A stretch of 61,779 nucleotides of DNA, taken from assembly GCA_938034385.1 (NCBI GenBank), contig CALHLC010000005.1, forward strand, positions 1-61,779, in the 5' to 3' direction. The translations under genes and the position numbers were made by a program. The DNA comes from an uncultured Bacteriovoracaceae bacterium. Its GTDB lineage: Bacteria > Bdellovibrionota > Bacteriovoracia > Bacteriovoracales > Bacteriovoracaceae. Below, in pieces: positions 1 through 61,779 of this stretch (positions are counted from its first letter, which is position 1; every line of letters starts with the position of its first letter). The notes under the pieces were generated by a model, which saw nothing but the letters and a program-made list of their open reading frames with translations, did not search any database and had not been told where the DNA came from.

Positions 1-2
1 GT

Positions 3-44
3 GACAAAGAATCTCTAAAAGATGACAATATTAGTGAAGTATGA
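3..44 (+). CDS. C-terminal tail of an upstream gene (partial)
   Basis: The first 44 bases contain one open frame that ends in TGA at 42-44 and encodes a short hydrophilic, acidic tail (DKESLKDDNISEV). It would be the 3' end of a gene that begins before the window. The stretch is too short to identify a family, and the only support is an open frame followed directly by the next gene's regulatory region. Low confidence. Confidence 0.3.
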   Translation, partial: DKESLKDDNISEV

Positions 45-57
45 ATTTCATATTTCA

Positions 58-73
58 ATAACATGGATGTTAT
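58..73. promoter_or_regulatory. Perfect inverted repeat before the first complete gene
   Basis: ATAACAT-GG-ATGTTAT is a 7+2+7 inverted repeat. It lies immediately before the Shine-Dalgarno-like GGGAG (75-79) of the gene that starts at 89. A symmetric site of this size in an otherwise plain 44-base gap could be an operator or a small mRNA hairpin that limits ribosome access. No family of regulator is implied by the sequence itself. Confidence 0.35.
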
Positions 74-88
74 CGGGAGTAAATTTCA

Positions 89-1849
89 TTGAAAAAAAAT
101 TCTACGAACTTATTTTTTTGTGCTTCAGTTTTTATTTTAACCGCAGCTCTTGCTGGAGTTGGATACTTTTATAAAACAACTGAATCGACTATTAACAATT
201 TAAGCAATATAAGAAACGGCTCTCATATTTGTACCTCGAGAGTTTCTCAAAGTTTCATCTCTTTTGCTGGTAGTGCTTTATCAGCTCTGAGTTTAGAGAA
301 GAGATTCTTAAATGCTACGGACGATTGTTTTTCGGGAATAGATTCTAAAGTCTTAGGGCTTTCAGCTTATTCTTTCGAAGGACTTTCAACGACTATGTTG
401 GATGAGTATATGAGGTTTAAAAATCTCGTAAGGAATACTGATACACAAGTTAGTTCTGTCCAAAAATCTTTTTATAAAATAAATGATGCAAAATTTAATT
501 TAGGGGTGAAGCTTAATAAAGCAATAAGAGGGCTTGAAACTCGAAGACAATTTTTTAAGTACGGTTTTCTTGGAATCTTAACTCTCTTAACTTTACTTGC
601 TGTCATGTTTTTAATTACCTGGCGAACAATTAATTCTAAAATTGGATCAATAGAAGAAGAAGCTAGATTTATTGTTGATGATTTTGAGAACAATGGACCT
701 CGCTTAGAAAGATTGGTTGAAAAAGCACTGGATTTTGTGAATGTACCTGTTTTAAAAAATGTGTTCCTGGATTATCATACTTATGTTTCTGAGACACGTT
801 CTCTAGAGGCCTTAAAGCAACCTAATTATAAGAAGGTTGGCCTTGGTTCTTCAGGTTTTGAAGATGATTATGTAGTACAAGTTTTTTCTGAAGAGGAAGC
901 AACTGCAATGGCAATGGAACAGATGATGAGTTCTGAGCAAAGTGAAGAATTTAAGGAGTTTCCATTTAAATCTCCAAATAGTAATTTTTCTGAATTAAAC
1001 TCTGCTGATGAGTTAGTTGAAGAAAGTCTAAAGAAAAACGAACTTAGTACTTTAGAAGAGACTCTCAATGAAACCCCTCTTAAGTTTGAATCTGAAGAGT
1101 TGGTAAATGATGGAGATGCTCCTGTAACCTTAGCCGAAATTGCTAGGAAAGCTGAGGAACTTGATTCACCTACTGAGTCTGAAAACACGAGCACTGTCAC
1201 TGAAAACAATATTGAAGCTGGAGTATCGACAACTAAAAATTCAGTTCAAGAAACCAAAGTTGTAAGCGAGTTTAAAAAGATATTAGGAAAAGTGACAAGA
1301 GCATTTTTAAGAAATACCACTGACTCTGCTTTAACTTGGGAATTTGATAGTACATATATTGATTTCATGATGATGAAAAACTCAGAAGAGCTCGTTCATA
1401 TATTACATGCCTTAGTAACTAGATATCATAAAGGTTTTTGCGACTCTGATACAAACCCAGTAAGTAGAACGATAAAAGTCAGCAGAGATATTGTTGATGG
1501 TGATGTAGTGGTTGAGTTTAAAGGAAGAAATTTAGTTTTTAATACCGCTGAGTTAGAATATTTTAACACTTCAGATCCAAGCTTAAAAAAGCTTGTAGAC
1601 GTGAACTTCATAATGCTTCACAAGTTATCATTGGATATTAAAGGTGATATAGAAGTGAGAAATGAATTCAGTGAAGCTGGAGAGAGAGAAGCTATCGTAA
1701 AGATTTATTTACCTTTAATAATGACCAATATTTCTCCTAGTACTCAGCTCGAATCTAATAAGTCTGGGAATGAGAAGTTTTTCAGTAGAGTCTTGAAGGG
1801 TACTAAGAAGCAATTAAACAAACGTTTAAAGAAAGAAACGACTGTTTAA
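89..1849 (+). CDS. Two-TM membrane protein with degenerate histidine-kinase-like ATPase domain
   Basis: The start is TTG, with GGGAG about 9 bases upstream. The 586-residue product has a membrane segment near residues 9-29, a roughly 125-residue predicted periplasmic region, a second membrane segment near 157-177, and then a cytoplasmic part. An acidic, Ser/Glu-rich linker spans about residues 260-390. The last 180 residues read like a HATPase_c fold: a helix resembling the N-box region (EELVHILHALVTRYHKG), and a C-terminal block (DIKGDIEVRN...EAIVKIYLPL) matching the usual closing strand pattern of histidine kinases. The N-box asparagine and the glycine-rich G boxes are not visible, and there is no H-box. 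It may be a pseudokinase or an adaptor. The general architecture is clear; the fold assignment is inference. Confidence 0.7.
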   Translation: MKKNSTNLFFCASVFILTAALAGVGYFYKTTESTINNLSNIRNGSHICTSRVSQSFISFAGSALSALSLEKRFLNATDDCFSGIDSKVLGLSAYSFEGLSTTMLDEYMRFKNLVRNTDTQVSSVQKSFYKINDAKFNLGVKLNKAIRGLETRRQFFKYGFLGILTLLTLLAVMFLITWRTINSKIGSIEEEARFIVDDFENNGPRLERLVEKALDFVNVPVLKNVFLDYHTYVSETRSLEALKQPNYKKVGLGSSGFEDDYVVQVFSEEEATAMAMEQMMSSEQSEEFKEFPFKSPNSNFSELNSADELVEESLKKNELSTLEETLNETPLKFESEELVNDGDAPVTLAEIARKAEELDSPTESENTSTVTENNIEAGVSTTKNSVQETKVVSEFKKILGKVTRAFLRNTTDSALTWEFDSTYIDFMMMKNSEELVHILHALVTRYHKGFCDSDTNPVSRTIKVSRDIVDGDVVVEFKGRNLVFNTAELEYFNTSDPSLKKLVDVNFIMLHKLSLDIKGDIEVRNEFSEAGEREAIVKIYLPLIMTNISPSTQLESNKSGNEKFFSRVLKGTKKQLNKRLKKETTV

Positions 1850-1907
1850 AACAAGTCCTATTTTCAGTGTAAATTTCTTAAAAATTATAACTTAGGTCGA
1901 TTGAATA

Positions 1908-1936
1908 ATGACAAAAACCGACCGGAATCATACAAT
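1908..1936 (+). promoter_or_regulatory. Sigma70-type promoter of the 2-7.4 kb operon
   Basis: ATGACA (1908-1913, 5/6 to TTGACA), a 17-base spacer, and TACAAT (1931-1936, 5/6 to TATAAT) predict a transcription start near 1943, about 45 bases before the first start codon. A GGTCG/CGACC inverted pair (1895-1899 and 1919-1923) flanks the -35 element and could bind a regulator, but five base pairs is weak evidence. The promoter would drive the gene at 1988 and the closely packed genes behind it. Confidence 0.55.
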
Positions 1937-1987
1937 ATTGTTCTAATAAAACTTTTCAAAAATTATTAAAAAATTTTGGAGAAACTG

Positions 1988-4777
1988 TTGAGAAAAAGGA
2001 ATTTTGCAGCGTCATCTTGGCTTCAAAGAAATGCGATTGATAAAACTTTATTATCAATTAAAACTCGTAAAGAAGAACTAGGAGTCCTGCCTTCATTTGA
2101 ATCTATGAAGGCCAAGAGTGTAAATACTCATGGTGCTAAGTTTCCTCTTAAAAACTTAGATCTAGAATGGTTAGCAGAAAACCTTAACTCGAAGTCTGGT
2201 TATGTTTTTACTCAGGCCTTGAATGAATTATCTAAAGAGGTGAAGTTTTATATTTCTAATAATCAAAATTTATTATTAATTTTAAAGGACTCACTTTTTA
2301 ATGAGTTTTTAGATTATTGTGATCACCATGCTTTAAATATTTCTCTTAATGATAGTGATGAGTTCTTATTGCACTTAAAGAAAGTAAAGCAATCAGAGCA
2401 TCGTATTGCTTTAACGAAGTTCTTAGATTCTTATTCTTACAAGGTTTCAAGCTTTTATCTTTTAAAGCTGCGCTTGTTGAGAGTTATTGCAGTCCAAGAG
2501 AAAGAAGTGATTTTATCTTCAGAGCTTTTATCAATAAATAGTTTGTTTTTAAAATACTTCAAGAAAAATAGTAGCGTAGAGTTTAAATCATCTTTTATGA
2601 AGTCAAATCTTTATAGTTGGTACAGTCCAAGCAACAAGGTTTTAAGCTTTATCCAACAATATTTTAATTTATGTGAAAAATTAACTCTTCATGAGATTTT
2701 AAGTGTCTTGCATACAAAGCTTGAATATAAAGATTTAAGCTCTCAAGCAATAAGTCATAAAAACTTTGGCTTACTTTTTAATTCAATTTTGATTAACTTT
2801 ACAGACTGGTTGGATAATAAGAAATCTAAAAGAAGTGAGAATGAACTTAATATTTTAAGTACTAAATTTCTAGGAGATAATTTAGAGGAGTTGTCACACG
2901 CTTTCTGGCAGGCCCAATATAATAATAGCTATTTTAAATGGGATGATTTGTTATGTCCTTTGTTTGAAAAAATACAAAAAGACGATTTTTTCTTTAAACT
3001 TATTAATGAAATAGAGTTTTATTCTTTTTTAGTTAAGATTTCTCCTTTTTATATAAAATCCTCAAAGCAGTTTTTAAGTAAATGTGCTTCTGATTTTAAT
3101 TTTAATACACATGAAGATTTTTCTTCTCAAAAATCTTTTGTTTTTGAGGACTCATTTGGAGGAAAGAGTACATATAATCGAATAGTACTTTCTTTAATAG
3201 AACAACCTAAGAAGAACCCTTGGTTTTACCTTAATTCTAAAATTAAAAACAATATTAAAGACTTAAAAGATCAAGGTTATATGATTGTCCTTTCTAATCA
3301 GTCCTTATTTGTACCGAGTCAAAAAGAGAAATTAAAAATCCTCTTAAATGAAGTAAACATAGAATGTGTTTTTAACTTTTGCGACGTTAAGGGAAAGGGA
3401 GAGATTCCAAACTATATTTATGTTATCTCTAAAAAGAAGATCATGGATCAGCAGATCAAGAGAAGGGTTTGCTATAATTTAAGATTTAACTCCAAACTAG
3501 CATCTATGGTTTCATTTGCTGACCTTACAAGTGAAATGAATAAATTCTTCGAAGAGAATTTTGAAGTAGTACCGCCTTTTTATCAAAGAGTCGGGCAAGG
3601 ATTTACTTTTCAATTTTTTCAAAATGCAATTATTAATGGTCAGATAATACAAACAGATGATGATGAAACAAGAATTACTCACCCTAGTTTCTTAGATAAT
3701 ATGATTAAGGCTTGTAAGCCTTTCCATCATTATTTTTACTTAAGCTCTCTAGATCTAGAAGAAGTAGGAAGTGATCGTTTACAAACAAACTTTGACCTTC
3801 AACCTTCTTTCTCTTTAAACCCTGAGACTCAAGAATATGTTTTAATTTATAATTTTAACAATGAAGAAGAAATCTTTGTTGAGATTATTTCAAAAAACTT
3901 ACTAAGTTCTAAAATTGAAAGGTATGGTAAAGCAAGATGCTACTATTATTATCTTGTTCCTAGAATTTCGAATTTGAATATAAATTTATTCCAAGATTAC
4001 TTTAGATCAACGTTAGGAAAACAGTTATCTCAGGTCTCTATCATTGGCAGCTATCATAAAGCGAAATCTAAAGTTGAAAATATTTTAGTTCCGAAATGTC
4101 TTGGCCAAGACTTAGTAGAAGACACTGAGTTAAAAAACCTTCTTGATTTCATGGTCTCTCCTGAAGAGGAGCTATTAAATAATTGTTCTGTTAAATTAAT
4201 GAATAGATACAAGCAAACAAAGACGTTTTTTGATTTATTTATAGATTCAGATAAAGGAGCGGGAGTTTTAGCCTATTTAAGTTATTTTAGAAAAACATTG
4301 CTAAACATTGAAACGAAGACATCTATTTTAAAGTCAGATGCTTCAAAATTTGATTTTTCAAACCCCGTATTGAAAGAAAAATTATTAAGCTTTAAACTAA
4401 TGAACTTATATCCTAACAATGAAGAGGTCTTTATCGCTTTTTATGGTGAACATAAAGATGTCTTTAAAAAATTTACTAAATCTTCGATCTCATTTGAGGG
4501 TGACAAGAGTAAAGTTGATCTTTTCTCTGATGATGCTTTAGTTATCTCTATTCACTGTGAAAAGTACTTAGGAGCTTTTATACATTTTTGTTTAAAAAAT
4601 ATAAGTAATATTCCTATTTCTGACTTAATTAAATCCTTAAGAGTTCCATCAAGCGAAGATTTAAAAGATCTTAGTTGTCAGTTTCTAAATAAAAAGTCCA
4701 ACTTCAAAGATTTAAGTGAAGATGTCGAAGTATTAATGAATTCAATCTTTAGAAAGCTTGTATCCAGACACTCTTAA
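1988..4777 (+). CDS. Large protein with degenerate N6-adenine methyltransferase and specificity-like regions
   Basis: I place the start at TTG 1988 because GGAG lies 6 bases upstream; an in-frame TTG at 1976 has no such site. The protein has about 929 residues and no signal peptide. Around residue 430, DQGYMIVLSNQSLFVPSQKE followed by GEIPNYIYVISKKK resembles the end of the N-6 DNA methylase (HsdM-type) catalytic domain. About 40 residues earlier, EDSFGGKS sits where such enzymes carry NPPFGGKS, so the catalytic motif is lost. Near residues 668-704, FRSTLGKQLSQVSIIGS and the following LVPK resemble the Type I specificity / TaqI-C pattern (LnS..G...l..i..Gs...IPlP). It heads an operon with ChaN-like, dtd and rsmD genes. 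It is probably not an active methylase; its role is unknown. Confidence 0.6.
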   Translation: MRKRNFAASSWLQRNAIDKTLLSIKTRKEELGVLPSFESMKAKSVNTHGAKFPLKNLDLEWLAENLNSKSGYVFTQALNELSKEVKFYISNNQNLLLILKDSLFNEFLDYCDHHALNISLNDSDEFLLHLKKVKQSEHRIALTKFLDSYSYKVSSFYLLKLRLLRVIAVQEKEVILSSELLSINSLFLKYFKKNSSVEFKSSFMKSNLYSWYSPSNKVLSFIQQYFNLCEKLTLHEILSVLHTKLEYKDLSSQAISHKNFGLLFNSILINFTDWLDNKKSKRSENELNILSTKFLGDNLEELSHAFWQAQYNNSYFKWDDLLCPLFEKIQKDDFFFKLINEIEFYSFLVKISPFYIKSSKQFLSKCASDFNFNTHEDFSSQKSFVFEDSFGGKSTYNRIVLSLIEQPKKNPWFYLNSKIKNNIKDLKDQGYMIVLSNQSLFVPSQKEKLKILLNEVNIECVFNFCDVKGKGEIPNYIYVISKKKIMDQQIKRRVCYNLRFNSKLASMVSFADLTSEMNKFFEENFEVVPPFYQRVGQGFTFQFFQNAIINGQIIQTDDDETRITHPSFLDNMIKACKPFHHYFYLSSLDLEEVGSDRLQTNFDLQPSFSLNPETQEYVLIYNFNNEEEIFVEIISKNLLSSKIERYGKARCYYYYLVPRISNLNINLFQDYFRSTLGKQLSQVSIIGSYHKAKSKVENILVPKCLGQDLVEDTELKNLLDFMVSPEEELLNNCSVKLMNRYKQTKTFFDLFIDSDKGAGVLAYLSYFRKTLLNIETKTSILKSDASKFDFSNPVLKEKLLSFKLMNLYPNNEEVFIAFYGEHKDVFKKFTKSSISFEGDKSKVDLFSDDALVISIHCEKYLGAFIHFCLKNISNIPISDLIKSLRVPSSEDLKDLSCQFLNKKSNFKDLSEDVEVLMNSIFRKLVSRHS

Positions 4778-4793
4778 CCATAACATATAAAAC

Positions 4794-6377
4794 ATGAGTT
4801 CTTTTTACGAACACCATAAAAAGATTTTTGAATTTATGAAGTCTAAGGCCTTGTCATATGAAGCACAGACAGACGAGAATTCTCTATTAAAAGAATTTGA
4901 AAAAAATCTCTATGACTATTCAAGTAGAAAATTCGATACTTCATCTTTAGATGAACTTTTTCAAAGAATTGAAAAGTCTCAAGTCATTTATCTTGGTGAT
5001 TTTCATACTTTCGATCAAAGTGTAAAAAACTTAATTCGGTTTATGAAAGTACTTCAAAAGAAAAATGATAACTTGTTAATCGGATTAGAGATGATTGGAT
5101 ATGATAAGTTGGAAGTTTTAGATGGGTTTATGCAATCTGTTTTAACTGAAAGAGAGTTCTTAGAAGGAATAAATTACTCTGAGTCATGGAGGTTTCCTTG
5201 GTCACACTATAAAGAGATTTTTAAATTTGCGAAGTTCCACGGAATAAAAGTTGTGCCACTCAATTCAGAAGGAGACCTAGAAGGTCGAGAGCACTTTGCA
5301 GCAAAGATCTTAAATAATGAGCTGGAAAAAGATAGTGCAGCCTCAGTACTTGTTTTATTTGGAGAGATGCACATAACTCCTAATAAATTGCCTCTTAAAT
5401 TAAAAGAGAAGACAATAGGAACTATAAATCAAACAATTATCTATCAAAATTTAGATGAAGTATATTGGAACTCAATTTTGGAAAAAGATAAAATTGATGA
5501 TTTTCAAATAATTAGATTCACTGATGATGAATTCTGTATGATCTCTTCTCCTCCTTGGATGAAGTATGAAAGTCTATGTTATTGGTATGAAGGTCTAATC
5601 TCTGACCCAGAATTCGATATACATGAATATCTTATTGCTAATGGGTATAAAATTTTCTCAGAAGACCCTGTTGATTCTTTTATAGAAACTAGAAATATTT
5701 TGAAAAACTTTTTAGACTTAAAGTTAGGTGAAGATAAATTTACAATCTATGATCATCAAAAATCTACCTATTTAAAACAGAGGATGGCACATGAGTTATT
5801 TCATAGGTATTACACTACTCACCTTGAACTTAACAAATCTTTTATTTCTTATGATACCAAAATAATCTATTGTGCGAATTATTCAGTAAATGAATTAGCA
5901 TCTCTTGCCTCAAAGGAATATTTGTTTTCTAAAGTTTCAAGTGATTTAAAGATTAGAATGTTTTCTGATAAAGAGCTCTTTGTTTTATTTAGCATCTATA
6001 TATCGAGTATAACAAATTTATTTGTAAAAATATTAAATCCATTTTTCAAGACAGATTTGTATCTAGATTTTTCTAAAAATCCAAATGATGAGAAAAGGTT
6101 TAAATTAGCAAAAGAAGTAATAGATACTCAGTCTTTTCCAAAAGAGTTGTTAGAGTTAGATCATTTTGAGATAGAGTCAGTTACTAAACTTTTAGGAGGA
6201 GTTATAGCTTTTAATATTTATGAGCATTCTGAGATTGACACTGCTGCTTTTGATCTCGAGCAATTTAAAACACAGTTTTTAGAACTCGAATATACAACTG
6301 ATAGCTTGACTCAATTTTCTAATGATTACTTGTTTAAGAATGAAGAAATCAAGAAACAAGAAAAGAGGATTTTTTAA
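4794..6377 (+). CDS. ChaN-domain protein without a signal peptide, with a long C-terminal extension
   Basis: The N-terminal ~230 residues match the ChaN/DUF399 family: VIYLGDFHTFDQS, then GLEMIGYDKLEVLDGF, WSHYKEIFKFAK and VVPLNSE, in the order seen in ChaN haem-binding lipoproteins. Those proteins are exported, but this one lacks a signal sequence or lipobox. It continues for about 290 residues with no family I recognise (527 in total). It starts 16 bases after the preceding stop without an obvious Shine-Dalgarno site, and its last base overlaps the dtd start (TAATG), so it is in the operon. The cytoplasmic location is inferred from the N-terminus; the ligand or substrate is unknown. Confidence 0.7.
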   Translation: MSSFYEHHKKIFEFMKSKALSYEAQTDENSLLKEFEKNLYDYSSRKFDTSSLDELFQRIEKSQVIYLGDFHTFDQSVKNLIRFMKVLQKKNDNLLIGLEMIGYDKLEVLDGFMQSVLTEREFLEGINYSESWRFPWSHYKEIFKFAKFHGIKVVPLNSEGDLEGREHFAAKILNNELEKDSAASVLVLFGEMHITPNKLPLKLKEKTIGTINQTIIYQNLDEVYWNSILEKDKIDDFQIIRFTDDEFCMISSPPWMKYESLCYWYEGLISDPEFDIHEYLIANGYKIFSEDPVDSFIETRNILKNFLDLKLGEDKFTIYDHQKSTYLKQRMAHELFHRYYTTHLELNKSFISYDTKIIYCANYSVNELASLASKEYLFSKVSSDLKIRMFSDKELFVLFSIYISSITNLFVKILNPFFKTDLYLDFSKNPNDEKRFKLAKEVIDTQSFPKELLELDHFEIESVTKLLGGVIAFNIYEHSEIDTAAFDLEQFKTQFLELEYTTDSLTQFSNDYLFKNEEIKKQEKRIF

Positions 6378-6811
6378 TGAAGTGTGTCTTGCAAAGAGTC
6401 TTGGAAGCAAAATGTGAAGTGGATAATAATTTGGTGTCTGAGATTTCTCATGGATTTTTATTATTAACTTGTTTTGAAAAAGAAGATGATAAAGCCACTA
6501 TAGATAAAGCCATTTACAAAATATTGAACTTAAGGATTTTTGATGATGAGGATGGGAGAATGAATAAAAATATTTTAGATGTTCAAGGAGAAATCTTAAA
6601 TATTAGTCAATTCACTCTTTCTTGGAATGGAACTAAGGGACATCGGCCAAGCTTTGAAAGATCAATGAATGCTCAAAGTGCAAATTTAAATTTTGAAATA
6701 ATGACAAGAAACTTCAATAAAAGTTTGAAGTGTAAAAAAGGAATATTTGGAGCAGATATGAAAATTTCTTTGGTTAATGATGGTCCAGTAACTTTTCATT
6801 TGGAATTTTAA
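6377..6811 (+). CDS. dtd: D-aminoacyl-tRNA deacylase
   Basis: A 144-residue DTD-family enzyme that hydrolyses D-amino acids (and misattached glycine) from tRNA. The two active-site motifs are present: SQFTL at residues 77-81 and the Gly-cis-Pro motif in NDGPVT (G136-P137). Length is the family norm. It overlaps the ChaN-domain gene and the rsmD gene by one base each (TAATG junctions), so translation is probably coupled through this part of the operon. It acts in the cytoplasm as a translation proofreading factor. Confidence 0.95.
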   Translation: MKCVLQRVLEAKCEVDNNLVSEISHGFLLLTCFEKEDDKATIDKAIYKILNLRIFDDEDGRMNKNILDVQGEILNISQFTLSWNGTKGHRPSFERSMNAQSANLNFEIMTRNFNKSLKCKKGIFGADMKISLVNDGPVTFHLEF

Positions 6812-7380
6812 TGAGCATTAGATTATTAGGTGGGATTGCTCAGAACTTTGAGATAAAAACACCTCGGAATTTTGGAACTAAACCAACACTTAGCTTATTG
6901 AAAAGAAAAGTCTTTGATCGTTATCAAGATTGGAGCTCTTTTAGAATTTATGATCTATTTGGTGGAACTGGCTCAATTGCTTTTGAAGCTGCTTCAAGAG
7001 GCTGTCAATTTGTAAATATTTATGAAGTGAACCCTAAGGCCCATAAATTTTTACTAGAAAATAAAAAAAGATTATTAACTCAATATGAACTAGGAGAGAT
7101 AAACATTCACTCCTACTCATGCTTAAAGGAAGAGAACTTTTTAGAATCTAGGGAGTTTGAAAATATTTATTATATTGATCCGCCTTTTAATAAATTAGAT
7201 CTTTATCCCGCTGTTTTTAATCATTTGTTAAATAGAAAAGGTACTTTAATGATAGAAGGTGACAATGTCATAACAGGTAAGCCCGATGAGTTGTTAGCAC
7301 AGTTTGTAGTGCTTAAGGACTCAATGGTTAAAGTTTATCAAAAAGGAAGTCACTATATTATAGTCTGCAAGCCCGACTAG
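6811..7380 (+). CDS. rsmD: 16S rRNA (guanine(966)-N2)-methyltransferase
   Basis: A 189-residue class I SAM-dependent methyltransferase of the RsmD family. The N-terminal MSIRLLGG...TKPTLSLLKRKVF corresponds to the RsmD opening (RIigG..rG..l..p....RPt...vre.lF). Motif I is DLFGGTGSIAFEAASRG (about residues 48-64) and the catalytic motif IV is IDPPF (about 123-127). It modifies G966 (E. coli numbering) in the small ribosomal subunit. It is the last gene of the operon that starts at 1988. Confidence 0.9.
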   Translation: MSIRLLGGIAQNFEIKTPRNFGTKPTLSLLKRKVFDRYQDWSSFRIYDLFGGTGSIAFEAASRGCQFVNIYEVNPKAHKFLLENKKRLLTQYELGEINIHSYSCLKEENFLESREFENIYYIDPPFNKLDLYPAVFNHLLNRKGTLMIEGDNVITGKPDELLAQFVVLKDSMVKVYQKGSHYIIVCKPD

Positions 7381-7458
7381 AAAGGTCGGTAAAGTTTTCC
7401 AACTGGTCTTTGATCACTTAAAATTAAATATTACTAAAAAGCTTAAGGAGGAGTTTTT

Positions 7459-8775
7459 TTGAATAAAACTTTTGTTCTCGATACCAATGTTCTTCTTTTT
7501 GACCCACGTTCTATTTTTAAATTTGATGATAATGAGGTTCATATTCCTCTTATTGTTGTTGAAGAATTAGATCGATTCAAAAAGGATCAAAGTGAAAACG
7601 GTCGTAATGCTAGAGAGTTTTCTCGAATTGTTGATAAATTAAGAACTCAAGGCTCCCTAGGTGAGGGTGTTCCAATGGAGCACGGTGGCAAGCTCTTCAT
7701 TAAAATTACTGAAGATGTAAATATTGAGACTGACTGGGGAATTGATTTAAATATTAACGATAATATTATTCTAAAAGATGCTTTATCTCTAAAAAAGCAA
7801 GGTAAAGAAGTAAGGTTAATTTCAAAAGATATTAACCTTAGATTAAAATCAGATGCTCTCGGGATAGAGAGTGAAGACTATGAATCAACAAATGTTACCT
7901 TTGATGAGCTATATACAGGCCAAAGAGTTGTTGGAGTTAGTGGAGATGACATTATGTCGTTTCAAGATAAAAGGTTTTTGGCTAAAGATGATGATGAAGG
8001 GCAACCTCTTTTTCCCAACGAATATATTTATCTAACTAATAAAGATAATGAGCATCAAAGAAAACTAGGAAGATATTGTAAAGAAAAGTCTGGAATCGTA
8101 CCGCTTATTAATAAAAGAGATGGTGTTTGGGGGATCTTTCCTAAAAATCAAGAACAACAATTTGCTCTAGATGCTCTCATGAATGATAAGGTAAACCTTG
8201 TCAGTCTTATGGGAAAGGCCGGTACAGGAAAAACACTTTTAGCAATTGCAGCTGGACTTGAAGCGACTATTAATTCTCAAACTTATACAAGAGTGTTAGT
8301 TTCAAGACCGATTATTCCAATGGGACGAGATCTAGGTTTTCTACCTGGAGATATAAATGAAAAACTTGGGCCATGGATGCAGCCTATCTTTGATAATATT
8401 GATTTCTTATTCGGTAATAAAAAAGGTGAGTTAGATTCTGTTTCTTGGGAAGAGTTGATCAATCAGGGTCTTTTACATGTTGAGCCACTAACTTATATTA
8501 GAGGTAGGTCTTTGCCGGGACAGTATATGATTGTTGATGAGGCACAAAATTTATCTCCTCATGAAATAAAAACGATTATCACCAGAGCAGGTGAGGGGAC
8601 TAAGATTGTTCTTACAGGAGATTGTGAACAAATTGATTCACCTTACTTGGATTCAATAAATAATGGATTAAGCCATTGTATTGAGCGACTAAAAGATGAA
8701 GAAATCGTAGCACATACGTTTTTAAAGTCTGGAGAAAGATCCTTGTTATCTGAAATCGCTTCTCTTAAGCTTTAG
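7459..8775 (+). CDS. PIN-PhoH fusion ATPase
   Basis: A TTG start with a near-perfect AAGGAGGAG Shine-Dalgarno sequence. The 438-residue protein has an N-terminal PIN nuclease-like domain (TNVLLFDP with its first acidic residue, VVEELDRFK, and a later acidic block), followed by a PhoH-type P-loop domain with GKAGTGKT near residues 252-259 and VDEAQN near 359-364. This is the YlaK/PhoH2 architecture, thought to couple RNA cleavage with an RNA helicase-like ATPase. It is preceded by its own 78-base gap and ends overlapping a convergent gene by 11 bases. Confidence 0.9.
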   Translation: MNKTFVLDTNVLLFDPRSIFKFDDNEVHIPLIVVEELDRFKKDQSENGRNAREFSRIVDKLRTQGSLGEGVPMEHGGKLFIKITEDVNIETDWGIDLNINDNIILKDALSLKKQGKEVRLISKDINLRLKSDALGIESEDYESTNVTFDELYTGQRVVGVSGDDIMSFQDKRFLAKDDDEGQPLFPNEYIYLTNKDNEHQRKLGRYCKEKSGIVPLINKRDGVWGIFPKNQEQQFALDALMNDKVNLVSLMGKAGTGKTLLAIAAGLEATINSQTYTRVLVSRPIIPMGRDLGFLPGDINEKLGPWMQPIFDNIDFLFGNKKGELDSVSWEELINQGLLHVEPLTYIRGRSLPGQYMIVDEAQNLSPHEIKTIITRAGEGTKIVLTGDCEQIDSPYLDSINNGLSHCIERLKDEEIVAHTFLKSGERSLLSEIASLKL

Positions 8776-9274
8776 TAGGAATAGAGACTGAATGCTTAAT
8801 TAGGCAATACATGGTCATTACTAGTCCTATAAAAAATACTCCTCCCATATATGCAAAGAAACTAAACTTATCTTTAGCTGCACCTCTTCCTATGATAGGC
8901 CCATACTCGGCTGCGAACAACCAAACAAATGGATAGAGCAAACCTCCTATAGAGAGCATATACTTAGTATAAAAAACGATTTTCTTGGGAGCTAAGGAAA
9001 AACTTAATAAGATTAGTAAAGCTAAAGTCATTGCACTAATGCCGGTAGAGTGAAAATGAAACCTTTGATAATATCTCCAGTTCTTATCTTTTTCTTTCTT
9101 GAAATGTTTTGTTTGTTCTTCAGGTGTTTCAAGAGATAAATAGGTTGGATTTTTCTTAATAGCATCTGCTATTTTATCTTTAAAGTAGCTTTCATTAATT
9201 CCAAATAGGATTGCAATGAAAACTCCAAGAGCCATAGAAAAAGTAGTGATTATAAATGGTAAACGGTTTTTCAT
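8765..9274 (-). CDS. Hypothetical four-TM membrane protein
   Basis: Unrecognised 169-residue protein with four predicted membrane segments: near residues 6-26, 78-97, 103-123 and 137-160. The first loop (about 50 residues) is strongly charged and would face one side of the membrane. A conserved-looking RFHFHSTG stretch at the start of the second segment puts histidines at the membrane edge, which might bind metal or haem; this is speculative. A good AAGGGAG Shine-Dalgarno site lies about 7 bases before the ATG. It follows the AlkB-like gene by 32 bases on the same strand and overlaps the PhoH gene's end. Confidence 0.7.
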   Translation of the reverse strand: MKNRLPFIITTFSMALGVFIAILFGINESYFKDKIADAIKKNPTYLSLETPEEQTKHFKKEKDKNWRYYQRFHFHSTGISAMTLALLILLSFSLAPKKIVFYTKYMLSIGGLLYPFVWLFAAEYGPIIGRGAAKDKFSFFAYMGGVFFIGLVMTMYCLIKHSVSIPTKA

Positions 9275-9306
9275 GAAAATCTCCCTTTCAAAGTTTATAA
9301 TTAAAA

Positions 9307-9897
9307 TTATAATTTGAAAATATTTCTAAATGTTAAATTTATACGACCTTCAGAGTAAGAACATTTCATGATCGCATGTTTATAATTATTTTGAAACTGC
9401 CCTCTCATGATAAGCAAAGAACCACTTTCAAGAGCTATTGAATGAGTTGAATCACTTTTATATTTAAATATCCTTGTTGCCCCAAAGCTTAAAGATGCAA
9501 TAATTGGTTCTGGACCAAGCTCTTTTTCGTTATCACTATGCCAGCCCATTGAATCTTTGCCATCTCGATAAAAATTTAAAAGACAACAATTAAAGTCCAA
9601 ATTTAATTTTTTAAAGATGATCTTTTTAATTATGATGAGGGATGAAGTCCATGATGAAGCATTATATTCTTTCTTACTATAAGAATATTTAATTTCATTA
9701 TCTCCTTGAAGAGAAATTAACCTTGGTTGAAGCAAAGTTTTTCCAAATAATGAGATGGTCTCCTCTCTCCAGCTTACTTCATTTTGTAAGGTGGAGAAGT
9801 AATCTTTTAAGATAAAGTTTGGGTAATATTCTAGAATCCCTGAAGTATTGTTTAAAATGGTGTTCTTATTATTTAAGAAGCTTGTTTGAATAGTCAT
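9307..9897 (-). CDS. AlkB-like 2-oxoglutarate/Fe(II) dioxygenase
   Basis: A 196-residue AlkB superfamily protein. Iron ligands are visible as GWHSD (H120, D122) and KHAI (H174), and the 2-oxoglutarate-binding signature GRINLTFR holds R185 and R191. Its length and the sequence LGPEPIIASLSFGATRIF are closest to the ALKBH2/3-type group that reverses alkylation damage in nucleic acid. Its first codons overlap the end of the small gene at 9869-10054 by 29 bases, implying co-transcription. Substrate (DNA or RNA) cannot be told from the sequence. Confidence 0.9.
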   Translation of the reverse strand: MTIQTSFLNNKNTILNNTSGILEYYPNFILKDYFSTLQNEVSWREETISLFGKTLLQPRLISLQGDNEIKYSYSKKEYNASSWTSSLIIIKKIIFKKLNLDFNCCLLNFYRDGKDSMGWHSDNEKELGPEPIIASLSFGATRIFKYKSDSTHSIALESGSLLIMRGQFQNNYKHAIMKCSYSEGRINLTFRNIFKL

Positions 9898-10054
9898 TGA
9901 GATCTTTGAGGGTGGATTTTAGATCCTTAGAAAGCTCTTCTTGGCTAAACGGAGAGTTTTCTTCACTTAAAAGAATATCAAAAATACTTTCAATTCTAAA
10001 AAGTGCATTTTTGATATCATGCTTTATTTTGGACTTGGTTTTGTTAGCATCCAT
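9869..10054 (-). CDS. Small helical protein with an H-box-like motif
   Basis: A 61-residue, charged, probably all-helical protein. KHDIKNALFRIESIFDILL resembles the H-box helix of histidine-kinase dimerisation domains (HD[LI][KR]N.L..I). The remainder could form the second helix of a hairpin. There is no ATPase domain. It could be a stand-alone phosphotransfer or dimerisation hairpin. No clear Shine-Dalgarno site is present. It overlaps the AlkB-like gene by 29 bases in another frame, so it would lead that transcript. The opposite strand is also open here, which lowers confidence. Confidence 0.5.
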   Translation of the reverse strand: MDANKTKSKIKHDIKNALFRIESIFDILLSEENSPFSQEELSKDLKSTLKDLNDYSNKLLK

Positions 10055-10219
10055 ATACGATAGCTTATTACACTTTGTTGATTTCCAAAAGATTTGGGCA
10101 CTAAATCTGGAAAGTTTTTTAGGCAGTTAGGCCTAGGAGCCCTTAAAACTGAAATCTATAATTCTTCTTTTGTGAAAACCTGTTTCAAAGTATGATAAAT
10201 ATGAACAAGGAAGTAAATT

Positions 10220-10495
10220 ATGTACGTTTATGAAGTAAACATTACTATTGGTTCGGATCTTGAGAAAAAGTATTATAATTGGCTAAAAACTCATGTAGAA
10301 GAAATGTTGGAGTTTAAGGGCTTTCTTTTTGCTGAAATTTTTAAAAATGAGAATATTCTTGTTCGCTATATGATAGATAATGAAATCAATTTTCAAAACT
10401 ATATAAAGCATCAGGCCCCTAAAATGCGAGGAAGTGTTCCCGGTGAGTTTAAAGGACAAGTTGAGATCACTCGCAAGGACTATAAATTGCCTTAA
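10220..10495 (+). CDS. DUF4286 family protein
   Basis: A 91-residue cytoplasmic protein that fits DUF4286: it opens with MYVYEVNITIGSDLEKKYYNWLKTH and ends with a block (YIKHQAPKMRG...GQVEITRKDY) corresponding to the family's AP.LR...F.....RT ending. The fold is ferredoxin-like and the function is unknown. A Shine-Dalgarno site (AAGGA) precedes the ATG by 8 bases. Its stop overlaps by 4 bases with the convergent flavoprotein gene. Confidence 0.8.
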   Translation: MYVYEVNITIGSDLEKKYYNWLKTHVEEMLEFKGFLFAEIFKNENILVRYMIDNEINFQNYIKHQAPKMRGSVPGEFKGQVEITRKDYKLP

Positions 10496-11622
10496 ATTGT
10501 TTGTTCAATTAGAGATCGAAGGCTAATACCTGAAGTATAATTTCCAAAATATGCAAAGTTTTTTAGATCAAGAGAATTAAGTTTATCTTGCCTGGATTGA
10601 TTATATAAAGGAAGACCGTGTTGCCAGGAGAAGGCCTTGAAGTGAGAAATTGAAACTTCTTGTTGGAATATTAATTTTAGTTTTTTTCTCAACTCTTCAG
10701 TACTTAATAAAGTTTTAGATACTATTGTATAAGAAGGGGACTTGTTAAAAGAGAAAATATGATGGTTACACAGAATTCCCAGGATATCATCTCTACCAGA
10801 AAATAAGATGCCGTATGAATTCTTTAAATTATCTATTGGCGTTGCAATAATTGAGTGAGAGTAAATACTTGTGTTACCTTGTTTTAAAAGTTTAGATGAA
10901 TCAGTACAGATTAGTGTATTTTTAGGCATATCGTTTATTTCAGAATTTAATGAGATATGACCTTTTAATAAAGCAGCAAGTCTCTTGGGGAGCTCTTCCA
11001 TTCCTCCATTAAAACTAACGCTTTTAAGACCTTCCATTTTTGATTTTAAAAACTTGATATAGGAAAAATAAGTTTTATTTTCAAAAGAAAACTCAGTATT
11101 AAAGATATCCATAAACTTTAACTCTTCGCAAGGAGTAGCATAGATTCCATTGAGAATAGGAGTTAGAACTTGGGAGCAGTTTTTATCTCCCAGTAGAGGA
11201 CTCCAGAAGTCTTTGACTGTTAAAGATTCAATATTGGTAGGGCATTTCTTAAAAGTCTTAAAGAATAGTTTGGGAAGCTCAAGGTAACTTACAAAAGGAA
11301 AAGAAGTAATAGTATTATCTTTATAAATTAATCGTTTTAAACCTTTATTAGTTGATATGGGATGTAGATCAATTCCTTCAAAGAATTGCTTAAGTTTAGG
11401 AGTCATTAAAATACTATTAGCAGCAGTTTCAAAAATATTGTTCTCTATTTTGAGTGATTGTATTTTTCCACCAATACGATCTGACTTTTCAAAAATTTCA
11501 AAATCGATATCTCTTTTTTTGAAGTAATATCCAGCCAAGAGTCCTGATATCCCACCTCCAATAATATTTACTTTCTTTGTAGTATCTAAATGACCAAGCC
11601 AAAATGGATTTTCTTTATTCAG
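10492..11622 (-). CDS. FAD-dependent protoporphyrinogen-oxidase-like protein, apparent CTG start
   Basis: The frame encodes a FAD/NAD(P)-binding amine-oxidase-type protein. VNIIGGGISGLLAGYYF is the dinucleotide-binding GxGxxG motif, followed by FEIFEKSDRIGGKIQS. The layout resembles HemY-type protoporphyrinogen oxidases, though the protein is short (about 376 residues). No ATG, GTG or TTG lies upstream of the glycine motif before the in-frame stop at 11638-11640. The only well-placed initiator is CTG at 11620-11622, seven bases after GGGAG. A TTG at 11536-11538 would cut the motif in half. The start is therefore non-canonical. The haem-synthesis role is inferred from family resemblance only. 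Confidence 0.75.
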   Translation of the reverse strand: MNKENPFWLGHLDTTKKVNIIGGGISGLLAGYYFKKRDIDFEIFEKSDRIGGKIQSLKIENNIFETAANSILMTPKLKQFFEGIDLHPISTNKGLKRLIYKDNTITSFPFVSYLELPKLFFKTFKKCPTNIESLTVKDFWSPLLGDKNCSQVLTPILNGIYATPCEELKFMDIFNTEFSFENKTYFSYIKFLKSKMEGLKSVSFNGGMEELPKRLAALLKGHISLNSEINDMPKNTLICTDSSKLLKQGNTSIYSHSIIATPIDNLKNSYGILFSGRDDILGILCNHHIFSFNKSPSYTIVSKTLLSTEELRKKLKLIFQQEVSISHFKAFSWQHGLPLYNQSRQDKLNSLDLKNFAYFGNYTSGISLRSLIEQTI

Positions 11623-11744
11623 TTGTTCTCTCCCTCTTTATTTGATTTTAGTCTATTTGTAAGAATTAAACTACATCTGAAAATTGGAACTAGCTTTGAT
11701 CTGAGCTAGTATTCTATGAAAATATGCGTTCAATAGGAGGAATC

Positions 11745-12122
11745 ATGAAGAAAGTTTTAGGATTAATCATTCTATCGTTAAGTTTTGTTAGTTGTAATAT
11801 TGTTGATAGGCTCTATACGAAATATGATTTAAATCAGTCTTCTTTTTTAGAGTATGAAGAACATAAAAGTTTATTTCTTAATAATAATGAAAAATTCAAG
11901 AAGTGCTTACCAGCTTCATTAAAGTTGATTCCTAAAAATCTTAAGTTTAAAGTTTACCTTGCTGGAGTTGAAGGCGATCTCGATGATTTTAGTAATCCAT
12001 TAAATGCAATAAGAAGAATTTTTACTAAAAATTATAAATCAATTAAAACACCCAAAGCTCAGATGAAAAAGGCCTTAAGTAAAATGAAGAAACTTTGTGA
12101 TCGAAATAAAAAACGAAGTTAA
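11745..12122 (+). CDS. Small lipoprotein, function unknown
   Basis: The start at ATG 11745 is chosen because AGGAGG lies 4 bases before it. An ATG 21 bases upstream has no such site. The 125-residue product begins with a lipoprotein signal (MKKVLGLIILSLSFVSC), giving a mature N-terminal cysteine at residue 17. The rest is basic, with a lysine-rich C-terminus (KAQMKKALSKMKKLCDRNKK). I do not recognise the family. Its stop abuts the convergent glutaredoxin gene with no gap. Confidence 0.75.
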   Translation: MKKVLGLIILSLSFVSCNIVDRLYTKYDLNQSSFLEYEEHKSLFLNNNEKFKKCLPASLKLIPKNLKFKVYLAGVEGDLDDFSNPLNAIRRIFTKNYKSIKTPKAQMKKALSKMKKLCDRNKKRS

Positions 12123-12518
12123 CTAGCTTAATACTTTAGCTAAATCACCTGATTGATACATTTCAGTGACAATATCATTTCCACCTATGAGTTTACCTTT
12201 TAGGTAAACTTGTGGGAATGTTGGCCAGTTTGAAAATTCTTTGATGGCCTGTCTTAATTCAGGGTCTTGTAAAATATCATAAGTTCTAAACCCAGCATTT
12301 AACTGAGTAAGCATTCCAACTGTATTAGCAGAAAATCCACATTGAGGAAAAGATGCATTTCCTTTCATGAAAACAACTACTGAGTTTGAGTTGATAATTT
12401 TCTCTATTCTTTTTTGAGTATCAGCTTCTTCAAACCCTGTCGGGATTTCAGTTGAAGCTTTTTTTGCATGTTCTTCTTCTACTTTAGGGTTGATGATTTT
12501 AAATGGATTATCACTCAT
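12123..12518 (-). CDS. grxD: Grx4-family monothiol glutaredoxin
   Basis: A 131-residue monothiol glutaredoxin with the CGFS active site (C60), the glutathione-binding WPTFPQVYLKGKLIGG and the GGNDI turn. CGFS glutaredoxins bind a bridging [2Fe-2S] cluster and deliver Fe-S clusters in the cytosol. About 30 extra residues precede the usual family N-terminus. It lies 14 bases downstream of a bolA-like gene on the same strand. Grx4 and BolA proteins form a known heterocomplex around a shared [2Fe-2S] cluster, so this is probably a functional pair. Confidence 0.93.
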   Translation of the reverse strand: MSDNPFKIINPKVEEEHAKKASTEIPTGFEEADTQKRIEKIINSNSVVVFMKGNASFPQCGFSANTVGMLTQLNAGFRTYDILQDPELRQAIKEFSNWPTFPQVYLKGKLIGGNDIVTEMYQSGDLAKVLS

Positions 12519-12532
12519 TATTTTCTCCTTAC

Positions 12533-12766
12533 TTAAACAGATACTTTAGTTTTAATTTTTACAGCATGAAGCGCGTCTTTAAATTCTTCTTTTAACAGAT
12601 CCATCACCATTTGATGTTGTTCTAAAAGCATAAGCCCTTCAAACTTTTTGGAAGTGACTATAATCTCAAGGTGATCATCACTCGCTCCACGCATAGGTCC
12701 AACCTGAACTTGATCTCCAGGAAATCCAATTTTTAATATTTCATGTATTTTATCAGTAATTTTCAT
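12533..12766 (-). CDS. BolA-family protein
   Basis: A 77-residue BolA/IbaG-type protein: KITDKIHEIL, then DDHLEIIVTSKKFEGL.LLEQHQMV and a closing LHAVKIKTK. It retains the histidine of the H-x(2)-V/L-type region, which in BolA partners supplies a ligand to the Grx-bound [2Fe-2S] cluster. It directly precedes the CGFS glutaredoxin gene on the same strand, which supports a role in Fe-S trafficking or sensing. The size fits the short IbaG-like branch. Confidence 0.85.
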   Translation of the reverse strand: MKITDKIHEILKIGFPGDQVQVGPMRGASDDHLEIIVTSKKFEGLMLLEQHQMVMDLLKEEFKDALHAVKIKTKVSV

Positions 12767-12770
12767 AGGC

Positions 12771-13154
12771 CTATCTTATCACAACGAAATAACTTGTTAT
12801 ATAGGTGGCCATTCTTAAAACAAAAGTAGCTAGCCCCATTCTTCTGTGTATTGTTTTTATGCTCAAGTCACCCTTTAAGAGTTTTCTCCCGTAATAAATC
12901 ATGAATAAATAGAATACAATGGTGGTTGTGGCCAAAGTAACATGGATATTTAAAATCATAGGATTAGTAGTAACCTGTGAGGCCTTAGCAATAGCACTGC
13001 GCGTAAGCTCGATTTGTAAAACTAGGAGAATATCCCAAGCAATGACTAATGACATCATAGGAACATGCTTGCTTTTATCGCTTCTGAGCATAATACCAAT
13101 AACCATTAATAAAACAATTATTGTAGATTGAATTTGAAAGGCAGCTTGAGTCAT
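12771..13154 (-). CDS. Four-TM membrane protein resembling DUF420
   Basis: A small membrane protein with four predicted helices. The ending HRRMGLATFVLRMATYITSYF resembles the DUF420/CtaM-like ending (H+..M..a...s..FL.sY), but similarity is weak. I start it at ATG 13154 instead of the upstream GTG 13208 because a strong promoter (-35 GTGACA, -10 TATAGT) lies between them. That places the transcript start on the ATG. Four bases separate its stop from the bolA start, so it heads a three-gene operon with bolA and grxD. If DUF420-like, it might relate to haem or cytochrome-oxidase assembly; this is uncertain. Confidence 0.6.
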   Translation of the reverse strand: MTQAAFQIQSTIIVLLMVIGIMLRSDKSKHVPMMSLVIAWDILLVLQIELTRSAIAKASQVTTNPMILNIHVTLATTTIVFYLFMIYYGRKLLKGDLSIKTIHRRMGLATFVLRMATYITSYFVVIR

Positions 13155-13160
13155 AGCGAT

Positions 13161-13189
13161 ACTATAAAGAACTATCCTAAATCTGTCAC
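13161..13189 (-). promoter_or_regulatory. Sigma70-type promoter giving a leaderless transcript (membrane protein-bolA-grxD)
   Basis: Read on the minus strand: GTGACA (13189-13184, 5/6), a 17-base spacer, and TATAGT (13166-13161, 5/6), then exactly six bases before ATG at 13154. The predicted +1 therefore falls on the start codon, and no Shine-Dalgarno sequence is present. Confidence 0.55.
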
Positions 13190-13210
13190 ACTGATTAATA
13201 TTAGACACTT

Positions 13211-16039
13211 ATGAGTTTAGGAAAATGGTCACTTTTAGATATTGAAACAACTGGTATTAACTCGGAAACTGACGAGATCATAGATCTTGGCTATTTAAGT
13301 TTTGAGGGAACCAAGTTAGTAAAAAAATACTCCTCTCTAGTTTGGACTGATAAACAGATTACTCCATTTATCACTCACTTAACTGGAATCACTTCAGATA
13401 TGGTTGCTAATGCTCCCAAGCTAGAAAAAGTAGAAGAGTCTTTATATGAATTACAAGACCATATTTGTATTGCTCATAACGCTGCCTTTGAGAGTTCTTT
13501 TTTAGAATACACTTTAGAAGATTTGGATATCAAGTTTAAACAATCTCCTATGCAGCGATCTTTCATAGATAGTATGTTTTATTTGATCTTGCTCCACCCT
13601 GGTAGGAGTCGATTTAATTTAGAATCATTTATTATTGATTATAATATTGCTGATGTTGAAATTCATAGAGGGTATGAAGATTCTCGAGATCTATTGAAGG
13701 TATTATTAGCTGCTACTTATAAAGTTAAAAAAGATAAAGTTTTAAATAAGGTTGTAGAAAAAAAGATCTCTGAGATTCCAAACTTTTGGTTTAAAAACTT
13801 CTACCATTTGAGTTTCGATGAATTAAATGAGATTGCTGATCAGATTGATTTTGATTTAAATTCTGAGGTTGAGATTGCACAAAAAGCTCAGGGCCCTAAG
13901 AACAAAAAGAATATTAAGTTCTCTAGTGAAGAGATCAAAAATGTCTTCCAGGATGAAGAATCAGTAAATGACGTTTTACCTGGTTATAAGCACAGGCTTC
14001 AACAAGAACAGATGGCCTTAAAAATTGGTCAGTCATTTTCAAACGGCATTCACTCTATGGTTCAAGCACCAACAGGAACTGGGAAAACATTAGGGTATTT
14101 AGTTCCAGCCTTATTATTTGCAAAAGAGAAAAAGAAAAAAGTATTAATCTCAACGGGAACAAAACTATTACAATCTCAATTGATCGATAAAGACTTACAT
14201 GTTGCTCAAAGTATTCTAGGAAGTAATTCTAAAGTGACGAAACTTATAGGAACTCAAAATCATTATTGTAGAGCGAAGTTTGAACATTCAAAAGGTCCTC
14301 AAGGTGATCTTTTTTCTTCGCAAAACTTTGAAGAAAAATTCCTAGAAGCGTTTTATGAAATTATGTTTCACTCTAATGCGAGTAGGTCCTATGAGGATAT
14401 GATAACCGCAGAAGATAGACCTGGTATTTTAGCAAGAATGATGGATAGCTTCCAAGACTATGAAAAAGAGTTAAAGCTTGATTTTAAAACTTGTATAGGA
14501 TCAAAATGTCCTTATATAAAAGAATGCTCTTATTTTATAGGCCACGATGAAGCCAAAAAAGCAGATGTTATTATCGGAAACCACGCCTTAACTTTTTTAT
14601 GGCCAAGCTCAGTTGATAGACCAGAATATATTATTTTTGATGAGGCCCATAAAATTGAAGAAACTGCCAGTGATGCTTTTTCTATAGTTTTAGATTTAAA
14701 TCGGTTGGCAAACTTTTTTAAAACCTCTGAAGGAGTAAGTTCAAATATAGGTGCTCTTTTTTACTTAATTGAATTCACTGAGAAAAATACAGATATTCCA
14801 AAACTTAAAAAAGATCTTCAAAATATTTTTGCTGAAGTACGAAATCATTTGGCAGGAATAAAAATCATCATCGAAAAAATTGTGAAGGAAACTTCAAGAT
14901 ATACTGAAGAGTATTGGAATGAAGTCGCTTTTAGAAAAGAGGGAAATTCACTAGAAGTCTCACTGGCCAATGAGCTCTCATCACTTGGAGCTTATATTGA
15001 GGCCATGTACACTTTAGTAAAGCCTCATATTGATGACTTTGAAGATAGAAACTTTGAGGACATGCATGCAATTACTGCTTGGTCTTATGTAAAAGCTCTT
15101 GGAGTTCAAATAGAAGAATTCTGGGCAACGCTTGGAACCTTTTTAGGAGAAGATCCTGAATATTGTAGAAGTATTTTCTATCATAATGATTATGGGATAG
15201 AGCTTAAGGCCATTCCTATTAATATTGGTAGAACTGTTCATGAGAAAGTTATTGAAAATACCGACTCAGTTGTTTTCACTTCAGCTACTCTAGGGAGTAT
15301 GGATGGAAAGAAAGGTCATCTAAATGCTGAATGGCTTACTGGTTATCATTTTTGTGAAAGTAATAAAAGATTTAAAACGGGTTTATTTTTAGATCCCGTT
15401 TTTGATTATAAGAAAAATGCAAAAGTTTTTCTAACATCAGATCATCCACCCATTTATCAAAATGAATATGTTGAATCGATCTTGAGAGAAGTTATTCCAA
15501 TATTAAAAAAATTAAAAGGTCGAAGTTTACTACTTTTTTCTTCCTATAAAAGATTTGAGCTTGCTAGAGAGATCTTGTTAATGAAGCTTGGCAATGAACT
15601 TGAAGTTTTCTTCCAAGGAAAGAATAAAAAAATCATAGAAGATTTTAAAAAATCAAAACATGCCGTGCTTGTAGGTTTAGAGAGTTTTGGAGAAGGAATC
15701 GATATTCCTGGAGAGAGTTTGTCATTTGTCTATATTGATAAAATTCCAGATCAACATAGAAGCTTAGTAGTGGAGAGTCGAAAGCAATTTTTTGACCAAA
15801 ACCTTGGCAACTCATTTAGTGAATATTTCATGGCAACCAGGGCCAGAAAGCTCACTCAAAAATTAGGTCGATTAATTAGGACCCCTAATGATAAAGGAGT
15901 GATCTTGATTACTGATCCAAGAGTGGGCAGATGGAAGAGTCGTACGATAAAACAATTTTGTGAATACTTAAGTCCTTATCAAATTCAAAGCACAACTCTA
16001 GATGAGGCGACAAAAGCAATTAGTGAATCTATAAAATGA
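13211..16039 (+). CDS. dinG: DnaQ-like exonuclease-DinG helicase fusion
   Basis: A 942-residue protein. The N-terminus is a DEDD 3'-5' exonuclease domain (DIETTG with D10 and E12; THLTGIT; HNAAFESSFL; a closing RGYEDSRD). It is joined to a DinG/XPD-type superfamily 2 helicase with Walker A APTGTGKT near residue 287, four cysteines that can hold a 4Fe-4S cluster (in NHYC and TCIGSKCPYIKEC) and a DEAH box near residue 477. The closing block with QKLGRLIRTPNDKG is the family's motif VI. This is the Firmicutes-type DinG layout. It has no Shine-Dalgarno site; TATTAG lies six bases before the ATG. It overlaps the next gene by 4 bases. Confidence 0.93.
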   Translation: MSLGKWSLLDIETTGINSETDEIIDLGYLSFEGTKLVKKYSSLVWTDKQITPFITHLTGITSDMVANAPKLEKVEESLYELQDHICIAHNAAFESSFLEYTLEDLDIKFKQSPMQRSFIDSMFYLILLHPGRSRFNLESFIIDYNIADVEIHRGYEDSRDLLKVLLAATYKVKKDKVLNKVVEKKISEIPNFWFKNFYHLSFDELNEIADQIDFDLNSEVEIAQKAQGPKNKKNIKFSSEEIKNVFQDEESVNDVLPGYKHRLQQEQMALKIGQSFSNGIHSMVQAPTGTGKTLGYLVPALLFAKEKKKKVLISTGTKLLQSQLIDKDLHVAQSILGSNSKVTKLIGTQNHYCRAKFEHSKGPQGDLFSSQNFEEKFLEAFYEIMFHSNASRSYEDMITAEDRPGILARMMDSFQDYEKELKLDFKTCIGSKCPYIKECSYFIGHDEAKKADVIIGNHALTFLWPSSVDRPEYIIFDEAHKIEETASDAFSIVLDLNRLANFFKTSEGVSSNIGALFYLIEFTEKNTDIPKLKKDLQNIFAEVRNHLAGIKIIIEKIVKETSRYTEEYWNEVAFRKEGNSLEVSLANELSSLGAYIEAMYTLVKPHIDDFEDRNFEDMHAITAWSYVKALGVQIEEFWATLGTFLGEDPEYCRSIFYHNDYGIELKAIPINIGRTVHEKVIENTDSVVFTSATLGSMDGKKGHLNAEWLTGYHFCESNKRFKTGLFLDPVFDYKKNAKVFLTSDHPPIYQNEYVESILREVIPILKKLKGRSLLLFSSYKRFELAREILLMKLGNELEVFFQGKNKKIIEDFKKSKHAVLVGLESFGEGIDIPGESLSFVYIDKIPDQHRSLVVESRKQFFDQNLGNSFSEYFMATRARKLTQKLGRLIRTPNDKGVILITDPRVGRWKSRTIKQFCEYLSPYQIQSTTLDEATKAISESIK

Positions 16040-16320
16040 GCTTAAAAGAAAAGTTTAAAACAGAGCTTGATACTTGTACTTGGAACCTTCTTGATAAAAA
16101 TATAGAACGTGGTGCAGTTTTAATGATCCATGACTTGGATATTATTGATGTCGCGGTTGCTATTGCCCAGGATCAGGTTCAAACAATCTCTAATTGGTTA
16201 AATAATAAACAAATTGAAAATATTGCTCCGGAAGAGAGTAAAGTAAATAGAGAAGGATTGTTTGAGTATTTAATTATTCAACCTTATGTGGTTGTAAGGA
16301 AAGTTGATGCAGATTCTTAA
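16036..16320 (+). CDS. DUF2288 family protein
   Basis: A 94-residue protein that fits DUF2288: MSLKEKFKTELDTCTWNLL opens it, followed by GAVLMIHDLDIIDVAVAIAQD and a closing FEYLIIQPYVVV, all in family order. The function of the family is unknown. Its ATGA start overlaps the end of dinG and its end overlaps the next gene by 14 bases, so it belongs to the dinG operon. It is cytoplasmic by sequence. Confidence 0.85.
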   Translation: MSLKEKFKTELDTCTWNLLDKNIERGAVLMIHDLDIIDVAVAIAQDQVQTISNWLNNKQIENIAPEESKVNREGLFEYLIIQPYVVVRKVDADS

Positions 16321-17188
16321 ATATTTAGCATGTATTACCTTAGGTGCAATGCTTGGTTCTTTTTTTATGCCTTTTTACAATGATAACGAAAAATTAGAAT
16401 CTATTGGAAATGAACAAATAGAACTCAAGGAAATAAATGAAAATGAGTGTTCAATATCTTGCAAGGCTTTAGATAAGTTAAAAGTTCATGAACAGAAATT
16501 TTTCAAGAATAGAGACTTCATTCCAAAAGCAATTCTAGCTTATCTTGCTGCAATTGGTGTAAATATGAGTTCTGAGAAAAAAGAGACCATCGAGAAGATC
16601 TTAGATAATCCTAAAAGTTATGAAAAAGTAATTAAAGAACTAGATATTAGTAAAGGAAGTGTTTCTGCCGAAGTGGTTCAGAATAAAGAGGAATTGATTA
16701 TAATAAATAATGAGAATATTAGTGAAAATCAAGCCGAGAACTCACAAGACTCACCAAATGAGAAATTCAATCTCCTAAGTAATGTTGAACTAAGAGAGAT
16801 CACAAACCGAAGTGCTCTCATTCAAACTTATAAAACTATAAAAAAAATGAATGGATACTTTACAGGGTATTTAAAACATTTAAGCGGTAAGTTAAAGAAT
16901 AAACATCGAAAGATAGTCCTAGAGTTAAACTATGAGAGAAAAGGGACAAAAGATATTGTAGGTAGTCATGAGTTAGATATAGAAGATTATGCTTCTAAGT
17001 CAGGAACAGGATCTAATATAGATTTTAGAGTTGATGAGAAATCAGGGGTTGTATTAGTAAAAGTTAAAGATGATTCTTATTTTATGTTTAGATCTTTTGA
17101 TTTATTCAAAAGAAATAATTTCCAAGGTTTATATTTTAAAAATGGAAAAAAGATTGGAAAAGTTTTCCTGACGAGGAAGTCTCAATGA
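16307..17188 (+). CDS. N-terminally anchored hypothetical protein
   Basis: Start at ATG 16307, six bases after AAGGA; a TTG codon lies directly before it. The roughly 293-residue product has one N-terminal hydrophobic segment (residues 4-22: LKYLACITLGAMLGSFF) that could be a signal anchor or an uncleaved signal peptide. The exported part is charged and Asn/Glu-rich. A C-terminal region of about 120 residues (GYFTGYLKHLSGKLKNKHRK onward) looks like a small beta domain. I recognise no family. It overlaps its neighbours on both sides (14 and 4 bases) within the dinG operon. Confidence 0.7.
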   Translation: MQILKYLACITLGAMLGSFFMPFYNDNEKLESIGNEQIELKEINENECSISCKALDKLKVHEQKFFKNRDFIPKAILAYLAAIGVNMSSEKKETIEKILDNPKSYEKVIKELDISKGSVSAEVVQNKEELIIINNENISENQAENSQDSPNEKFNLLSNVELREITNRSALIQTYKTIKKMNGYFTGYLKHLSGKLKNKHRKIVLELNYERKGTKDIVGSHELDIEDYASKSGTGSNIDFRVDEKSGVVLVKVKDDSYFMFRSFDLFKRNNFQGLYFKNGKKIGKVFLTRKSQ

Positions 17189-17739
17189 AACTCGTGGAAA
17201 AGTCTGACTTAGAAAAAAAGCAAGATGTACTTCAATTTAAAACAGATAAACTCTTTTCACTGAAACCTATAAGTTTAATTCCCCCATCTTTAAATAGGTA
17301 TAATGAAATTTTTGGATCATGCTCAAAAGACCCAATCTACAAATGGTTATTCACTAAAAGATTTCCGAATGGATATAGCCTGGAAGACGCTAAAGAATTT
17401 TTCTTGTGGGCCAAGCAAGGTTGGGAGCAAGGAACGCATTTTGTTTATCTACTTTCTGACCTTGATGGATCTATCGTTGGAAGCATAGATATCCGATCCA
17501 ATAACTTGGAACTTGCTGAAACTGGCTATTGGGTGAATGCAAAACATGGAGGCCTTGCAACAAATGCTTTAGCTAAAATTGCTGAAATAGCTAAGAAAGC
17601 AGGATATAAAGCACTTTTTGCTCAAGTTGAAGCTGCAAATGATCGATCTTTAAAAGTCTTGGAAAGAAATGGTTTTACTAGAGATGATAGCTTAAAGACG
17701 AATGAAAATTGTGATCAAGCTTATATAAAACACCTCTAA
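17185..17739 (+). CDS. GNAT-family N-acetyltransferase (RimJ/RimL-like)
   Basis: A 184-residue GNAT protein of the RimL type. It shows VGSIDIRSNNLELAETGYWV, then HGGLATNALAKIAEIA (the acetyl-CoA pyrophosphate loop region) and VEAANDRSLKVLERNGF, the usual end of the fold. It would acetylate an N-terminal amine or small molecule; the substrate is not evident. It is the last gene of the dinG operon and overlaps its neighbour by 4 bases. Confidence 0.85.
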   Translation: MKLVEKSDLEKKQDVLQFKTDKLFSLKPISLIPPSLNRYNEIFGSCSKDPIYKWLFTKRFPNGYSLEDAKEFFLWAKQGWEQGTHFVYLLSDLDGSIVGSIDIRSNNLELAETGYWVNAKHGGLATNALAKIAEIAKKAGYKALFAQVEAANDRSLKVLERNGFTRDDSLKTNENCDQAYIKHL

Positions 17740-17875
17740 GTTCGACTCTTTTTAAGAGTAAATAAAATGTTTTTAAGCTCATTAATAATCCCTAGATGTC
17801 GCTTCAAAATCATTTCAGAATCGAATCTATTATTATATCTTTAATATATTCAAATTAGTTTAATTAGAGGCCAAT

Positions 17876-19225
17876 ATGATCACTATTAAAAGAGGATTGG
17901 ATCTTCCAATCAATGGAGCACCTAAAAACACGCAAGATGTTCTTCCCAAAAAACCTTCAAGACTAGCTGTGGTTGGTTTTGACTTTGTTGGAATGAAACC
18001 AACGATGAGAGTTAAAGTCGGAGATAGCGTTAAAAAAGGTGACATCCTTTTTACTTGTAAAAAAACTGATGGAGTCATTTATACATCTCCATGTAGTGGA
18101 AAAGTTTTAGAAGTTAATCGTGGCGATAAAAGAGTTTTTCAATCTGTCGTTGTAGAAAACTCTGGTGATGATCATATTAGCTTTTCTAGTTATAAAGATA
18201 GTGACGCAAGCTCTTATTCAGTAGAGGAGATGAAAAATCTTTTATTAGAATCTGGAGAGTGGACAGCTCTTAGAGCAAGGCCTTTTTCGAAAGTCGCCGA
18301 CCCGCAAACACTGCCAAGTTCAATTTTTATCACTGCTACTGATACGAATCCACTAGCTGGTGATGTGAATGCAATACTTGCTCTTGATAATAATGAAGAA
18401 CTATTTAATGCTGGTATCAATGCTATCTCTAGACTTGGAATTCAAATACACTTATGTGTTGGGAAAGGATTCAAAGCAAAGAGCAATAATGAATTAGTAA
18501 AAGAGCATACATTTAGTGGAGTTCATCCTGCAGGAAATGTAGGAACTCATATACATCATATAGATCCAGTGTCTGCTAAAAAGATTGTTTGGCATATTGG
18601 GTATCAAGATATTATTGCATTAGGTGGTCTTTTAAAAACTGGAAAACTTCATACCGATAGATATATAGCTCTTGGCGGACCAAGAGTTAGAAATCCAAGA
18701 ATTTTTAAAGCAACTCGAGGAATGAATATTAAAGAGATTTTTGAAAGTGAAGTTTATGATTATTCTGATCTTAGATTTATCTCAGGTTCAGTCTTAAATG
18801 GAAGAACTGCTAATGGACCATTTGATTACCTTGGAAGATTTCATAATCAAGTCAGTGTCATTGAAGATAGTGCAAAAAGAGAATTTCTAGGTTGGCATAT
18901 GCCAGGAGCTAAAAAGTTTTCTCTCTCAAGAGCATTCTTATCAGCGTTCCTACCTAAGAAAAAATATGATTTTACAACGAATGCCAATGGATCACATCGG
19001 GCCTTATTATCAATTGGTAACTTTCAAAAAGTTATGCCTTTAGATATAGAGCCAACTTTTTTATTAAGAGCACTTCTTGGTGGAGATACAAATAGAGCTC
19101 AAGAACTTGGGGCCTTAGAGTTAGATGAAGAAGATGTAGCACTACTTAGTTTTGTAGATGCTGGAAAGAATGAATTTGGATCTTTGTTGAGAGAGAATTT
19201 AGCAGTCATTGAGAAGGAAGGGTAA
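17876..19225 (+). CDS. nqrA: Na+-translocating NADH:quinone reductase subunit A
   Basis: A 449-residue NqrA, the peripheral quinone-side subunit of the sodium pump. It opens with MITIKRGLDLPINGAP and carries FDFVGMKPTMRVKVGDSVKKGD, the standard NqrA opening, at full length (family about 446). GAGG lies 5 bases before the ATG. It heads six adjacent nqr genes with junctions of a few bases, as in Vibrio. The 136-base gap upstream must hold the operon promoter; I cannot point to a convincing -35/-10 pair in it. Confidence 0.97.
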   Translation: MITIKRGLDLPINGAPKNTQDVLPKKPSRLAVVGFDFVGMKPTMRVKVGDSVKKGDILFTCKKTDGVIYTSPCSGKVLEVNRGDKRVFQSVVVENSGDDHISFSSYKDSDASSYSVEEMKNLLLESGEWTALRARPFSKVADPQTLPSSIFITATDTNPLAGDVNAILALDNNEELFNAGINAISRLGIQIHLCVGKGFKAKSNNELVKEHTFSGVHPAGNVGTHIHHIDPVSAKKIVWHIGYQDIIALGGLLKTGKLHTDRYIALGGPRVRNPRIFKATRGMNIKEIFESEVYDYSDLRFISGSVLNGRTANGPFDYLGRFHNQVSVIEDSAKREFLGWHMPGAKKFSLSRAFLSAFLPKKKYDFTTNANGSHRALLSIGNFQKVMPLDIEPTFLLRALLGGDTNRAQELGALELDEEDVALLSFVDAGKNEFGSLLRENLAVIEKEG

Positions 19226-20469
19226 TGAGAGTTTTTGAGAATTTTTTTGATAAGCTAAAACCTAAATTTGAAAAAGGTGGAAAGTTAGAAAAGTTTTATG
19301 CGTTCTATGAAGCAGCAGATACTTTTATTTTAACTCCTTCTGATAAAACAAAAAAAAATGTACATATAGCTGATTCTCTAGATTTTAAGAGAACAATGAT
19401 CATGGTTGCTTGGGCCTTGCTCCCATGTGTTTTTATGGCCATGTATAATACTGGGTATCAAGCAAACCTTGCTGTTCATAATAATCCAGATCTTATAGCT
19501 AGTGGCTGGAGAGCAGGTATCATGAGCTTTCTTGCTGGTTCAAGTTTTCTTGGAACTATTCTTGGTTGGTTTGGGACTGGAATTGAAATGCATCCTGGAT
19601 CATTACTTGGAAATGTAATTTACGGATCACTTTTTTTCCTTCCAGCTTATATTGTGACGATGACAGTTGGTGGTTTATGGGAAGCACTTTTTGCTGCAGT
19701 AAGAGGCCATGAGATCAATGAAGGTTTTGTTGTTTCTGGTTTATTATTTCCATTAATTCTTCCTCCAAGTATTCCACTTTGGCAGATCGCTGTAGGGATT
19801 AGCTTTGGTGTTGTTATAGGAAAAGAAGTTTTTGGTGGAACTGGAAAAAATATTTTTAACCCAGCTCTAACAGCAAGGGTATTTTTATTCTTTGCTTACC
19901 CAGCTCAAATATCTGGAGATGCAGTTTGGACGGCAGTTGATGGCCATACTGGAGCAACAGCTCTCAGTGAATTAGTAAGTGGTGGAGTCGCAGCTCTTAG
20001 TACTTCTTGGTCAGATGCTTTCTGGGGATTTATTCCAGGTTCAATGGGCGAAACTTCTACTCTTGCTTGTTTATTTGGAGCAGCAGTTTTAATCGCAACT
20101 GGAATAGGATCTTGGAGAATCATGCTCTCTTGTACGATAGGAATGATTCTTACAAGTATGCTTTTAAATTCAATTGGAAGTGAAACAAATGAAATGATGA
20201 ATGTTCCATGGTCTTGGCACTTTGTATTAGGATCGTTTGCATTTGCTACAGTTTTCATGGCAACTGACCCAGTCAGTGCAACTCAAACAACGATGGGTAA
20301 ATGGGTTTATGGATTTTTAATAGGTTGCCTTGGATTATTAGTCCGAGCAATCAACCCGGCCTATCCCGAGGGATGGATGCTTGCTATCTTATTTATGAAT
20401 GCCTTTGCTCCATTAATTGATTGGTTTGTTTTAAATAGTAATGTGAAACGTAGACAGAGGAGAGCGTAA
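19225..20469 (+). CDS. nqrB: Na+-translocating NADH:quinone reductase subunit B
   Basis: A 414-residue multi-spanning subunit that carries covalent FMN and forms part of the ion pathway. The flavin-attachment threonine is in DGHTGATALS (T245); the family motif is SGAT, and here the first residue is Thr. Other family stretches are present (GKNIFNPALTARVFLFFAYP and TDPVSATQT). It overlaps nqrA by one base (TAATG). Confidence 0.96.
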   Translation: MRVFENFFDKLKPKFEKGGKLEKFYAFYEAADTFILTPSDKTKKNVHIADSLDFKRTMIMVAWALLPCVFMAMYNTGYQANLAVHNNPDLIASGWRAGIMSFLAGSSFLGTILGWFGTGIEMHPGSLLGNVIYGSLFFLPAYIVTMTVGGLWEALFAAVRGHEINEGFVVSGLLFPLILPPSIPLWQIAVGISFGVVIGKEVFGGTGKNIFNPALTARVFLFFAYPAQISGDAVWTAVDGHTGATALSELVSGGVAALSTSWSDAFWGFIPGSMGETSTLACLFGAAVLIATGIGSWRIMLSCTIGMILTSMLLNSIGSETNEMMNVPWSWHFVLGSFAFATVFMATDPVSATQTTMGKWVYGFLIGCLGLLVRAINPAYPEGWMLAILFMNAFAPLIDWFVLNSNVKRRQRRA

Positions 20470-20470
20470 G

Positions 20471-21190
20471 ATGAAAACACTTTTAGTCGCATTTATTCTT
20501 TGTTTATTTTGTTCTGCAATTGTTTCAACGACTGCTGTTACTTTAAGACCAAAGCAAGAATATAATAAAGATATTGATATGAAGAAAAATGTTTTAAAGG
20601 CATCCGGTGAAGCTTTTAGTGAATCTGATGACATAAAAACTGTTTTTAATAATATGATCACTTCCGTTTATATTGATATGGACTCAGGTTCAGTAGTTAG
20701 CGAGCTTTCAAAAGACGATAAAAAAATTGAAGTTGCTATTCCTGATGAACTAGATAGAGGTGGTTTAAGTACAAGAAAAAAATATACTCAAATTTACTTA
20801 AAGAAAGATTCATCTGGAAGTATTCAAAATATTATCCTACCAATTTCATCTAAAGGGCTATGGTCTACGATGCTTGGATTTGTTGCTCTAGAGAGTGATG
20901 CAAAAACAGTGAAAGGTTTTTCATATTATTCTCACGGTGAGACTCCAGGTCTTGGTGGAGAAGTTGATAATCCAAAATGGAAAGCACAGTGGATAGGGAA
21001 AAAAGTTTTTGATGAAAATGGCAACCCTAAAATAGATGTTACTAAAAACAACACTGGTTCAGTTCACGAAGTTGACGCCTTAAGTGGGGCAACTATTACT
21101 GGTGATGGAGTAGAGTCTTCTATGCTTTATTGGTTAAGTGATCATGGGTATGGGAAGTTTCTAGATAAAGTTAAAGAAGGAGTTTTATAA
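20471..21190 (+). CDS. nqrC: Na+-translocating NADH:quinone reductase subunit C
   Basis: A 239-residue subunit with one N-terminal membrane anchor and a periplasmic domain that binds covalent FMN. The flavinylation motif LSGATITG holds the acceptor threonine at T208. [19 protein letters not shown] is the family's conserved surface. Flavin attachment needs ApbE, which is encoded about 6 kb downstream at 27066. Confidence 0.96.
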
Positions 21191-21810
21191 TGAAGGTAAA
21201 GGAATTACTCTTTGATCCAATTTTAAAAAATAATCCAATTGCACTTCAAATTCTAGGAGTTTGTTCCGCTCTTGCTGTAACAGTACGATTAGATCAAGTT
21301 CTTATTATGTGTTTAGCTCTTACTTTTGTTTGTGCTTTATCATCATTTTTTGTGTCAGTTATTAGAAATCATATCCCAAGTTCAATTCGAATTATTGTTC
21401 AAATGACGATTATTGCTTCTATGGTTATTCTCGTGAATGAGTTTTTAAAAGCTTATGCATACGATGTTTCTAAGTCGATGGCCGTATATGTCGGACTAAT
21501 TATTACAAATTGTATTGTCATGGGGAGAACCGAAGGCTTTGCAATGAAGAATTCACCATTTGCTTCTCTTCTTGATGGGATTGGAAATGGAATCGGTTAT
21601 TCTTTTGTACTTATTGTGGTTGGGATCTTTAGAGAATTATTAGGATCTGGAAAACTTCTTGGATATACAATACTTCCATTAGTTAGAGACGGAGGGTGGT
21701 ACCCATCTAATGGTTTAATGATTTTACCGCCAAGTGCATTTTTTATTATTGGATTAATTATTTGGGTGATTAGAACTTATTATCCAGATCAAATGGAAGA
21801 GAGTAATTAG
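21190..21810 (+). CDS. nqrD: Na+-translocating NADH:quinone reductase subunit D
   Basis: A 206-residue, six-helix inner-membrane subunit. NqrD and NqrE together hold an iron centre bound by cysteines in inverted half-helices. The family block [16 protein letters not shown] carries one of these cysteines, with another in the first half ([10 protein letters not shown]). It overlaps nqrC by one base and is followed by nqrE after one base. Confidence 0.96.
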
Positions 21811-21811
21811 T

Positions 21812-22420
21812 ATGGAAAATTATATAAATATTTTTGTAAAGGCTGTTTTCATAGAAAACCTTGCTCTAACTTTTTTCTTAGGAATGTGTACTTTCCTAGC
21901 AGTTTCTAAAAAAGTTAGTACGGCCATTGGTTTAGGAATAGCTGTTATTGCAGTTCAGACAATTACTATCCCAGCAAATAATTTAATCTATACATATTTT
22001 TTAAAACCAGGAGCTCTTGCTTGGGCCGGGTATCCTGACTTAGATTTATCTTTCTTAGGATTAATTTGTTATATCGGTGTTATAGCAGCGATCGTTCAAA
22101 TTCTAGAAATGTTTTTAGATAAATATGTTCCAGCTCTTTATAATACTCTTGGAATTTTCCTTCCCTTAATTACTGTAAATTGTGCCATCTTAGGTGGATC
22201 ACTTTTCATGGTAGAGAGAGGATATGATTTTGCTGAATCTGTTACTTACGGATTAGGGTCTGGGTTTGGTTGGGCATTAGCAATTATGGCCCTAGCCGGA
22301 ATTAGAGAAAAATTAAGTTATAGTGATGTTCCTAAAGGACTTAGGGGCTTAGGTATTACATTTATTACCGTTGGTTTAATGGCCATCGTTTTTATGTGTT
22401 TTGGTGGAATACAATTATAA
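21812..22420 (+). CDS. nqrE: Na+-translocating NADH:quinone reductase subunit E
   Basis: A 202-residue paralogue of NqrD with inverted topology. [18 protein letters not shown] and [19 protein letters not shown] carry the cysteines that complete the NqrD/E iron site. Loading of that iron is attributed to NqrM, encoded at 29346 in this window. Confidence 0.96.
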
Positions 22421-22452
22421 GTTGCTTTTAAAGCACTTCTTCGGAGAAGAAT

Positions 22453-23685
22453 ATGGATATAACGATTGTTTTAGGGATTTTTATGTTTACGGCCATTATC
22501 TTGGCCCTTGTTTCAATTATTTTGGTTGCAAGAAAAGGACTAGTTAATACTGGTGATATTAATATAAAAATTAATCATGATGATGATAAAACATTAACCA
22601 TCCCAGCTGGTGGAAAATTATTAAATGCTCTTGCTGATCAAAAAATATTTTTAAGCTCAGCTTGTGGTGGTGGTGGAACTTGTGCTCAGTGTAAGGTGAA
22701 AGTTTTTGAAGGTGGTGGAGATATACTGCCAACTGAAAAATCTCATATCAATAACAAAGAAGCTAAAGAAGGATGGAGACTTTCATGCCAAGTAACTTGC
22801 AAGCAAGATATGAGCATAGAAGTAGAGCCAGAATTTTTTGGGGTAAAAAAATGGCAGTGTAAAGTTAGATCTAATAATAACGTTGCAACATTTATTAAAG
22901 AATTAGTTTTAGAATTACCAACAGGTGAGTCAGTTCCATTTAGAGCTGGTGGATATATTCAAATTGAATGTCCTCCTCATATTGCTGATTATAAAGATTT
23001 TGATATTGATGAAGAATACAAAGGTTCATGGGATCATTTTAAAATGTGGCAATATAAGTCTGTTGTTAAAGAAGATGTTATTAGAGCATATTCAATGGCA
23101 AACTATCCTGAAGAAACAGGAATTATCATGTTAAATGTTAGGATTGCATCACCTCCTCCAAGAGGCCCAGCTGGAATTCCGCCAGGACAGATGAGTTCAT
23201 ACATCTTTAACTTAAAGCCTGGTGATGATGTAACTATCTCTGGTCCGTACGGAGAGTTTTTTGCCAAAGAAACAAAAAACGAGATGATTTTTGTTGGTGG
23301 GGGAGCAGGAATGGCCCCGATGAGATCACATATCTTTGATCAGTTTAGAAGGATTAATACTGATAGAAAGGTAAGCTTTTGGTATGGAGCGCGATCTGTT
23401 AAAGAAATGTTCTATGTAAATGATTTTGATACTATCCAAAAAGAAAATCCAAATTTTTCATGGCATGTCGCTTTATCTGATAAGCAACCAGAGGATGATT
23501 GGAGTGGGTATGAAGGATTTATTCACAACGTATTATTTGAAGAGTATTTAAAAAATCACCCTGCACCTGAGGATTGTGAGTATTACCTTTGTGGACCTCC
23601 AATTATGAATAAGTGTGTTATTGATATGCTTATTGATTTAGGGGTTGAAAGAGAGAGCATCGCTCTTGATGATTTTGGTGGTTAG
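22453..23685 (+). CDS. nqrF: Na+-translocating NADH:quinone reductase subunit F
   Basis: A 410-residue NADH-oxidising subunit: an N-terminal membrane helix, a plant-type [2Fe-2S] ferredoxin domain ([15 protein letters not shown] and a later SCQV), and a ferredoxin-NADP reductase-like domain with RAYSMAN (FAD) and [12 protein letters not shown] (NADH side). It starts 32 bases after nqrE; that gap can fold into a short hairpin (CTTCT-TCGG-AGAAG) that includes its own GGAG ribosome site. This is the entry point of electrons into the pump. Confidence 0.97.
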
Positions 23686-23689
23686 GACT

Positions 23690-24046
23690 TTGAAGACAAT
23701 CTTATTAAGTCTTTTTATCATCTCTTGCTCTAACTTACAGCAAGAGCAAACTCTTGGAGCTTTAGAAGTTTCAGAAATTCAAAGTGGATTAAACTCTAAA
23801 AAAGCTGAACTTAGAGATTGTTTTAATTTGAACAATTTTTCTGGACCAGAAGTGATTGATTTATCTTTTATCATCAATGGAGAAGGCAATGTTCAAGATT
23901 TGGGAGTTAAGTCACAAGGAAAACAACTCAACAAGAAAAGTGAAAACTGCTTCATTTCAACATTAAAAAATTTAAAGTATTCAAAACCTCATGGAGGGGG
24001 AATTGTGAAAGTGCGCCAGCCAATGAGCTTTCAATCCAATTTATAA
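23690..24046 (+). CDS. Lipoprotein with AgmX/TonB-like C-terminal domain
   Basis: I start it at TTG 23690, four bases after the nqrF stop, giving MKTILLSLFIISCSN, a lipoprotein signal with the lipid-accepting cysteine near residue 13. Earlier in-frame starts lie inside nqrF and lack a signal. The rest (about 118 residues in all) follows the AgmX/PglI C-terminal pattern: RDCFNLNNF..., LSFIINGEGNVQDLGV, ENCFISTLKNLKY, GGGIVKVRQPM. This TonB-like fold is common in predatory and gliding deltaproteobacteria. Co-transcription with nqr is likely from spacing; a functional link is not shown. Confidence 0.75.
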   Translation: MKTILLSLFIISCSNLQQEQTLGALEVSEIQSGLNSKKAELRDCFNLNNFSGPEVIDLSFIINGEGNVQDLGVKSQGKQLNKKSENCFISTLKNLKYSKPHGGGIVKVRQPMSFQSNL

Positions 24047-24195
24047 GCGATTCAGTCTTTAATGTTCTTACTTTTATGAAGAACTTACTTACACTATCTA
24101 TCTCGTAAGAAAATATGAAGAGGATTCTCAATACAAATATTTAGAAATATTTCAATATGTCGTTATTCAATTAATTCATATCTAAGGAAGCGATG

Positions 24196-25983
24196 ATGAT
24201 AAAAAGTATTTATCTAGGTCTAATAGTATCTAGTATTTCTGCAATGGCCTTATGTCCATTTCAAAGTAGAAGTTTGCAAAAACTTCGAGATAAGGCACAA
24301 AACTTAGATCAAAAGATCATTCAACTTCAAGGATATAGTGGTCAATGCCCTGACTTGAACGCCGTAACAGAGCATTTAAAAACCATTACCCAAACTTCAA
24401 CAAAGATTTATTCAGCTCTAGCAAAAAGTAAAAGCGAATCTAATACAAATTTGAATCTATTATCTAAATTTGAAGGAGAAATTTCTAATACCCTAGGATC
24501 TATAAAAGAAATAGGGAATTTTATTTCTCATAGAAGATCTAATGATAAATGTTCAAATGAGTTCAACAAACAATCAGTAGGACAATCTGTTCTTGGGGTT
24601 TTCAACGAACTTTCTCCATTGATTATTTCTTCATTTCCTGCTTTTGCTCCCTATGTTGAAGGAATTAGAGCAGCCGGAAATATAGCTAATAGCGTGGTTC
24701 AATTTACTCAGGCAAGGAGAGAGAAGTATTCTATGCACGAGGTACAAAATAGAAAAACTTTTATTGAAGTTAGTTGCTTATTGCATGATCTAGGAATGAA
24801 TACATATTCAATTGATAAATCTTTGAATGGAAATGAAAAATTATTTGAAGATCAGAAAAAAGATTATCAAAAGAGAGTAGAGGGAAAAGTAAGAGAGATC
24901 ACGGAGGATGGAAGTTTTTTAAAAATGGCTGCTTCAGATATTAAAGAGATTGAGACTATACTTTTACTTAAAATAGAAGAAGCTCTTAATAATGACTTCC
25001 TAAGAAGGTTAGAGGATGAGCCAGAAGATTTGGAAGATGATGAAGAGGAAGAAGAAAGAGAAATTGATTATAATGAAAGAGCGACGTCAATTAGCTCTGA
25101 GTTTGTATGCAAGTTAACTCTAAGGTATTTACTAAAAAGTCATAATGGAGTGTCACGTTTAAATAGATTAAAGTCTTACCTTTCTTTTTATCAAATTATT
25201 AGTGATCTAAAAGGTGATGAGCTAATATCAATCGAGTTTGAAATTAAAAATAATGAACTTAGTGATTTCTTAGTAGTTGAGGATGGTGAAGAGTGTGATT
25301 TGGAAAAATTTAATGAGATCTTTGAATTTGTTGCTAGCTACGTTTCAAGTGATTCTGAAGGGTTAATGAGTCCTGATAATGTTGTTTATAAACAACATGC
25401 TCACGAGGTGAATTCCTTACAAGATTTATATTTTTATAAAAATCTTCTAGAGAAGAAACAAGAAGTTTTAAAACAATTCTCAAATGAAAATGTAAGTATT
25501 GATTTAAGTGAAATCTATACTTTAGAAAAGAAAATTGTAAATTCACTCTTTCAGGGAAAAGCATTTTCCTATTATTGGCTTTTATATAATGCTCAAAGAG
25601 GAATTGATTATCTAAAAACATTTGAGAAAAAAATCTCTAGGAAAGAGTATGCATCATATTCTAATCAGAAAAAAAGATGTAATGCAATGATGCAAACTTT
25701 AAGGGACTTTAGGCATGCGAGTAACTTATTTCAAAGTACTGAACTCTATTGTGAGCAAATGGACTTTTTAACCTCTAAAGTAGAGCATGCGAGTTATTAT
25801 TCGATGTGTAACTCATTATATAAAGCTTACAGACCTCATACTTATAACCCTTATGGAATGTTTGGAATAAAGAGAAACTTGAATTCTAAAATAGCTATTT
25901 TTTCGAAGCACTTAGAAGGAGTTGAGTCAAAAGCGAAAGACTTAGAAATATTAAGTAAACAGGAAGGGTGTTATAGAATATAG
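24196..25983 (+). CDS. Large exported hypothetical protein
   Basis: Two ATG codons are adjacent (24193 and 24196); the second is better spaced from AAGGA. The ~595-residue protein has a signal peptide (IKSIYLGLIVSSISAMA) probably cleaved before LCPF. It is largely helical, with coiled-coil-like stretches early on and a very acidic stretch near residues 275-292 (DEPEDLEDDEEEEERE). Eleven or so cysteines are spread through it, consistent with disulphides in the periplasm. No family recognised. A strong hairpin terminator overlaps its stop codon. Confidence 0.75.
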   Translation: MIKSIYLGLIVSSISAMALCPFQSRSLQKLRDKAQNLDQKIIQLQGYSGQCPDLNAVTEHLKTITQTSTKIYSALAKSKSESNTNLNLLSKFEGEISNTLGSIKEIGNFISHRRSNDKCSNEFNKQSVGQSVLGVFNELSPLIISSFPAFAPYVEGIRAAGNIANSVVQFTQARREKYSMHEVQNRKTFIEVSCLLHDLGMNTYSIDKSLNGNEKLFEDQKKDYQKRVEGKVREITEDGSFLKMAASDIKEIETILLLKIEEALNNDFLRRLEDEPEDLEDDEEEEEREIDYNERATSISSEFVCKLTLRYLLKSHNGVSRLNRLKSYLSFYQIISDLKGDELISIEFEIKNNELSDFLVVEDGEECDLEKFNEIFEFVASYVSSDSEGLMSPDNVVYKQHAHEVNSLQDLYFYKNLLEKKQEVLKQFSNENVSIDLSEIYTLEKKIVNSLFQGKAFSYYWLLYNAQRGIDYLKTFEKKISRKEYASYSNQKKRCNAMMQTLRDFRHASNLFQSTELYCEQMDFLTSKVEHASYYSMCNSLYKAYRPHTYNPYGMFGIKRNLNSKIAIFSKHLEGVESKAKDLEILSKQEGCYRI

Positions 25984-26010
25984 AGACTGAAAAATACTTC
26001 TCAGTCTCTA
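25981..26010. terminator. Bidirectional hairpin terminator
   Basis: TAGAGACTGA (25981-25990) pairs perfectly with TCAGTCTCTA (26001-26010) around a 10-base loop, followed by GTTTTATT. It lies between convergent genes and includes the stop codon of the upstream one. On the minus strand the trailing T-run is weak. Confidence 0.7.
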
Positions 26011-26023
26011 GTTTTATTGAAAA

Positions 26024-26362
26024 TTAGAATTTAGATAGTTTTCCAAGCTTTTCAGCAATTAGGTAATAAAATAAAGCTCTATGCTTATGTCTATTAGATT
26101 TCCCTATCTTTTTAATTGCATACTCTATAGCAGCATCTGCTTTATCACCTTTAACTTTTAGTTTATTAGCAACAAAGTTTTTCTTAATTGTAGCAATTTC
26201 CTTTCTATCAGTTGCTGCAACCCATCTAGCGTCAGCTTTATAAAGACTTGGACCCAAGCTCTTACAAATTCCTGCAAACTTTTTTTCGTTAACTTTAAGT
26301 CTTCTTCTTTTTGCAGCACCCTGTGCATTTTTAAATGCGTGATCAAATTTTGAAACGGCCAT
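26024..26362 (-). CDS. DUF2853 family protein
   Basis: A 112-residue basic, helical cytoplasmic protein that fits DUF2853: GPSLYKADARWVAATDRKEIATIKKNFVANKL and a closing RALFYYLIAEKLGKLSKF, equal to the family's VTFYYLLAEKfgKL. GGAGG lies 4 bases before the ATG. The biochemical role of the family is not known. A second frame on the same strand is open here but lacks family features. Confidence 0.85.
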   Translation of the reverse strand: MAVSKFDHAFKNAQGAAKRRRLKVNEKKFAGICKSLGPSLYKADARWVAATDRKEIATIKKNFVANKLKVKGDKADAAIEYAIKKIGKSNRHKHRALFYYLIAEKLGKLSKF

Positions 26363-26454
26363 ATAACCTCCATTGTTAGTCTTGCCAATTATTTATACTT
26401 AAATTGTACAAAGAAATTATTTTTAATTGCAAGAAAAAGATTTACACTTAAGTA

Positions 26455-27066
26455 ATGATACGGATCCTTGGATTAATTTTTTTAATTGGATGTTCATCTT
26501 TAGATGCAAATGGGCTTACCTTGTACCCAGTATTTGACCGTGGAACTCCGTTTATTTGCACTAAGGGCGTAAAAGCAGGACCTGGGCGGTCTCATAATTC
26601 CAAAACTTCAAAATATGCTGTTGATTTACAATTAAAAGGAGTTAGTGATCTTTTGAGCGTCTTTTCAGGAACCGTCATTGCTGTCACAAATTGTAAAAAT
26701 AGAAAGAGTAGCTGTGGTTCGGGATATGGAAACTTTGTAAAGGTTTTATCAAAGTCTGGATATATTGCTTTCTATTCTCACTTAAATAAAGTCTTTGTGA
26801 GAACAGGACAAAGAGTGAAGGTAGGGCAAAGGATTGGGAGTCAAGGGCGATCTGGCCACGCAAGCGGGCCTCATACACACTTTTCTATCCATCACTCTTG
26901 GATTAACCAAGGGATGCGGGCTCATCAAAACTCTAAAACTCTTTTACCAAAGTCCATAAATTATAATTTTAATGTCTGTGCTGATAAGGCATGTACCAGC
27001 CGATCTATTATTAAAGCATCAAAATTAACTTGCCGTACAAAGAGATTGAAAATATATAGATTCTAA
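26455..27066 (+). CDS. M23-family (LytM) peptidase-like lipoprotein
   Basis: A 203-residue lipoprotein (MIRILGLIFLIGCSS, lipobox LIGC). The M23 metallopeptidase fold is shown by SKYAVDLQ (the zinc-ligand aspartate), FSGTVIAV, GNFVKVLSKSGYIAFYSHLNKV, GQRVKVGQRIG and SGPHTHFSIH (HxH zinc/catalytic motif). A histidine that could complete the zinc site is in GRSHNSKTSKYAVD. It probably cuts peptidoglycan cross-links in the periplasm. A TAA two bases ahead in frame fixes ATG 26455 as the start; there is no Shine-Dalgarno site. Its stop overlaps the apbE start by one base. Confidence 0.88.
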   Translation: MIRILGLIFLIGCSSLDANGLTLYPVFDRGTPFICTKGVKAGPGRSHNSKTSKYAVDLQLKGVSDLLSVFSGTVIAVTNCKNRKSSCGSGYGNFVKVLSKSGYIAFYSHLNKVFVRTGQRVKVGQRIGSQGRSGHASGPHTHFSIHHSWINQGMRAHQNSKTLLPKSINYNFNVCADKACTSRSIIKASKLTCRTKRLKIYRF

Positions 27067-27980
27067 TGAAGAGACTTCTTATTTTATTTTTATTTTCTTG
27101 TACGAGTAATTCTTTTCAAGTTATCCGTGGAAAAACAATGGGAACGACTTACGTCATAAAGGTAGAAAATCAACAAAAGAGTACTGTCTTAGCAAAAGAG
27201 ATAGAAGATATTTTTTTTAAAATTAACCAGCAGATGTCTACTTATCTTGTTAACTCTGAAATCTCTAGGTTTAATAAACATCAATCAACTGATCCTTTTA
27301 AGGTATCGAGTGATTTCTTATTTGTACTAAAGCAATCTAAAGAGATTCATAAAATAACGTTGGGGGCCTTTGATCCAAGTGTTATGCCTTTAGTTAATTT
27401 ATGGGGATTTGGTCCCCAAAGATCACAAAAAACTCCTAGTGAAGATGAGATAAAAAAGACTTTAAACTATATAGGCCTAGATAAACTAAGATTAGGGAGA
27501 GGAAAAATTCAAAAAAGTCATCCCTTCTTAGAATTAGATTTATCGGCAATTGCTAAGGGCTATGCCATTGATAAGGTAGTAGGATACTTAGACTCTCATT
27601 CGAAAAATTTTTTAATAGAACTTGGTGGGGAAGTTTTTGCTAGAGGAATGAAGGATGAGAAGAACTCTAAGTATTGGCAGATAGGTATTGAAAAGCCTTT
27701 GAAAAATAAAAGGCAAACAAAAGAAGTCCTAAGATTAAAAGATGAATGTGTGGCGACAAGTGGTGATTATAGAAACTTCAAGAAGGGTATTGTGAAAAAA
27801 TATTCTCACTTAATCGACTTAAAAACTGGAAAACCCAAAGATAATGACTATGTTTCAGTCTCTGTAGTGGCTCCTACCTGTTTATATGCTGATGCCCTGG
27901 CGACTGCCATGCTTGTGAGCGGAAGAGATTATGAAATAGAGAAAACTAAGAGCAAGGTACTAAAAAGATCTGATTTATAA
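27066..27980 (+). CDS. apbE: FAD:protein FMN transferase
   Basis: A 304-residue ApbE lipoprotein with a short lipobox signal (LLILFLFSCTS). Family motifs in order: RGKTMGTTYVIKV, GAFDPSVMPLVNLWGFG, LDLSAIAKGYAIDKV, SGDYRNF, SHLIDLKTGKP and ADALATAMLVSG (the metal/flavin site). ApbE transfers FMN from FAD to a threonine in the SGAT motifs of NqrB and NqrC, both encoded in this window. It is therefore a maturation factor for the local Na+-NQR, though separated from it by four genes. Confidence 0.94.
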   Translation: MKRLLILFLFSCTSNSFQVIRGKTMGTTYVIKVENQQKSTVLAKEIEDIFFKINQQMSTYLVNSEISRFNKHQSTDPFKVSSDFLFVLKQSKEIHKITLGAFDPSVMPLVNLWGFGPQRSQKTPSEDEIKKTLNYIGLDKLRLGRGKIQKSHPFLELDLSAIAKGYAIDKVVGYLDSHSKNFLIELGGEVFARGMKDEKNSKYWQIGIEKPLKNKRQTKEVLRLKDECVATSGDYRNFKKGIVKKYSHLIDLKTGKPKDNDYVSVSVVAPTCLYADALATAMLVSGRDYEIEKTKSKVLKRSDL

Positions 27981-28147
27981 CCTGAGTGGTTCAGCTCGGT
28001 CTTATTTGAATAAATATAAGTTGTTTCTTAGAGAGAAGAAAGTTTGTCATAAGGCCATTACCTACTAGCTAAACTGCTAGATCTTGATTACATTTAGGTA
28101 TTGTAAAATATTGGTTAAGTTTTAATATATCAAAAAAGGAGAAATCA

Positions 28148-29266
28148 ATGATAAAGAAAACTTTTGCTATTCTCGTAGGATTAGTAATGTTAGTAGCTTG
28201 TGGAAGTAATGAAACAGAAACTGTAGCAACAGCTCCAGCACCTTCTGTGAATACATCTTCAACTATGAACACATCTACAACTATGAACACTGACGCTGGA
28301 TCTTACTCTACGCCTTCAGTTTCTAATACTTCTGGGTCATCAATGACTAGTGGTTATTCTTCAAACGGATCTAATAATCCTATCTTAGGAAATGCTAGAC
28401 CTGGTGAGTGTTATGCTCAAATTGTTAGACCACCAAAGTATAAAACTGCAAGTGAGAAAGTTTTAGCAACTGCTGAGAGTTTTAAAATTAAAACTATTCC
28501 AGCAACTTATAGAACTGCTACAAAAACTATCGTTACTAAAGAAGCTGGAACGAAGTTAAAAGTTATTCCTGCTACTTATAAGACAGTAACTGAAACAATT
28601 GTTGTTAAGCCTGCAGGGGAAAAGTTAGTAGCTGTTCCTGCAACTTATAAAACTGTAACTAAGAAAATTGAAATTTCTCCAGCGACTCAAGTTTGGAAGA
28701 AAGGAACTAACGGAGATTCGGGAGCTAGAGCTGCTGGTCAAGGTGGATACGGATCTAGTTCAAAAACTGGAAACGTTCAAAATGATATTCTTTGTTTAGT
28801 AACTGTTCCTGCTAAGTACAAGACTGTTAGTGAGAAAATTGTAGTTTCTCCAGCAACAACTAAGTCTATTCCGATTCCAGCTGTTACAAAAACAGTTAAG
28901 AGAAGAGTAATTGATCAACCTGCTAGAACGACTTCTATTCCAGTTCCAGCGATTACAAAAACTATTACAATGAAAGAATTAGCTACTCCTGCAAGAGAAG
29001 TTAAAACTCCAATTCCAGCAACTTATAAAACTATTACTAAAAAAGTTATGGTTGATGCTGGTCAAACAACTTGGGGAAGAATTCTTTGTAAAACTAATTC
29101 TGATGTAAGTGTAATTAAGTCTGTTCAATCTAAAGTTGGAGTTTCTGCTGATGGTAACCTTGGGCCTAACACTTATAGAGCTGTTAGAAGATACCAAGAA
29201 AGAAATGGTCTTGCTGTTGGTGGGATCACTTATGAGACACTTGGTCACATGGGAATCAATATGTAA
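28148..29266 (+). CDS. Repeat lipoprotein with peptidoglycan-binding domain
   Basis: A 372-residue lipoprotein (IKKTFAILVGLVMLVACGS). After a Ser/Thr/Asn-rich low-complexity linker come about eight imperfect repeats of ~24 residues built on P-A-T-Y-K-T-[VIA]-T-K-[KT]-[IV]. The end is a PG_binding_1-type domain (IKSVQSKVGVSADGNLGPNTYRAVRRYQERNGLAVGG). It probably tethers the outer membrane to peptidoglycan. It has its own 167-base upstream gap, a strong AAGGAG ribosome site, and is followed by an intrinsic terminator, so it is likely a single-gene transcript. TTGTAA-16-TAATAT upstream may be its promoter (weak). Confidence 0.85.
   Translation: MIKKTFAILVGLVMLVACGSNETETVATAPAPSVNTSSTMNTSTTMNTDAGSYSTPSVSNTSGSSMTSGYSSNGSNNPILGNARPGECYAQIVRPPKYKTASEKVLATAESFKIKTIPATYRTATKTIVTKEAGTKLKVIPATYKTVTETIVVKPAGEKLVAVPATYKTVTKKIEISPATQVWKKGTNGDSGARAAGQGGYGSSSKTGNVQNDILCLVTVPAKYKTVSEKIVVSPATTKSIPIPAVTKTVKRRVIDQPARTTSIPVPAITKTITMKELATPAREVKTPIPATYKTITKKVMVDAGQTTWGRILCKTNSDVSVIKSVQSKVGVSADGNLGPNTYRAVRRYQERNGLAVGGITYETLGHMGINM
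28427..29062 (+). repeat. Tandem coding repeats (PATYKT units)
   Basis: About eight imperfect ~72-base units encoding variants of PATYKTVTKKI plus a spacer, within the peptidoglycan-binding lipoprotein. Unit boundaries are blurred by a Gly-rich insertion between the fourth and fifth units. Such repeats can change in number between strains. Confidence 0.7.
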
Positions 29267-29303
29267 TTTAATTTTAAGCTAGTTTTAGTTTAAATATAGA
29301 AGA

Positions 29304-29330
29304 GGGACTCGCAAGAGTCCCTTTTTTTTT
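29304..29330 (+). terminator. Intrinsic terminator with GCAA loop
   Basis: GGGACTC-GCAA-GAGTCCC (29304-29321) followed by nine T residues: a 7-bp GC-rich stem closed by a GNRA-type tetraloop. It ends the repeat-lipoprotein transcript and sits just before nqrM. Confidence 0.92.
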
Positions 29331-29345
29331 GTATATTCACTTCAT

Positions 29346-29531
29346 ATGTTTCAAACAATGATAATCAGTTTTGCTTTTTTTGGATTTATATTTTTTATAA
29401 TGAGTTTAGGGTATTTATTAAACAATAAGTGCATTACTGGTAGTTGTGGAGGTCTTAACCTTCTCTTTGGTAAAGGTAGCTGTGAAGTATGCACGAAAAA
29501 AAAAGATTGTTCAGATAAGATTGAAAAATGA
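29346..29531 (+). CDS. nqrM: Na+-NQR maturation factor NqrM
   Basis: A 61-residue protein of the NqrM (DUF539) family: an N-terminal membrane helix (residues 5-25), then NNKCITGSCGGLN and a cysteine-rich tail (C46, C49, C55). The GSCGGL motif is the family's hallmark. NqrM is needed to install the iron centre of NqrD/NqrE. It lies 5.7 kb downstream of nqrF instead of beside it. No Shine-Dalgarno site is present; TATATT ends eight bases before the ATG. Its stop overlaps the next ATG (ATGA), so the two are translationally coupled. Confidence 0.9.
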   Translation: MFQTMIISFAFFGFIFFIMSLGYLLNNKCITGSCGGLNLLFGKGSCEVCTKKKDCSDKIEK

Positions 29532-30709
29532 AATATCTAATTCTCATAATGATTATGATCTCTAGTTGTCATAAGAAAGTTGAACCAATTGATGGGTTAT
29601 GGAAAGTCATTATGGACGTTCAGAATAATTGTTTGCCTTTTTTTATGGAAATTAAGGGGCAACAGGTAAGACTGATAAATTCTGATGAGACTTTTGACTT
29701 GGAATTGAAAAATGTTGGTCATGGGATTTACCAAGTACCTCTGAGTTTTGATGAAAATTATCTAGAGTTTAAATATAATGGAAGCTCGATTGATGGAAAC
29801 TTTTACAAGAAGAAAACAGATATTACTAGTGAGATGAAAATTTCAGGTAAGCGAGCAGTTGATAGTTTAAGAGCGATGGAACCGGGAGATGAGACTGCTC
29901 TTGCAGGAAGGTGGAAGGTTGATTTTTATAATGATAAAAATGAAGTGGAAAAAACTACTTTAGCGATTTTTTCTTCAACTCCACAGAAGGTTCTCAAGGG
30001 AAGTATTTTAACAAAAACTGGAGATTATAGATTCTTGGAAGGAACTGGATTGTCTGGAAAGTATCAACTCTTTGGTTTTGATGGTCAGATGAATTTTGTC
30101 CTTGATCTGAAAGTGAAAGGAGATAAGTTTGAAGGAAATATTTTTAGTGGCAATACTTGGAAAAGAAAAATAATAGGACAAAGAGATGAAACGTTTTCTC
30201 TTGAAGATCCTAACTCGTTAACCAAGAGTAAGGATCAACCAGTTGGATTCAAAGCAAAGAACTTAGATGGAACTGATTTTATTTTTAATAAAACCTCCTA
30301 TCAAAATCAGCCAGTAATTTTACAGATATTAGGATCTTGGTGTCCAAATTGCTTGGATGAATCAAAGTTTCTGAGAGATTGGAGCAAAACAAATACTCAT
30401 ATTCCTATTGTTGGAATTGCTTTTGAAAGAACTGATAACTTTAAAAAATCTGTTTATCAAGTTAAAAGGTTACAAAAGAATCTTAATCTTGATTATAAAA
30501 TTGTTATAGGAAGCATAGATAAAGATAAAGTAAAAGTTTTAGATGTTTTAAAATTCTTAGAAAACCATATGTCATATCCAACAACTATATTTTTAAGAAA
30601 AGATAAATCCATTCATAGTATCCATACAGGGTTCTCAGGACCGGCGACAGGAGATGCTTATAAGAAATTTATCTCAATGTTCAAGAAAACAGTGTCAGAA
30701 ATACAATAA
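29528..30709 (+). CDS. TlpA-like thiol-disulphide oxidoreductase lipoprotein
   Basis: A 393-residue lipoprotein (LILIMIMISSC). Residues ~20-110 and ~120-225 look like two related beta domains, each opening with a GLW/GRWKV block. The last ~150 residues form a TlpA/AhpC-type thioredoxin domain with WCPNC near residue 270 and a cis-proline region in MSYPTTIFL. It starts within the nqrM stop (ATGA). The context suggests a redox helper for the cysteine-rich NqrM or the NqrD/E iron site; this is inference. ResA/TlpA-like cytochrome c maturation is an alternative. Confidence 0.85.
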   Translation: MKYLILIMIMISSCHKKVEPIDGLWKVIMDVQNNCLPFFMEIKGQQVRLINSDETFDLELKNVGHGIYQVPLSFDENYLEFKYNGSSIDGNFYKKKTDITSEMKISGKRAVDSLRAMEPGDETALAGRWKVDFYNDKNEVEKTTLAIFSSTPQKVLKGSILTKTGDYRFLEGTGLSGKYQLFGFDGQMNFVLDLKVKGDKFEGNIFSGNTWKRKIIGQRDETFSLEDPNSLTKSKDQPVGFKAKNLDGTDFIFNKTSYQNQPVILQILGSWCPNCLDESKFLRDWSKTNTHIPIVGIAFERTDNFKKSVYQVKRLQKNLNLDYKIVIGSIDKDKVKVLDVLKFLENHMSYPTTIFLRKDKSIHSIHTGFSGPATGDAYKKFISMFKKTVSEIQ

Positions 30710-30715
30710 ACTCTA

Positions 30716-31681
30716 TTAAGATCGAACTTGCTTAAAGAGAATAAATATCAATAAGAAGAATATTCCAATGAAGAAATAATAAGTGATAGGATAGGAGTCT
30801 TTTTCTTCAATACTATCTATTTCTCTTTTATCTTCTTTTTCGATATCAGAAGCGATCGTTCTTTGTTTAACTTCTTTATTATTTGAAGGGGGTGTTGTTT
30901 CTTCTACCTTCGCTACAACTCCTGTTTGCTCATTATCATTAGAGGTCGTATTTCTAGCATACTTTCTAAGGTCAAAGACCTTTTGACCTATATCTTTATA
31001 GGCCTTTAAAAAACTTTCATCCTTTGAAACATCTTTAATGTTCTGATAACTTTCTTTAAGTTTTTTTGCACTATATAAGACAGATTCTCTCCATTGACCT
31101 TTTTTATTATAATATGCTGAAGATAATCGTGGTTTGTAAGCTTTAATATGAGAGTTATCTAATCTAGGATCTAGAGGCAGATTGCCTGAGCCTTCTAATA
31201 ATACTCCTATGTTCCTTGCAATAGTATAAGAAGTTGAAGGGTCATCAAAAGTATTATCTAAGGAGTCAGCAAGAGTTGTTAGTGAATCCGGTGTCGCAGC
31301 ATTTTGAAGACCGTAGTAATAAGATAAAGCAAGTGATCCAGTAGGATCTTTATTGGCCTGCTCTCCAATAGATTTAAAAATATTAGAGTCAGATTCCGTC
31401 ATTTTCCCATCTTGAGTTACTTCTACAAAGTGACCATATTCTCCAACTGCATTAGCAATAATATCTGGAACAAGGTCTTGTCTGAAATCAAAGTCCGTTG
31501 GATCTATCTTCTTATTAATAATATCAGAAAGGGTTGATTTAATTTCAGCCTTATCAGAGTTAGATTGAATGATAGCATTCCAATCAGAACCATGAATATT
31601 CATAAGTTGATTCAAGACTGACTTTGTATCTACGGCGAATGTATAACTTGATAAAAGAATAGAGAGAATAATCAGTTTCAT
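30716..31681 (-). CDS. Exported protein with C-terminal membrane anchor, unknown
   Basis: A 321-residue protein with an N-terminal signal peptide (MKLIILSILLSSYTFA), a mostly helical exported body, a Thr/Lys/Glu-rich linker (about residues 245-290) and one C-terminal membrane helix (YYFFIGIFFLLIFILF) followed by KQVRS. This is a type I membrane topology. I recognise no family. Its ATG follows directly on the stop of the metzincin gene (TAAATG), so the two form an operon. Confidence 0.75.
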   Translation of the reverse strand: MKLIILSILLSSYTFAVDTKSVLNQLMNIHGSDWNAIIQSNSDKAEIKSTLSDIINKKIDPTDFDFRQDLVPDIIANAVGEYGHFVEVTQDGKMTESDSNIFKSIGEQANKDPTGSLALSYYYGLQNAATPDSLTTLADSLDNTFDDPSTSYTIARNIGVLLEGSGNLPLDPRLDNSHIKAYKPRLSSAYYNKKGQWRESVLYSAKKLKESYQNIKDVSKDESFLKAYKDIGQKVFDLRKYARNTTSNDNEQTGVVAKVEETTPPSNNKEVKQRTIASDIEKEDKREIDSIEEKDSYPITYYFFIGIFFLLIFILFKQVRS

Positions 31682-32566
31682 TTAGAAATCCTTTTTTGCA
31701 AAATCATACCAGCAATCAAAAACCCAACTACTGGCGTAGTCATAACCAGCTGTGAAAAATCCTCCATCTGTTTTGTCACCAAAGAATGGATACATTGTAT
31801 TATCATATGAGTTCCAATTTAAATTACTTGCTTGAGTTGAAGTACTTGCTTCACTTTTATCTACATAGAAGATTGAGTCGTTTTGGCACCTTCTTGGACT
31901 TCTACCTGCTTGTATCCAATGGTTGATAGAGTGAGCTCCATAGTCATTAGACTGACTAGCAAAAGAATTAGAAGTATGAGGCAAACCAAAACTGTGAGCG
32001 AATTCATGCACGATAGGAGTAAAGTCGTCAAAAACAAAAGGGTAATTGTACTCAGCAAGAGTAATAGAATTTTTATCTTTTGGAAAAACCCATAGCCATG
32101 AAACTCCAGCACAAGACCCTACAAGATCATTAGCAAATATCATGACCATAGAATCTGTGCTACCATAACGCTCGGAAAGAGCATCCATTGTTGGACCATC
32201 ACAACTAGAGTTATGAAAAGCATTATCTTCTACTTCATAGACATTTTTTAATTTAAATTTAAGATAGTTATGAGATTGATGAGAAAATTTCTCATTCATA
32301 ACTTGAAGTGTTTTTTGTGCATCAATATTAATATTCTGGGATAGTTTTTTGTTTTTTGAGTTTAAAAACACAAGTGTAAGTGGAATAAGTTTTCCGTTTC
32401 CACAATGCCCCCCTAAAGAGATATTACCAACTGAGTGAGGAGCGTCATTACAAGTATCGCTTCCAGGAAGTTCACTGGAATCAACTGAGCTTAAATCACG
32501 CGAACCAATTAAGTTTGATTTCAAACAAGATTGGAAGATTAAAATACTAAGAATTATTATTTTCAT
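31682..32566 (-). CDS. Metzincin-type zinc protease lipoprotein
   Basis: A 294-residue lipoprotein (lipobox IFQSC, C14). It holds HEFAHSFGLPH, the extended HExxHxxGxxH zinc signature of metzincins (H187, H191, H197; E188 catalytic), and a Met-turn in DNTMYPF (M258). Several cysteine pairs suggest disulphides. It resembles M12/M43-type peptidases only in these motifs, so the subfamily is open. Surface-anchored proteases of this type are plausible prey-degrading enzymes in a predator. It is the first gene of an operon with the anchored protein at 30716. Confidence 0.85.
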   Translation of the reverse strand: MKIIILSILIFQSCLKSNLIGSRDLSSVDSSELPGSDTCNDAPHSVGNISLGGHCGNGKLIPLTLVFLNSKNKKLSQNINIDAQKTLQVMNEKFSHQSHNYLKFKLKNVYEVEDNAFHNSSCDGPTMDALSERYGSTDSMVMIFANDLVGSCAGVSWLWVFPKDKNSITLAEYNYPFVFDDFTPIVHEFAHSFGLPHTSNSFASQSNDYGAHSINHWIQAGRSPRRCQNDSIFYVDKSEASTSTQASNLNWNSYDNTMYPFFGDKTDGGFFTAGYDYASSWVFDCWYDFAKKDF

Positions 32567-32658
32567 AAGTTTAGCCTTACTAGACTGTTCGGCTTAGCTT
32601 ACGACAATATTGATTTAATTTAGAGACTCGAAAGTATTTCCCAGTTAAATTTTCAGGG

Positions 32659-32868
32659 CTATGGAAGAGGGTCGTGACCACCCTTACAGATTGGATTACA
32701 CCTGATAATTCGATAAATACTTAAGTAAGATGCTTTGATAATTCCATATTTCTCAAAGGCCTCTACTGTATATTGAGAGCACGTGGGAGCAAATCTACAA
32801 TTTGCACCAAGTAAGGGAGAGATGAGTAATTGGTAACCCTTAATACATAAAATAACGATTCTTTTCAC
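32659..32868 (-). CDS. yidD: Membrane protein insertion efficiency factor YidD
   Basis: A 69-residue YidD: KGYQLLISPLLGANCRFAPTCSQYTVEAFEKYGIIKA and RIIRCNPICKGGHDPLP are the family's full signature, including its three conserved cysteines. It assists YidC-dependent membrane protein insertion. A GTG start is used, with AAAGGA touching the codon. It is not beside rpmH, rnpA or yidC, its usual neighbours. Confidence 0.95.
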   Translation of the reverse strand: MKRIVILCIKGYQLLISPLLGANCRFAPTCSQYTVEAFEKYGIIKASYLSIYRIIRCNPICKGGHDPLP

Positions 32869-32918
32869 TCCTTTAACTTATATCTTTTTTAGGAATATTT
32901 CAGTACATTATTCTCAAT

Positions 32919-33716
32919 ATGAAAGGCATAGTACTAAAGTTACGTTCTGAAATTAAAAGATCAAAAGTTCAATATTCTATACCCTTAGGAGAATTGAATA
33001 TTGATTTAAACCCTTTGATTGGGAAAGAAATAAAATTAGAACATTCAGGAAACATTTTTTGCATAGATACAGGAAAGAGTATAACTAAGAGCTACAACAA
33101 CGGATATTCCTACGAGTCTTTTATTTCTAAGGCGTCGTGTGATTCTTGCATTGTTTCACCCGAGAAGTGCCATTACCATCTTGGTACGTGCAGAGAACCA
33201 AAATGGGGTGAAAATCATTGCATGAGACCTCATATTGTCTATCTATCATTAACTTCCGGAGTAAAAGTTGGAATTACGAGAAAAACACAAATTCCAACTC
33301 GATGGATTGATCAAGGAGCTGTTATTGCAAGGTCAATATACGAAGTTCCAAATCGACTTGCAGCAGGGTTAGTTGAGACAGAACTTAAAAATGAATTTGC
33401 TGATAAAACAAATTGGAGAAAAATGTTAGGTCAATATCCTGAACAACAAGACTTAGAAAAGATAGCTAAATCAATTGATAAAAAATATGGTCAGACGTTT
33501 GAACAATTTCAAGCAAAGTTCCTTGAAGAAAAAACTGAGGAAATAAAATTTCCTATTCAAAACTATCCAGAGAAAATAAAAAGTTTAAACTTTGATAAGC
33601 AATCTTGCATTGAAGGAACTTTGCATGGAATAAAAGGACAGTATCTCTATATAGGTGAGCATGTTTTCAATGTCCGAAGACATCAAGGTTATGAAGTTAC
33701 GCTTTCGCACTCTTAA
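32919..33716 (+). CDS. DUF2797 family protein
   Basis: A 265-residue DUF2797 protein. The N-terminal half has a cysteine set (CDSCIVSPEKCHYHLGTC, then HCMRPH) that could bind zinc. The middle has VYLSLTSGVKVGITRKTQIPTRWIDQGA, the family's core, which looks like a GIY-YIG-type strand pattern (YL......KVGITR). A role in DNA handling is sometimes guessed from that, but none is established. It overlaps the convergent DUF218 gene by 20 bases. Confidence 0.85.
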   Translation: MKGIVLKLRSEIKRSKVQYSIPLGELNIDLNPLIGKEIKLEHSGNIFCIDTGKSITKSYNNGYSYESFISKASCDSCIVSPEKCHYHLGTCREPKWGENHCMRPHIVYLSLTSGVKVGITRKTQIPTRWIDQGAVIARSIYEVPNRLAAGLVETELKNEFADKTNWRKMLGQYPEQQDLEKIAKSIDKKYGQTFEQFQAKFLEEKTEEIKFPIQNYPEKIKSLNFDKQSCIEGTLHGIKGQYLYIGEHVFNVRRHQGYEVTLSHS

Positions 33717-34329
33717 TAGGAATATAATAGTTAAAGATTTTTAAATGTTCTTTGAAAATATTATATAAATAATTAAACCCAAATTTTGAATCAATCGCTT
33801 GGTAGTGGAACTTTAAACTATTTTGAGAAAAACCGTTTATAATCATTTGTATTCTTGGAAGGTGGTAATCACTAGAGATAATTAAAATGTTTTTCAAGTT
33901 TTTATCTTTGTTCAAGTATTTGAGTGTTTCATCAACATTTTGATAAGTATTTAAAGCTTCAAAGTCTAAATCAATAATTCGTGAATAATGTTCATTAAAT
34001 CTCTCTGTTTTATCCGAATTATACTTAAGAATTCTTTGTAGGTTATTTCTATAATAGACTCCTGAAATAAGCACTTTACTTGATAAGAACTTCTTAGAGA
34101 GCTCAAGAGCTTTTGAGATTCTTCCTCTGTCTCCCGTAAAAACAACAATACAATCAGGGTCTTGATTAAAGAACTCTTGCTTTGATTGTTGAATGAGTTT
34201 TTCTGTATAAGAAAAATGAAGAAGAGGAAATGAAATAAAAAACAAAAGAGATAAAGCGATAATCTTAATTCTTTTGAACTTTCTTTTTTTATTTATTGTA
34301 TCTTCTGTCTCAAATAAGTATTTTTTCAT
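33697..34329 (-). CDS. DUF218 (SanA/ElyC/YdcF-like) membrane-anchored protein
   Basis: A 210-residue protein with one N-terminal membrane anchor (about residues 24-43) and a DUF218 domain: DCIVVFTGDRGRISKALEL, SKVLISGVY, ALNTYQNVDETLKYL and NILIISSDYHLPRIQMI. Members such as ElyC and SanA act at the envelope in E. coli, and the active chemistry is not well defined. It begins directly after the ridA stop (TAAATG), third in the maeB-ridA transcript. Confidence 0.85.
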   Translation of the reverse strand: MKKYLFETEDTINKKRKFKRIKIIALSLLFFISFPLLHFSYTEKLIQQSKQEFFNQDPDCIVVFTGDRGRISKALELSKKFLSSKVLISGVYYRNNLQRILKYNSDKTERFNEHYSRIIDLDFEALNTYQNVDETLKYLNKDKNLKNILIISSDYHLPRIQMIINGFSQNSLKFHYQAIDSKFGFNYLYNIFKEHLKIFNYYIPIKSAKA

Positions 34330-34707
34330 TTAACTGTGAGCAAGCACCTCTATCTCTACCAAAGCATCCTTTGGTAGACGTGAAACCTCAACGCAAGACC
34401 TTGCAGGAAATGGTGCCTTGAAAAAATTGGTATAAGCTTCGTTGACTTGAGAGAAGTTTTCTAAGTCTGTTAGAAAAATAGTTGTTTTAAAGATATTTTC
34501 TCTTGTTAAATTACAATCGGCTAATAAGTGATCAACATTTTTTAAAATTTGGTCTAATTCATCTTTAAATCCAGTTGTCACCATTTGAGAGGTCTCAGGG
34601 TTAATTCCAATTTGACCAGAGAAGTAAAAAACCCCATTAAGTTCAACTCCTTGAGAATAGGTTCCTACTGCTTTTGGTGCTCGGGTATCATTAATAATTT
34701 TCTTCAT
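34330..34707 (-). CDS. ridA: RidA-family enamine/imine deaminase
   Basis: Start at ATG 34707, seven bases after GGAG; the frame is open further upstream but only inside maeB. The 125-residue protein shows GTYSQGVELNGVFYFSGQIG and PARSCVEVSRLPKDALVEIEVLA, with the arginine (PARS) that binds the carboxylate of the imine substrate. RidA hydrolyses reactive 2-aminoacrylate-type intermediates. It overlaps the end of maeB by 17 bases. Confidence 0.95.
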   Translation of the reverse strand: MKKIINDTRAPKAVGTYSQGVELNGVFYFSGQIGINPETSQMVTTGFKDELDQILKNVDHLLADCNLTRENIFKTTIFLTDLENFSQVNEAYTNFFKAPFPARSCVEVSRLPKDALVEIEVLAHS

Positions 34708-36997
34708 ATAAATGCTCCATTTTTCTTGAACTAGTAATTGCTGTGAGGTGAGTGATACTAATAATTTCCTCAACACTAGCTGTTCTTTGTAAAATATTTA
34801 TTGGGTATTGAATAGGGGTAATTACTGGGCCAATGGGAGTAGCCCCGCCAAGTTGAGCTAGAAGCTTATAGGAAATATTAGCAGAACTTAGATTTGGAAA
34901 AATAAGTATATCAGCAGACTTATCTAACTTAGAAAAATTAAATAAATTTGATGATAGTTGATGATTAACAGCAATATCGGCCTGCATTTCACCATCAACA
35001 ATCATATCGGGATATTCACTTTGAAGAGTACTAACGGCCTTATTAATTTTTATCGATTCTTTTGATTTATTTGATCCAAAGTTTGAATAGCTTAAGAATG
35101 CAATCCTAGGATTTCTATTATGTAAGCTTCGATATAATTCATAAGTATTCAAAGCAATCTGAACAAGGTCTTCACTAGATGGGTCAATCTGTAAGGTACA
35201 ATCTGCCAAGAAAACAACTTTATGTTTGAAGTTTAGAATCATGACTCCTGAAGCTTTCTTGTTTTTTGAGCCAATTACTCTAATGACAGGCTTAAATGCT
35301 TTAGCATAACTAACTCCCATCCCTGTAATCATTCCATCTGCATCACCTTTTTTAACCATCATAGAACCAAAATACGATGCTCTCCTCATAGTAGCCTTAG
35401 CGTATCCTATAGAGACACCTTTTCTTTGTCTCATTTGATAAAAGGTATCAACATACTCTGTAAATTTCGGATGCTCACTTGGGTAGATAATCTCAAGATC
35501 ATTTAGATTTGGAATATTATGCTCTTTTATTAAAGAAGTGATTTCACTTTTTCTACCAAAAACTACAGGTTTTATAATCCCTTCATCTTTTAGGATGGAA
35601 ACTGCTTCGAGTATTTTCTGGTTGGCACCTTCAGTAAATAAAATTTTACTTTTATTTTTCTTGGGTAATCTAGATCTTATATCATTTAAAAATCCTGATG
35701 CATTTCCAAGTCTCTCATCTAAAAGTAGAGCATATTGAATGAGATCTTCAATAGGATTTTGAGCAACATTAGAATCCATCGCTGCTTTTGCTACAGCAGG
35801 AGCAACCTTAGTAAGAACTCTTCTATCAAAAGGTTTAGGAATTAAATATTCTGGACCAAAAGAGAAATGTTGATTTCCATAGGCCATTTTTACATCTTCA
35901 GTAATAGGGTCTCTAGCTAACTCGGCAATGGCGTAGACGGCAGCTAATTTCATTTCTTCATTAATAGTAGTGGCCCTTACATCTAAGGCCCCTCTGAAAA
36001 TAAAGGGAAAACCAAGAACATTATTAACCTGGTTTGGATAATCACTTCTTCCTGTAGCCATGATTGCATCATCTCTAACGGCTTTTACGTCCTCAGGTAA
36101 GATCTCTGGATCAGGGTTAGCCATAGCAAAAATAATTGGCTTGCTATTCATGGTCTTAACCATTTCTTTTGTTAAAACACCTTTCATTGATAAGCCAATA
36201 AAAGCATCAGCTCCATTAATAGCATCTGCTAAAGTTCTAGCATCAGTCTGTAAAGCAAACTCTTGCTTGTACTTATTCATTCTCTCTTTTCTACCTTCAT
36301 AGATGACTCCTTTGGAATCACACATATAAAGATTTTCTTTTTTTACACCCATTTTTAGAAATAATTTAGCACAAGCAATAGAAGCTGCACCCGCTCCACT
36401 ATAGACAACTTTTACGTCTCCAATTTTCTTGCCTGTAATTTCGATTGCGTTTATAAATGCAGCACTTGATATAATAGCTGTCCCATGTTGATCATCATGA
36501 AAAACAGGAATATTCATTTCTTTTTTTAGAATTTTTTCTAATTCAAAACATTCAGGAGACTTAATATCTTCTAAATTAATTCCTCCAAAAGTAGGCTCAA
36601 GGGCCTTGATAGTAGAAGTCATTTCTTCAACACTTGATTGATTTATCTCTATGTCAAAAACATCTATATCAGCAAATTTTTTAAACAAAACTCCCTTTCC
36701 TTCCATCACAGGTTTTCCTGCTAGTGCCCCAATATTTCCAAGACCTAGAACAGCTGATCCATTTGAAATAACAGCAACTAAATTACCTCTATTAGTATAT
36801 TTGTACGCCAGTTCAGGGTTGTCCGCTATCTCTCTACAAGGCCATGCAACTCCAGGAGAATAAGCATTGGCCAGGTCTCTAGCGCTAGAGCAAGGCTTAG
36901 TAGGAACTACTTCTGATTTACCAGCCTTGCCTTCTGAGTGGTAATTTAGGGCCTCTTTTTTTCTTTCTTGTCTTAAATCGTATTTTGATTGGCTCAT
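34691..36997 (-). CDS. maeB: NADP-dependent malic enzyme with phosphotransacetylase-like domain
   Basis: Start at ATG 36997, six bases after AAGGA; upstream in-frame codons run into the divergent gene's promoter. The 768-residue protein has the MaeB architecture: a malic enzyme catalytic domain ([41 protein letters not shown]), an NAD(P)-binding fold ([15 protein letters not shown]) and a C-terminal phosphotransacetylase-like domain ([14 protein letters not shown]-like stretch and [10 protein letters not shown]). It makes pyruvate from malate; the PTA-like part is usually regulatory, responding to acetyl-CoA. Confidence 0.95.
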
Positions 36998-37024
36998 TAA
37001 TATTCCTTCAAATTTAATGCCCCA

Positions 37025-37053
37025 TTGTAACTTTCTGCCTTTCAAGTGACAAT
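37025..37053 (+). promoter_or_regulatory. Promoter giving a leaderless transcript (serine hydrolase)
   Basis: TTGTAA (37025-37030, 4/6), a 17-base spacer, and GACAAT (37048-37053, 4/6), then six bases (GAAGGT) and ATG 37060. The purine run GAAGG is too close (one base) to act as a normal ribosome site, so initiation is probably leaderless. Confidence 0.4.
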
Positions 37054-37059
37054 GAAGGT

Positions 37060-38067
37060 ATGGATAAGTTGTTGATCTTGGCATGGGCCAAGGAGTATAT
37101 TCAAATGCATCCAAAGCTTGGAGTTCAGGTAGGGTTTCAGTCTGAGGGTTTAAATGAGGTCCATTGTTTTGGTAGTGCTACTGAGGATAGTATATTCGAT
37201 ATAGCTTCTGTATCTAAAGCATTTATGACTAGTTATTTGTGTATGATAGGAGTTGAGAAAAAATTATTAAGTCTAGATTCAAAAGTATCAGATTTTTTTG
37301 AATGCTCTGAAGATCTCAGCGAAATTAGTATTAAAGAAATGTTATCTCATACAAGTGGACTTGCTGCCTGGCTTCCAATGTATGGCTTAGTCAGTTCAAG
37401 AAAAGAAGCAAAATCTTACCTTTTAAATTTGAAAATAGATAAAAAAACTAAGGGAGAAAGACTTTATAGCGATCTTGGATTTATGATTATTGGATTTATC
37501 TTAGAAGAAGTTTTTAAGAATAATTTAGATAAAATATTCTTAGATCATGTTTTATCTCCTTTAGGTCTAAAGAAAACCTTTTTCCAAAATACTTTAAATG
37601 CAGAATCAATGCCAACTTCAAATGGGAACCCTTTTGAGAAAACTTTGATTCAAGATAGAAAGATTGAAGTGACTAAGAGTATTAAATGGAGAGATAAAGT
37701 GATTCAGAATGAAGTCAATGATTTTAATTGCTCTTACATTTTTGAAGGAGTTTCAGGTCATTGTGGGATTTTTTCTAACTCATTTGATCTATTAGAAATC
37801 ACTAAGTCTTTATTGGAAAATGCAATAGTGTCTGGAGCGATTCGTAATAGCTTTATGAATGATTTAATCCAAGGAAATGCTTTAGGCTTTTTAGCCGATT
37901 CAAAGCTCATGAAGTTTAAGTTAGATAAAAATTGGAGAGGACATCATGGATTTACAGGATGTTCTGTTTTTTTAAACACTGAGAGTAATGAGGCTTTTAC
38001 GTTCTTGTCGAATCGACAAGTTGCAGGTTTAAGAAATAATAAATATCCAGATTGGAAATTAAATTAA
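37060..38067 (+). CDS. Serine hydrolase of the class C beta-lactamase/PBP family
   Basis: A 335-residue beta-lactamase-fold protein without a signal peptide. The SxxK nucleophile is in IASVSKAFM (about residues 49-54). The second motif is YSDLG, where class C-type enzymes have YxN. The third is probably HHGFTG, the HxG variant of KTG. EMLSHTSGL is a family landmark. It is more likely a cytosolic esterase or peptidase than a lactamase. It is divergent from maeB, with a 62-base shared promoter region. Confidence 0.85.
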   Translation: MDKLLILAWAKEYIQMHPKLGVQVGFQSEGLNEVHCFGSATEDSIFDIASVSKAFMTSYLCMIGVEKKLLSLDSKVSDFFECSEDLSEISIKEMLSHTSGLAAWLPMYGLVSSRKEAKSYLLNLKIDKKTKGERLYSDLGFMIIGFILEEVFKNNLDKIFLDHVLSPLGLKKTFFQNTLNAESMPTSNGNPFEKTLIQDRKIEVTKSIKWRDKVIQNEVNDFNCSYIFEGVSGHCGIFSNSFDLLEITKSLLENAIVSGAIRNSFMNDLIQGNALGFLADSKLMKFKLDKNWRGHHGFTGCSVFLNTESNEAFTFLSNRQVAGLRNNKYPDWKLN

Positions 38068-38834
38068 TAGTCTTTGGCATTTGAAGTTTCAATTTGAAAA
38101 TATCTATTTGAATCTGGTTTGAAAGAAGTATAATTTGTTCTTTCACAAATCCTTTTCATTTCTGAGATTTTATATTGAGAAATTTTGTTGTGGGCTGCTT
38201 TCTTTGAAGAAGGCGTTCTTTTAAGAAAAAAAAGATCATTCGAATTTATAATTCGTGGATACTTATAGTTTAAAATTTGTCTAGAAATCCCCAAGGAGTT
38301 CATATGTCTTGTGTTTCCTTGAGTGATATATTCAGAATGATCGATGAGTGTCTGAAGTTCTTCTGTTTCGTAGTTTGATTTTCGTAATGTCTGACAAATT
38401 GATTTGTTAACGGTCAGGCAATTGTATGAAAAACTAGATTGAAAAATATCATCAAGGGAGTTAAAGAAGTTTGCCAGAAATGTATTGTTCTCATTTTCTT
38501 GAATTTTTTCTTTTGTTCTTGAATGACACTTTGTAATTGAACTAAGGAATCCATTATCCATGTTTATTAATTCATAAATTCCTTGATCTTGGTTTTTATG
38601 AAATACTTTTGTACCTATTATTTTTTGTACAGAACTTGCGTGATTTATATTTTGTAATGTGAATATTTTTTCAACCTCTTCATTCTCAAATTTAAATTGA
38701 TCAACATTAGCTTGCTTAGAGAAATTCTGAGAGTTTTTTGTGAATTCTAGGTTTTTAAAGTCTTTTGAGAGATAACTCTCAAATTGAGCAAATATTGCCA
38801 AAGGCCATATAATAATGAGAATCATTGCTTTCAC
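38064..38834 (-). CDS. Exported hypothetical protein
   Basis: A 256-residue protein with a signal peptide (KAMILIIIWPLAIFA, cleaved near QFES). A GTG at 38834 gives the listed start; an ATG three codons later (38825) is an alternative, and neither has a Shine-Dalgarno site. The mature part is Asn/Ser/Lys-rich with five cysteines. I recognise no family. It overlaps the end of the convergent serine hydrolase by 4 bases. Confidence 0.7.
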   Translation of the reverse strand: MKAMILIIIWPLAIFAQFESYLSKDFKNLEFTKNSQNFSKQANVDQFKFENEEVEKIFTLQNINHASSVQKIIGTKVFHKNQDQGIYELINMDNGFLSSITKCHSRTKEKIQENENNTFLANFFNSLDDIFQSSFSYNCLTVNKSICQTLRKSNYETEELQTLIDHSEYITQGNTRHMNSLGISRQILNYKYPRIINSNDLFFLKRTPSSKKAAHNKISQYKISEMKRICERTNYTSFKPDSNRYFQIETSNAKDY

Positions 38835-38943
38835 GACATATTAATCGGCTTTTGAGCAAAAAAGTTTAGTAAAAAAGGGTATGGTTGAGTGAAAAAGTAG
38901 GAATAAATGAGTAGGACCTTTAGATCCTACTCATTCAGTATTA

Positions 38944-40557
38944 TTAGATCTTATATTTTTTCTTATATTCTTTGAATGCTTTAGCAAGAACTGGAAGCAA
39001 TAAGAAGTTTGCTAACAAGTTCGGGTAGGCCAGCATACCAAAGAAAGCATCAACTATTCTTAGTACATCTTCAGCATTTATCTGAGTTCCTAAGAAAGTA
39101 ACAAAAACAAAGCTCAGTCTATAAGCTAAAATTCCCATTTTATTATATCCAAAGAGATAAACGATTCCTTGTTCACCATAGTAAGACCAAGAAATGATCG
39201 TAGAGAACGCGAACATTAAAACAATTATAGCTAATATTTGTCCTCCATAAGGAATGACTGTCGCAAAGGCAGCAGCTGTCATATCTGAACCAGCTCCTGA
39301 AGCTGGATCGGCCCATGCACCTGTTATTAGGATGACTAAAGCTGTCATAGTACAAACTACTAAAGTATCAATAAATGGGCCTAAAAGGCCAACTAGACCT
39401 TCTTGAACTGGGTCTGACTTAGCAGCAGTGTGAGCAATTGCAGCTGATCCCATACCCGCTTCGTTTGAAAAAACTCCACGTTGTAGACCTTGTTTTAATA
39501 CTGTTGCAAAGGTTGCTCCGACAAATCCACCAAATGCTCCGGCAGGTGTAAAGGCACCACTTATAATATCTCCAAAAATTCCAGGCAGCATACTTAAATT
39601 ATTAAAGATAATCCAAATAGATCCAGCGAAATAAACAACAACCATTACGGGAACTAATTTACCTGCGACATTACCGATTGATTTAATACCTCCAACAAGT
39701 ACAGCAAAAGCTAGTGCTGAAAAGACTAAACCAGTTATCCAAGTTTCTATTCCAAAGTAATTATTAACAATCCCGGCCATCTGGTTTGATTGGAACATAT
39801 TTCCTGCACCAAAAGAACTAAGAGTTACAAAGATTGCATATAGAGCTGCTAATAATAAAAATACGTTTTTTGATGCCCAGTGAAGCATATCGTCTTTATC
39901 TGTTTCGTGAGCGTAGCTTGTTTTGTTCATCCAAAATACAATTCCACCTGAAATTAAAGCTCCAACGACAAATGCAATTGAGCCGCTTAAGAAAAAGCTC
40001 ATTCCAAAAGTAAGCAGACCCGTAAGTAATCCCCAAATAACCACACTTGCAGCATTGGTATACTCTCTATAATGATCAGCCAGACCTTTTTTAATTGTAT
40101 ACATTGGTCCACCATGAACTTCTGCTCCAGACTCATCTCTATGTAGAAGTGATAATGAAATAGAAGTAAACTTTGTAGACATCCCTAGAAATCCTGCAAC
40201 CCACATCCAAAAGACTGCTCCAGGTCCACCTGCTGCAACAGCAAAAGCAACACCTGCAATATTTCCAAGACCAATAGTGGCTGAAAGAGCTGCACATAAT
40301 GCTTGGAAGTGAGTAATCTCTCCGGCCTTATTAGGATCGTCATAATCACCACGTGTAATTTTGATGGCATGCCAAAAATATCTTAATTGAGGAAAGCCAA
40401 AAAATAATGTGAAGATAACCCCACAAAGTACTAATAAGATTGCAATTACTGGAATTTGAGTAAATCCCCATTCAGCAGGAAGGCCCCACCAAGAGTTAAG
40501 ACTTCCCCAAACTACATTTTCAATCCACTTCGAAAACACATGTAATAATTCTGACAT
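38944..40557 (-). CDS. Sodium:alanine/glycine symporter (AGCS family)
   Basis: A 537-residue, roughly 11-helix symporter. The AGCS hallmarks are clear: ATIGLGNIAGVAFAVAAGGPGAVFWMW, and GVFSNEAGMGSAAIAHTAA followed by GPFIDTLVVCTMTALVI. It imports alanine or glycine with Na+ (occasionally H+). A sodium-driven amino-acid importer fits an organism with Na+-NQR, and predators live on prey amino acids. AAGGA lies 8 bases before the ATG. It has 386 bases-free neighbours on neither side and is probably monocistronic. Confidence 0.94.
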   Translation of the reverse strand: MSELLHVFSKWIENVVWGSLNSWWGLPAEWGFTQIPVIAILLVLCGVIFTLFFGFPQLRYFWHAIKITRGDYDDPNKAGEITHFQALCAALSATIGLGNIAGVAFAVAAGGPGAVFWMWVAGFLGMSTKFTSISLSLLHRDESGAEVHGGPMYTIKKGLADHYREYTNAASVVIWGLLTGLLTFGMSFFLSGSIAFVVGALISGGIVFWMNKTSYAHETDKDDMLHWASKNVFLLLAALYAIFVTLSSFGAGNMFQSNQMAGIVNNYFGIETWITGLVFSALAFAVLVGGIKSIGNVAGKLVPVMVVVYFAGSIWIIFNNLSMLPGIFGDIISGAFTPAGAFGGFVGATFATVLKQGLQRGVFSNEAGMGSAAIAHTAAKSDPVQEGLVGLLGPFIDTLVVCTMTALVILITGAWADPASGAGSDMTAAAFATVIPYGGQILAIIVLMFAFSTIISWSYYGEQGIVYLFGYNKMGILAYRLSFVFVTFLGTQINAEDVLRIVDAFFGMLAYPNLLANFLLLPVLAKAFKEYKKKYKI

Positions 40558-40616
40558 GATTTATATCCTTGTTTTATTTAATCTGTTTTTTACTATAGGC
40601 CTTCAGAAATCAAGAT

Positions 40617-41567
40617 TCAATGGATAGAGTCGATTGTTTTAAAAAAAGTTTTTAAATCCAATGATCTTAGGCAGGTGCGTTTTAGCACTTCATCATTTGG
40701 AAGATCGTCAAAAATATAACGAACTAGTCCTTTAAGAAAACTTAGGATTTTATTGCTCGGCATATTATTAAGAGTGTAGACGTCATGAATCTTGTGTAAA
40801 TATCTTTTAATTTCTTTGATTCTTAGTTGATCTGTTTCTTTAAGATTCTGATAGTAATGAGTTGCAAGCCAAGGTCGCTTTAATGCTCCACGTGCAATCA
40901 TTAAAGAGGTATTATTAGTATAAGAAAAACAGCTTGCTACATCATTTAAAGTCCAGATGTCTCCATTGCCTATAATAGGAATATCTAGCATTTCTGAAGC
41001 ACGTTTTAGATAGTCCCAATTAGCTTTTCCTTTATAGAGTTCCTCTCGAGTTCTTCCGTGTATAGTAATGGCATCAACTTTATGTTTTTCAAATAATCGT
41101 AAATTATCTTCGAAAACAGAGTCGTCTTCAAAGCCAACTCTAATCTTCACACTGAAAAATCCTTCATAAGATTGTCTTATTTCTCCTAGAATTCGATCTA
41201 AAATTTGGGGAGCTTTTAAGAGATAGGATCCACCTTTGTTTTTAACAACTGTTTTAGAAGGGCAACCAAGGTTTAAATCAATCCATTTAAATCCAAGGTC
41301 TTTTAAATCTTTAAATGTCTCTTTTGTTTTAGCATTTTCAGAAGTCAGAACCTGGAAGATTGTTTTGTCTTTCAAGGGACTTTCAAAATGCTTTTTTCCA
41401 AAATGTTTGAGTATATGTTTTTTAGGGTAGGGTACTGTTGAAGGGATTCTTAAAAAGTCACAGGCAAAATAATCCCATTCAGGGTAAAGCTCTGTCACCA
41501 CTTCTCTATATAGTGAATTGGTAACACCTTCCATGGGAGCAAAAAGTAATTGTCCCTCTGATATCAT
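40617..41567 (-). CDS. dus: tRNA-dihydrouridine synthase
   Basis: A 316-residue Dus enzyme that reduces uridine to dihydrouridine in tRNA with FMN. LLFAPMEGVTNSLYREV opens the barrel; DLNLGCPSKTVVKNKGG holds the catalytic cysteine (C102); VKIRVGF, ITIHGRTREELYKG, IIGNGDI and MIARGAL follow in family order. The GCPSKTV variant and length are nearest to DusC-type enzymes, though I would not fix the subtype. It starts 9 bases after the bfr stop with no Shine-Dalgarno site, so it is likely read from the bfr transcript. Confidence 0.93.
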   Translation of the reverse strand: MISEGQLLFAPMEGVTNSLYREVVTELYPEWDYFACDFLRIPSTVPYPKKHILKHFGKKHFESPLKDKTIFQVLTSENAKTKETFKDLKDLGFKWIDLNLGCPSKTVVKNKGGSYLLKAPQILDRILGEIRQSYEGFFSVKIRVGFEDDSVFEDNLRLFEKHKVDAITIHGRTREELYKGKANWDYLKRASEMLDIPIIGNGDIWTLNDVASCFSYTNNTSLMIARGALKRPWLATHYYQNLKETDQLRIKEIKRYLHKIHDVYTLNNMPSNKILSFLKGLVRYIFDDLPNDEVLKRTCLRSLDLKTFFKTIDSIH

Positions 41568-41576
41568 TGAACTTTT

Positions 41577-42065
41577 TTAAGCAGGAGCTTGATCGGCCAT
41601 AGATATTTGAGTCTGAATATAATTTTCTAACCCAACTGCTTTAATTAGACCTTGCTGAGTTTCAAGCCAATCAACATGCTCTTCTTCAGATTTTAAAATC
41701 ATTAATAATAAGTCTCTACTAGCATAATCAGATTCAGCCTCAGCAGTTTTTATTCCAGCTTTTAAAATTTTAAGAGCTGTATATTCTATTTTTAAATCAG
41801 AAGCGATTACTTCCTTAACATTTTGACCGATTTTAATAGGTTCTAACTTTTGAACATTTGGAAGTCCTTCAAGAAAAAGGATTCTTTTAATTAATTCATC
41901 AGCATGTTTCATTTCATCTATAGATGCTTCGTATTCTATTTTACCAAGTTGAAACATTCCCCAATCCTGAAGAATTCTAGCATGAAGAAAATATTGATTA
42001 ATGGCCGTAAGCTCACCGGTAAGAACTTTATTTAAAGCTGTAATTACTTTTTTATTTCCTTTCAT
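41577..42065 (-). CDS. bfr: Bacterioferritin
   Basis: A 162-residue bacterioferritin that stores iron as a 24-mer. Ferroxidase ligands lie in LTGELTAINQYFLHARI and ASIDEMKHADELIKRILFLEGLPN, with the haem-binding methionine at M52 in the usual place; EEEHVDWLETQ completes the di-iron site. AGGAG lies 4 bases before ATG. The bfd gene lies 57 bases upstream on the same strand; Bfd reduces Bfr haem to release stored iron. Confidence 0.96.
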   Translation of the reverse strand: MKGNKKVITALNKVLTGELTAINQYFLHARILQDWGMFQLGKIEYEASIDEMKHADELIKRILFLEGLPNVQKLEPIKIGQNVKEVIASDLKIEYTALKILKAGIKTAEAESDYASRDLLLMILKSEEEHVDWLETQQGLIKAVGLENYIQTQISMADQAPA

Positions 42066-42122
42066 ATAACTCCTGAAGAAATGAATTTAGTAGGTTTAAC
42101 TTAATAGAATAAATAGAATTTG

Positions 42123-42317
42123 TTAAGAATTAATATGAAGTTTTTTGCATTTTGCAGCTAAATCTAAGTCGAGATCTTTGGAGTCGAATATGCAGCTCCC
42201 GCAGTCAGAGCCAAGACCCAGCATCTCAAGAAGTTTAAGGTCTGGAAGCTTTGGGTGTTTAAGCTTGAGCTCTTTTACGTCTTGATCTGAAATTTGATTA
42301 CATATACACAAATACAT
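42123..42317 (-). CDS. bfd: Bacterioferritin-associated ferredoxin
   Basis: A 64-residue BFD-like [2Fe-2S] protein with the C-x-C...C-x2-C cluster ligands C4, C6, C38 and C41. In other bacteria Bfd passes electrons to bacterioferritin to mobilise Fe2+. Here it is the first gene of bfd-bfr-dus. It has no Shine-Dalgarno site: a consensus -35 and a -10 place the transcript start on the ATG. A near-perfect palindrome overlaps the -35, suggesting repressor control. Confidence 0.9.
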   Translation of the reverse strand: MYLCICNQISDQDVKELKLKHPKLPDLKLLEMLGLGSDCGSCIFDSKDLDLDLAAKCKKLHINS

Positions 42318-42323
42318 AATATA

Positions 42324-42352
42324 AGTTTAGCTTAAAACGTTTGGCATGTCAA
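42324..42352 (-). promoter_or_regulatory. Strong promoter of bfd, predicted leaderless
   Basis: Minus strand: TTGACA (42352-42347, 6/6), a 17-base spacer, TAAACT (42329-42324, 4/6), then six bases (TATATT) to ATG 42317. The predicted +1 is the A of the start codon. Confidence 0.65.
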
Positions 42353-42354
42353 AC
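42339..42354. promoter_or_regulatory. Palindromic operator candidate over the bfd -35
   Basis: GTTTGGCATGTCAAAC is a 16-base near-palindrome (one mismatched pair) that covers the whole -35 hexamer of bfd. The position fits a repressor. It does not look like a standard Fur box, so the regulator is open; an iron-responsive factor is inferred only from the gene's role. Confidence 0.45.
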
Positions 42355-42373
42355 TAAATTATGTCAGAGCTAA

Positions 42374-43546
42374 CTAATTAGTTATATAAGGAAAAATTAC
42401 CGCAAAAAACAGTGGGATGATAAAAAAGATCATAGAGACGTATAAAAAGCCATATCTTCTTTTGTCTTCACATTTTTTAGCAAGCATTTTAGCAAGCTTA
42501 AGCGGAACTTGTCTTGTTGTACTTGGTACAAACCAAATCATCATACCTAGAATATTAAAAAAGAAGTGAACCAAAGCAATAGTTAATCCATGAACGTTTC
42601 CAGTTAAAGAGGCCAGTAATGCAGTAGTAGTAGTTCCAATATTTGCTCCAACTGTAATCGGGAAAATACTTTCAATAGAGAGCATGCCTGCTGCAGCAAT
42701 AGGAACAAGTAAAGAAGTTGTTATAGAGCTAGATTGAACAGCAAATGTTAAGGCTGCTCCAAAGAAAATTGTAAAGACTACATTTTTTGATAAGAGGTTT
42801 TCTAGGATTTCTCCTTTAGTACTTTCTACTATTTTCTTAGTTGTTTTAACAATAAGGTATAAAGTTACCAAGATAATACCAATAGATAAAATACATAAAG
42901 CTAATGCAGCAGCACTACCTTCAAAGCCTAAAACGTTTGTTACAAAACCTTTTAGCCCCTTAACAAATGGTTTAATTGCTGTTTTTAGTGGACTTTTAAA
43001 TTGGACATTTGAACTAACTCCATAGACTAAACTCGACATCTTCGTTGCTGATGAACTGAGTATACCCGTAGCTAATTCAAATGGAAGAATAAGAGCAACA
43101 CTTAAAATATTAAAAATATCGTGAATGGATCCAGCAGCAAAAGCTCTGGAGAAATCTTTCTTATTTCCAACAAATCCTAAGGATACAAGTGTGTTCGTAA
43201 TACTCGTTCCAAGATTAGCCCCCATAATAACTGGCACAGCTGCAGCAACACCTAAGGCCCCACTTGATACTAAGCCAACTATAATAGAAGTAGTAACGGA
43301 TGAACTTTGAACTAATACAGTTGCTAGCATTCCACTCATCAAGGCTATGAATGGGTTACTTGTGGCCGTTAAAAGACCTTCAGCAAAGCCTGCTCCCATC
43401 ATCTTAAAAGAGCTTGATAGACTTTTAATTCCTACTAGGAAAAGAAATAATAAAAGTAATACTGGAAGGTAATCAATAAGCAATTTCATGCCTATACTTT
43501 TCTTGTTACCTATTGTTGAATTAATCTTTCCCATAATTTTTTCCAT
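42374..43546 (-). CDS. Na/Pi cotransporter family protein
   Basis: I prefer ATG 43546, six bases after GGAG, over the ATG directly before it and over TTG 43558. The ~390-residue protein has the two inverted repeats of the NptA/PNaS family, each with the QSSS signature: VQSSSVTTSIIVGLVSSG and VQSSSITTSLLVPIAAAG, each preceded or followed by GANLGT/GANIGTT. It lacks the C-terminal PhoU-like domain of the longer bacterial forms. It would import phosphate with Na+, in line with the Na+-NQR economy. Confidence 0.92.
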   Translation of the reverse strand: MEKIMGKINSTIGNKKSIGMKLLIDYLPVLLLLFLFLVGIKSLSSSFKMMGAGFAEGLLTATSNPFIALMSGMLATVLVQSSSVTTSIIVGLVSSGALGVAAAVPVIMGANLGTSITNTLVSLGFVGNKKDFSRAFAAGSIHDIFNILSVALILPFELATGILSSSATKMSSLVYGVSSNVQFKSPLKTAIKPFVKGLKGFVTNVLGFEGSAAALALCILSIGIILVTLYLIVKTTKKIVESTKGEILENLLSKNVVFTIFFGAALTFAVQSSSITTSLLVPIAAAGMLSIESIFPITVGANIGTTTTALLASLTGNVHGLTIALVHFFFNILGMMIWFVPSTTRQVPLKLAKMLAKKCEDKRRYGFLYVSMIFFIIPLFFAVIFPYITN

Positions 43547-43679
43547 CATATTCTCCAAAACTCTTAAGTCCAGGGCATTTCAAGGATTATAGTAATAATT
43601 ACTCAAGATTATCCAGCTCCAGAGCTAGACATTTGTGATCTTAATAAAATCTTAATAATAGGTAAATATTGACTTGTTT

Positions 43680-45014
43680 TTAGAGTCTTTGAAGCTTTCT
43701 TAATGATTTTAACTGCTTATCAGTCACTTTCATGACTTTCTTGTATTGAGTTTTCAGTTTAGAAAATGACTCTTTATTTAAGCTCTTTGAGTCAAATTTA
43801 TCGATTGTATCGACAGAGATTTGACCAATCTGTTCTGCGATATTTGTTAGTTTTGAGTAGTGCTTAGTAAAAGGAGAAAGTTTAGATCTATTCTCTGGAA
43901 GTTTCTTTTTCTTATAGATCATCTTGTTTTCAACAACAAAAGCAGTAAAGAATGAACCAAATTCATTATGATACTTTTTTACAAATTTATCTTTTATTGT
44001 CTTTTTTGCAGACTTCTTTGAGAAATCTAGTTTGTCGATATAGTTGGTGATCTGACTGGCAATATTGTTTAAAGTTTTGTACTTCATTTCAATATCTTGA
44101 ATTTCTGTGAAGTTTGCTTTCACAGTTTTTTTATAAAACCTCTTAAGATCTTTAATGAATGCTTTCTTTGAAGAAGAACCAATTAAGATTTTAGTCTCGT
44201 AGACGTTTTTAGTATTAAATTCTGGTAAAAATAATTTATCAAAAACAGATAACTCTCTATCAAGGAGAGTTATAGTTGCTTTATATAAACCTGGAACGAA
44301 TTTATCACTCTTATTAAAAGTCCATTCTTTAATTTCTTGAGTATTAGAATGTAGCTTTACTTGAGTTTCAGCTTGGATAGGCTTATGGCTAAGAATTTTT
44401 TGAGGAATACTTTGAAACGAAATATGAGCGATGTGATTTCCAGGTAAACTAGAAGCAATCCAAGACTCTTTCAAGTTAGTTGATATTAGGAACTTCCATT
44501 TATGTTCTTTTTTATTATAGCTCTCTTTTAAAAGATCACTCATTTTTTTAAATGAAGCATATTTTATAAAATTAGGTTTTGTCGTATGGAATGCACTTTT
44601 AACATAAATTGTTTTAGTCGCATAAAAACCTATCATTAATAAAAAAGGAATAAAGATTAATTTATAATATTTTATAGATGAGAATGAATCCTTTACCGAT
44701 AAGAGAGCTTCTTCCACACCACGCTTAGCCGTGTAAAGAGTAGATACTGTGTGGTTTGTATTGACTTGATAGGGAAACTCTTGAGCTGCAACATCAGCTG
44801 TTGGTAGAGGTACATTAGGTACAGGTTGTAACTTTACTTTTTTAGGAGTGACTGTACTTTTTACAAAATGAGAAAGAGGAAGAAAGTCAGAATTTCCTAG
44901 CCTTTTGACAAGAGTGTCTGAATTGATTTTTTTATTTTTAAACATGGTATGAAGAGTCTTTTCTTCATAGGGGCCAAATACATCTTCACTAAATTTTATA
45001 AAATATTTTTTCAT
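43680..45014 (-). CDS. Membrane protein with N-terminal GYF_2-like domain
   Basis: Start at ATG 45014. The first ~50 residues (YFIKFSEDVFGPYEEKTLHTMFKNKKI..DTLVKRLGNSDFLPL) match the GYF_2/DUF4339 pattern (Y....G..GPy....L......I..dtLV...G...w.pl). A proline-rich linker, a membrane helix near residues 125-142 (LIFIPFLLMIGFYATKTIYV) and a lysine-rich exported domain of about 290 residues follow; I do not recognise the latter. A perfect TATAAT lies seven bases before the ATG. AAGGAG touches the ATG with no spacing, so leaderless initiation is plausible. Confidence 0.75.
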   Translation of the reverse strand: MKKYFIKFSEDVFGPYEEKTLHTMFKNKKINSDTLVKRLGNSDFLPLSHFVKSTVTPKKVKLQPVPNVPLPTADVAAQEFPYQVNTNHTVSTLYTAKRGVEEALLSVKDSFSSIKYYKLIFIPFLLMIGFYATKTIYVKSAFHTTKPNFIKYASFKKMSDLLKESYNKKEHKWKFLISTNLKESWIASSLPGNHIAHISFQSIPQKILSHKPIQAETQVKLHSNTQEIKEWTFNKSDKFVPGLYKATITLLDRELSVFDKLFLPEFNTKNVYETKILIGSSSKKAFIKDLKRFYKKTVKANFTEIQDIEMKYKTLNNIASQITNYIDKLDFSKKSAKKTIKDKFVKKYHNEFGSFFTAFVVENKMIYKKKKLPENRSKLSPFTKHYSKLTNIAEQIGQISVDTIDKFDSKSLNKESFSKLKTQYKKVMKVTDKQLKSLRKLQRL

Positions 45015-45021
45015 CTCCTTA

Positions 45022-45027
45022 ATTATA
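45022..45027 (-). promoter_or_regulatory. Consensus -10 (TATAAT) seven bases before a start codon
   Basis: Minus-strand TATAAT at 45027-45022, then TAAGGAG and ATG 45014. No convincing -35 was found at 16-18 bases. The placement predicts a leaderless mRNA for the GYF_2-domain gene. Confidence 0.35.
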
Positions 45028-45115
45028 CGATAGGTTTGAAAATTTACCAGCAAACCCGATCTTTCCTAGCTGTTACTTAGTAGAGTGAAGAACTCGGGTT
45101 ATGTTTGAAAAATAA

Positions 45116-45142
45116 AAAGGCCTCAAATAAATTGAGGCCTTT
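45116..45142. terminator. Strong hairpin terminator
   Basis: AAAGGCCTCAA pairs perfectly with TTGAGGCCTTT around ATAAA (11-bp stem). On the minus strand it is followed by TTTTATTTTTC, so it ends the transcript of the repeat lipoprotein (45171-47039). It may also isolate the GYF_2-domain gene. Confidence 0.88.
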
Positions 45143-45170
45143 GGAAAAATTTAATTTTTATTTTTAGAGA

Positions 45171-47039
45171 TTACTTTGCATGAACAATGTAGAGCTCTAA
45201 ATAATCTAGGATAGAGTCATCTTCATAGACAAATTTCAGGTGTTTTGTTTGATTTATAGCTTTGATCATAGAAGTATTATTGATACTTGAAAATTTAATG
45301 AAAACCTTTTCAGAAGAAGACATCCAATCATAATCTTTAAGAGTTTTTGTGCTGTAGCGCATTGAAGGAGCAAGTTTAACTTTATTGAACTCATTTTCTC
45401 CAGCAGTTGATGCATAAAAAGAAATAGTGTCAGTGCTCCACCATTTATCTACTTGCTTACCTTTAACTTTAGCAACAATACATTCAATGTTTTCAAATGC
45501 AGAAAGATCAAATTGAGAGAAAGTGATCATTTCATTTTTAGCAACTTGCTTATCGTATTGTCCCTGAACATATTCATATCCATATTTGTTTTTCATAGAC
45601 TTAATCGTTGAACTAACAAACTCGGCATGAGCAGTAAATTCATTAGTACTTTTAGCTCCAGAGAATTTGTCATCTCCACCTGCGTTTAGAGTCGTTATTT
45701 TCATCGTATCTTTATTGAAGCCTTTACAGTTAAAATAATCTAGAGGAACAAGCGTATCATTTTTGCTCATAACTGCTTTAGGCTCTGAGTCTTCAAGAGT
45801 GATATTTATAGCTGCTTTATCAGTATCTTTTTTCGACTTTATCCCTAACCTCGCATTCGTATCGCCTTCAGCAACTTCAAAAACAATTTCTTGACTTAGA
45901 CCATTAGAGTTATTAAAAACAACTTTTTTACATTGCTTACCCACACAAATATTACCCACAGATGGCTCATTGGCTTTAGCTATGATAGTAACCTTGTCTC
46001 CTTGAATTTGTTTTACTCTAAAATCTGTAATCTTAAGTGTTGGTGTATGAGGAGTTGGCTTTAACTCTACATTGGTTGTTGAAGTATCAACTCCATTGTT
46101 ATTTTTTAAATCAACTTTAAAATCATAAGCCTTTCCAGCATCTAAACCATCTACTGGGATATATTGAACATAATTATTATCTTCATTCAAAACAACAGGG
46201 ATTTTTTTCTCTACTCCATTTTGAGTATAAGTTATAAAACCTTTAGAAGCTTGATTTGCTTTTACTCTTAAAATTGTTGAAGAGTCAGTTGTTTTCCCAG
46301 GAACCGGCTTAAAAGAATTGATTTTAAGTGCAGGAGGTGGAACATCTTTCTCTTTAAGCTTTACTTTTGTTTCACTTTTATCAGTTCCATTGCCATTTTC
46401 AAGCTCAACTCTAAAGTCATAAACTTTTCCGGCATCTAATTCATCTATAGTAATAACTTGCTCTCTCTTATTTTCATCAGTTAATGAAACAGGAATACTT
46501 TGCTCAACTCCGTTTTGAGTATAATAAAGAAATCCTTCAGAAGCTTGATTTGCTTTTACTTTAATAATTGTAGAGGAATCAGTTGTTTTTCCTGGTACAG
46601 GAGAAAAAGCAGTTATTTTTAAAGGGTTAATTGTAGGCTCATCCTCAATATCAACTGTTAAATTACTAGTAGCAACTCCGTTTTCATTTTCTAAACTTAG
46701 ATTAAAGTCATGAGCTCCAACAGGAAGTTCAATCGTTTGCACTGTAGAGCTTAAGCTATCATCGATATCTATTTCTATTATTTCTTGTCTTCCATCTACA
46801 GTATAAGTAATAACGCCACTTGCTGCTTGATTAGTATTTATTACTAAAGTTGCAACTCCAGCATTTGTTTCGTCTACATAGAAATCAGTGATTTCTAAAT
46901 TAGTCACAACGGGAATAGGTGGTGGAGTAGCGGGGTTTTGACTAGATGTTTTGGTTTTTAAGTTTGAATCAAATAATCTCGAGTTAAAGTTACACGAAAC
47001 TAGAAGAGATATACTCATTAAGAGAAAAATGTTTTTCAT
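45171..47039 (-). CDS. Multi-domain repeat lipoprotein
   Basis: A 622-residue lipoprotein (KNIFLLMSISLLVSCNF) with AAGGAT six bases before ATG. Four tandem domains of ~90 residues follow, each opening with L-K/E-I-T-x-F and looking like small beta sandwiches (Ig/FnIII-like). The two central copies are near-identical (PVPGKTTDSST, KANQAS, YTQNGVE). The last ~200 residues form a separate domain with DYLELYIVHAK at the end, unknown to me, perhaps carbohydrate-binding by its beta-rich, Trp/Tyr-containing character. Probably a surface adhesin or binding protein. Confidence 0.78.
   Translation of the reverse strand: MKNIFLLMSISLLVSCNFNSRLFDSNLKTKTSSQNPATPPPIPVVTNLEITDFYVDETNAGVATLVINTNQAASGVITYTVDGRQEIIEIDIDDSLSSTVQTIELPVGAHDFNLSLENENGVATSNLTVDIEDEPTINPLKITAFSPVPGKTTDSSTIIKVKANQASEGFLYYTQNGVEQSIPVSLTDENKREQVITIDELDAGKVYDFRVELENGNGTDKSETKVKLKEKDVPPPALKINSFKPVPGKTTDSSTILRVKANQASKGFITYTQNGVEKKIPVVLNEDNNYVQYIPVDGLDAGKAYDFKVDLKNNNGVDTSTTNVELKPTPHTPTLKITDFRVKQIQGDKVTIIAKANEPSVGNICVGKQCKKVVFNNSNGLSQEIVFEVAEGDTNARLGIKSKKDTDKAAINITLEDSEPKAVMSKNDTLVPLDYFNCKGFNKDTMKITTLNAGGDDKFSGAKSTNEFTAHAEFVSSTIKSMKNKYGYEYVQGQYDKQVAKNEMITFSQFDLSAFENIECIVAKVKGKQVDKWWSTDTISFYASTAGENEFNKVKLAPSMRYSTKTLKDYDWMSSSEKVFIKFSSINNTSMIKAINQTKHLKFVYEDDSILDYLELYIVHAK
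45780..46900 (-). repeat. Four tandem domain repeats in the surface lipoprotein
   Basis: Four ~270-base units encode the repeated beta domains; the middle two are highly similar at both protein and DNA level (for example GAAGCTTGATTTGCTTTTAC occurs in both on the plus strand), indicating recent duplication. The outer two are diverged. Confidence 0.75.
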
Positions 47040-47128
47040 AATATTATCCTTTTAAAGTAATTTAAATTTTCTAAGTTTTTATACATGAAGAAACTAAAGA
47101 TACAAATAAAGATTGTTAATTATGACTC

Positions 47129-47788
47129 TTATGATTTCAGGTAGTTAGATAAGAAGTCAGTAGAAAAAAGATCCTTTAAGGACTTTTCATTATGATGCCA
47201 TATTTCTAGTAGGCTTAATTCATTTGAAAGCCTTGGATACTGGATTTCTACTAAAGGAGCACTAAATCTCTGTTCAAGAATTTTAGGTAGGGAAAGGCTT
47301 AGTTTATTGGCCATAAATTCAGGCTCTATATGAATTAATTCATAAAAGTTAAACTTAGATATAAAGCTTGCGATATGCTTGCCACCTTCAGTAAATTGAA
47401 TTCTAGGAGGGTTCTTACTTCCAAAGTGAATGACAGTCTTTGGTGGATATTTTTTTAACGTATCTAAGAAAAATGAAATCTCAGGGGCTTTTTCTAAGTT
47501 TTCAGCGCTAAAGTGCTCAATGAGTTTTATTCCATTAGAGTTTTCAGAAGTTTGGTTTGTATAGCCATCTATATTAATTGTCGGCATTACAATAAGAGGA
47601 ATATCCTGCATTTGATGATTATTTCTTAGCCATGAAAATAATTTATCAAGAATAAACATCCCTTCAATCTTATGTCCGAAAATTCCAGCAATTAGATAGA
47701 TATATTTTTTAGCGTTAGTATCAGTTTTATATAAAGAAATTTCTTTTTTCTCTACACTTCTTCCTGATTTTAATTCTTCAAAGATCAT
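47129..47788 (-). CDS. Degenerate M14 zinc-carboxypeptidase-like protein
   Basis: A 219-residue protein with no signal peptide. YLIAGIFGHKIEG provides an HxxE (H39, E42) where M14 peptidases have HGdE; IVMPTINIDGYTNQTSENSNGIKLIEHF mirrors VvP.lNPDG...R.N..GvDLNRNF but the arginines are lost; TVIHFGS gives the third zinc-ligand position (H121); and LVEIQYP gives the C-terminal glutamate (E181). Substrate-clamping residues are changed, so altered specificity or loss of activity is possible. Its ATG overlaps the stop of the pterin enzyme gene (TAATG). Confidence 0.65.
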   Translation of the reverse strand: MIFEELKSGRSVEKKEISLYKTDTNAKKYIYLIAGIFGHKIEGMFILDKLFSWLRNNHQMQDIPLIVMPTINIDGYTNQTSENSNGIKLIEHFSAENLEKAPEISFFLDTLKKYPPKTVIHFGSKNPPRIQFTEGGKHIASFISKFNFYELIHIEPEFMANKLSLSLPKILEQRFSAPLVEIQYPRLSNELSLLEIWHHNEKSLKDLFSTDFLSNYLKS

Positions 47789-48288
47789 TAAGACTTACTC
47801 TCTACTTCTCTATAAACAGCTGATTGACCTGGAGTTTCTTCAACTTCAACTTCTAGAACTGAAAAATTAAATTTATATTGTTCAAAAACTATTCTTTTAA
47901 TTTCTCCGCATAAATAAATAGCAAGCCTTTCAGCACTGGTATTTTCGATAGGTAGAAAAATAATATCTTCTTTAGGGATAATCATCATTTTATCATCTGG
48001 CATGACAAGCTTCCAATAAGGTTCTTCATCATATGCTTTTAAATGAATGTTATTCTTAGGAAGTAATAATCTATGATCTAGACTATTACATACATCTCGA
48101 ACGATAGGTTTGATATCAAGAAAATCAAAGACCATATCAGCTTTTAAAGCAGGAGCTTCTCCTTTGATCATGACTCTATAGTTATGACCATGAAGAGGTT
48201 CTCTTGACCCATCTTCAAAGATCAAAAAATGTGAACTCGCAAAATTGAAGTACTGTTTATAGACTTTAATGGAATAATTGACGCTCAA
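47788..48288 (-). CDS. 6-pyruvoyl-tetrahydropterin synthase-like protein of the PTPS-III type
   Basis: Start at TTG 48288, six bases after GAGG. The upstream ATG 48327 has no ribosome site and would leave 5 bases to the divergent gene. The ~166-residue protein has PTPS/QueD zinc ligands in FASSHFL and LHGHNY, and the closing EVEVEETPGQSAVY. The catalytic cysteine of QueD/PTPS before HGH is absent; instead E-P-L-H-G-H is present, the ExxHGH form reported for PTPS-III proteins that replace FolB in folate synthesis. That role is inferred. Confidence 0.8.
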   Translation of the reverse strand: MSVNYSIKVYKQYFNFASSHFLIFEDGSREPLHGHNYRVMIKGEAPALKADMVFDFLDIKPIVRDVCNSLDHRLLLPKNNIHLKAYDEEPYWKLVMPDDKMMIIPKEDIIFLPIENTSAERLAIYLCGEIKRIVFEQYKFNFSVLEVEVEETPGQSAVYREVESKS

Positions 48289-48359
48289 ACTCACCCTCAA
48301 GTAGTATTTAGGGTGAAATACTGTCATTTTTTGTGTTTAATGACAATAATGGGGGAGCT

Positions 48360-49619
48360 TTGGAAATAGAAAAAGTTATAAGTTCAAGAAAGTTAGAATT
48401 TGATGCAGCGGTCATAGATGAAGCTAAGAAGCAGTTGAAATCATTAGAGTTTAAAACTCTTGAGATCACTCCTAGAGACGAATTTATTGTTATGCTATTA
48501 AAGTCTTTAAGAGATAATTCTCCACTTCGAGTTAAATGTGGGATTGATCCAACAGGTAGTGATGTTCATTTAGGCCATACCATTCCATATAGAAAGATGC
48601 GGCAATTTCAAGATCTTGGTCATATTGGAGTAGTGGTGATTGGTGATTATACTGCTCAAATTGGAGATCCAACCGGAAAAGTTGAAAGTAGGCCTGCTCT
48701 TACTCAAGAAGAAACTAAAAAAAATGCAAAAAGTTACTTAGAGCAAGTCTCTAGTGTTTTAAACATGGATAGAACTGAAATTCGTCATCAAAGTGAATGG
48801 TTTAATTCAGTAACTTTATTAGATGTAATGAATTGGGCAAATCAGACAACGGTCGCGAAATTAGTGAGTCACGATACGTTTAAGAAAAGATTAGAAGAAG
48901 GGCATTCCCTTGGACTTCATGAATTATTTTACCCAGTACTTCAAGGGATAGATTCAGTTTTTATAAATGCTGATGTTGAACTTGGTGGAAGTGATCAAAA
49001 GTTTAATGTGCTAATGGGAAGAGATTATCAAAAGTGGAAAGGAAAAAGACCTCAGGTTGCAATGCTTCTACCTATTATTCAAGGAACTTGTGGGACTCAG
49101 AAGATGAGTAAATCTTTGAATAATTATATAGGTGTTCTTGATAAGCCATTTGATAAGTTTGGAAAGGTGATGAGTATTCCTGATAAGCTAATGATTGAGT
49201 ATGCTCAGTTTGCAAGTAGTATGGGCGAGAGTGAGTTCCTAGAGTTTAAAAAATCTTTAGAATCTGGATCTATTCATCCTAATATTGCAAAGAAAACTCT
49301 TGCTTCAAATATTGTTTCTATTTTTCACGGGAGCGAAGTTGGAGAGCAGATGAGAGTTCAGTTTGAAGAGGTTTTTAAAAAGAAAAATGTTCCAGATGAG
49401 ATACCTGAATTTAAGTATGAGCGAGGAGCAAATGTTTCAAGTGTAATTCTTGGAGCAAAGCTTTTGAAATCAAGTAGTGAAGTTAGACGTATGGTTTCTC
49501 AAAATGCGATAGGAATTGTTGATGGTGATAAAATAAAGGATCATAACTTTATTATTGATGAGAGTTTTGAAGGAAAGGTTTTAAAAATAGGAAAGAGAAA
49601 ATTTCTTAAGTTAATATAA
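48360..49619 (+). CDS. tyrS: Tyrosyl-tRNA synthetase
   Basis: Start at TTG 48360, just after GGGGGAG; a GTG 27 bases upstream is an alternative. The ~419-residue enzyme has the class I motifs HLGHT (HIGH equivalent) and KMSKS, with VKCGIDPTGSDVHLGHTIPY and ELGGSDQKFN as in TyrRS type 2 (TyrZ-like) enzymes. The C-terminal S4 RNA-binding domain follows (GAKLLKSSSEVRRMVSQNAIGI). It attaches tyrosine to its tRNA. Its stop overlaps the rnhA start (TAATG). Confidence 0.95.
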   Translation: MEIEKVISSRKLEFDAAVIDEAKKQLKSLEFKTLEITPRDEFIVMLLKSLRDNSPLRVKCGIDPTGSDVHLGHTIPYRKMRQFQDLGHIGVVVIGDYTAQIGDPTGKVESRPALTQEETKKNAKSYLEQVSSVLNMDRTEIRHQSEWFNSVTLLDVMNWANQTTVAKLVSHDTFKKRLEEGHSLGLHELFYPVLQGIDSVFINADVELGGSDQKFNVLMGRDYQKWKGKRPQVAMLLPIIQGTCGTQKMSKSLNNYIGVLDKPFDKFGKVMSIPDKLMIEYAQFASSMGESEFLEFKKSLESGSIHPNIAKKTLASNIVSIFHGSEVGEQMRVQFEEVFKKKNVPDEIPEFKYERGANVSSVILGAKLLKSSSEVRRMVSQNAIGIVDGDKIKDHNFIIDESFEGKVLKIGKRKFLKLI

Positions 49620-50236
49620 TGAATAAAAAGAAAATCAATTCAAGTATTTTAGATTTAAAAAAAGGTTTTTCAGGAAATGATCTTGCGATAGGATTACTGA
49701 ATCAACTTGAAAAGCTTGCTCAAGAGTTACCTGATGAAGTAGCAAGAAAGTTTTCTCCTCAAATAGATGCTGATTTCTATCTCTATAGTGACGGTGCTTG
49801 TAGAGGGAATCCAGGAATTGGATCATGGGCCAGTATAGCTCTGAATTCTAAAGGAGAAACCTTATTTGAAGCATGCTCATTAGATGATCATACAACAAAT
49901 AATAAGATGGAATTAACTGGTGCTTTAAAAGCGATGGAGTTAATTTTAGATTATGCTAAAGATGAAGGGATTCGTGATTTTAGTGCTGCTTTGTATACAG
50001 ATTCTAAATATGTTTCAGAAGGAATGAATTCCTGGAGGCATAATTGGAAAAAAAGAGGTTGGAAAAAATCTGATGGTGGAGCTGTTCAAAATCTAGAACT
50101 TTGGAAAAGCTTGGATGAAGTTAGCCAGAAGTTTTCAAGTTTAGAGTTTCACTGGGTAAAGGGTCATAATAATCATCCTCAAAACGAGAGGTGTGATGAA
50201 TTGTGTAATGAAGTTTTAGATAGGAGCTCATATTAG
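49619..50236 (+). CDS. rnhA: Ribonuclease HI with N-terminal extension
   Basis: A 205-residue RNase H. The catalytic set is present: YSDGACRGNPG (Asp), NNKMELTGALKAM (Glu), YTDSKYV (Asp), and WVKGHNNHPQNERCDELC (His and Asp). About 50 residues precede the standard domain and look helical, not like the eukaryotic hybrid-binding domain. It degrades RNA in RNA:DNA hybrids. It is coupled to tyrS and, at its stop, to the next gene through ATTAG. Confidence 0.93.
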   Translation: MNKKKINSSILDLKKGFSGNDLAIGLLNQLEKLAQELPDEVARKFSPQIDADFYLYSDGACRGNPGIGSWASIALNSKGETLFEACSLDDHTTNNKMELTGALKAMELILDYAKDEGIRDFSAALYTDSKYVSEGMNSWRHNWKKRGWKKSDGGAVQNLELWKSLDEVSQKFSSLEFHWVKGHNNHPQNERCDELCNEVLDRSSY

Positions 50237-51083
50237 ATTTCTAATTTTTTTAATATTATTTTCATTGAATAGTTTTTCTAAGTGTAAATTAGAAAGAGAT
50301 ATCGTTTCTTTATCTGGCCCATTAAGCTTTTATCTTTTAGAACTTGGTCTTATAAATGATCCTAAATTAAGAGCTGTTTCTCTTTATCATGATTTTTTAC
50401 ATAATAAGTTTAAAGGTCGATGGATAGGTGGAGGAATATATTTGTCTTCAAAGGAATTTAAAAAAATCTCTGGTGAATATGAAATATTTCTAGATGAGAG
50501 CTTAGAGATGAAAAAGAGGATTGAAAAACTCAGAAAGAAGATTCCTTCTATAAGATCGGCTCAATGGTTAAAGACAAGAGGAAAGAGTGCTCTTGCTATC
50601 GTTGATGAATTAAATTTTCTAATAAAGAAAAATACTTCTGGTTGTGAAGAGAAAATATCAGAAATTAAAAAGAAAATATCAGAAACCTTAACAAGGCTTA
50701 TGAATTTTAAGTTTTTGCCTAAAACACATCTTTTTTATCTCGGAGTTGTTAAGAGTTATCAAAATAAAAAAATTATGGTCGCCAATGATTTGTTTTTAGT
50801 GAATCTGAAAAAAAATATTTCATTTAAGTATTATCCAACTCAACTTGAATATTTAAGTCCTTCTTCTAAGATTTTAAAATCTTTAGAACGTAAGTCTATT
50901 GTTTTTGGGTTAAGTTCAAATAAGAAAGAAAAATTTGAATTTATAAATAGTAAGAAAAATATCTATAATATTTTTTCTTATGGCCTATTGAGCCCAGGGT
51001 TATCACAAATATACTTTATTTCTGAGTTTCTGGATTTCTACGAAGATACTTTGAAATCAAAAGTCCTAAACAGATCCAAGTAA
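50232..51083 (+). CDS. Exported hypothetical protein, apparent ATT start
   Basis: The frame is open from the TAG at 50217. ATT at 50232 lies five bases after AGGAG and overlaps the rnhA stop (ATTAG), like an ATGA coupling. From ATT the product is (M)RFLIFLILFSLNSFSKCKLE, a proper signal peptide; the first standard start (TTG 50265) lies at the end of it and has no ribosome site. The mature ~265 residues are lysine-rich and unrecognised. Its 3' end overlaps the convergent transporter gene by 68 bases. Confidence 0.65.
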   Translation: MRFLIFLILFSLNSFSKCKLERDIVSLSGPLSFYLLELGLINDPKLRAVSLYHDFLHNKFKGRWIGGGIYLSSKEFKKISGEYEIFLDESLEMKKRIEKLRKKIPSIRSAQWLKTRGKSALAIVDELNFLIKKNTSGCEEKISEIKKKISETLTRLMNFKFLPKTHLFYLGVVKSYQNKKIMVANDLFLVNLKKNISFKYYPTQLEYLSPSSKILKSLERKSIVFGLSSNKKEKFEFINSKKNIYNIFSYGLLSPGLSQIYFISEFLDFYEDTLKSKVLNRSK

Positions 51084-52239
51084 TACTTGATAATATGGGA
51101 GAGTATTTATAAGCAAAGTCCCATATGATTTGTGCCCAATTTCCATCAAGTCTTAAAGGTTTTATAATTGCAAAAAAGACAGCAAACCCTCCAGTTCCTA
51201 AACGATATCCAAATACATCAATAAATTGTTTGGTTCTATACTTTATTTCTGTCGTTAAAGGAATATAGATAAGTTCTTTTGCTCCTTTGAACATGGAGTA
51301 ATCAATGGCCTTAAAGGTCAGAAGTGAAAGCATAACAGATTGCAGTCCTGGATTTAAAAGAATAAAACATGCAAATAGAAAATTGATAATTGGGATAATT
51401 ATATGAATATGACCAAGAAATATTTTAGATAAAACAATTGGCATCAGAATAAATTGAATGACAGAAGCAAAAATATTTATATTGGCATAAAATCCAGCAT
51501 AATAGCTCGATCTATCATCTGTTAAGGGTATTTCTTGGCTAACGAGAGAGTCAAATTGAAATTGGGTAATTCCTGTGAAAACTTGAGATAAAAGTATAAT
51601 AAAAAATAACGCGTAAAGAGTTGGTCTAGATTTTAATTCTTTCAGCCCCATACTTTGAATTTTATTTTTTGTTTGTATTTTTACGCCTTTTAAGAGGAAA
51701 TACATGATCAGTGAAGCGGGGATTAAAAACAGTGAACCTATTAATAGTGCATTTAAAGTTCCGATTTCTTTAACGTTAAATTGTAAGTACTTACCAGATA
51801 AAATGGTACCTATAGATACTATTCCCATCATCCAACCTGCATAAATTTTAGCAGTATCAAGATTGTTAACCGTATTAAAATAGGCCCAGACTTGTTCAAT
51901 GAGCATCATGACATAAATCGGTCTTAGAACGTAAAGAGAAAAGCTGGCTTGCTTTACCCCGGCACTAATTAAAAAGTAATGGAGAACAAATACAAGTATC
52001 CATCCAATATTTAGAACTTGAAAAGTTATTTGAGCTCCGAATTTACTTAAAGTTTTATTATATAAATATAAAAGAGGAACTATTGATATGATCATCAAGG
52101 TAGTTGCTAAGGGAATTAAATCTTTTTCATAGTCTTCAAGAAAGATTGGAGTCGCTACAATTCTTATCCAATCATAAGACATGATAATAGAACTTCCTGC
52201 TAAAGCTGGTAAAATAAGTTGTTTGAAAATAGGTGGCAT
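51016..52239 (-). CDS. Nucleotide-transporter-like protein (Npt/AAA family)
   Basis: A 407-residue, roughly 11-12-helix membrane protein. EQVWAYFNTVNNLDTAKIYAG and KAIDYSMFKGAKELIYIPL followed by KQFIDVFGYRLGTG correspond to conserved blocks of the Npt1/Npt2 ATP/ADP antiporter-like family. It is shorter than the ~500-residue energy-parasite carriers. In a predator that lives on prey contents it might import nucleotides; that is inference. The start codon lies five bases after a hairpin that buries its weak ribosome site. Confidence 0.75.
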   Translation of the reverse strand: MPPIFKQLILPALAGSSIIMSYDWIRIVATPIFLEDYEKDLIPLATTLMIISIVPLLYLYNKTLSKFGAQITFQVLNIGWILVFVLHYFLISAGVKQASFSLYVLRPIYVMMLIEQVWAYFNTVNNLDTAKIYAGWMMGIVSIGTILSGKYLQFNVKEIGTLNALLIGSLFLIPASLIMYFLLKGVKIQTKNKIQSMGLKELKSRPTLYALFFIILLSQVFTGITQFQFDSLVSQEIPLTDDRSSYYAGFYANINIFASVIQFILMPIVLSKIFLGHIHIIIPIINFLFACFILLNPGLQSVMLSLLTFKAIDYSMFKGAKELIYIPLTTEIKYRTKQFIDVFGYRLGTGGFAVFFAIIKPLRLDGNWAQIIWDFAYKYSPILSSITWICLGLLISKYLRRNPETQK

Positions 52240-52244
52240 TATAA

Positions 52245-52276
52245 CTCGCTCTTAAGTGATTAATCTCAAGAGCGAG
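52245..52276 (-). promoter_or_regulatory. Hairpin sequestering the ribosome site of the transporter gene
   Basis: CTCGCTCTT (52245-52253) and AAGAGCGAG (52268-52276) form a 9-bp stem with a 14-base loop between the M48 gene's stop codon and the transporter's ATG. On the minus strand the 3' arm (AAGAGCGAG) is the only purine-rich stretch ahead of the ATG. There is no T-run after it, so it is a poor terminator. It may tune translation or be a processing site. Confidence 0.4.
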
Positions 52277-52285
52277 TGTATAGTG

Positions 52286-53359
52286 TTATGATCTTTTTGA
52301 AAATGCTGCTTTAATATTTTGAAATTCTCTTGAAGTAATCTTAGATCCACTTCTAGCTCGTTGTGCTGAAGCCATCTCTTGCATTTGAGCAACTCTTTGC
52401 TGACTTGGTGGGTGAGTGCTTAGTGCGTCACCAAATACCATCGCAATTGGATTCCCAGCTCCTTGAGCTTTGGCTTTTTGCTCCATTTCTAAGAGTTTGT
52501 TATAAAATCTTCCAACGTGGTCTTTATTATAACCAGCTTTAACAGCTGTTCTAAAAGAGATTCTATCAGCTTCCATTTCATCTTCTCTTGAGTGGGCCAT
52601 GAAAGCGTATCGAGATATCAAAGCTCCAGCTCCACCACCGGCCATAAGACCTAAGTTTCTAGCTCTGCTTAAACAGTCTCTATAAGTTTTTGATTTCTTA
52701 TTACACATTGATTTTGCTAAAACTGCTCCACCAAGACCACCCAGTACTGCTCCACCGATAGTATAGAGTAATGACTTTGTTTGAGTTTTTTTCTGTGCTT
52801 CCATTCTCTCAGCAGTATGTCTTGCCATGACATGTCCTATCTCGTGACCTACAACTCCCGCAAGCTCAGCTTCACTTTCAGCTGCAGCTAGTAGCGGTGC
52901 CGTCACCATAACCTCTCCAGCCGGAAGAGCAAAGGCATTGATAGACTTTCCTTCAACTAAAGAGAAGTTATAATTATAAGGATTGCCTCTTAAATTATTT
53001 GCAGAAACAATTTTTTGGCCAAGACCTTGAATATAATTTTGAGCAGATTGAGACCTTATAATTGGATACTCTTGTCTGATTTTAGAGATATACTCTTTTG
53101 TCATTTGTTGTTCTTGAGCAACAGTTAAAGAAGACTTTTGTCCTGTATTATCACCTTCTCTATGTCTTGTTTGAGGAACTGTGGCACAAGCTGTTAAAAG
53201 AAACGGAACAGTGTTTAAGAAGGCTCTTCTTCCCATAGGTGTTTTATTTAAATAGATTAATTCTTTTTCAAGGGCCTCAAGAGCATTTAGTTCTTCTTGG
53301 TTCTTGATAAGTTTTTCAGCTTCTTGTATTGGGCTAATAAGCGGTTGTTGATCTAACAT
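52286..53359 (-). CDS. M48-family metalloprotease, Tat-type lipoprotein
   Basis: A 357-residue M48 peptidase (BepA/LoiP-like): HEIGH (H172, E173, H176) and EMEAD (E261) are the zinc motif and third ligand. The N-terminus is odd: about 42 charged residues precede GRRAFLNTVPFLLTAC, a twin-arginine-like lipoprotein signal with the lipid cysteine at C58. AAGGAG six bases before ATG 53359 supports the long form. It should act in the periplasm on envelope proteins. It shares its transcript with the transporter downstream. Confidence 0.9.
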   Translation of the reverse strand: MLDQQPLISPIQEAEKLIKNQEELNALEALEKELIYLNKTPMGRRAFLNTVPFLLTACATVPQTRHREGDNTGQKSSLTVAQEQQMTKEYISKIRQEYPIIRSQSAQNYIQGLGQKIVSANNLRGNPYNYNFSLVEGKSINAFALPAGEVMVTAPLLAAAESEAELAGVVGHEIGHVMARHTAERMEAQKKTQTKSLLYTIGGAVLGGLGGAVLAKSMCNKKSKTYRDCLSRARNLGLMAGGGAGALISRYAFMAHSREDEMEADRISFRTAVKAGYNKDHVGRFYNKLLEMEQKAKAQGAGNPIAMVFGDALSTHPPSQQRVAQMQEMASAQRARSGSKITSREFQNIKAAFSKRS

Positions 53360-53539
53360 TTTAATCTCCTTAGGAAGTACTTTGTAATTGTACTATAAAT
53401 ATTGGATATTAAAATACTATCAAAATATAATTCCTAAATAGAATTATTAGATACATGACCTATTTTGAGCTAGTATGTTTGAAAATTTTGACACCAATGT
53501 TACCGAGTTTGTTTATCAGTTTTATTTGTTAGGAGAATT

Positions 53540-54139
53540 TTGCAGGTTTATCAATTAATTCATCAGTCTGTGGAGCTTGCTCATAAGAAGCTTGTAGGAA
53601 CTTTTGCTCTCAAAGCTAATACTAAAGTAGCAATAGTTGGAGAAAACGGGATAGGAAAAACAAGTTTCTTGAAATATTTAAAACGAGAACAACAAAAAAT
53701 TTTTCAAACTCAATGCTCTATTGTTGATCAAATTCGACTTAGGCCAATTGCTAATTTACAGGTAAGTGATATTTATGAACTAGTGAATAAAGAGTTGAAA
53801 GACTTCTTAAAAGAACCTCTTGATCTTGAAAATTCTTTGATTAAAAAATTTGATTTTATGACTCATAATCAGAAAAAAATATCTGAGCTTTCAGGAGGAG
53901 AAAATCAAATTCTAAAAATTCTAATTGCTCTAAACTTAGATGTTGAAGTTTATATACTTGATGAGCCTTTTTCTAATTTAAGTTTGAAGAATAAAACAGT
54001 GTTAAAAGATCTAATCAAAAGTATCGATAAGACTTTTTTAATTATCGATCATGATCAGGAGATGTTGTCAGAAGTTTGCTCACAGAAATTTGAGCTTTAT
54101 GATGACCAATCTGTGCTAAAATTCCGAGAGATAGAGTAA
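53540..54139 (+). CDS. ABC transporter ATP-binding protein
   Basis: A TTG start four bases after AGGAG. The 199-residue ATPase has Walker A GENGIGKT (34-41), the signature ISELSGGE, Walker B VYILDEPFSNLS and the switch histidine in IIDHD. It is short, as in stripped-down uptake ATPases. Its stop overlaps the start of the FecCD-type permease gene by one base, so the two make one transporter. No binding protein is encoded alongside. Confidence 0.9.
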   Translation: MQVYQLIHQSVELAHKKLVGTFALKANTKVAIVGENGIGKTSFLKYLKREQQKIFQTQCSIVDQIRLRPIANLQVSDIYELVNKELKDFLKEPLDLENSLIKKFDFMTHNQKKISELSGGENQILKILIALNLDVEVYILDEPFSNLSLKNKTVLKDLIKSIDKTFLIIDHDQEMLSEVCSQKFELYDDQSVLKFREIE

Positions 54140-55002
54140 TGGAAGAGATCTTAAGAATTTTAGCTTCATTCATGATTGGGTTCGTTTTAAGTAGCTCAGG
54201 GAGTTTTGCTCAACTACTCACACAAAACCCTCTTGCCTCAGCTTCAACTCTTGGTATTCAAGCTATTGCACTACTAAGTTTAATCATAGGATTTTTAATT
54301 GAAGCATTTTTTAATGTAGGTGATTATATTTTTATCGGCTTAGTCATCTTCTTAGTCTTCTCTTCAGTTTTCTTTTGGCTTAGCTTTAAGTCAAAAAAGT
54401 TTGAAACGAGCTTTTTTAACCAGCTCATTATTTATGGAATAGGAATTAACTTATTAATAGGGGCCATCTATTCTCTCTTACAATTTGTATTAATGAATTT
54501 AGGTGTTCAATTTCCAAGTGAGTTGTGGTTTGGGAGCTTGAAATTTGTAGAGATGAGAGAGTTTTTAATAGTGCTTTTAGTATTTGTTGTATTTTTAGCG
54601 TTGAGCTTTTTTAAATCAAAAGAATTAAGACTGTTCATGATTGGCAGAGACTTTGCTATGAACTTTCGACAAGATCTTCATGGTTTAGAAAAAGTTATTT
54701 TTTATGTGATGTTAATCTGTGTCGGAGTTATTACTGTTTTATTCGGAGTCTTTAGTTTCATAGGCCTTATTTTTCCACATTTATTAAGAAGTCTAGTTTT
54801 TTTCAAGAAAGATATCTTTAATGAAGTGTTTTATGGTGGGATACTCTCGGGCATCATTTTCCTCGTTTTAGACCAACTGTGCTATCATTTTCCAGTCTCT
54901 GGAGCCGAGATTCCAGTCGGTATGGTGATTTCAGTTTTAGGTCCTTTGATTTTTCTAAAAGTTTACTTAAAAAGCAGGTCTTCTATAAATTCTATTTATT
55001 GA
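54139..55002 (+). CDS. FecCD-type iron-chelate ABC permease
   Basis: A 287-residue permease of the BtuC/FecCD family with ~8-9 helices: SSSGSFAQLLTQNPLASASTLGI, FSFIGLIFPHLLRSL (the ATPase-coupling loop G.I.FvGLi.PH..R) and PVGMVISVLGPLIFLKVYL. It should import a siderophore, haem or cobalamin with the ATPase encoded just upstream. The N-terminus is shorter than typical (family about 330). The substrate-binding protein must be elsewhere. Confidence 0.88.
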   Translation: MEEILRILASFMIGFVLSSSGSFAQLLTQNPLASASTLGIQAIALLSLIIGFLIEAFFNVGDYIFIGLVIFLVFSSVFFWLSFKSKKFETSFFNQLIIYGIGINLLIGAIYSLLQFVLMNLGVQFPSELWFGSLKFVEMREFLIVLLVFVVFLALSFFKSKELRLFMIGRDFAMNFRQDLHGLEKVIFYVMLICVGVITVLFGVFSFIGLIFPHLLRSLVFFKKDIFNEVFYGGILSGIIFLVLDQLCYHFPVSGAEIPVGMVISVLGPLIFLKVYLKSRSSINSIY

Positions 55003-55064
55003 TTTTATAAGTTCTTCAGCTATTCTAGGAATCAAAATAGATTAACTTTGAAAAAGGAATATAA

Positions 55065-55835
55065 GTGAAATTTTTATTATTAAGTTCTCTAAGTTTATTA
55101 CTAACAATTGGTTGTAATCCAAATAAAAAAGCTGGAAGTACTGTTTCTAAAGCTGCAAGTGCAGTTAGTTTAAATAGTGAAGAAGATAAGATTTTTTATT
55201 CTATGGGAGCGATGATGGGACAATCTCTTACTCGTTTGAAGTTAACGGATAAAGAGTTTGGTGCTCTTCAAAATGGTTTAGTTGATTCAGCTCATGGAAA
55301 AAAGTTAGCTGTTAATCCATCTGAACACCAAGCAAAGATTCAAGAAATGTTTAAATCTAGAATGGAAAAAATTGCTGCTCAACAAACTAAAGAAGGTACA
55401 GGGTTTTTGGCTAGTTTTTTGAAGAAACCAGGTGCTAAGAAAACTGCCTCTGGACTTGCTTATGTTGTAGAAAAAGAAGGGACAGGAAAGTCTCCTAAAG
55501 AAACTGATACGGTTGAAGTTCATTACCATGGAACTTTAATGGATGGAACAGTTTTTGATTCATCTGTTGATAGAAAACAAACTGCAAAGTTTCCTCTTAA
55601 CAGAGTAATTAAAGGATGGACGGAAGGTCTTCAATTAATGAAAGAAGGTGGGAAAACAAAGTTTGTAATTCCATCAGAGCTTGCCTATGGAAAAATGGGT
55701 GCACCTCCTAAGATTCCAGGTGGAGCGACTTTAGTATTTGATGTTGAATTAATTAAGATTCATGATGCGAACTCTGAACAAGCTAAAGCTGCTATGCCTG
55801 CTGGTCATACAAAAGATGATGGTCACGGTCACTAA
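55065..55835 (+). CDS. FKBP-type peptidyl-prolyl isomerase lipoprotein
   Basis: A GTG start six bases after AAGGA. The 256-residue lipoprotein (KFLLLSSLSLLLTIGC) has an FkpA/Mip-like helical N-terminal domain and a full FKBP domain (VEVHYHGTLMDGTVFDSS, VIKGWTEGLQLMKEGGKTKFVIPSELAYG, IPGGATLVFDVELI). The C-terminus is histidine-rich (HTKDDGHGH) and may bind metal. It would fold envelope proteins in the periplasm. A good terminator follows. Confidence 0.93.
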   Translation: MKFLLLSSLSLLLTIGCNPNKKAGSTVSKAASAVSLNSEEDKIFYSMGAMMGQSLTRLKLTDKEFGALQNGLVDSAHGKKLAVNPSEHQAKIQEMFKSRMEKIAAQQTKEGTGFLASFLKKPGAKKTASGLAYVVEKEGTGKSPKETDTVEVHYHGTLMDGTVFDSSVDRKQTAKFPLNRVIKGWTEGLQLMKEGGKTKFVIPSELAYGKMGAPPKIPGGATLVFDVELIKIHDANSEQAKAAMPAGHTKDDGHGH

Positions 55836-55860
55836 GAATTTTAGAAATTGTAATTATATT

Positions 55861-55890
55861 AAAGCTGTCTTTTAAGGCAGCTTTTTTTTT
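55861..55890 (+). terminator. Intrinsic terminator after the FKBP gene
   Basis: AAAGCTGTC (55861-55869) pairs with GGCAGCTTT (55876-55884), with one G-T pair, and runs into nine T residues. Confidence 0.88.
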
Positions 55891-55905
55891 GTAAATTATG
55901 GAAAA

Positions 55906-56040
55906 ATAGAAACATTTTACTTTATGAGACATGGGGAAACTGATTGGAATAGGACAGGAGTATTTCAAGGGACTAATGATATACCATTAAATGACACTGG
56001 TAGGGAGCAGGCATTAGTTACATCTGAGAAGTTAAAAGCC
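55906..56040 (+). pseudogene. 5' fragment of a histidine phosphatase gene
   Basis: This frame encodes [15 protein letters not shown], then [17 protein letters not shown] and SEKLKA, the unmistakable start of a histidine-phosphatase (phosphoglycerate mutase-like) protein with the RHGET catalytic motif. Homology stops at about 56040; the frame runs on to TAA 56098 with unrelated residues that are antisense to the next gene. The usual ~150 further residues, including the second catalytic histidine, are missing. The first ATG is at 55924; family members usually begin six residues earlier, at an ATA here. This marks the left edge of an insertion or deletion. Confidence 0.8.
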
Positions 56041-57636
56041 CTGGTTTATAAAACGAATTCTTTCTTTGTAGTACAAATATGTACTTCCAACTCTATCTAA
56101 CAACATTATCAGCATTGAAAGGTAAATGGCAGTCTTAACTTGAGTAGCCCCTCCAACATAGAGTGATCCAAGAACTGTTCCCTGACAAAATAAATTATAT
56201 GAAACAATACCGAGGCCAATACTTTTAAAAGTTGAGAAAACACCCCAAACTGAATTATTGTAGTGAAACCTATCTAGTGCTTCATCATTTGTTTTAATAA
56301 TATTTTCACTGAACTTCTCATCATAATTCATCTGAATACTTAGTAATTGTTGGAAAGCATCAACGAACTCATCACTCACGGGAGCGTCTTTGTCGTAATT
56401 AACTTCTTTTAAAATCTTTGCAATCTCTTTATCTGGAGTGTTGGAGTTATTTATACGATCAAAAATCTTAGAAATGACTTCACTCTTTGAAAACTCCTTA
56501 ATGATATCTTTTAGCTCGTTGACTTGAACTTTAGGAAGATCAGTTTGTAATTTATCCACAAACTTCATATCATAAGCCTTTGCCTCTGCACCATTCATTA
56601 CAGTTCGGTAGAGATATTCAACAAAAAGTCTTTCGACATTATTTAATTTCTCAGTTGTAATAATTTTTGTTCCAATTGCAGTTCCTATAATAGTAACGAT
56701 TAACTCTAGACCAAATTTTTCGAAAGATTCTTTTGAAAATGCATCTTCGGCATTTTTAATACCTAGCTCAGAGTATAAATAGCCTCCCATCACTGAAGCA
56801 AACCCCATGGCATAGACAAGAGATTTGTATTTGGAGGAACTTGATTTAAAGAGAGTAGGTTTAAGAGTTCGTGCCTTACACATTAATTTTTGAGATTTAT
56901 ATCTATTAGAATAGATATTTGCTTGCTGCTCAGGGACACCTCTGTTTTTTAAAGATTTATTAAACTTATTCATCTTTGTATTAATTTTTTGATATTTGAC
57001 AGCAATCTTTTTTTGTTTTTTTGATAGTGAGTTAATATTCGTTTTATTTTTAAAATGATTATAGATGTCTTGTATTGAGTTTACGGTAGTATATTTATCA
57101 AAAGAGCTTTGATGATCAGCCAGGAAGAATAAATCTACAAGGAGATCCACATCTTGTTTTGAATCGATTGGTAGGTGAGAACTGTTTATTTGTTTTTTCA
57201 AGAGAATGAGATCTGAGATCTGAAGTTTTTTTAAAAAATCACTTCTTTCTAAAAAATGATTCTGAAGAGAAGTCCCGATTTGAAATCTTGAAATGATATC
57301 TCTCTTTTGATGATCTGGTTTTATAGTTTTATTTAAAGCAGTATATATTTCATTGAAATATGTAAAATCATCAGTTGAGTTTTCGAGTTTCTTTAGTCTA
57401 GTTGTAAGATAATCAATAGTTCTTCTATCTAAAACATTTTGTTCTAGGCCATTTTTTAAAAGGTTGACGATAAGGTCTTTTTTGTCTTTTGAAGAGAAGT
57501 AGTTTTGAAAAACATTTAATCGAGTTTTATAATAACGATAGGAATGAACCATCTCTCTTTTTTTCATAAAGTAGTTACAAGGTGTAGCCATCAAGGAAAT
57601 TGAAAAGATTAGAATTATGCTAAATGTTTTATTCAC
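56032..57636 (-). CDS. Large membrane-associated hypothetical protein of the island
   Basis: The ~534-residue product starts best at GTG 57636, where a signal-like segment begins ([19 protein letters not shown]); GATAAT lies six bases before it, with CTGACT 17 bases further upstream. An ATG at 57720 is an alternative. The body is helical and lysine-rich, with hydrophobic helices around [31 protein letters not shown] and a C-terminal set ([20 protein letters not shown] and [15 protein letters not shown]). I recognise no family. Its 3' end abuts the truncated phosphatase, so it arrived with the island. Confidence 0.65.
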
Positions 57637-57739
57637 CTTCTTATTATCTAGAAAATGGGTATGAAAGTCAGTGTTAGGAAGGAAGGTACTTGAGTGTATT
57701 ACTTCTGCATGGTTTTTCATAATATTGTATGATGAATAG

Positions 57740-58714
57740 ATGAAATATTTAATTTTAATATTGATTTTAAGTTGTAGTGTTTTTGATACTGATGGGAACT
57801 TGAGGGGTGTAGCTGCTGAACAGAACTCTAAAGATTCTATTAAAAAGCATCCCAAATATAAAGAAGCCCTTAATAGCTTAGTTGAGGATATGCAGCCTTT
57901 GATTACTATTGTCTCAACACCTCGTTGGATCTTTAATTACAATGAATATATCGACGAGGAGCAATATAATGCTGAAGTTAAGAAGGGCGGCGGCGGAGTT
58001 TCTCCAAAGAGTAAGTCTTTTATAGAAACGGGGAAGTATCAGGCAAAGTCTTTTTTCAGAACTCATGAATTTCCTTCTGGAGGACTTGCTGGCAATGGGA
58101 TGTACTTTTTTATTGATCCGGATTATTTGGCAGGAAGATATACAAATAGTGAATATCCATTAGGAACTTTATTGAAATTACCAGAAGGTACGAAAGTTTT
58201 TAGTTCACAAGTGACGAAGTTCCTATCTGAGAAAACAGTAAGCTTGTTAATGGAAGTTTTAGAAGTAACGATGGCCAAATCAGGTTATCAAAAAACAAGC
58301 TTTGAGCATTTACTCTCAAGTGCGAGAGGCAAAGACGCTGAGATTATATATGATGCCGTAAAAAAATGTAAGATTGATCTGTTTACTTATAAATATGAAT
58401 ACTCAAGGTTTCTGGGCATAAGTGGGACTTCTCATAATACGGCCTTTGTTTTAATTAATGAAAAAATATTAAATAAGAAAAATGTTGTCATTTATGATAA
58501 GCATTCACTCTCTAAATATCCTAATGTTAAAGAGATTCAAGTTTTAAAAAAGATGGCGAATGTTTCCTCTGACACTGATGGGAATTTAAGATCTTACTTT
58601 TGGCGAGATGAAGAGTTTGGAGCACCTGTAAGTGATGATGAAATCCAAGGAATTAAAGATAAATATCTTTTTAAAAAAGAGGAACTTATAGAGTTGAAGG
58701 GAAGATATCAGTAA
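57740..58714 (+). CDS. Island lipoprotein A with ADP-ribosyltransferase-like signature
   Basis: A 324-residue lipoprotein (MKYLILILILSCS). It has one copy of a domain shared with the next gene: PRWIFNYN, ETGKYQAKSFFRTHEF, LAGNGMYFFIDP, YPLGTLLKLPEGTKVFS. GNG-x-Y-F-x-x-D-P followed by a strand that starts lLKLP..tkv recalls the second motif of ADP-ribosyltransferase folds (G.G.Yfa.d...); the match is by eye only. DTDGNLR occurs twice (near residues 17 and 278). There is no Shine-Dalgarno site; TATGAT is six bases before the ATG. Its 5' end overlaps the alternative start region of the divergent gene. Confidence 0.7.
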   Translation: MKYLILILILSCSVFDTDGNLRGVAAEQNSKDSIKKHPKYKEALNSLVEDMQPLITIVSTPRWIFNYNEYIDEEQYNAEVKKGGGGVSPKSKSFIETGKYQAKSFFRTHEFPSGGLAGNGMYFFIDPDYLAGRYTNSEYPLGTLLKLPEGTKVFSSQVTKFLSEKTVSLLMEVLEVTMAKSGYQKTSFEHLLSSARGKDAEIIYDAVKKCKIDLFTYKYEYSRFLGISGTSHNTAFVLINEKILNKKNVVIYDKHSLSKYPNVKEIQVLKKMANVSSDTDGNLRSYFWRDEEFGAPVSDDEIQGIKDKYLFKKEELIELKGRYQ

Positions 58715-58780
58715 GAATTTAACCTTACTTTAGGATAGTTAAAAGCCAAGTGATTCTCTCAGGTAGCCTCTCAGGAAATA

Positions 58781-58789
58781 TGCTATTAT
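58781..58789 (+). promoter_or_regulatory. Extended -10 promoter of island lipoprotein B
   Basis: TGCTATTAT is an extended -10 (TGn plus TATTAT, 5/6), ending six bases before ATG 58796. No -35 or Shine-Dalgarno sequence is evident, so the mRNA is predicted to be leaderless. Confidence 0.5.
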
Positions 58790-58795
58790 CATAAA

Positions 58796-60709
58796 ATGAA
58801 ATATTTAATTCTTATAACTCTACTGTTTAATTGTTCGTCCTTTAATAATAAAAATACTTCTAGAGATATTGCTCAATCTGAAGGTCAGAGATTAAATACT
58901 TCTATTAGAAACCATCCTGCTTATGAATTGGCATTGAATAACTTGGTTGATGATTTAAAGCATATAAAAACTCAACTGAATCATGAAAAATGGATATTTC
59001 TCGAAAATACGACTCGTGAACTTGCCGATGATTTTTTAGATTTACAAGAGTCTGAAAAAATGCTCTTTGAGGAGAAAAAAAGCAAATACAAAACTAAAAC
59101 CTATCTTGATGTATTAAAGTCATATGTTGCAGTTGCAGAGCTTAGTTCGGCTTCTCCATTTTTTTCTATTGATCTTTTTTCGAGTCGAAGGGGCTCTTCT
59201 GCTTTTATTGCAAATGGCATCATTGTTCATAAAGTAAAACGCGGAAGTACTTTTATCCCTATGAGACGTTCTCAATTTCTTACTAAGAAAACAATAAGGA
59301 GTCTTTCAATATTATTAAAGTCAAAAGAACGATCGGTTTTACTCAATAAAGACCTTGATTTTTATGACTTCGTTGCTAGACTTCCATCTCAAGTAAAAAT
59401 AATAATTTTTGATGCCTTGAAGAAAATAAATGTTAATTACATTGGAAGGACGTCTTCAAATTATTGTCATAGTCTTGTAGCTAAATCTCTAAATTATAGT
59501 ACTTCTCAAATATGCGGGTTTTCAGTTTTCAATCCAGATCAGCTTACAAAAAAAAATACAATCTTACTTTCAGGAAAATCAGAGTTAAAAGAAAAATATA
59601 GAAAAGAATTTCAGAACTTAGAAAACCTAATGAATAGTACTTTCGTAAGAGGAAAGTTTAATGAGGAACAAAGACTTAGAGAGAAATTGTTACTGAATGA
59701 TACGACTAAAGTAGATCAGCAAAAGGTTGGTTATTTTATTTCAAAGTATTTGTTTAGCTTAGATAAAGAGTTAGTTATAAAGGAGAGAGATTGGAAAGAA
59801 CACCCTGATGATTCAGAAGAAGTGTTGGATCCTCAAGAAGTTTTTAGTGATCAAACTCTTTACCAACAAACATTAAATAGTTTGGTTAAAGATATGAGCT
59901 CTCTCATAAGAGTAATTAAAGAACCTCGATGGATTTTTAACTATAATGCGAATATTAATGTGGATCAATATAATGAAGAGATTGAAAAAGGAGATGGTAC
60001 TCTTTCTCCTGATAATAAATCTTTCTTGGAAACTGGTAGATCTCAAGCAAGAACTTTTTTTAAGTCTCATACATTTTCAGCTGGCATGGCAGGAAATGGT
60101 TTATACTTTTTTATTGACCCTGTTCAACAAATTCGGCACTATTCAAATCGCACTTATCCTTTAGGGACTTTATTGAAACTTCCAAAAGGAACAAGGATTT
60201 TTAGCCGACATGTCCGGAACTTTTTATCTAAACATACTGTATCTTTGATAAATAAATTAGTTGATAAAGGATATTTAAAAGTAGAACAGAGGTATAATTT
60301 TAATGCTTTAATGGATCATTTATATGGAGAGCCAATGATACTAATCTACGATGCTATTAGAAAAAGTAAGATCGATTTATTTTCTTATCAATACTCAGAT
60401 TCAGGATTTTTAAATATTGATAGTTCAAGACATGACACTGCTTTTGTCCTAATTAACGAAGATTTATTAAGTAAAAAAAACTCGGTAATTTATGCTAAGA
60501 GCTCATTTGCTGAAAAATTAAATAATAAAGATATCAAAGTTTTGGATAAAATTGGTCGTTCAGATGCAGGAGCAAGCTTGGGTGATAGGTTTAATATAAG
60601 TCAAAGGACAGGAGAGAGAACGAGTAATGAGGAAATTGGCAAGATAATAAAAAACTATTTCTTCAAAAGAGAAGAGCTTAAAGTATTAAAAGGTAAAAAC
60701 GAAATTTAA
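58796..60709 (+). CDS. Island lipoprotein B, duplicated domain fusion
   Basis: A 637-residue lipoprotein (MKYLILITLLFNCSS). The C-terminal half (from about residue 357) is closely related to lipoprotein A: NSLVKDMSSLI, EPRWIFNYN, MAGNGLYFFIDP, YPLGTLLKLPKGTRIFS. The N-terminal half is a diverged copy (HPAYELALNNLVDDL, KWIF, then RGSTFIPMRRSQFLTKKTI); its GNGxYFF segment has become ASPFFSIDLF, so any active site there is probably lost. The gene arose by duplication and fusion. It ends three bases from the convergent Fic gene. Confidence 0.75.
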   Translation: MKYLILITLLFNCSSFNNKNTSRDIAQSEGQRLNTSIRNHPAYELALNNLVDDLKHIKTQLNHEKWIFLENTTRELADDFLDLQESEKMLFEEKKSKYKTKTYLDVLKSYVAVAELSSASPFFSIDLFSSRRGSSAFIANGIIVHKVKRGSTFIPMRRSQFLTKKTIRSLSILLKSKERSVLLNKDLDFYDFVARLPSQVKIIIFDALKKINVNYIGRTSSNYCHSLVAKSLNYSTSQICGFSVFNPDQLTKKNTILLSGKSELKEKYRKEFQNLENLMNSTFVRGKFNEEQRLREKLLLNDTTKVDQQKVGYFISKYLFSLDKELVIKERDWKEHPDDSEEVLDPQEVFSDQTLYQQTLNSLVKDMSSLIRVIKEPRWIFNYNANINVDQYNEEIEKGDGTLSPDNKSFLETGRSQARTFFKSHTFSAGMAGNGLYFFIDPVQQIRHYSNRTYPLGTLLKLPKGTRIFSRHVRNFLSKHTVSLINKLVDKGYLKVEQRYNFNALMDHLYGEPMILIYDAIRKSKIDLFSYQYSDSGFLNIDSSRHDTAFVLINEDLLSKKNSVIYAKSSFAEKLNNKDIKVLDKIGRSDAGASLGDRFNISQRTGERTSNEEIGKIIKNYFFKREELKVLKGKNEI

Positions 60710-60712
60710 TCT

Positions 60713-61666
60713 TTATTCATTTTTTAAGCTTATTAAACCACAACTTGGCTTTGTTGGTTTCTTTTTATCTGAATAGCTTTGAATACAAGTTGAAAGTATT
60801 TCATTCGTCTTAGAAATACTATCTAATACCCAACCATAATATTCTTGAAAGTCAGCTGAGTAATCATTATTCATGTCTGGAATAAATAGAAATGGAAGAT
60901 CTAACTTAATCGTTACATAGTCCATTAAGAACCTAGACATTCTCCCGTTACCATCTTGGAATGGATGGATAGCAGCAAGTTCTCGTTGTATCGAAATTGC
61001 AAATTGTAAATCATTGATAGTTTTTTGACGTTGGTATTTGGAAACTTTATTGGAGTTTTGTGTAAAATAAGTATTTATTTTATTTACAAGTTTTTTGATA
61101 AGCATTTCGACCTTGTTGGGAGTAGGGTAGTGAACCATGCCACATCTTTTGGTCATACTTGCAATTGATCGAGTAAATGTTTTTTTAAAGAAGTTCTTAA
61201 TCTTATTTAAGAAGCTTGTCTTTACAACTTCAGCTCTAGGCCAGCATGCAAACCAAAACCATCTTGACCAAGAAGGGTTGTCATCTAGGAATAGGTCGTT
61301 TTTTTCGATATTTTTTTTAGCCTCGGCCCATAGTTTATCTTTTTTATAATATTTCAGAGATTGTTGATACAGTTCTTCGCATTGAGGATTGTCAGCTTTG
61401 AGGTCGTAGTTCTTCGCAAGATCATCTCCATCTATAGGGAGATCTTCTTTGCATTGTAAGTCTGTCCACTTAAGGGTTGTTTTATTATCTGAAAAAGTAA
61501 AAGTATTAATATTATGAATTTGTGAGTCTGTTAGGGCCCAGCTTTTTTGGAAGTTCGCTCCATAGTTTAAACTTAATTTTAATTTCCCTGCATTGATTCC
61601 TTCTTTTAACTTTCCACTTAAAGCACTTTTGTGCCACTCTTGACCTTTCCCCCTTATTTCATACCA
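60713..61666 (-). pseudogene. Fic-domain protein gene, 5' end cut by an insertion sequence
   Basis: The C-terminal part carries a Fic domain: GMVHYPTPNKVEMLIKKL, QRELAAIHPFQDGNGRMSR (the HPFxDGNGR active site for AMP or similar transfer) and DYSADFQEYYGWVL. An ATG at 61156 would give 147 residues, but the frame is open and protein-like for a further 170 codons (NPSWSRWFWFACWPRAEVV and more) to a TAG at 61667. That stretch has no ATG, GTG or TTG, and its far end lies in the insertion sequence. The true start was probably lost. Expression from 61156 would keep the Fic motif but little of the fold. Confidence 0.75.
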
Positions 61667-61779
61667 CTATCAAACTCGGTTTAACATAGCTTTTTTCTAT
61701 TTTTATAATTTTAGCTTTGGGTGCAGGTGGCCTGTAATTCAATGAACTATGAGGCCTATAGTGATTATAGTGATACACC
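61641..61779 (-). mobile_element. IS3-type insertion sequence, one end (continues past the window)
   Basis: The window ends inside an insertion sequence whose transposase end is encoded at 61659-61779. Beyond the transposase stop the DNA reads TGACCTTTCCCCCTTATTTC on the plus strand from 61641; IS3-family ends often start with TG and carry a C-run, so 61641 is a candidate terminus. The other end and any target duplication lie outside the window. Confidence 0.65.
61659..61779 (-). CDS. IS3-family transposase, C-terminal fragment
   Basis: Read from the window's right edge on the minus strand, the frame gives VYHYNHYRPHSSLNYRPPAP, then KAKIIKIEKSYVKPSLIVV and TGA. YNHYRPHSSLNYRPPAP is the characteristic C-terminal signature of IS3-family (OrfB, DDE integrase-type) transposases. 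The catalytic part is beyond the window. Confidence 0.85.
   Translation of the reverse strand, partial: VYHYNHYRPHSSLNYRPPAPKAKIIKIEKSYVKPSLIVV

What the first reader, a model, noticed from the sequence alone, without database searches (positions are those of the whole stretch)
57740..60709. Paralogous island lipoproteins with an ADP-ribosyltransferase-like GNGxYFFxDP signature
Two adjacent lipoprotein genes hold three copies of one domain. Two copies keep AGNG[ML]YFFIDP followed by YPLGTLLKLP[EK]GT[KR][VI]F, a layout that recalls the G-x-G-x-Y-f-x-D core of ADP-ribosyltransferase folds; the third copy has lost it (ASPFFSIDLF). The signals predict surface or periplasmic anchoring. Next to a Fic-type gene and in a likely predator, they could be prey-directed or defence effectors. 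The family is not one I know.
Basis: partly seen in the sequence, partly recalled or inferred. Interest (0 to 1): 0.72.

Follow-up and report, generated by a model that had tools for sequence, protein, structure and literature searches.

The report
Secreted PARP-like proteins paired with Fic
Two neighbouring lipoprotein genes of a predator-lineage bacterium belong to an uncatalogued family of secreted proteins related to ADP-ribose-transferring enzymes, a family that repeatedly sits beside, or is fused to, a second secreted protein-modifying enzyme (Fic), which points to an unstudied two-enzyme set in predatory bacteria.

Summary
In detail: two adjacent lipoprotein-like genes carry three copies of one domain, and one copy has lost the motif. 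The ADP-ribosyltransferase (ART) reading holds at the level of homology. The window genes belong to a secreted family that no library searched names (Pfam, NCBIfam, PHROGs, PADLOC). A profile built without the window's clade finds them at E about 1e-25. The family occurs in 52 of 368 Bdellovibrionota genomes. Its consensus first motif is [YF]H[YW], then GxGLYxAxDP. A profile of its ART-Fic fusion proteins and near kin hits the PDB almost only at PARPs (45 of 46 chains, best E 0.003), aligning the catalytic H and Y. Foldseek on the window model ranks ART folds on top, though with weak scores. The window's own copies are divergent: H is N, and the catalytic Glu is missing, as it is family-wide. 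Their activity is therefore uncertain. The unexpected result is the partner. In 16 of 81 family ORFs a Fic gene is directly adjacent or fused (0.15 expected by chance), across several families and in both fusion orders. The most likely reading is paired secreted effectors of predators. Prey targeting and enzyme activity are inferred, not shown. Defence is not supported.

The parts
57740..58714 (+). Single-domain secreted ART-like lipoprotein (W1, 324 aa)
   Evidence: ORF; full-length match to the leave-clade-out family HMM, E 8e-26; AF2 model pLDDT 74, pTM 0.76
57923..57943 (+). Motif 1 RWIFNYN (residues 62-68); N66 sits where the family has His (H 46, N 12, S 5 of 66)
   Evidence: predicted strand 62-67
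58088..58120 (+). Motif 2 AGNGMYFFIDP (residues 117-127); Y122 aligns with the PARP Tyr of GxGxY
   Evidence: predicted strand 121-124
58154..58201 (+). Motif 3 YPLGTLLKLPEGTKVF, strand pair after the Tyr motif
58796..60709 (+). Two-domain secreted ART-like protein (W2, 637 aa)
   Evidence: same two-domain layout in the congener G002 (636 aa, L019)
58796..59815 (+). Degenerate N-terminal ART-like copy, motif lost (ASPFFSIDLF at 59150-59179)
   Evidence: E 1.8e-13 to W1; family HMM only 4 bits
59816..60706 (+). C-terminal ART-like copy with motifs kept (RWIFNYN 59927-59947, AGNGLYFFIDP 60089-60121)
   Evidence: 49% to W1; 84.9 bits to the leave-clade-out family HMM
60713..61663 (-). Fic gene, convergent, 3 bp from W2; core motif HPFQDGNGRMSR intact; 5' part missing at the contig end (ATG-started ORF 60713-61156, open frame of 317 codons)
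   Evidence: full 416-aa secreted homologue next to the ART gene in G002 (L009 9806-11056)

Best explanation
Both genes encode secreted, probably lipid-anchored ART-fold proteins of the PARP-like branch. They belong to a Bdellovibrionota-wide family that works together with a secreted Fic protein. Shown here: common descent of the window copies with the family; sequence homology of the family's fusion-type members to PARP catalytic domains, with the family's His and Tyr on the PARP His and Tyr; Sec-type signals; recurrent adjacency and fusion to Fic. Inferred: the two are exported during predation or contact, reach a compartment with NAD+ and ATP (the prey cytoplasm), and modify prey proteins, the ART-like part using or binding NAD+ and the Fic part adding AMP or a similar group. 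The window clade has lost the His and shows no Glu, so its copies may be weak or altered enzymes, or NAD/target-binding partners of Fic, and the motif-less half of W2 a scaffold domain.
For: A leave-clade-out family HMM finds W1 and W2 at E 8e-26 and 2e-25 over the whole domain. The family is in 52/368 genomes and 30 genera. A profile of fusion-type members plus L031 and L148 against all PDB sequences: 45 of 46 matches are PARPs, aligning FHW with the PARP FHG/FHW and GsGvYfaed with GAGIYFAEN. PF00644 hits members at the same block (L148 E 1e-5, L031 E 0.02). Foldseek of the window model: AcrIF11 first, then diphtheria toxin, with tankyrases among the next, in PDB; ART-PolyVal and PARP-like proteins among the top in BFVD. 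Fic adjacent within 150 bp or fused in 16 of 81 family ORFs, 0.15 expected; fusions ART-Fic (L140, L130, L136, L163) and Fic-ART (L131); the label needs 12 changes on the tree, at least 7 by well-supported branches. 80 of 83 members have an export-type N-terminus against 64% of other ORFs.
Against: No Foldseek match is significant on its own (best E 0.1 in PDB, 0.003 in BFVD), and the W2 model failed (pLDDT 52). The PARP match of the A8 profile is E 0.003, and the broad profile A6 found nothing in the PDB. Window copies lack the catalytic His, and no Glu is conserved. No evidence of NAD binding, secretion into prey or expression. 65 of 81 members have no Fic beside them.
Confidence: 0.62

Rival explanations
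1. The window clade is a catalytically dead ART-fold family (pseudo-enzymes) that binds NAD, ADP-ribosylated targets or the Fic protein, for example as a specificity or regulatory subunit of Fic.
For: His is Asn in all four canonical copies of the clade, Asp155 of the family consensus is Ser in both window copies, the disulfide cysteines are gone, and no Glu is found. Motif-less extra domains are kept in W2 and in G002. Yet RWxFNYN and GxYFxIxP are invariant within the clade.
Against: Asn or Ser replaces His in other members too (12 N and 5 S of 66), so Asn may be tolerated in active proteins. Some human mono-ARTs work without the Glu (general knowledge of PARP10-type triads).
Confidence: 0.25
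2. ART-like and Fic form a self-contained conflict module, with one part restraining the other (toxin and immunity or antitoxin), rather than two co-delivered effectors.
For: Gene pairs with overlapping ends (L096, L097, L107, L114), typical of toxin modules.
Against: Both partners carry export signals. They are fused in one chain in several genomes. Each also occurs without the other. No PADLOC or toxin-antitoxin family matches the ART part.
Confidence: 0.08
3. The domain is not an ART; GxGxY is a chance resemblance in an unrelated lipoprotein fold.
For: Weak individual Foldseek E-values. No PDB match for the broad profile.
Against: PARP-only PDB list, PF00644 hits on the same block, ART folds on top in two structure libraries.
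Confidence: 0.05

Closest known systems
PARP catalytic domain (Pfam PF00644; tankyrases, PARP10/12/15, PARP13/ZAP), H-Y-E class ARTs
   Same: Motif order [YF]H[YW] ... GxGxYxA.DP.S...YG ... strand pair; His and Tyr aligned in PDB profile matches
   Different: Secreted and often Fic-linked; no conserved Glu; His replaced by Asn in the window clade; below Pfam cut-off for nearly all members
AcrIF11 (PDB 6KYF), phage ADP-ribosyltransferase that inactivates CRISPR
   Same: Top PDB fold match of the window model; a diverged ART with key residues H-F-H-D (PMC12421852)
   Different: Cytoplasmic, about 130 aa, no signal peptide, no Fic partner; match is weak (E 0.1, prob 0.57)
ART-PolyVal domains of phage polyvalent proteins
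   Same: Several of the leading BFVD fold matches are ART-PolyVal or polyvalent proteins
   Different: Phage cytoplasmic or virion proteins; no sequence match found in phage collections
Fic/DOC protein AMP transferases (PF02661)
   Same: Neighbour carries HPFQDGNGRMSR and passes the Pfam cut-off
   Different: Secreted here (signal peptide in the G002 homologue) and paired with an ART-like protein

Membership tests
PARP / H-Y-E class ADP-ribosyltransferases | Homology to the ART catalytic fold | tested here: met
   Profile of fusion-type members plus L031 and L148 hits PARPs almost only in PDB; window joined to the family at E 1e-25; fold matches weak but consistent
PARP / H-Y-E class ADP-ribosyltransferases | Catalytic His in strand 1 | tested here: not met
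   Window clade has Asn (N66); the wider family has His in 46 of 66
PARP / H-Y-E class ADP-ribosyltransferases | Tyr in GxGxY block | tested here: met
   Y122, Y in 68 of 70 members
PARP / H-Y-E class ADP-ribosyltransferases | Catalytic Glu in the third motif | tested here: not met
   The position equivalent to tankyrase EYVIY (aligned by eye) is T/A/S, with no conserved acid in any member group
PARP / H-Y-E class ADP-ribosyltransferases | Curated PF00644 score reached | tested here: not met
   Window proteins have no Pfam match; only L148 reaches the edge (28.8 bits, 25.6, cut-off 26.7)
PARP / H-Y-E class ADP-ribosyltransferases | NAD binding and ADP-ribosyl transfer | not testable with these tools
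   needs biochemistry
R-S-E class toxin ARTs | STS motif and ExE motif | tested here: not met
   No such conserved positions in the family alignment
Tpt1/KptA RNA 2'-phosphotransferases | R-H-R-R signature | not tested
   No PDB or Pfam match to this family appeared, but the signature was not scored
Fic/DOC (window 60713-61663) | HxFx(D/E)GNGRxxR motif and PF02661 cut-off | tested here: met
   HPFQDGNGRMSR; 39.3 bits against cut-off 24
Bacterial lipoproteins | Lipobox ending in Cys after a signal peptide | tested here: inconclusive
   LILSC and LLFNC; the second has Asn at -1; most family members have plain export-type N-termini
Known anti-phage defence systems | PADLOC model match | tested here: not met
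   No match for W1, W2 or the 607-aa neighbour; Fic matches only general Fic models

The most novel reading that the evidence does not exclude
Predatory Bdellovibrionota deliver a coupled pair of modifying enzymes, an ADP-ribosyltransferase-fold protein and a Fic protein, sometimes as one polypeptide, that act on the same prey target, for example with one modification preparing or locking the other. Such a two-step modification would be a new effector principle in bacterial predation.
Probability: 0.25. Interest if true: 0.85.

Novelty: new variant of a known kind. Interest (0 to 1): 0.62.

Why it matters
How intracellular bacterial predators take over prey metabolism is largely unknown at the level of enzymes acting on prey proteins. 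This family gives a concrete, genetically linked candidate pair present across the phylum, including a genome of the exact length of the model predator B. bacteriovorus HD100, and none of the libraries or papers searched describes it. It makes a direct test possible: delete the pair, follow predation, and look for ADP-ribose and AMP marks on prey proteins.

Tried and rejected
Pfam, NCBIfam, PHROGs, PADLOC and PDB sequence searches with the window proteins alone gave nothing. Viral contigs, phages and plasmids hold no relative. The broad profile A6 found nothing in the PDB. The second AF2 model (W2 C-terminal copy) was too poor to use. Weak early hits in G017, G037 and G113 (E 0.009, 0.005, 6e-4) were not followed as relatives. 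Phage defence was considered and dropped for lack of any match. A pseudogene reading of W2's N-terminal half was weakened because the congener G002 keeps a protein of the same two-domain layout (636 aa). The possibility that the window Fic gene continues on another contig was tested: no other contig holds its N-terminus. Literature searches for Bdellovibrio with ART or Fic found no description.

Full report
OBSERVATION. The window is a whole contig (C5, 61,779 bases) of a 2.67-Mb genome. Its two congeners with homologues are deposited as Bacteriovoracaceae MAGs. The two ORFs are as described. Three domain copies exist in the genome and no more. The copies at residues 117-127 of W1 and 432-442 of W2 keep AGNG[ML]YFFIDP; the N-terminal half of W2 does not.

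WINDOW CLADE. Direct relatives are rare: only G002 and G003 of the genus carry the full domain. G003 has one 320-aa protein in the same slot between the FKBP-type gene and the HPPD-type gene. G002 has a 636-aa protein with the same two-domain layout as W2, next to a full-length secreted Fic gene. Within this clade RW[IVL]FNYN, GxYFxIxP and PxGT are invariant.

WIDER FAMILY. A profile of the clade found one remote protein in another family (L020, E 2e-6). Adding it opened the family step by step: 22 genomes, then 52 of 368 genomes and 30 genera. To exclude drift, an HMM was built from 68 family domains without the window clade and without L020. It finds W1 at E 8e-26 and W2 at E 2e-25, aligned end to end (search size set to 10,000). 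Reversed ORFs give no hit with the family HMM. The family consensus reads vYHYgs ... aGpGlYaAtDPvsSrsYGg.dwvLleitlpkgtryLdlr ... Y.w ... fC ... afvlin. 80 of 83 members have an export-type N-terminus by a simple rule that also marks 64% of other ORFs, so this is supportive rather than decisive. One member lies in a single-contig genome of 3,782,950 bases, which from memory is the length of B. bacteriovorus HD100 (identification by length is my inference).

ART HOMOLOGY. Three lines agree. First, one bridging protein (L148) is found both by PF00644 (28.8 bits, 25.6, cut-off 26.7) and by the family HMM (E 2.5e-9), and family member L031 matches PF00644 at E 0.02, on the same GxGxY block. Second, a profile of six PARP-nearest sequences (L148, the fused proteins and L031) searched against all PDB sequences returns 46 matches, of which 45 are PARPs, best E 0.003, with FHW on the PARP His motif and GsGvYfaed on GAGIYFAEN. 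The fused proteins L130, L136 and L140 had been found by profile A6, which contained none of them, at per-genome E of 6e-7, 2e-5 and 7e-5. Third, the AF2 model of W1 (pLDDT 74, pTM 0.76, six sequences) has the strand order expected of an ART. Its Foldseek list is headed by AcrIF11 (6KYF, identified in PMC12421852) and diphtheria toxin, with tankyrases among the next. In the viral library, a PolyVal ADP-ribosyltransferase, ART-PolyVal proteins and a PARP-like protein stand near the top. No single structural match is significant alone, and the second model failed.

CATALYTIC RESIDUES. Over about 70 non-redundant members, motif 1 is H in 46 of 66 (N 12, S 5), Tyr of motif 2 is kept in 68 of 70, and the position equivalent to the PARP Glu is A, S or T, with no conserved acid nearby (the third-motif register rests on my reading of the two C-terminal strands, TAFVLINEKIL against EYVIYRGEQ). 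The window clade has N66, and both window copies have S155 where the family has D; the clade lacks the family's cysteines. The family is therefore ART-fold by descent, possibly of a reduced H-Y type, and the window clade is its divergent end. Activity of W1 and W2 is open.

FIC LINK. Searching around family genes, a Fic gene lies within 150 bp, or in the same chain, in 16 of 81 family ORFs. The genomes carry about 2.7 Fic genes each (152 in 56), so about 0.15 such cases are expected by chance. Many pairs overlap by a few bases in one direction, as in operons. Fusions occur in both orders: ART-Fic (L140, L130, L136, and L163 found from the Fic side) and Fic-ART (L131). On a quick tree the Fic label needs 12 changes, at least 7 by well-supported branches, so the link is not one inherited accident. 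The window's Fic gene has an intact active-site motif, but its first ~105 codons are absent at the contig end and found nowhere else in the assembly. This may be assembly damage or a real truncation.

MECHANISM. NAD+ and ATP are cytoplasmic, while both partners are exported (general knowledge). The simplest reading is that they act in another cell: in this phylum, the prey. Shown: homology, export-type signals, pairing and fusion. Inferred: delivery to prey, substrates, activity. For the window pair, an ART-fold binding or regulatory role beside Fic is a serious rival, given the lost His.

NOVELTY. The fold class is known. The family, its phylum-wide presence in predators and its pairing with secreted Fic are not in Pfam, NCBIfam, PHROGs or PADLOC, nor in the papers searched.

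Noticed in passing
window 56032-57855 (-): A 607-aa ORF (TTG start; true start probably later, since it overlaps W1 by 116 bp on the other strand) with helical C-terminal membrane segments; no family match; homologues at other loci in all three congeners and weakly in G008.
   Followed up: partly
window 60713-61779 (-): The Fic gene lacks its first ~105 codons at the contig end; the last ~115 bases of the contig carry stops and no homology, so truncation or a misassembled end.
   Followed up: yes
L009 6637-7815: In G002 a 392-aa lipoprotein with HNH-nuclease-like motifs (DIDHFVPLKNAHLHGAW) lies directly upstream of the two-domain ART-like gene.
   Followed up: no
L043 1848-6978 (G347:C62): Five tandem family copies with MG[TM]SYYAS in place of GxGLYxA; L087 (G254:C36) carries four more in a row: local expansion of the family.
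   Followed up: no
L152-L191: Bdellovibrionota genomes hold many further Fic proteins with export-type N-termini that have no ART-like neighbour; secreted Fic proteins look like a wider expansion in this phylum.
   Followed up: partly
L128 1273-4969 (G002:C12): A congener carries a small ART-like gene followed by two consecutive 477-aa Fic genes.
   Followed up: no
window 55065-55835 and L009 1081-2983: The interval between the FKBP-type gene and the HPPD-type gene is empty in G002, holds PGM plus ART-like in G003, and opens the ART-Fic island in the window: a variable-content site in the genus.
   Followed up: partly
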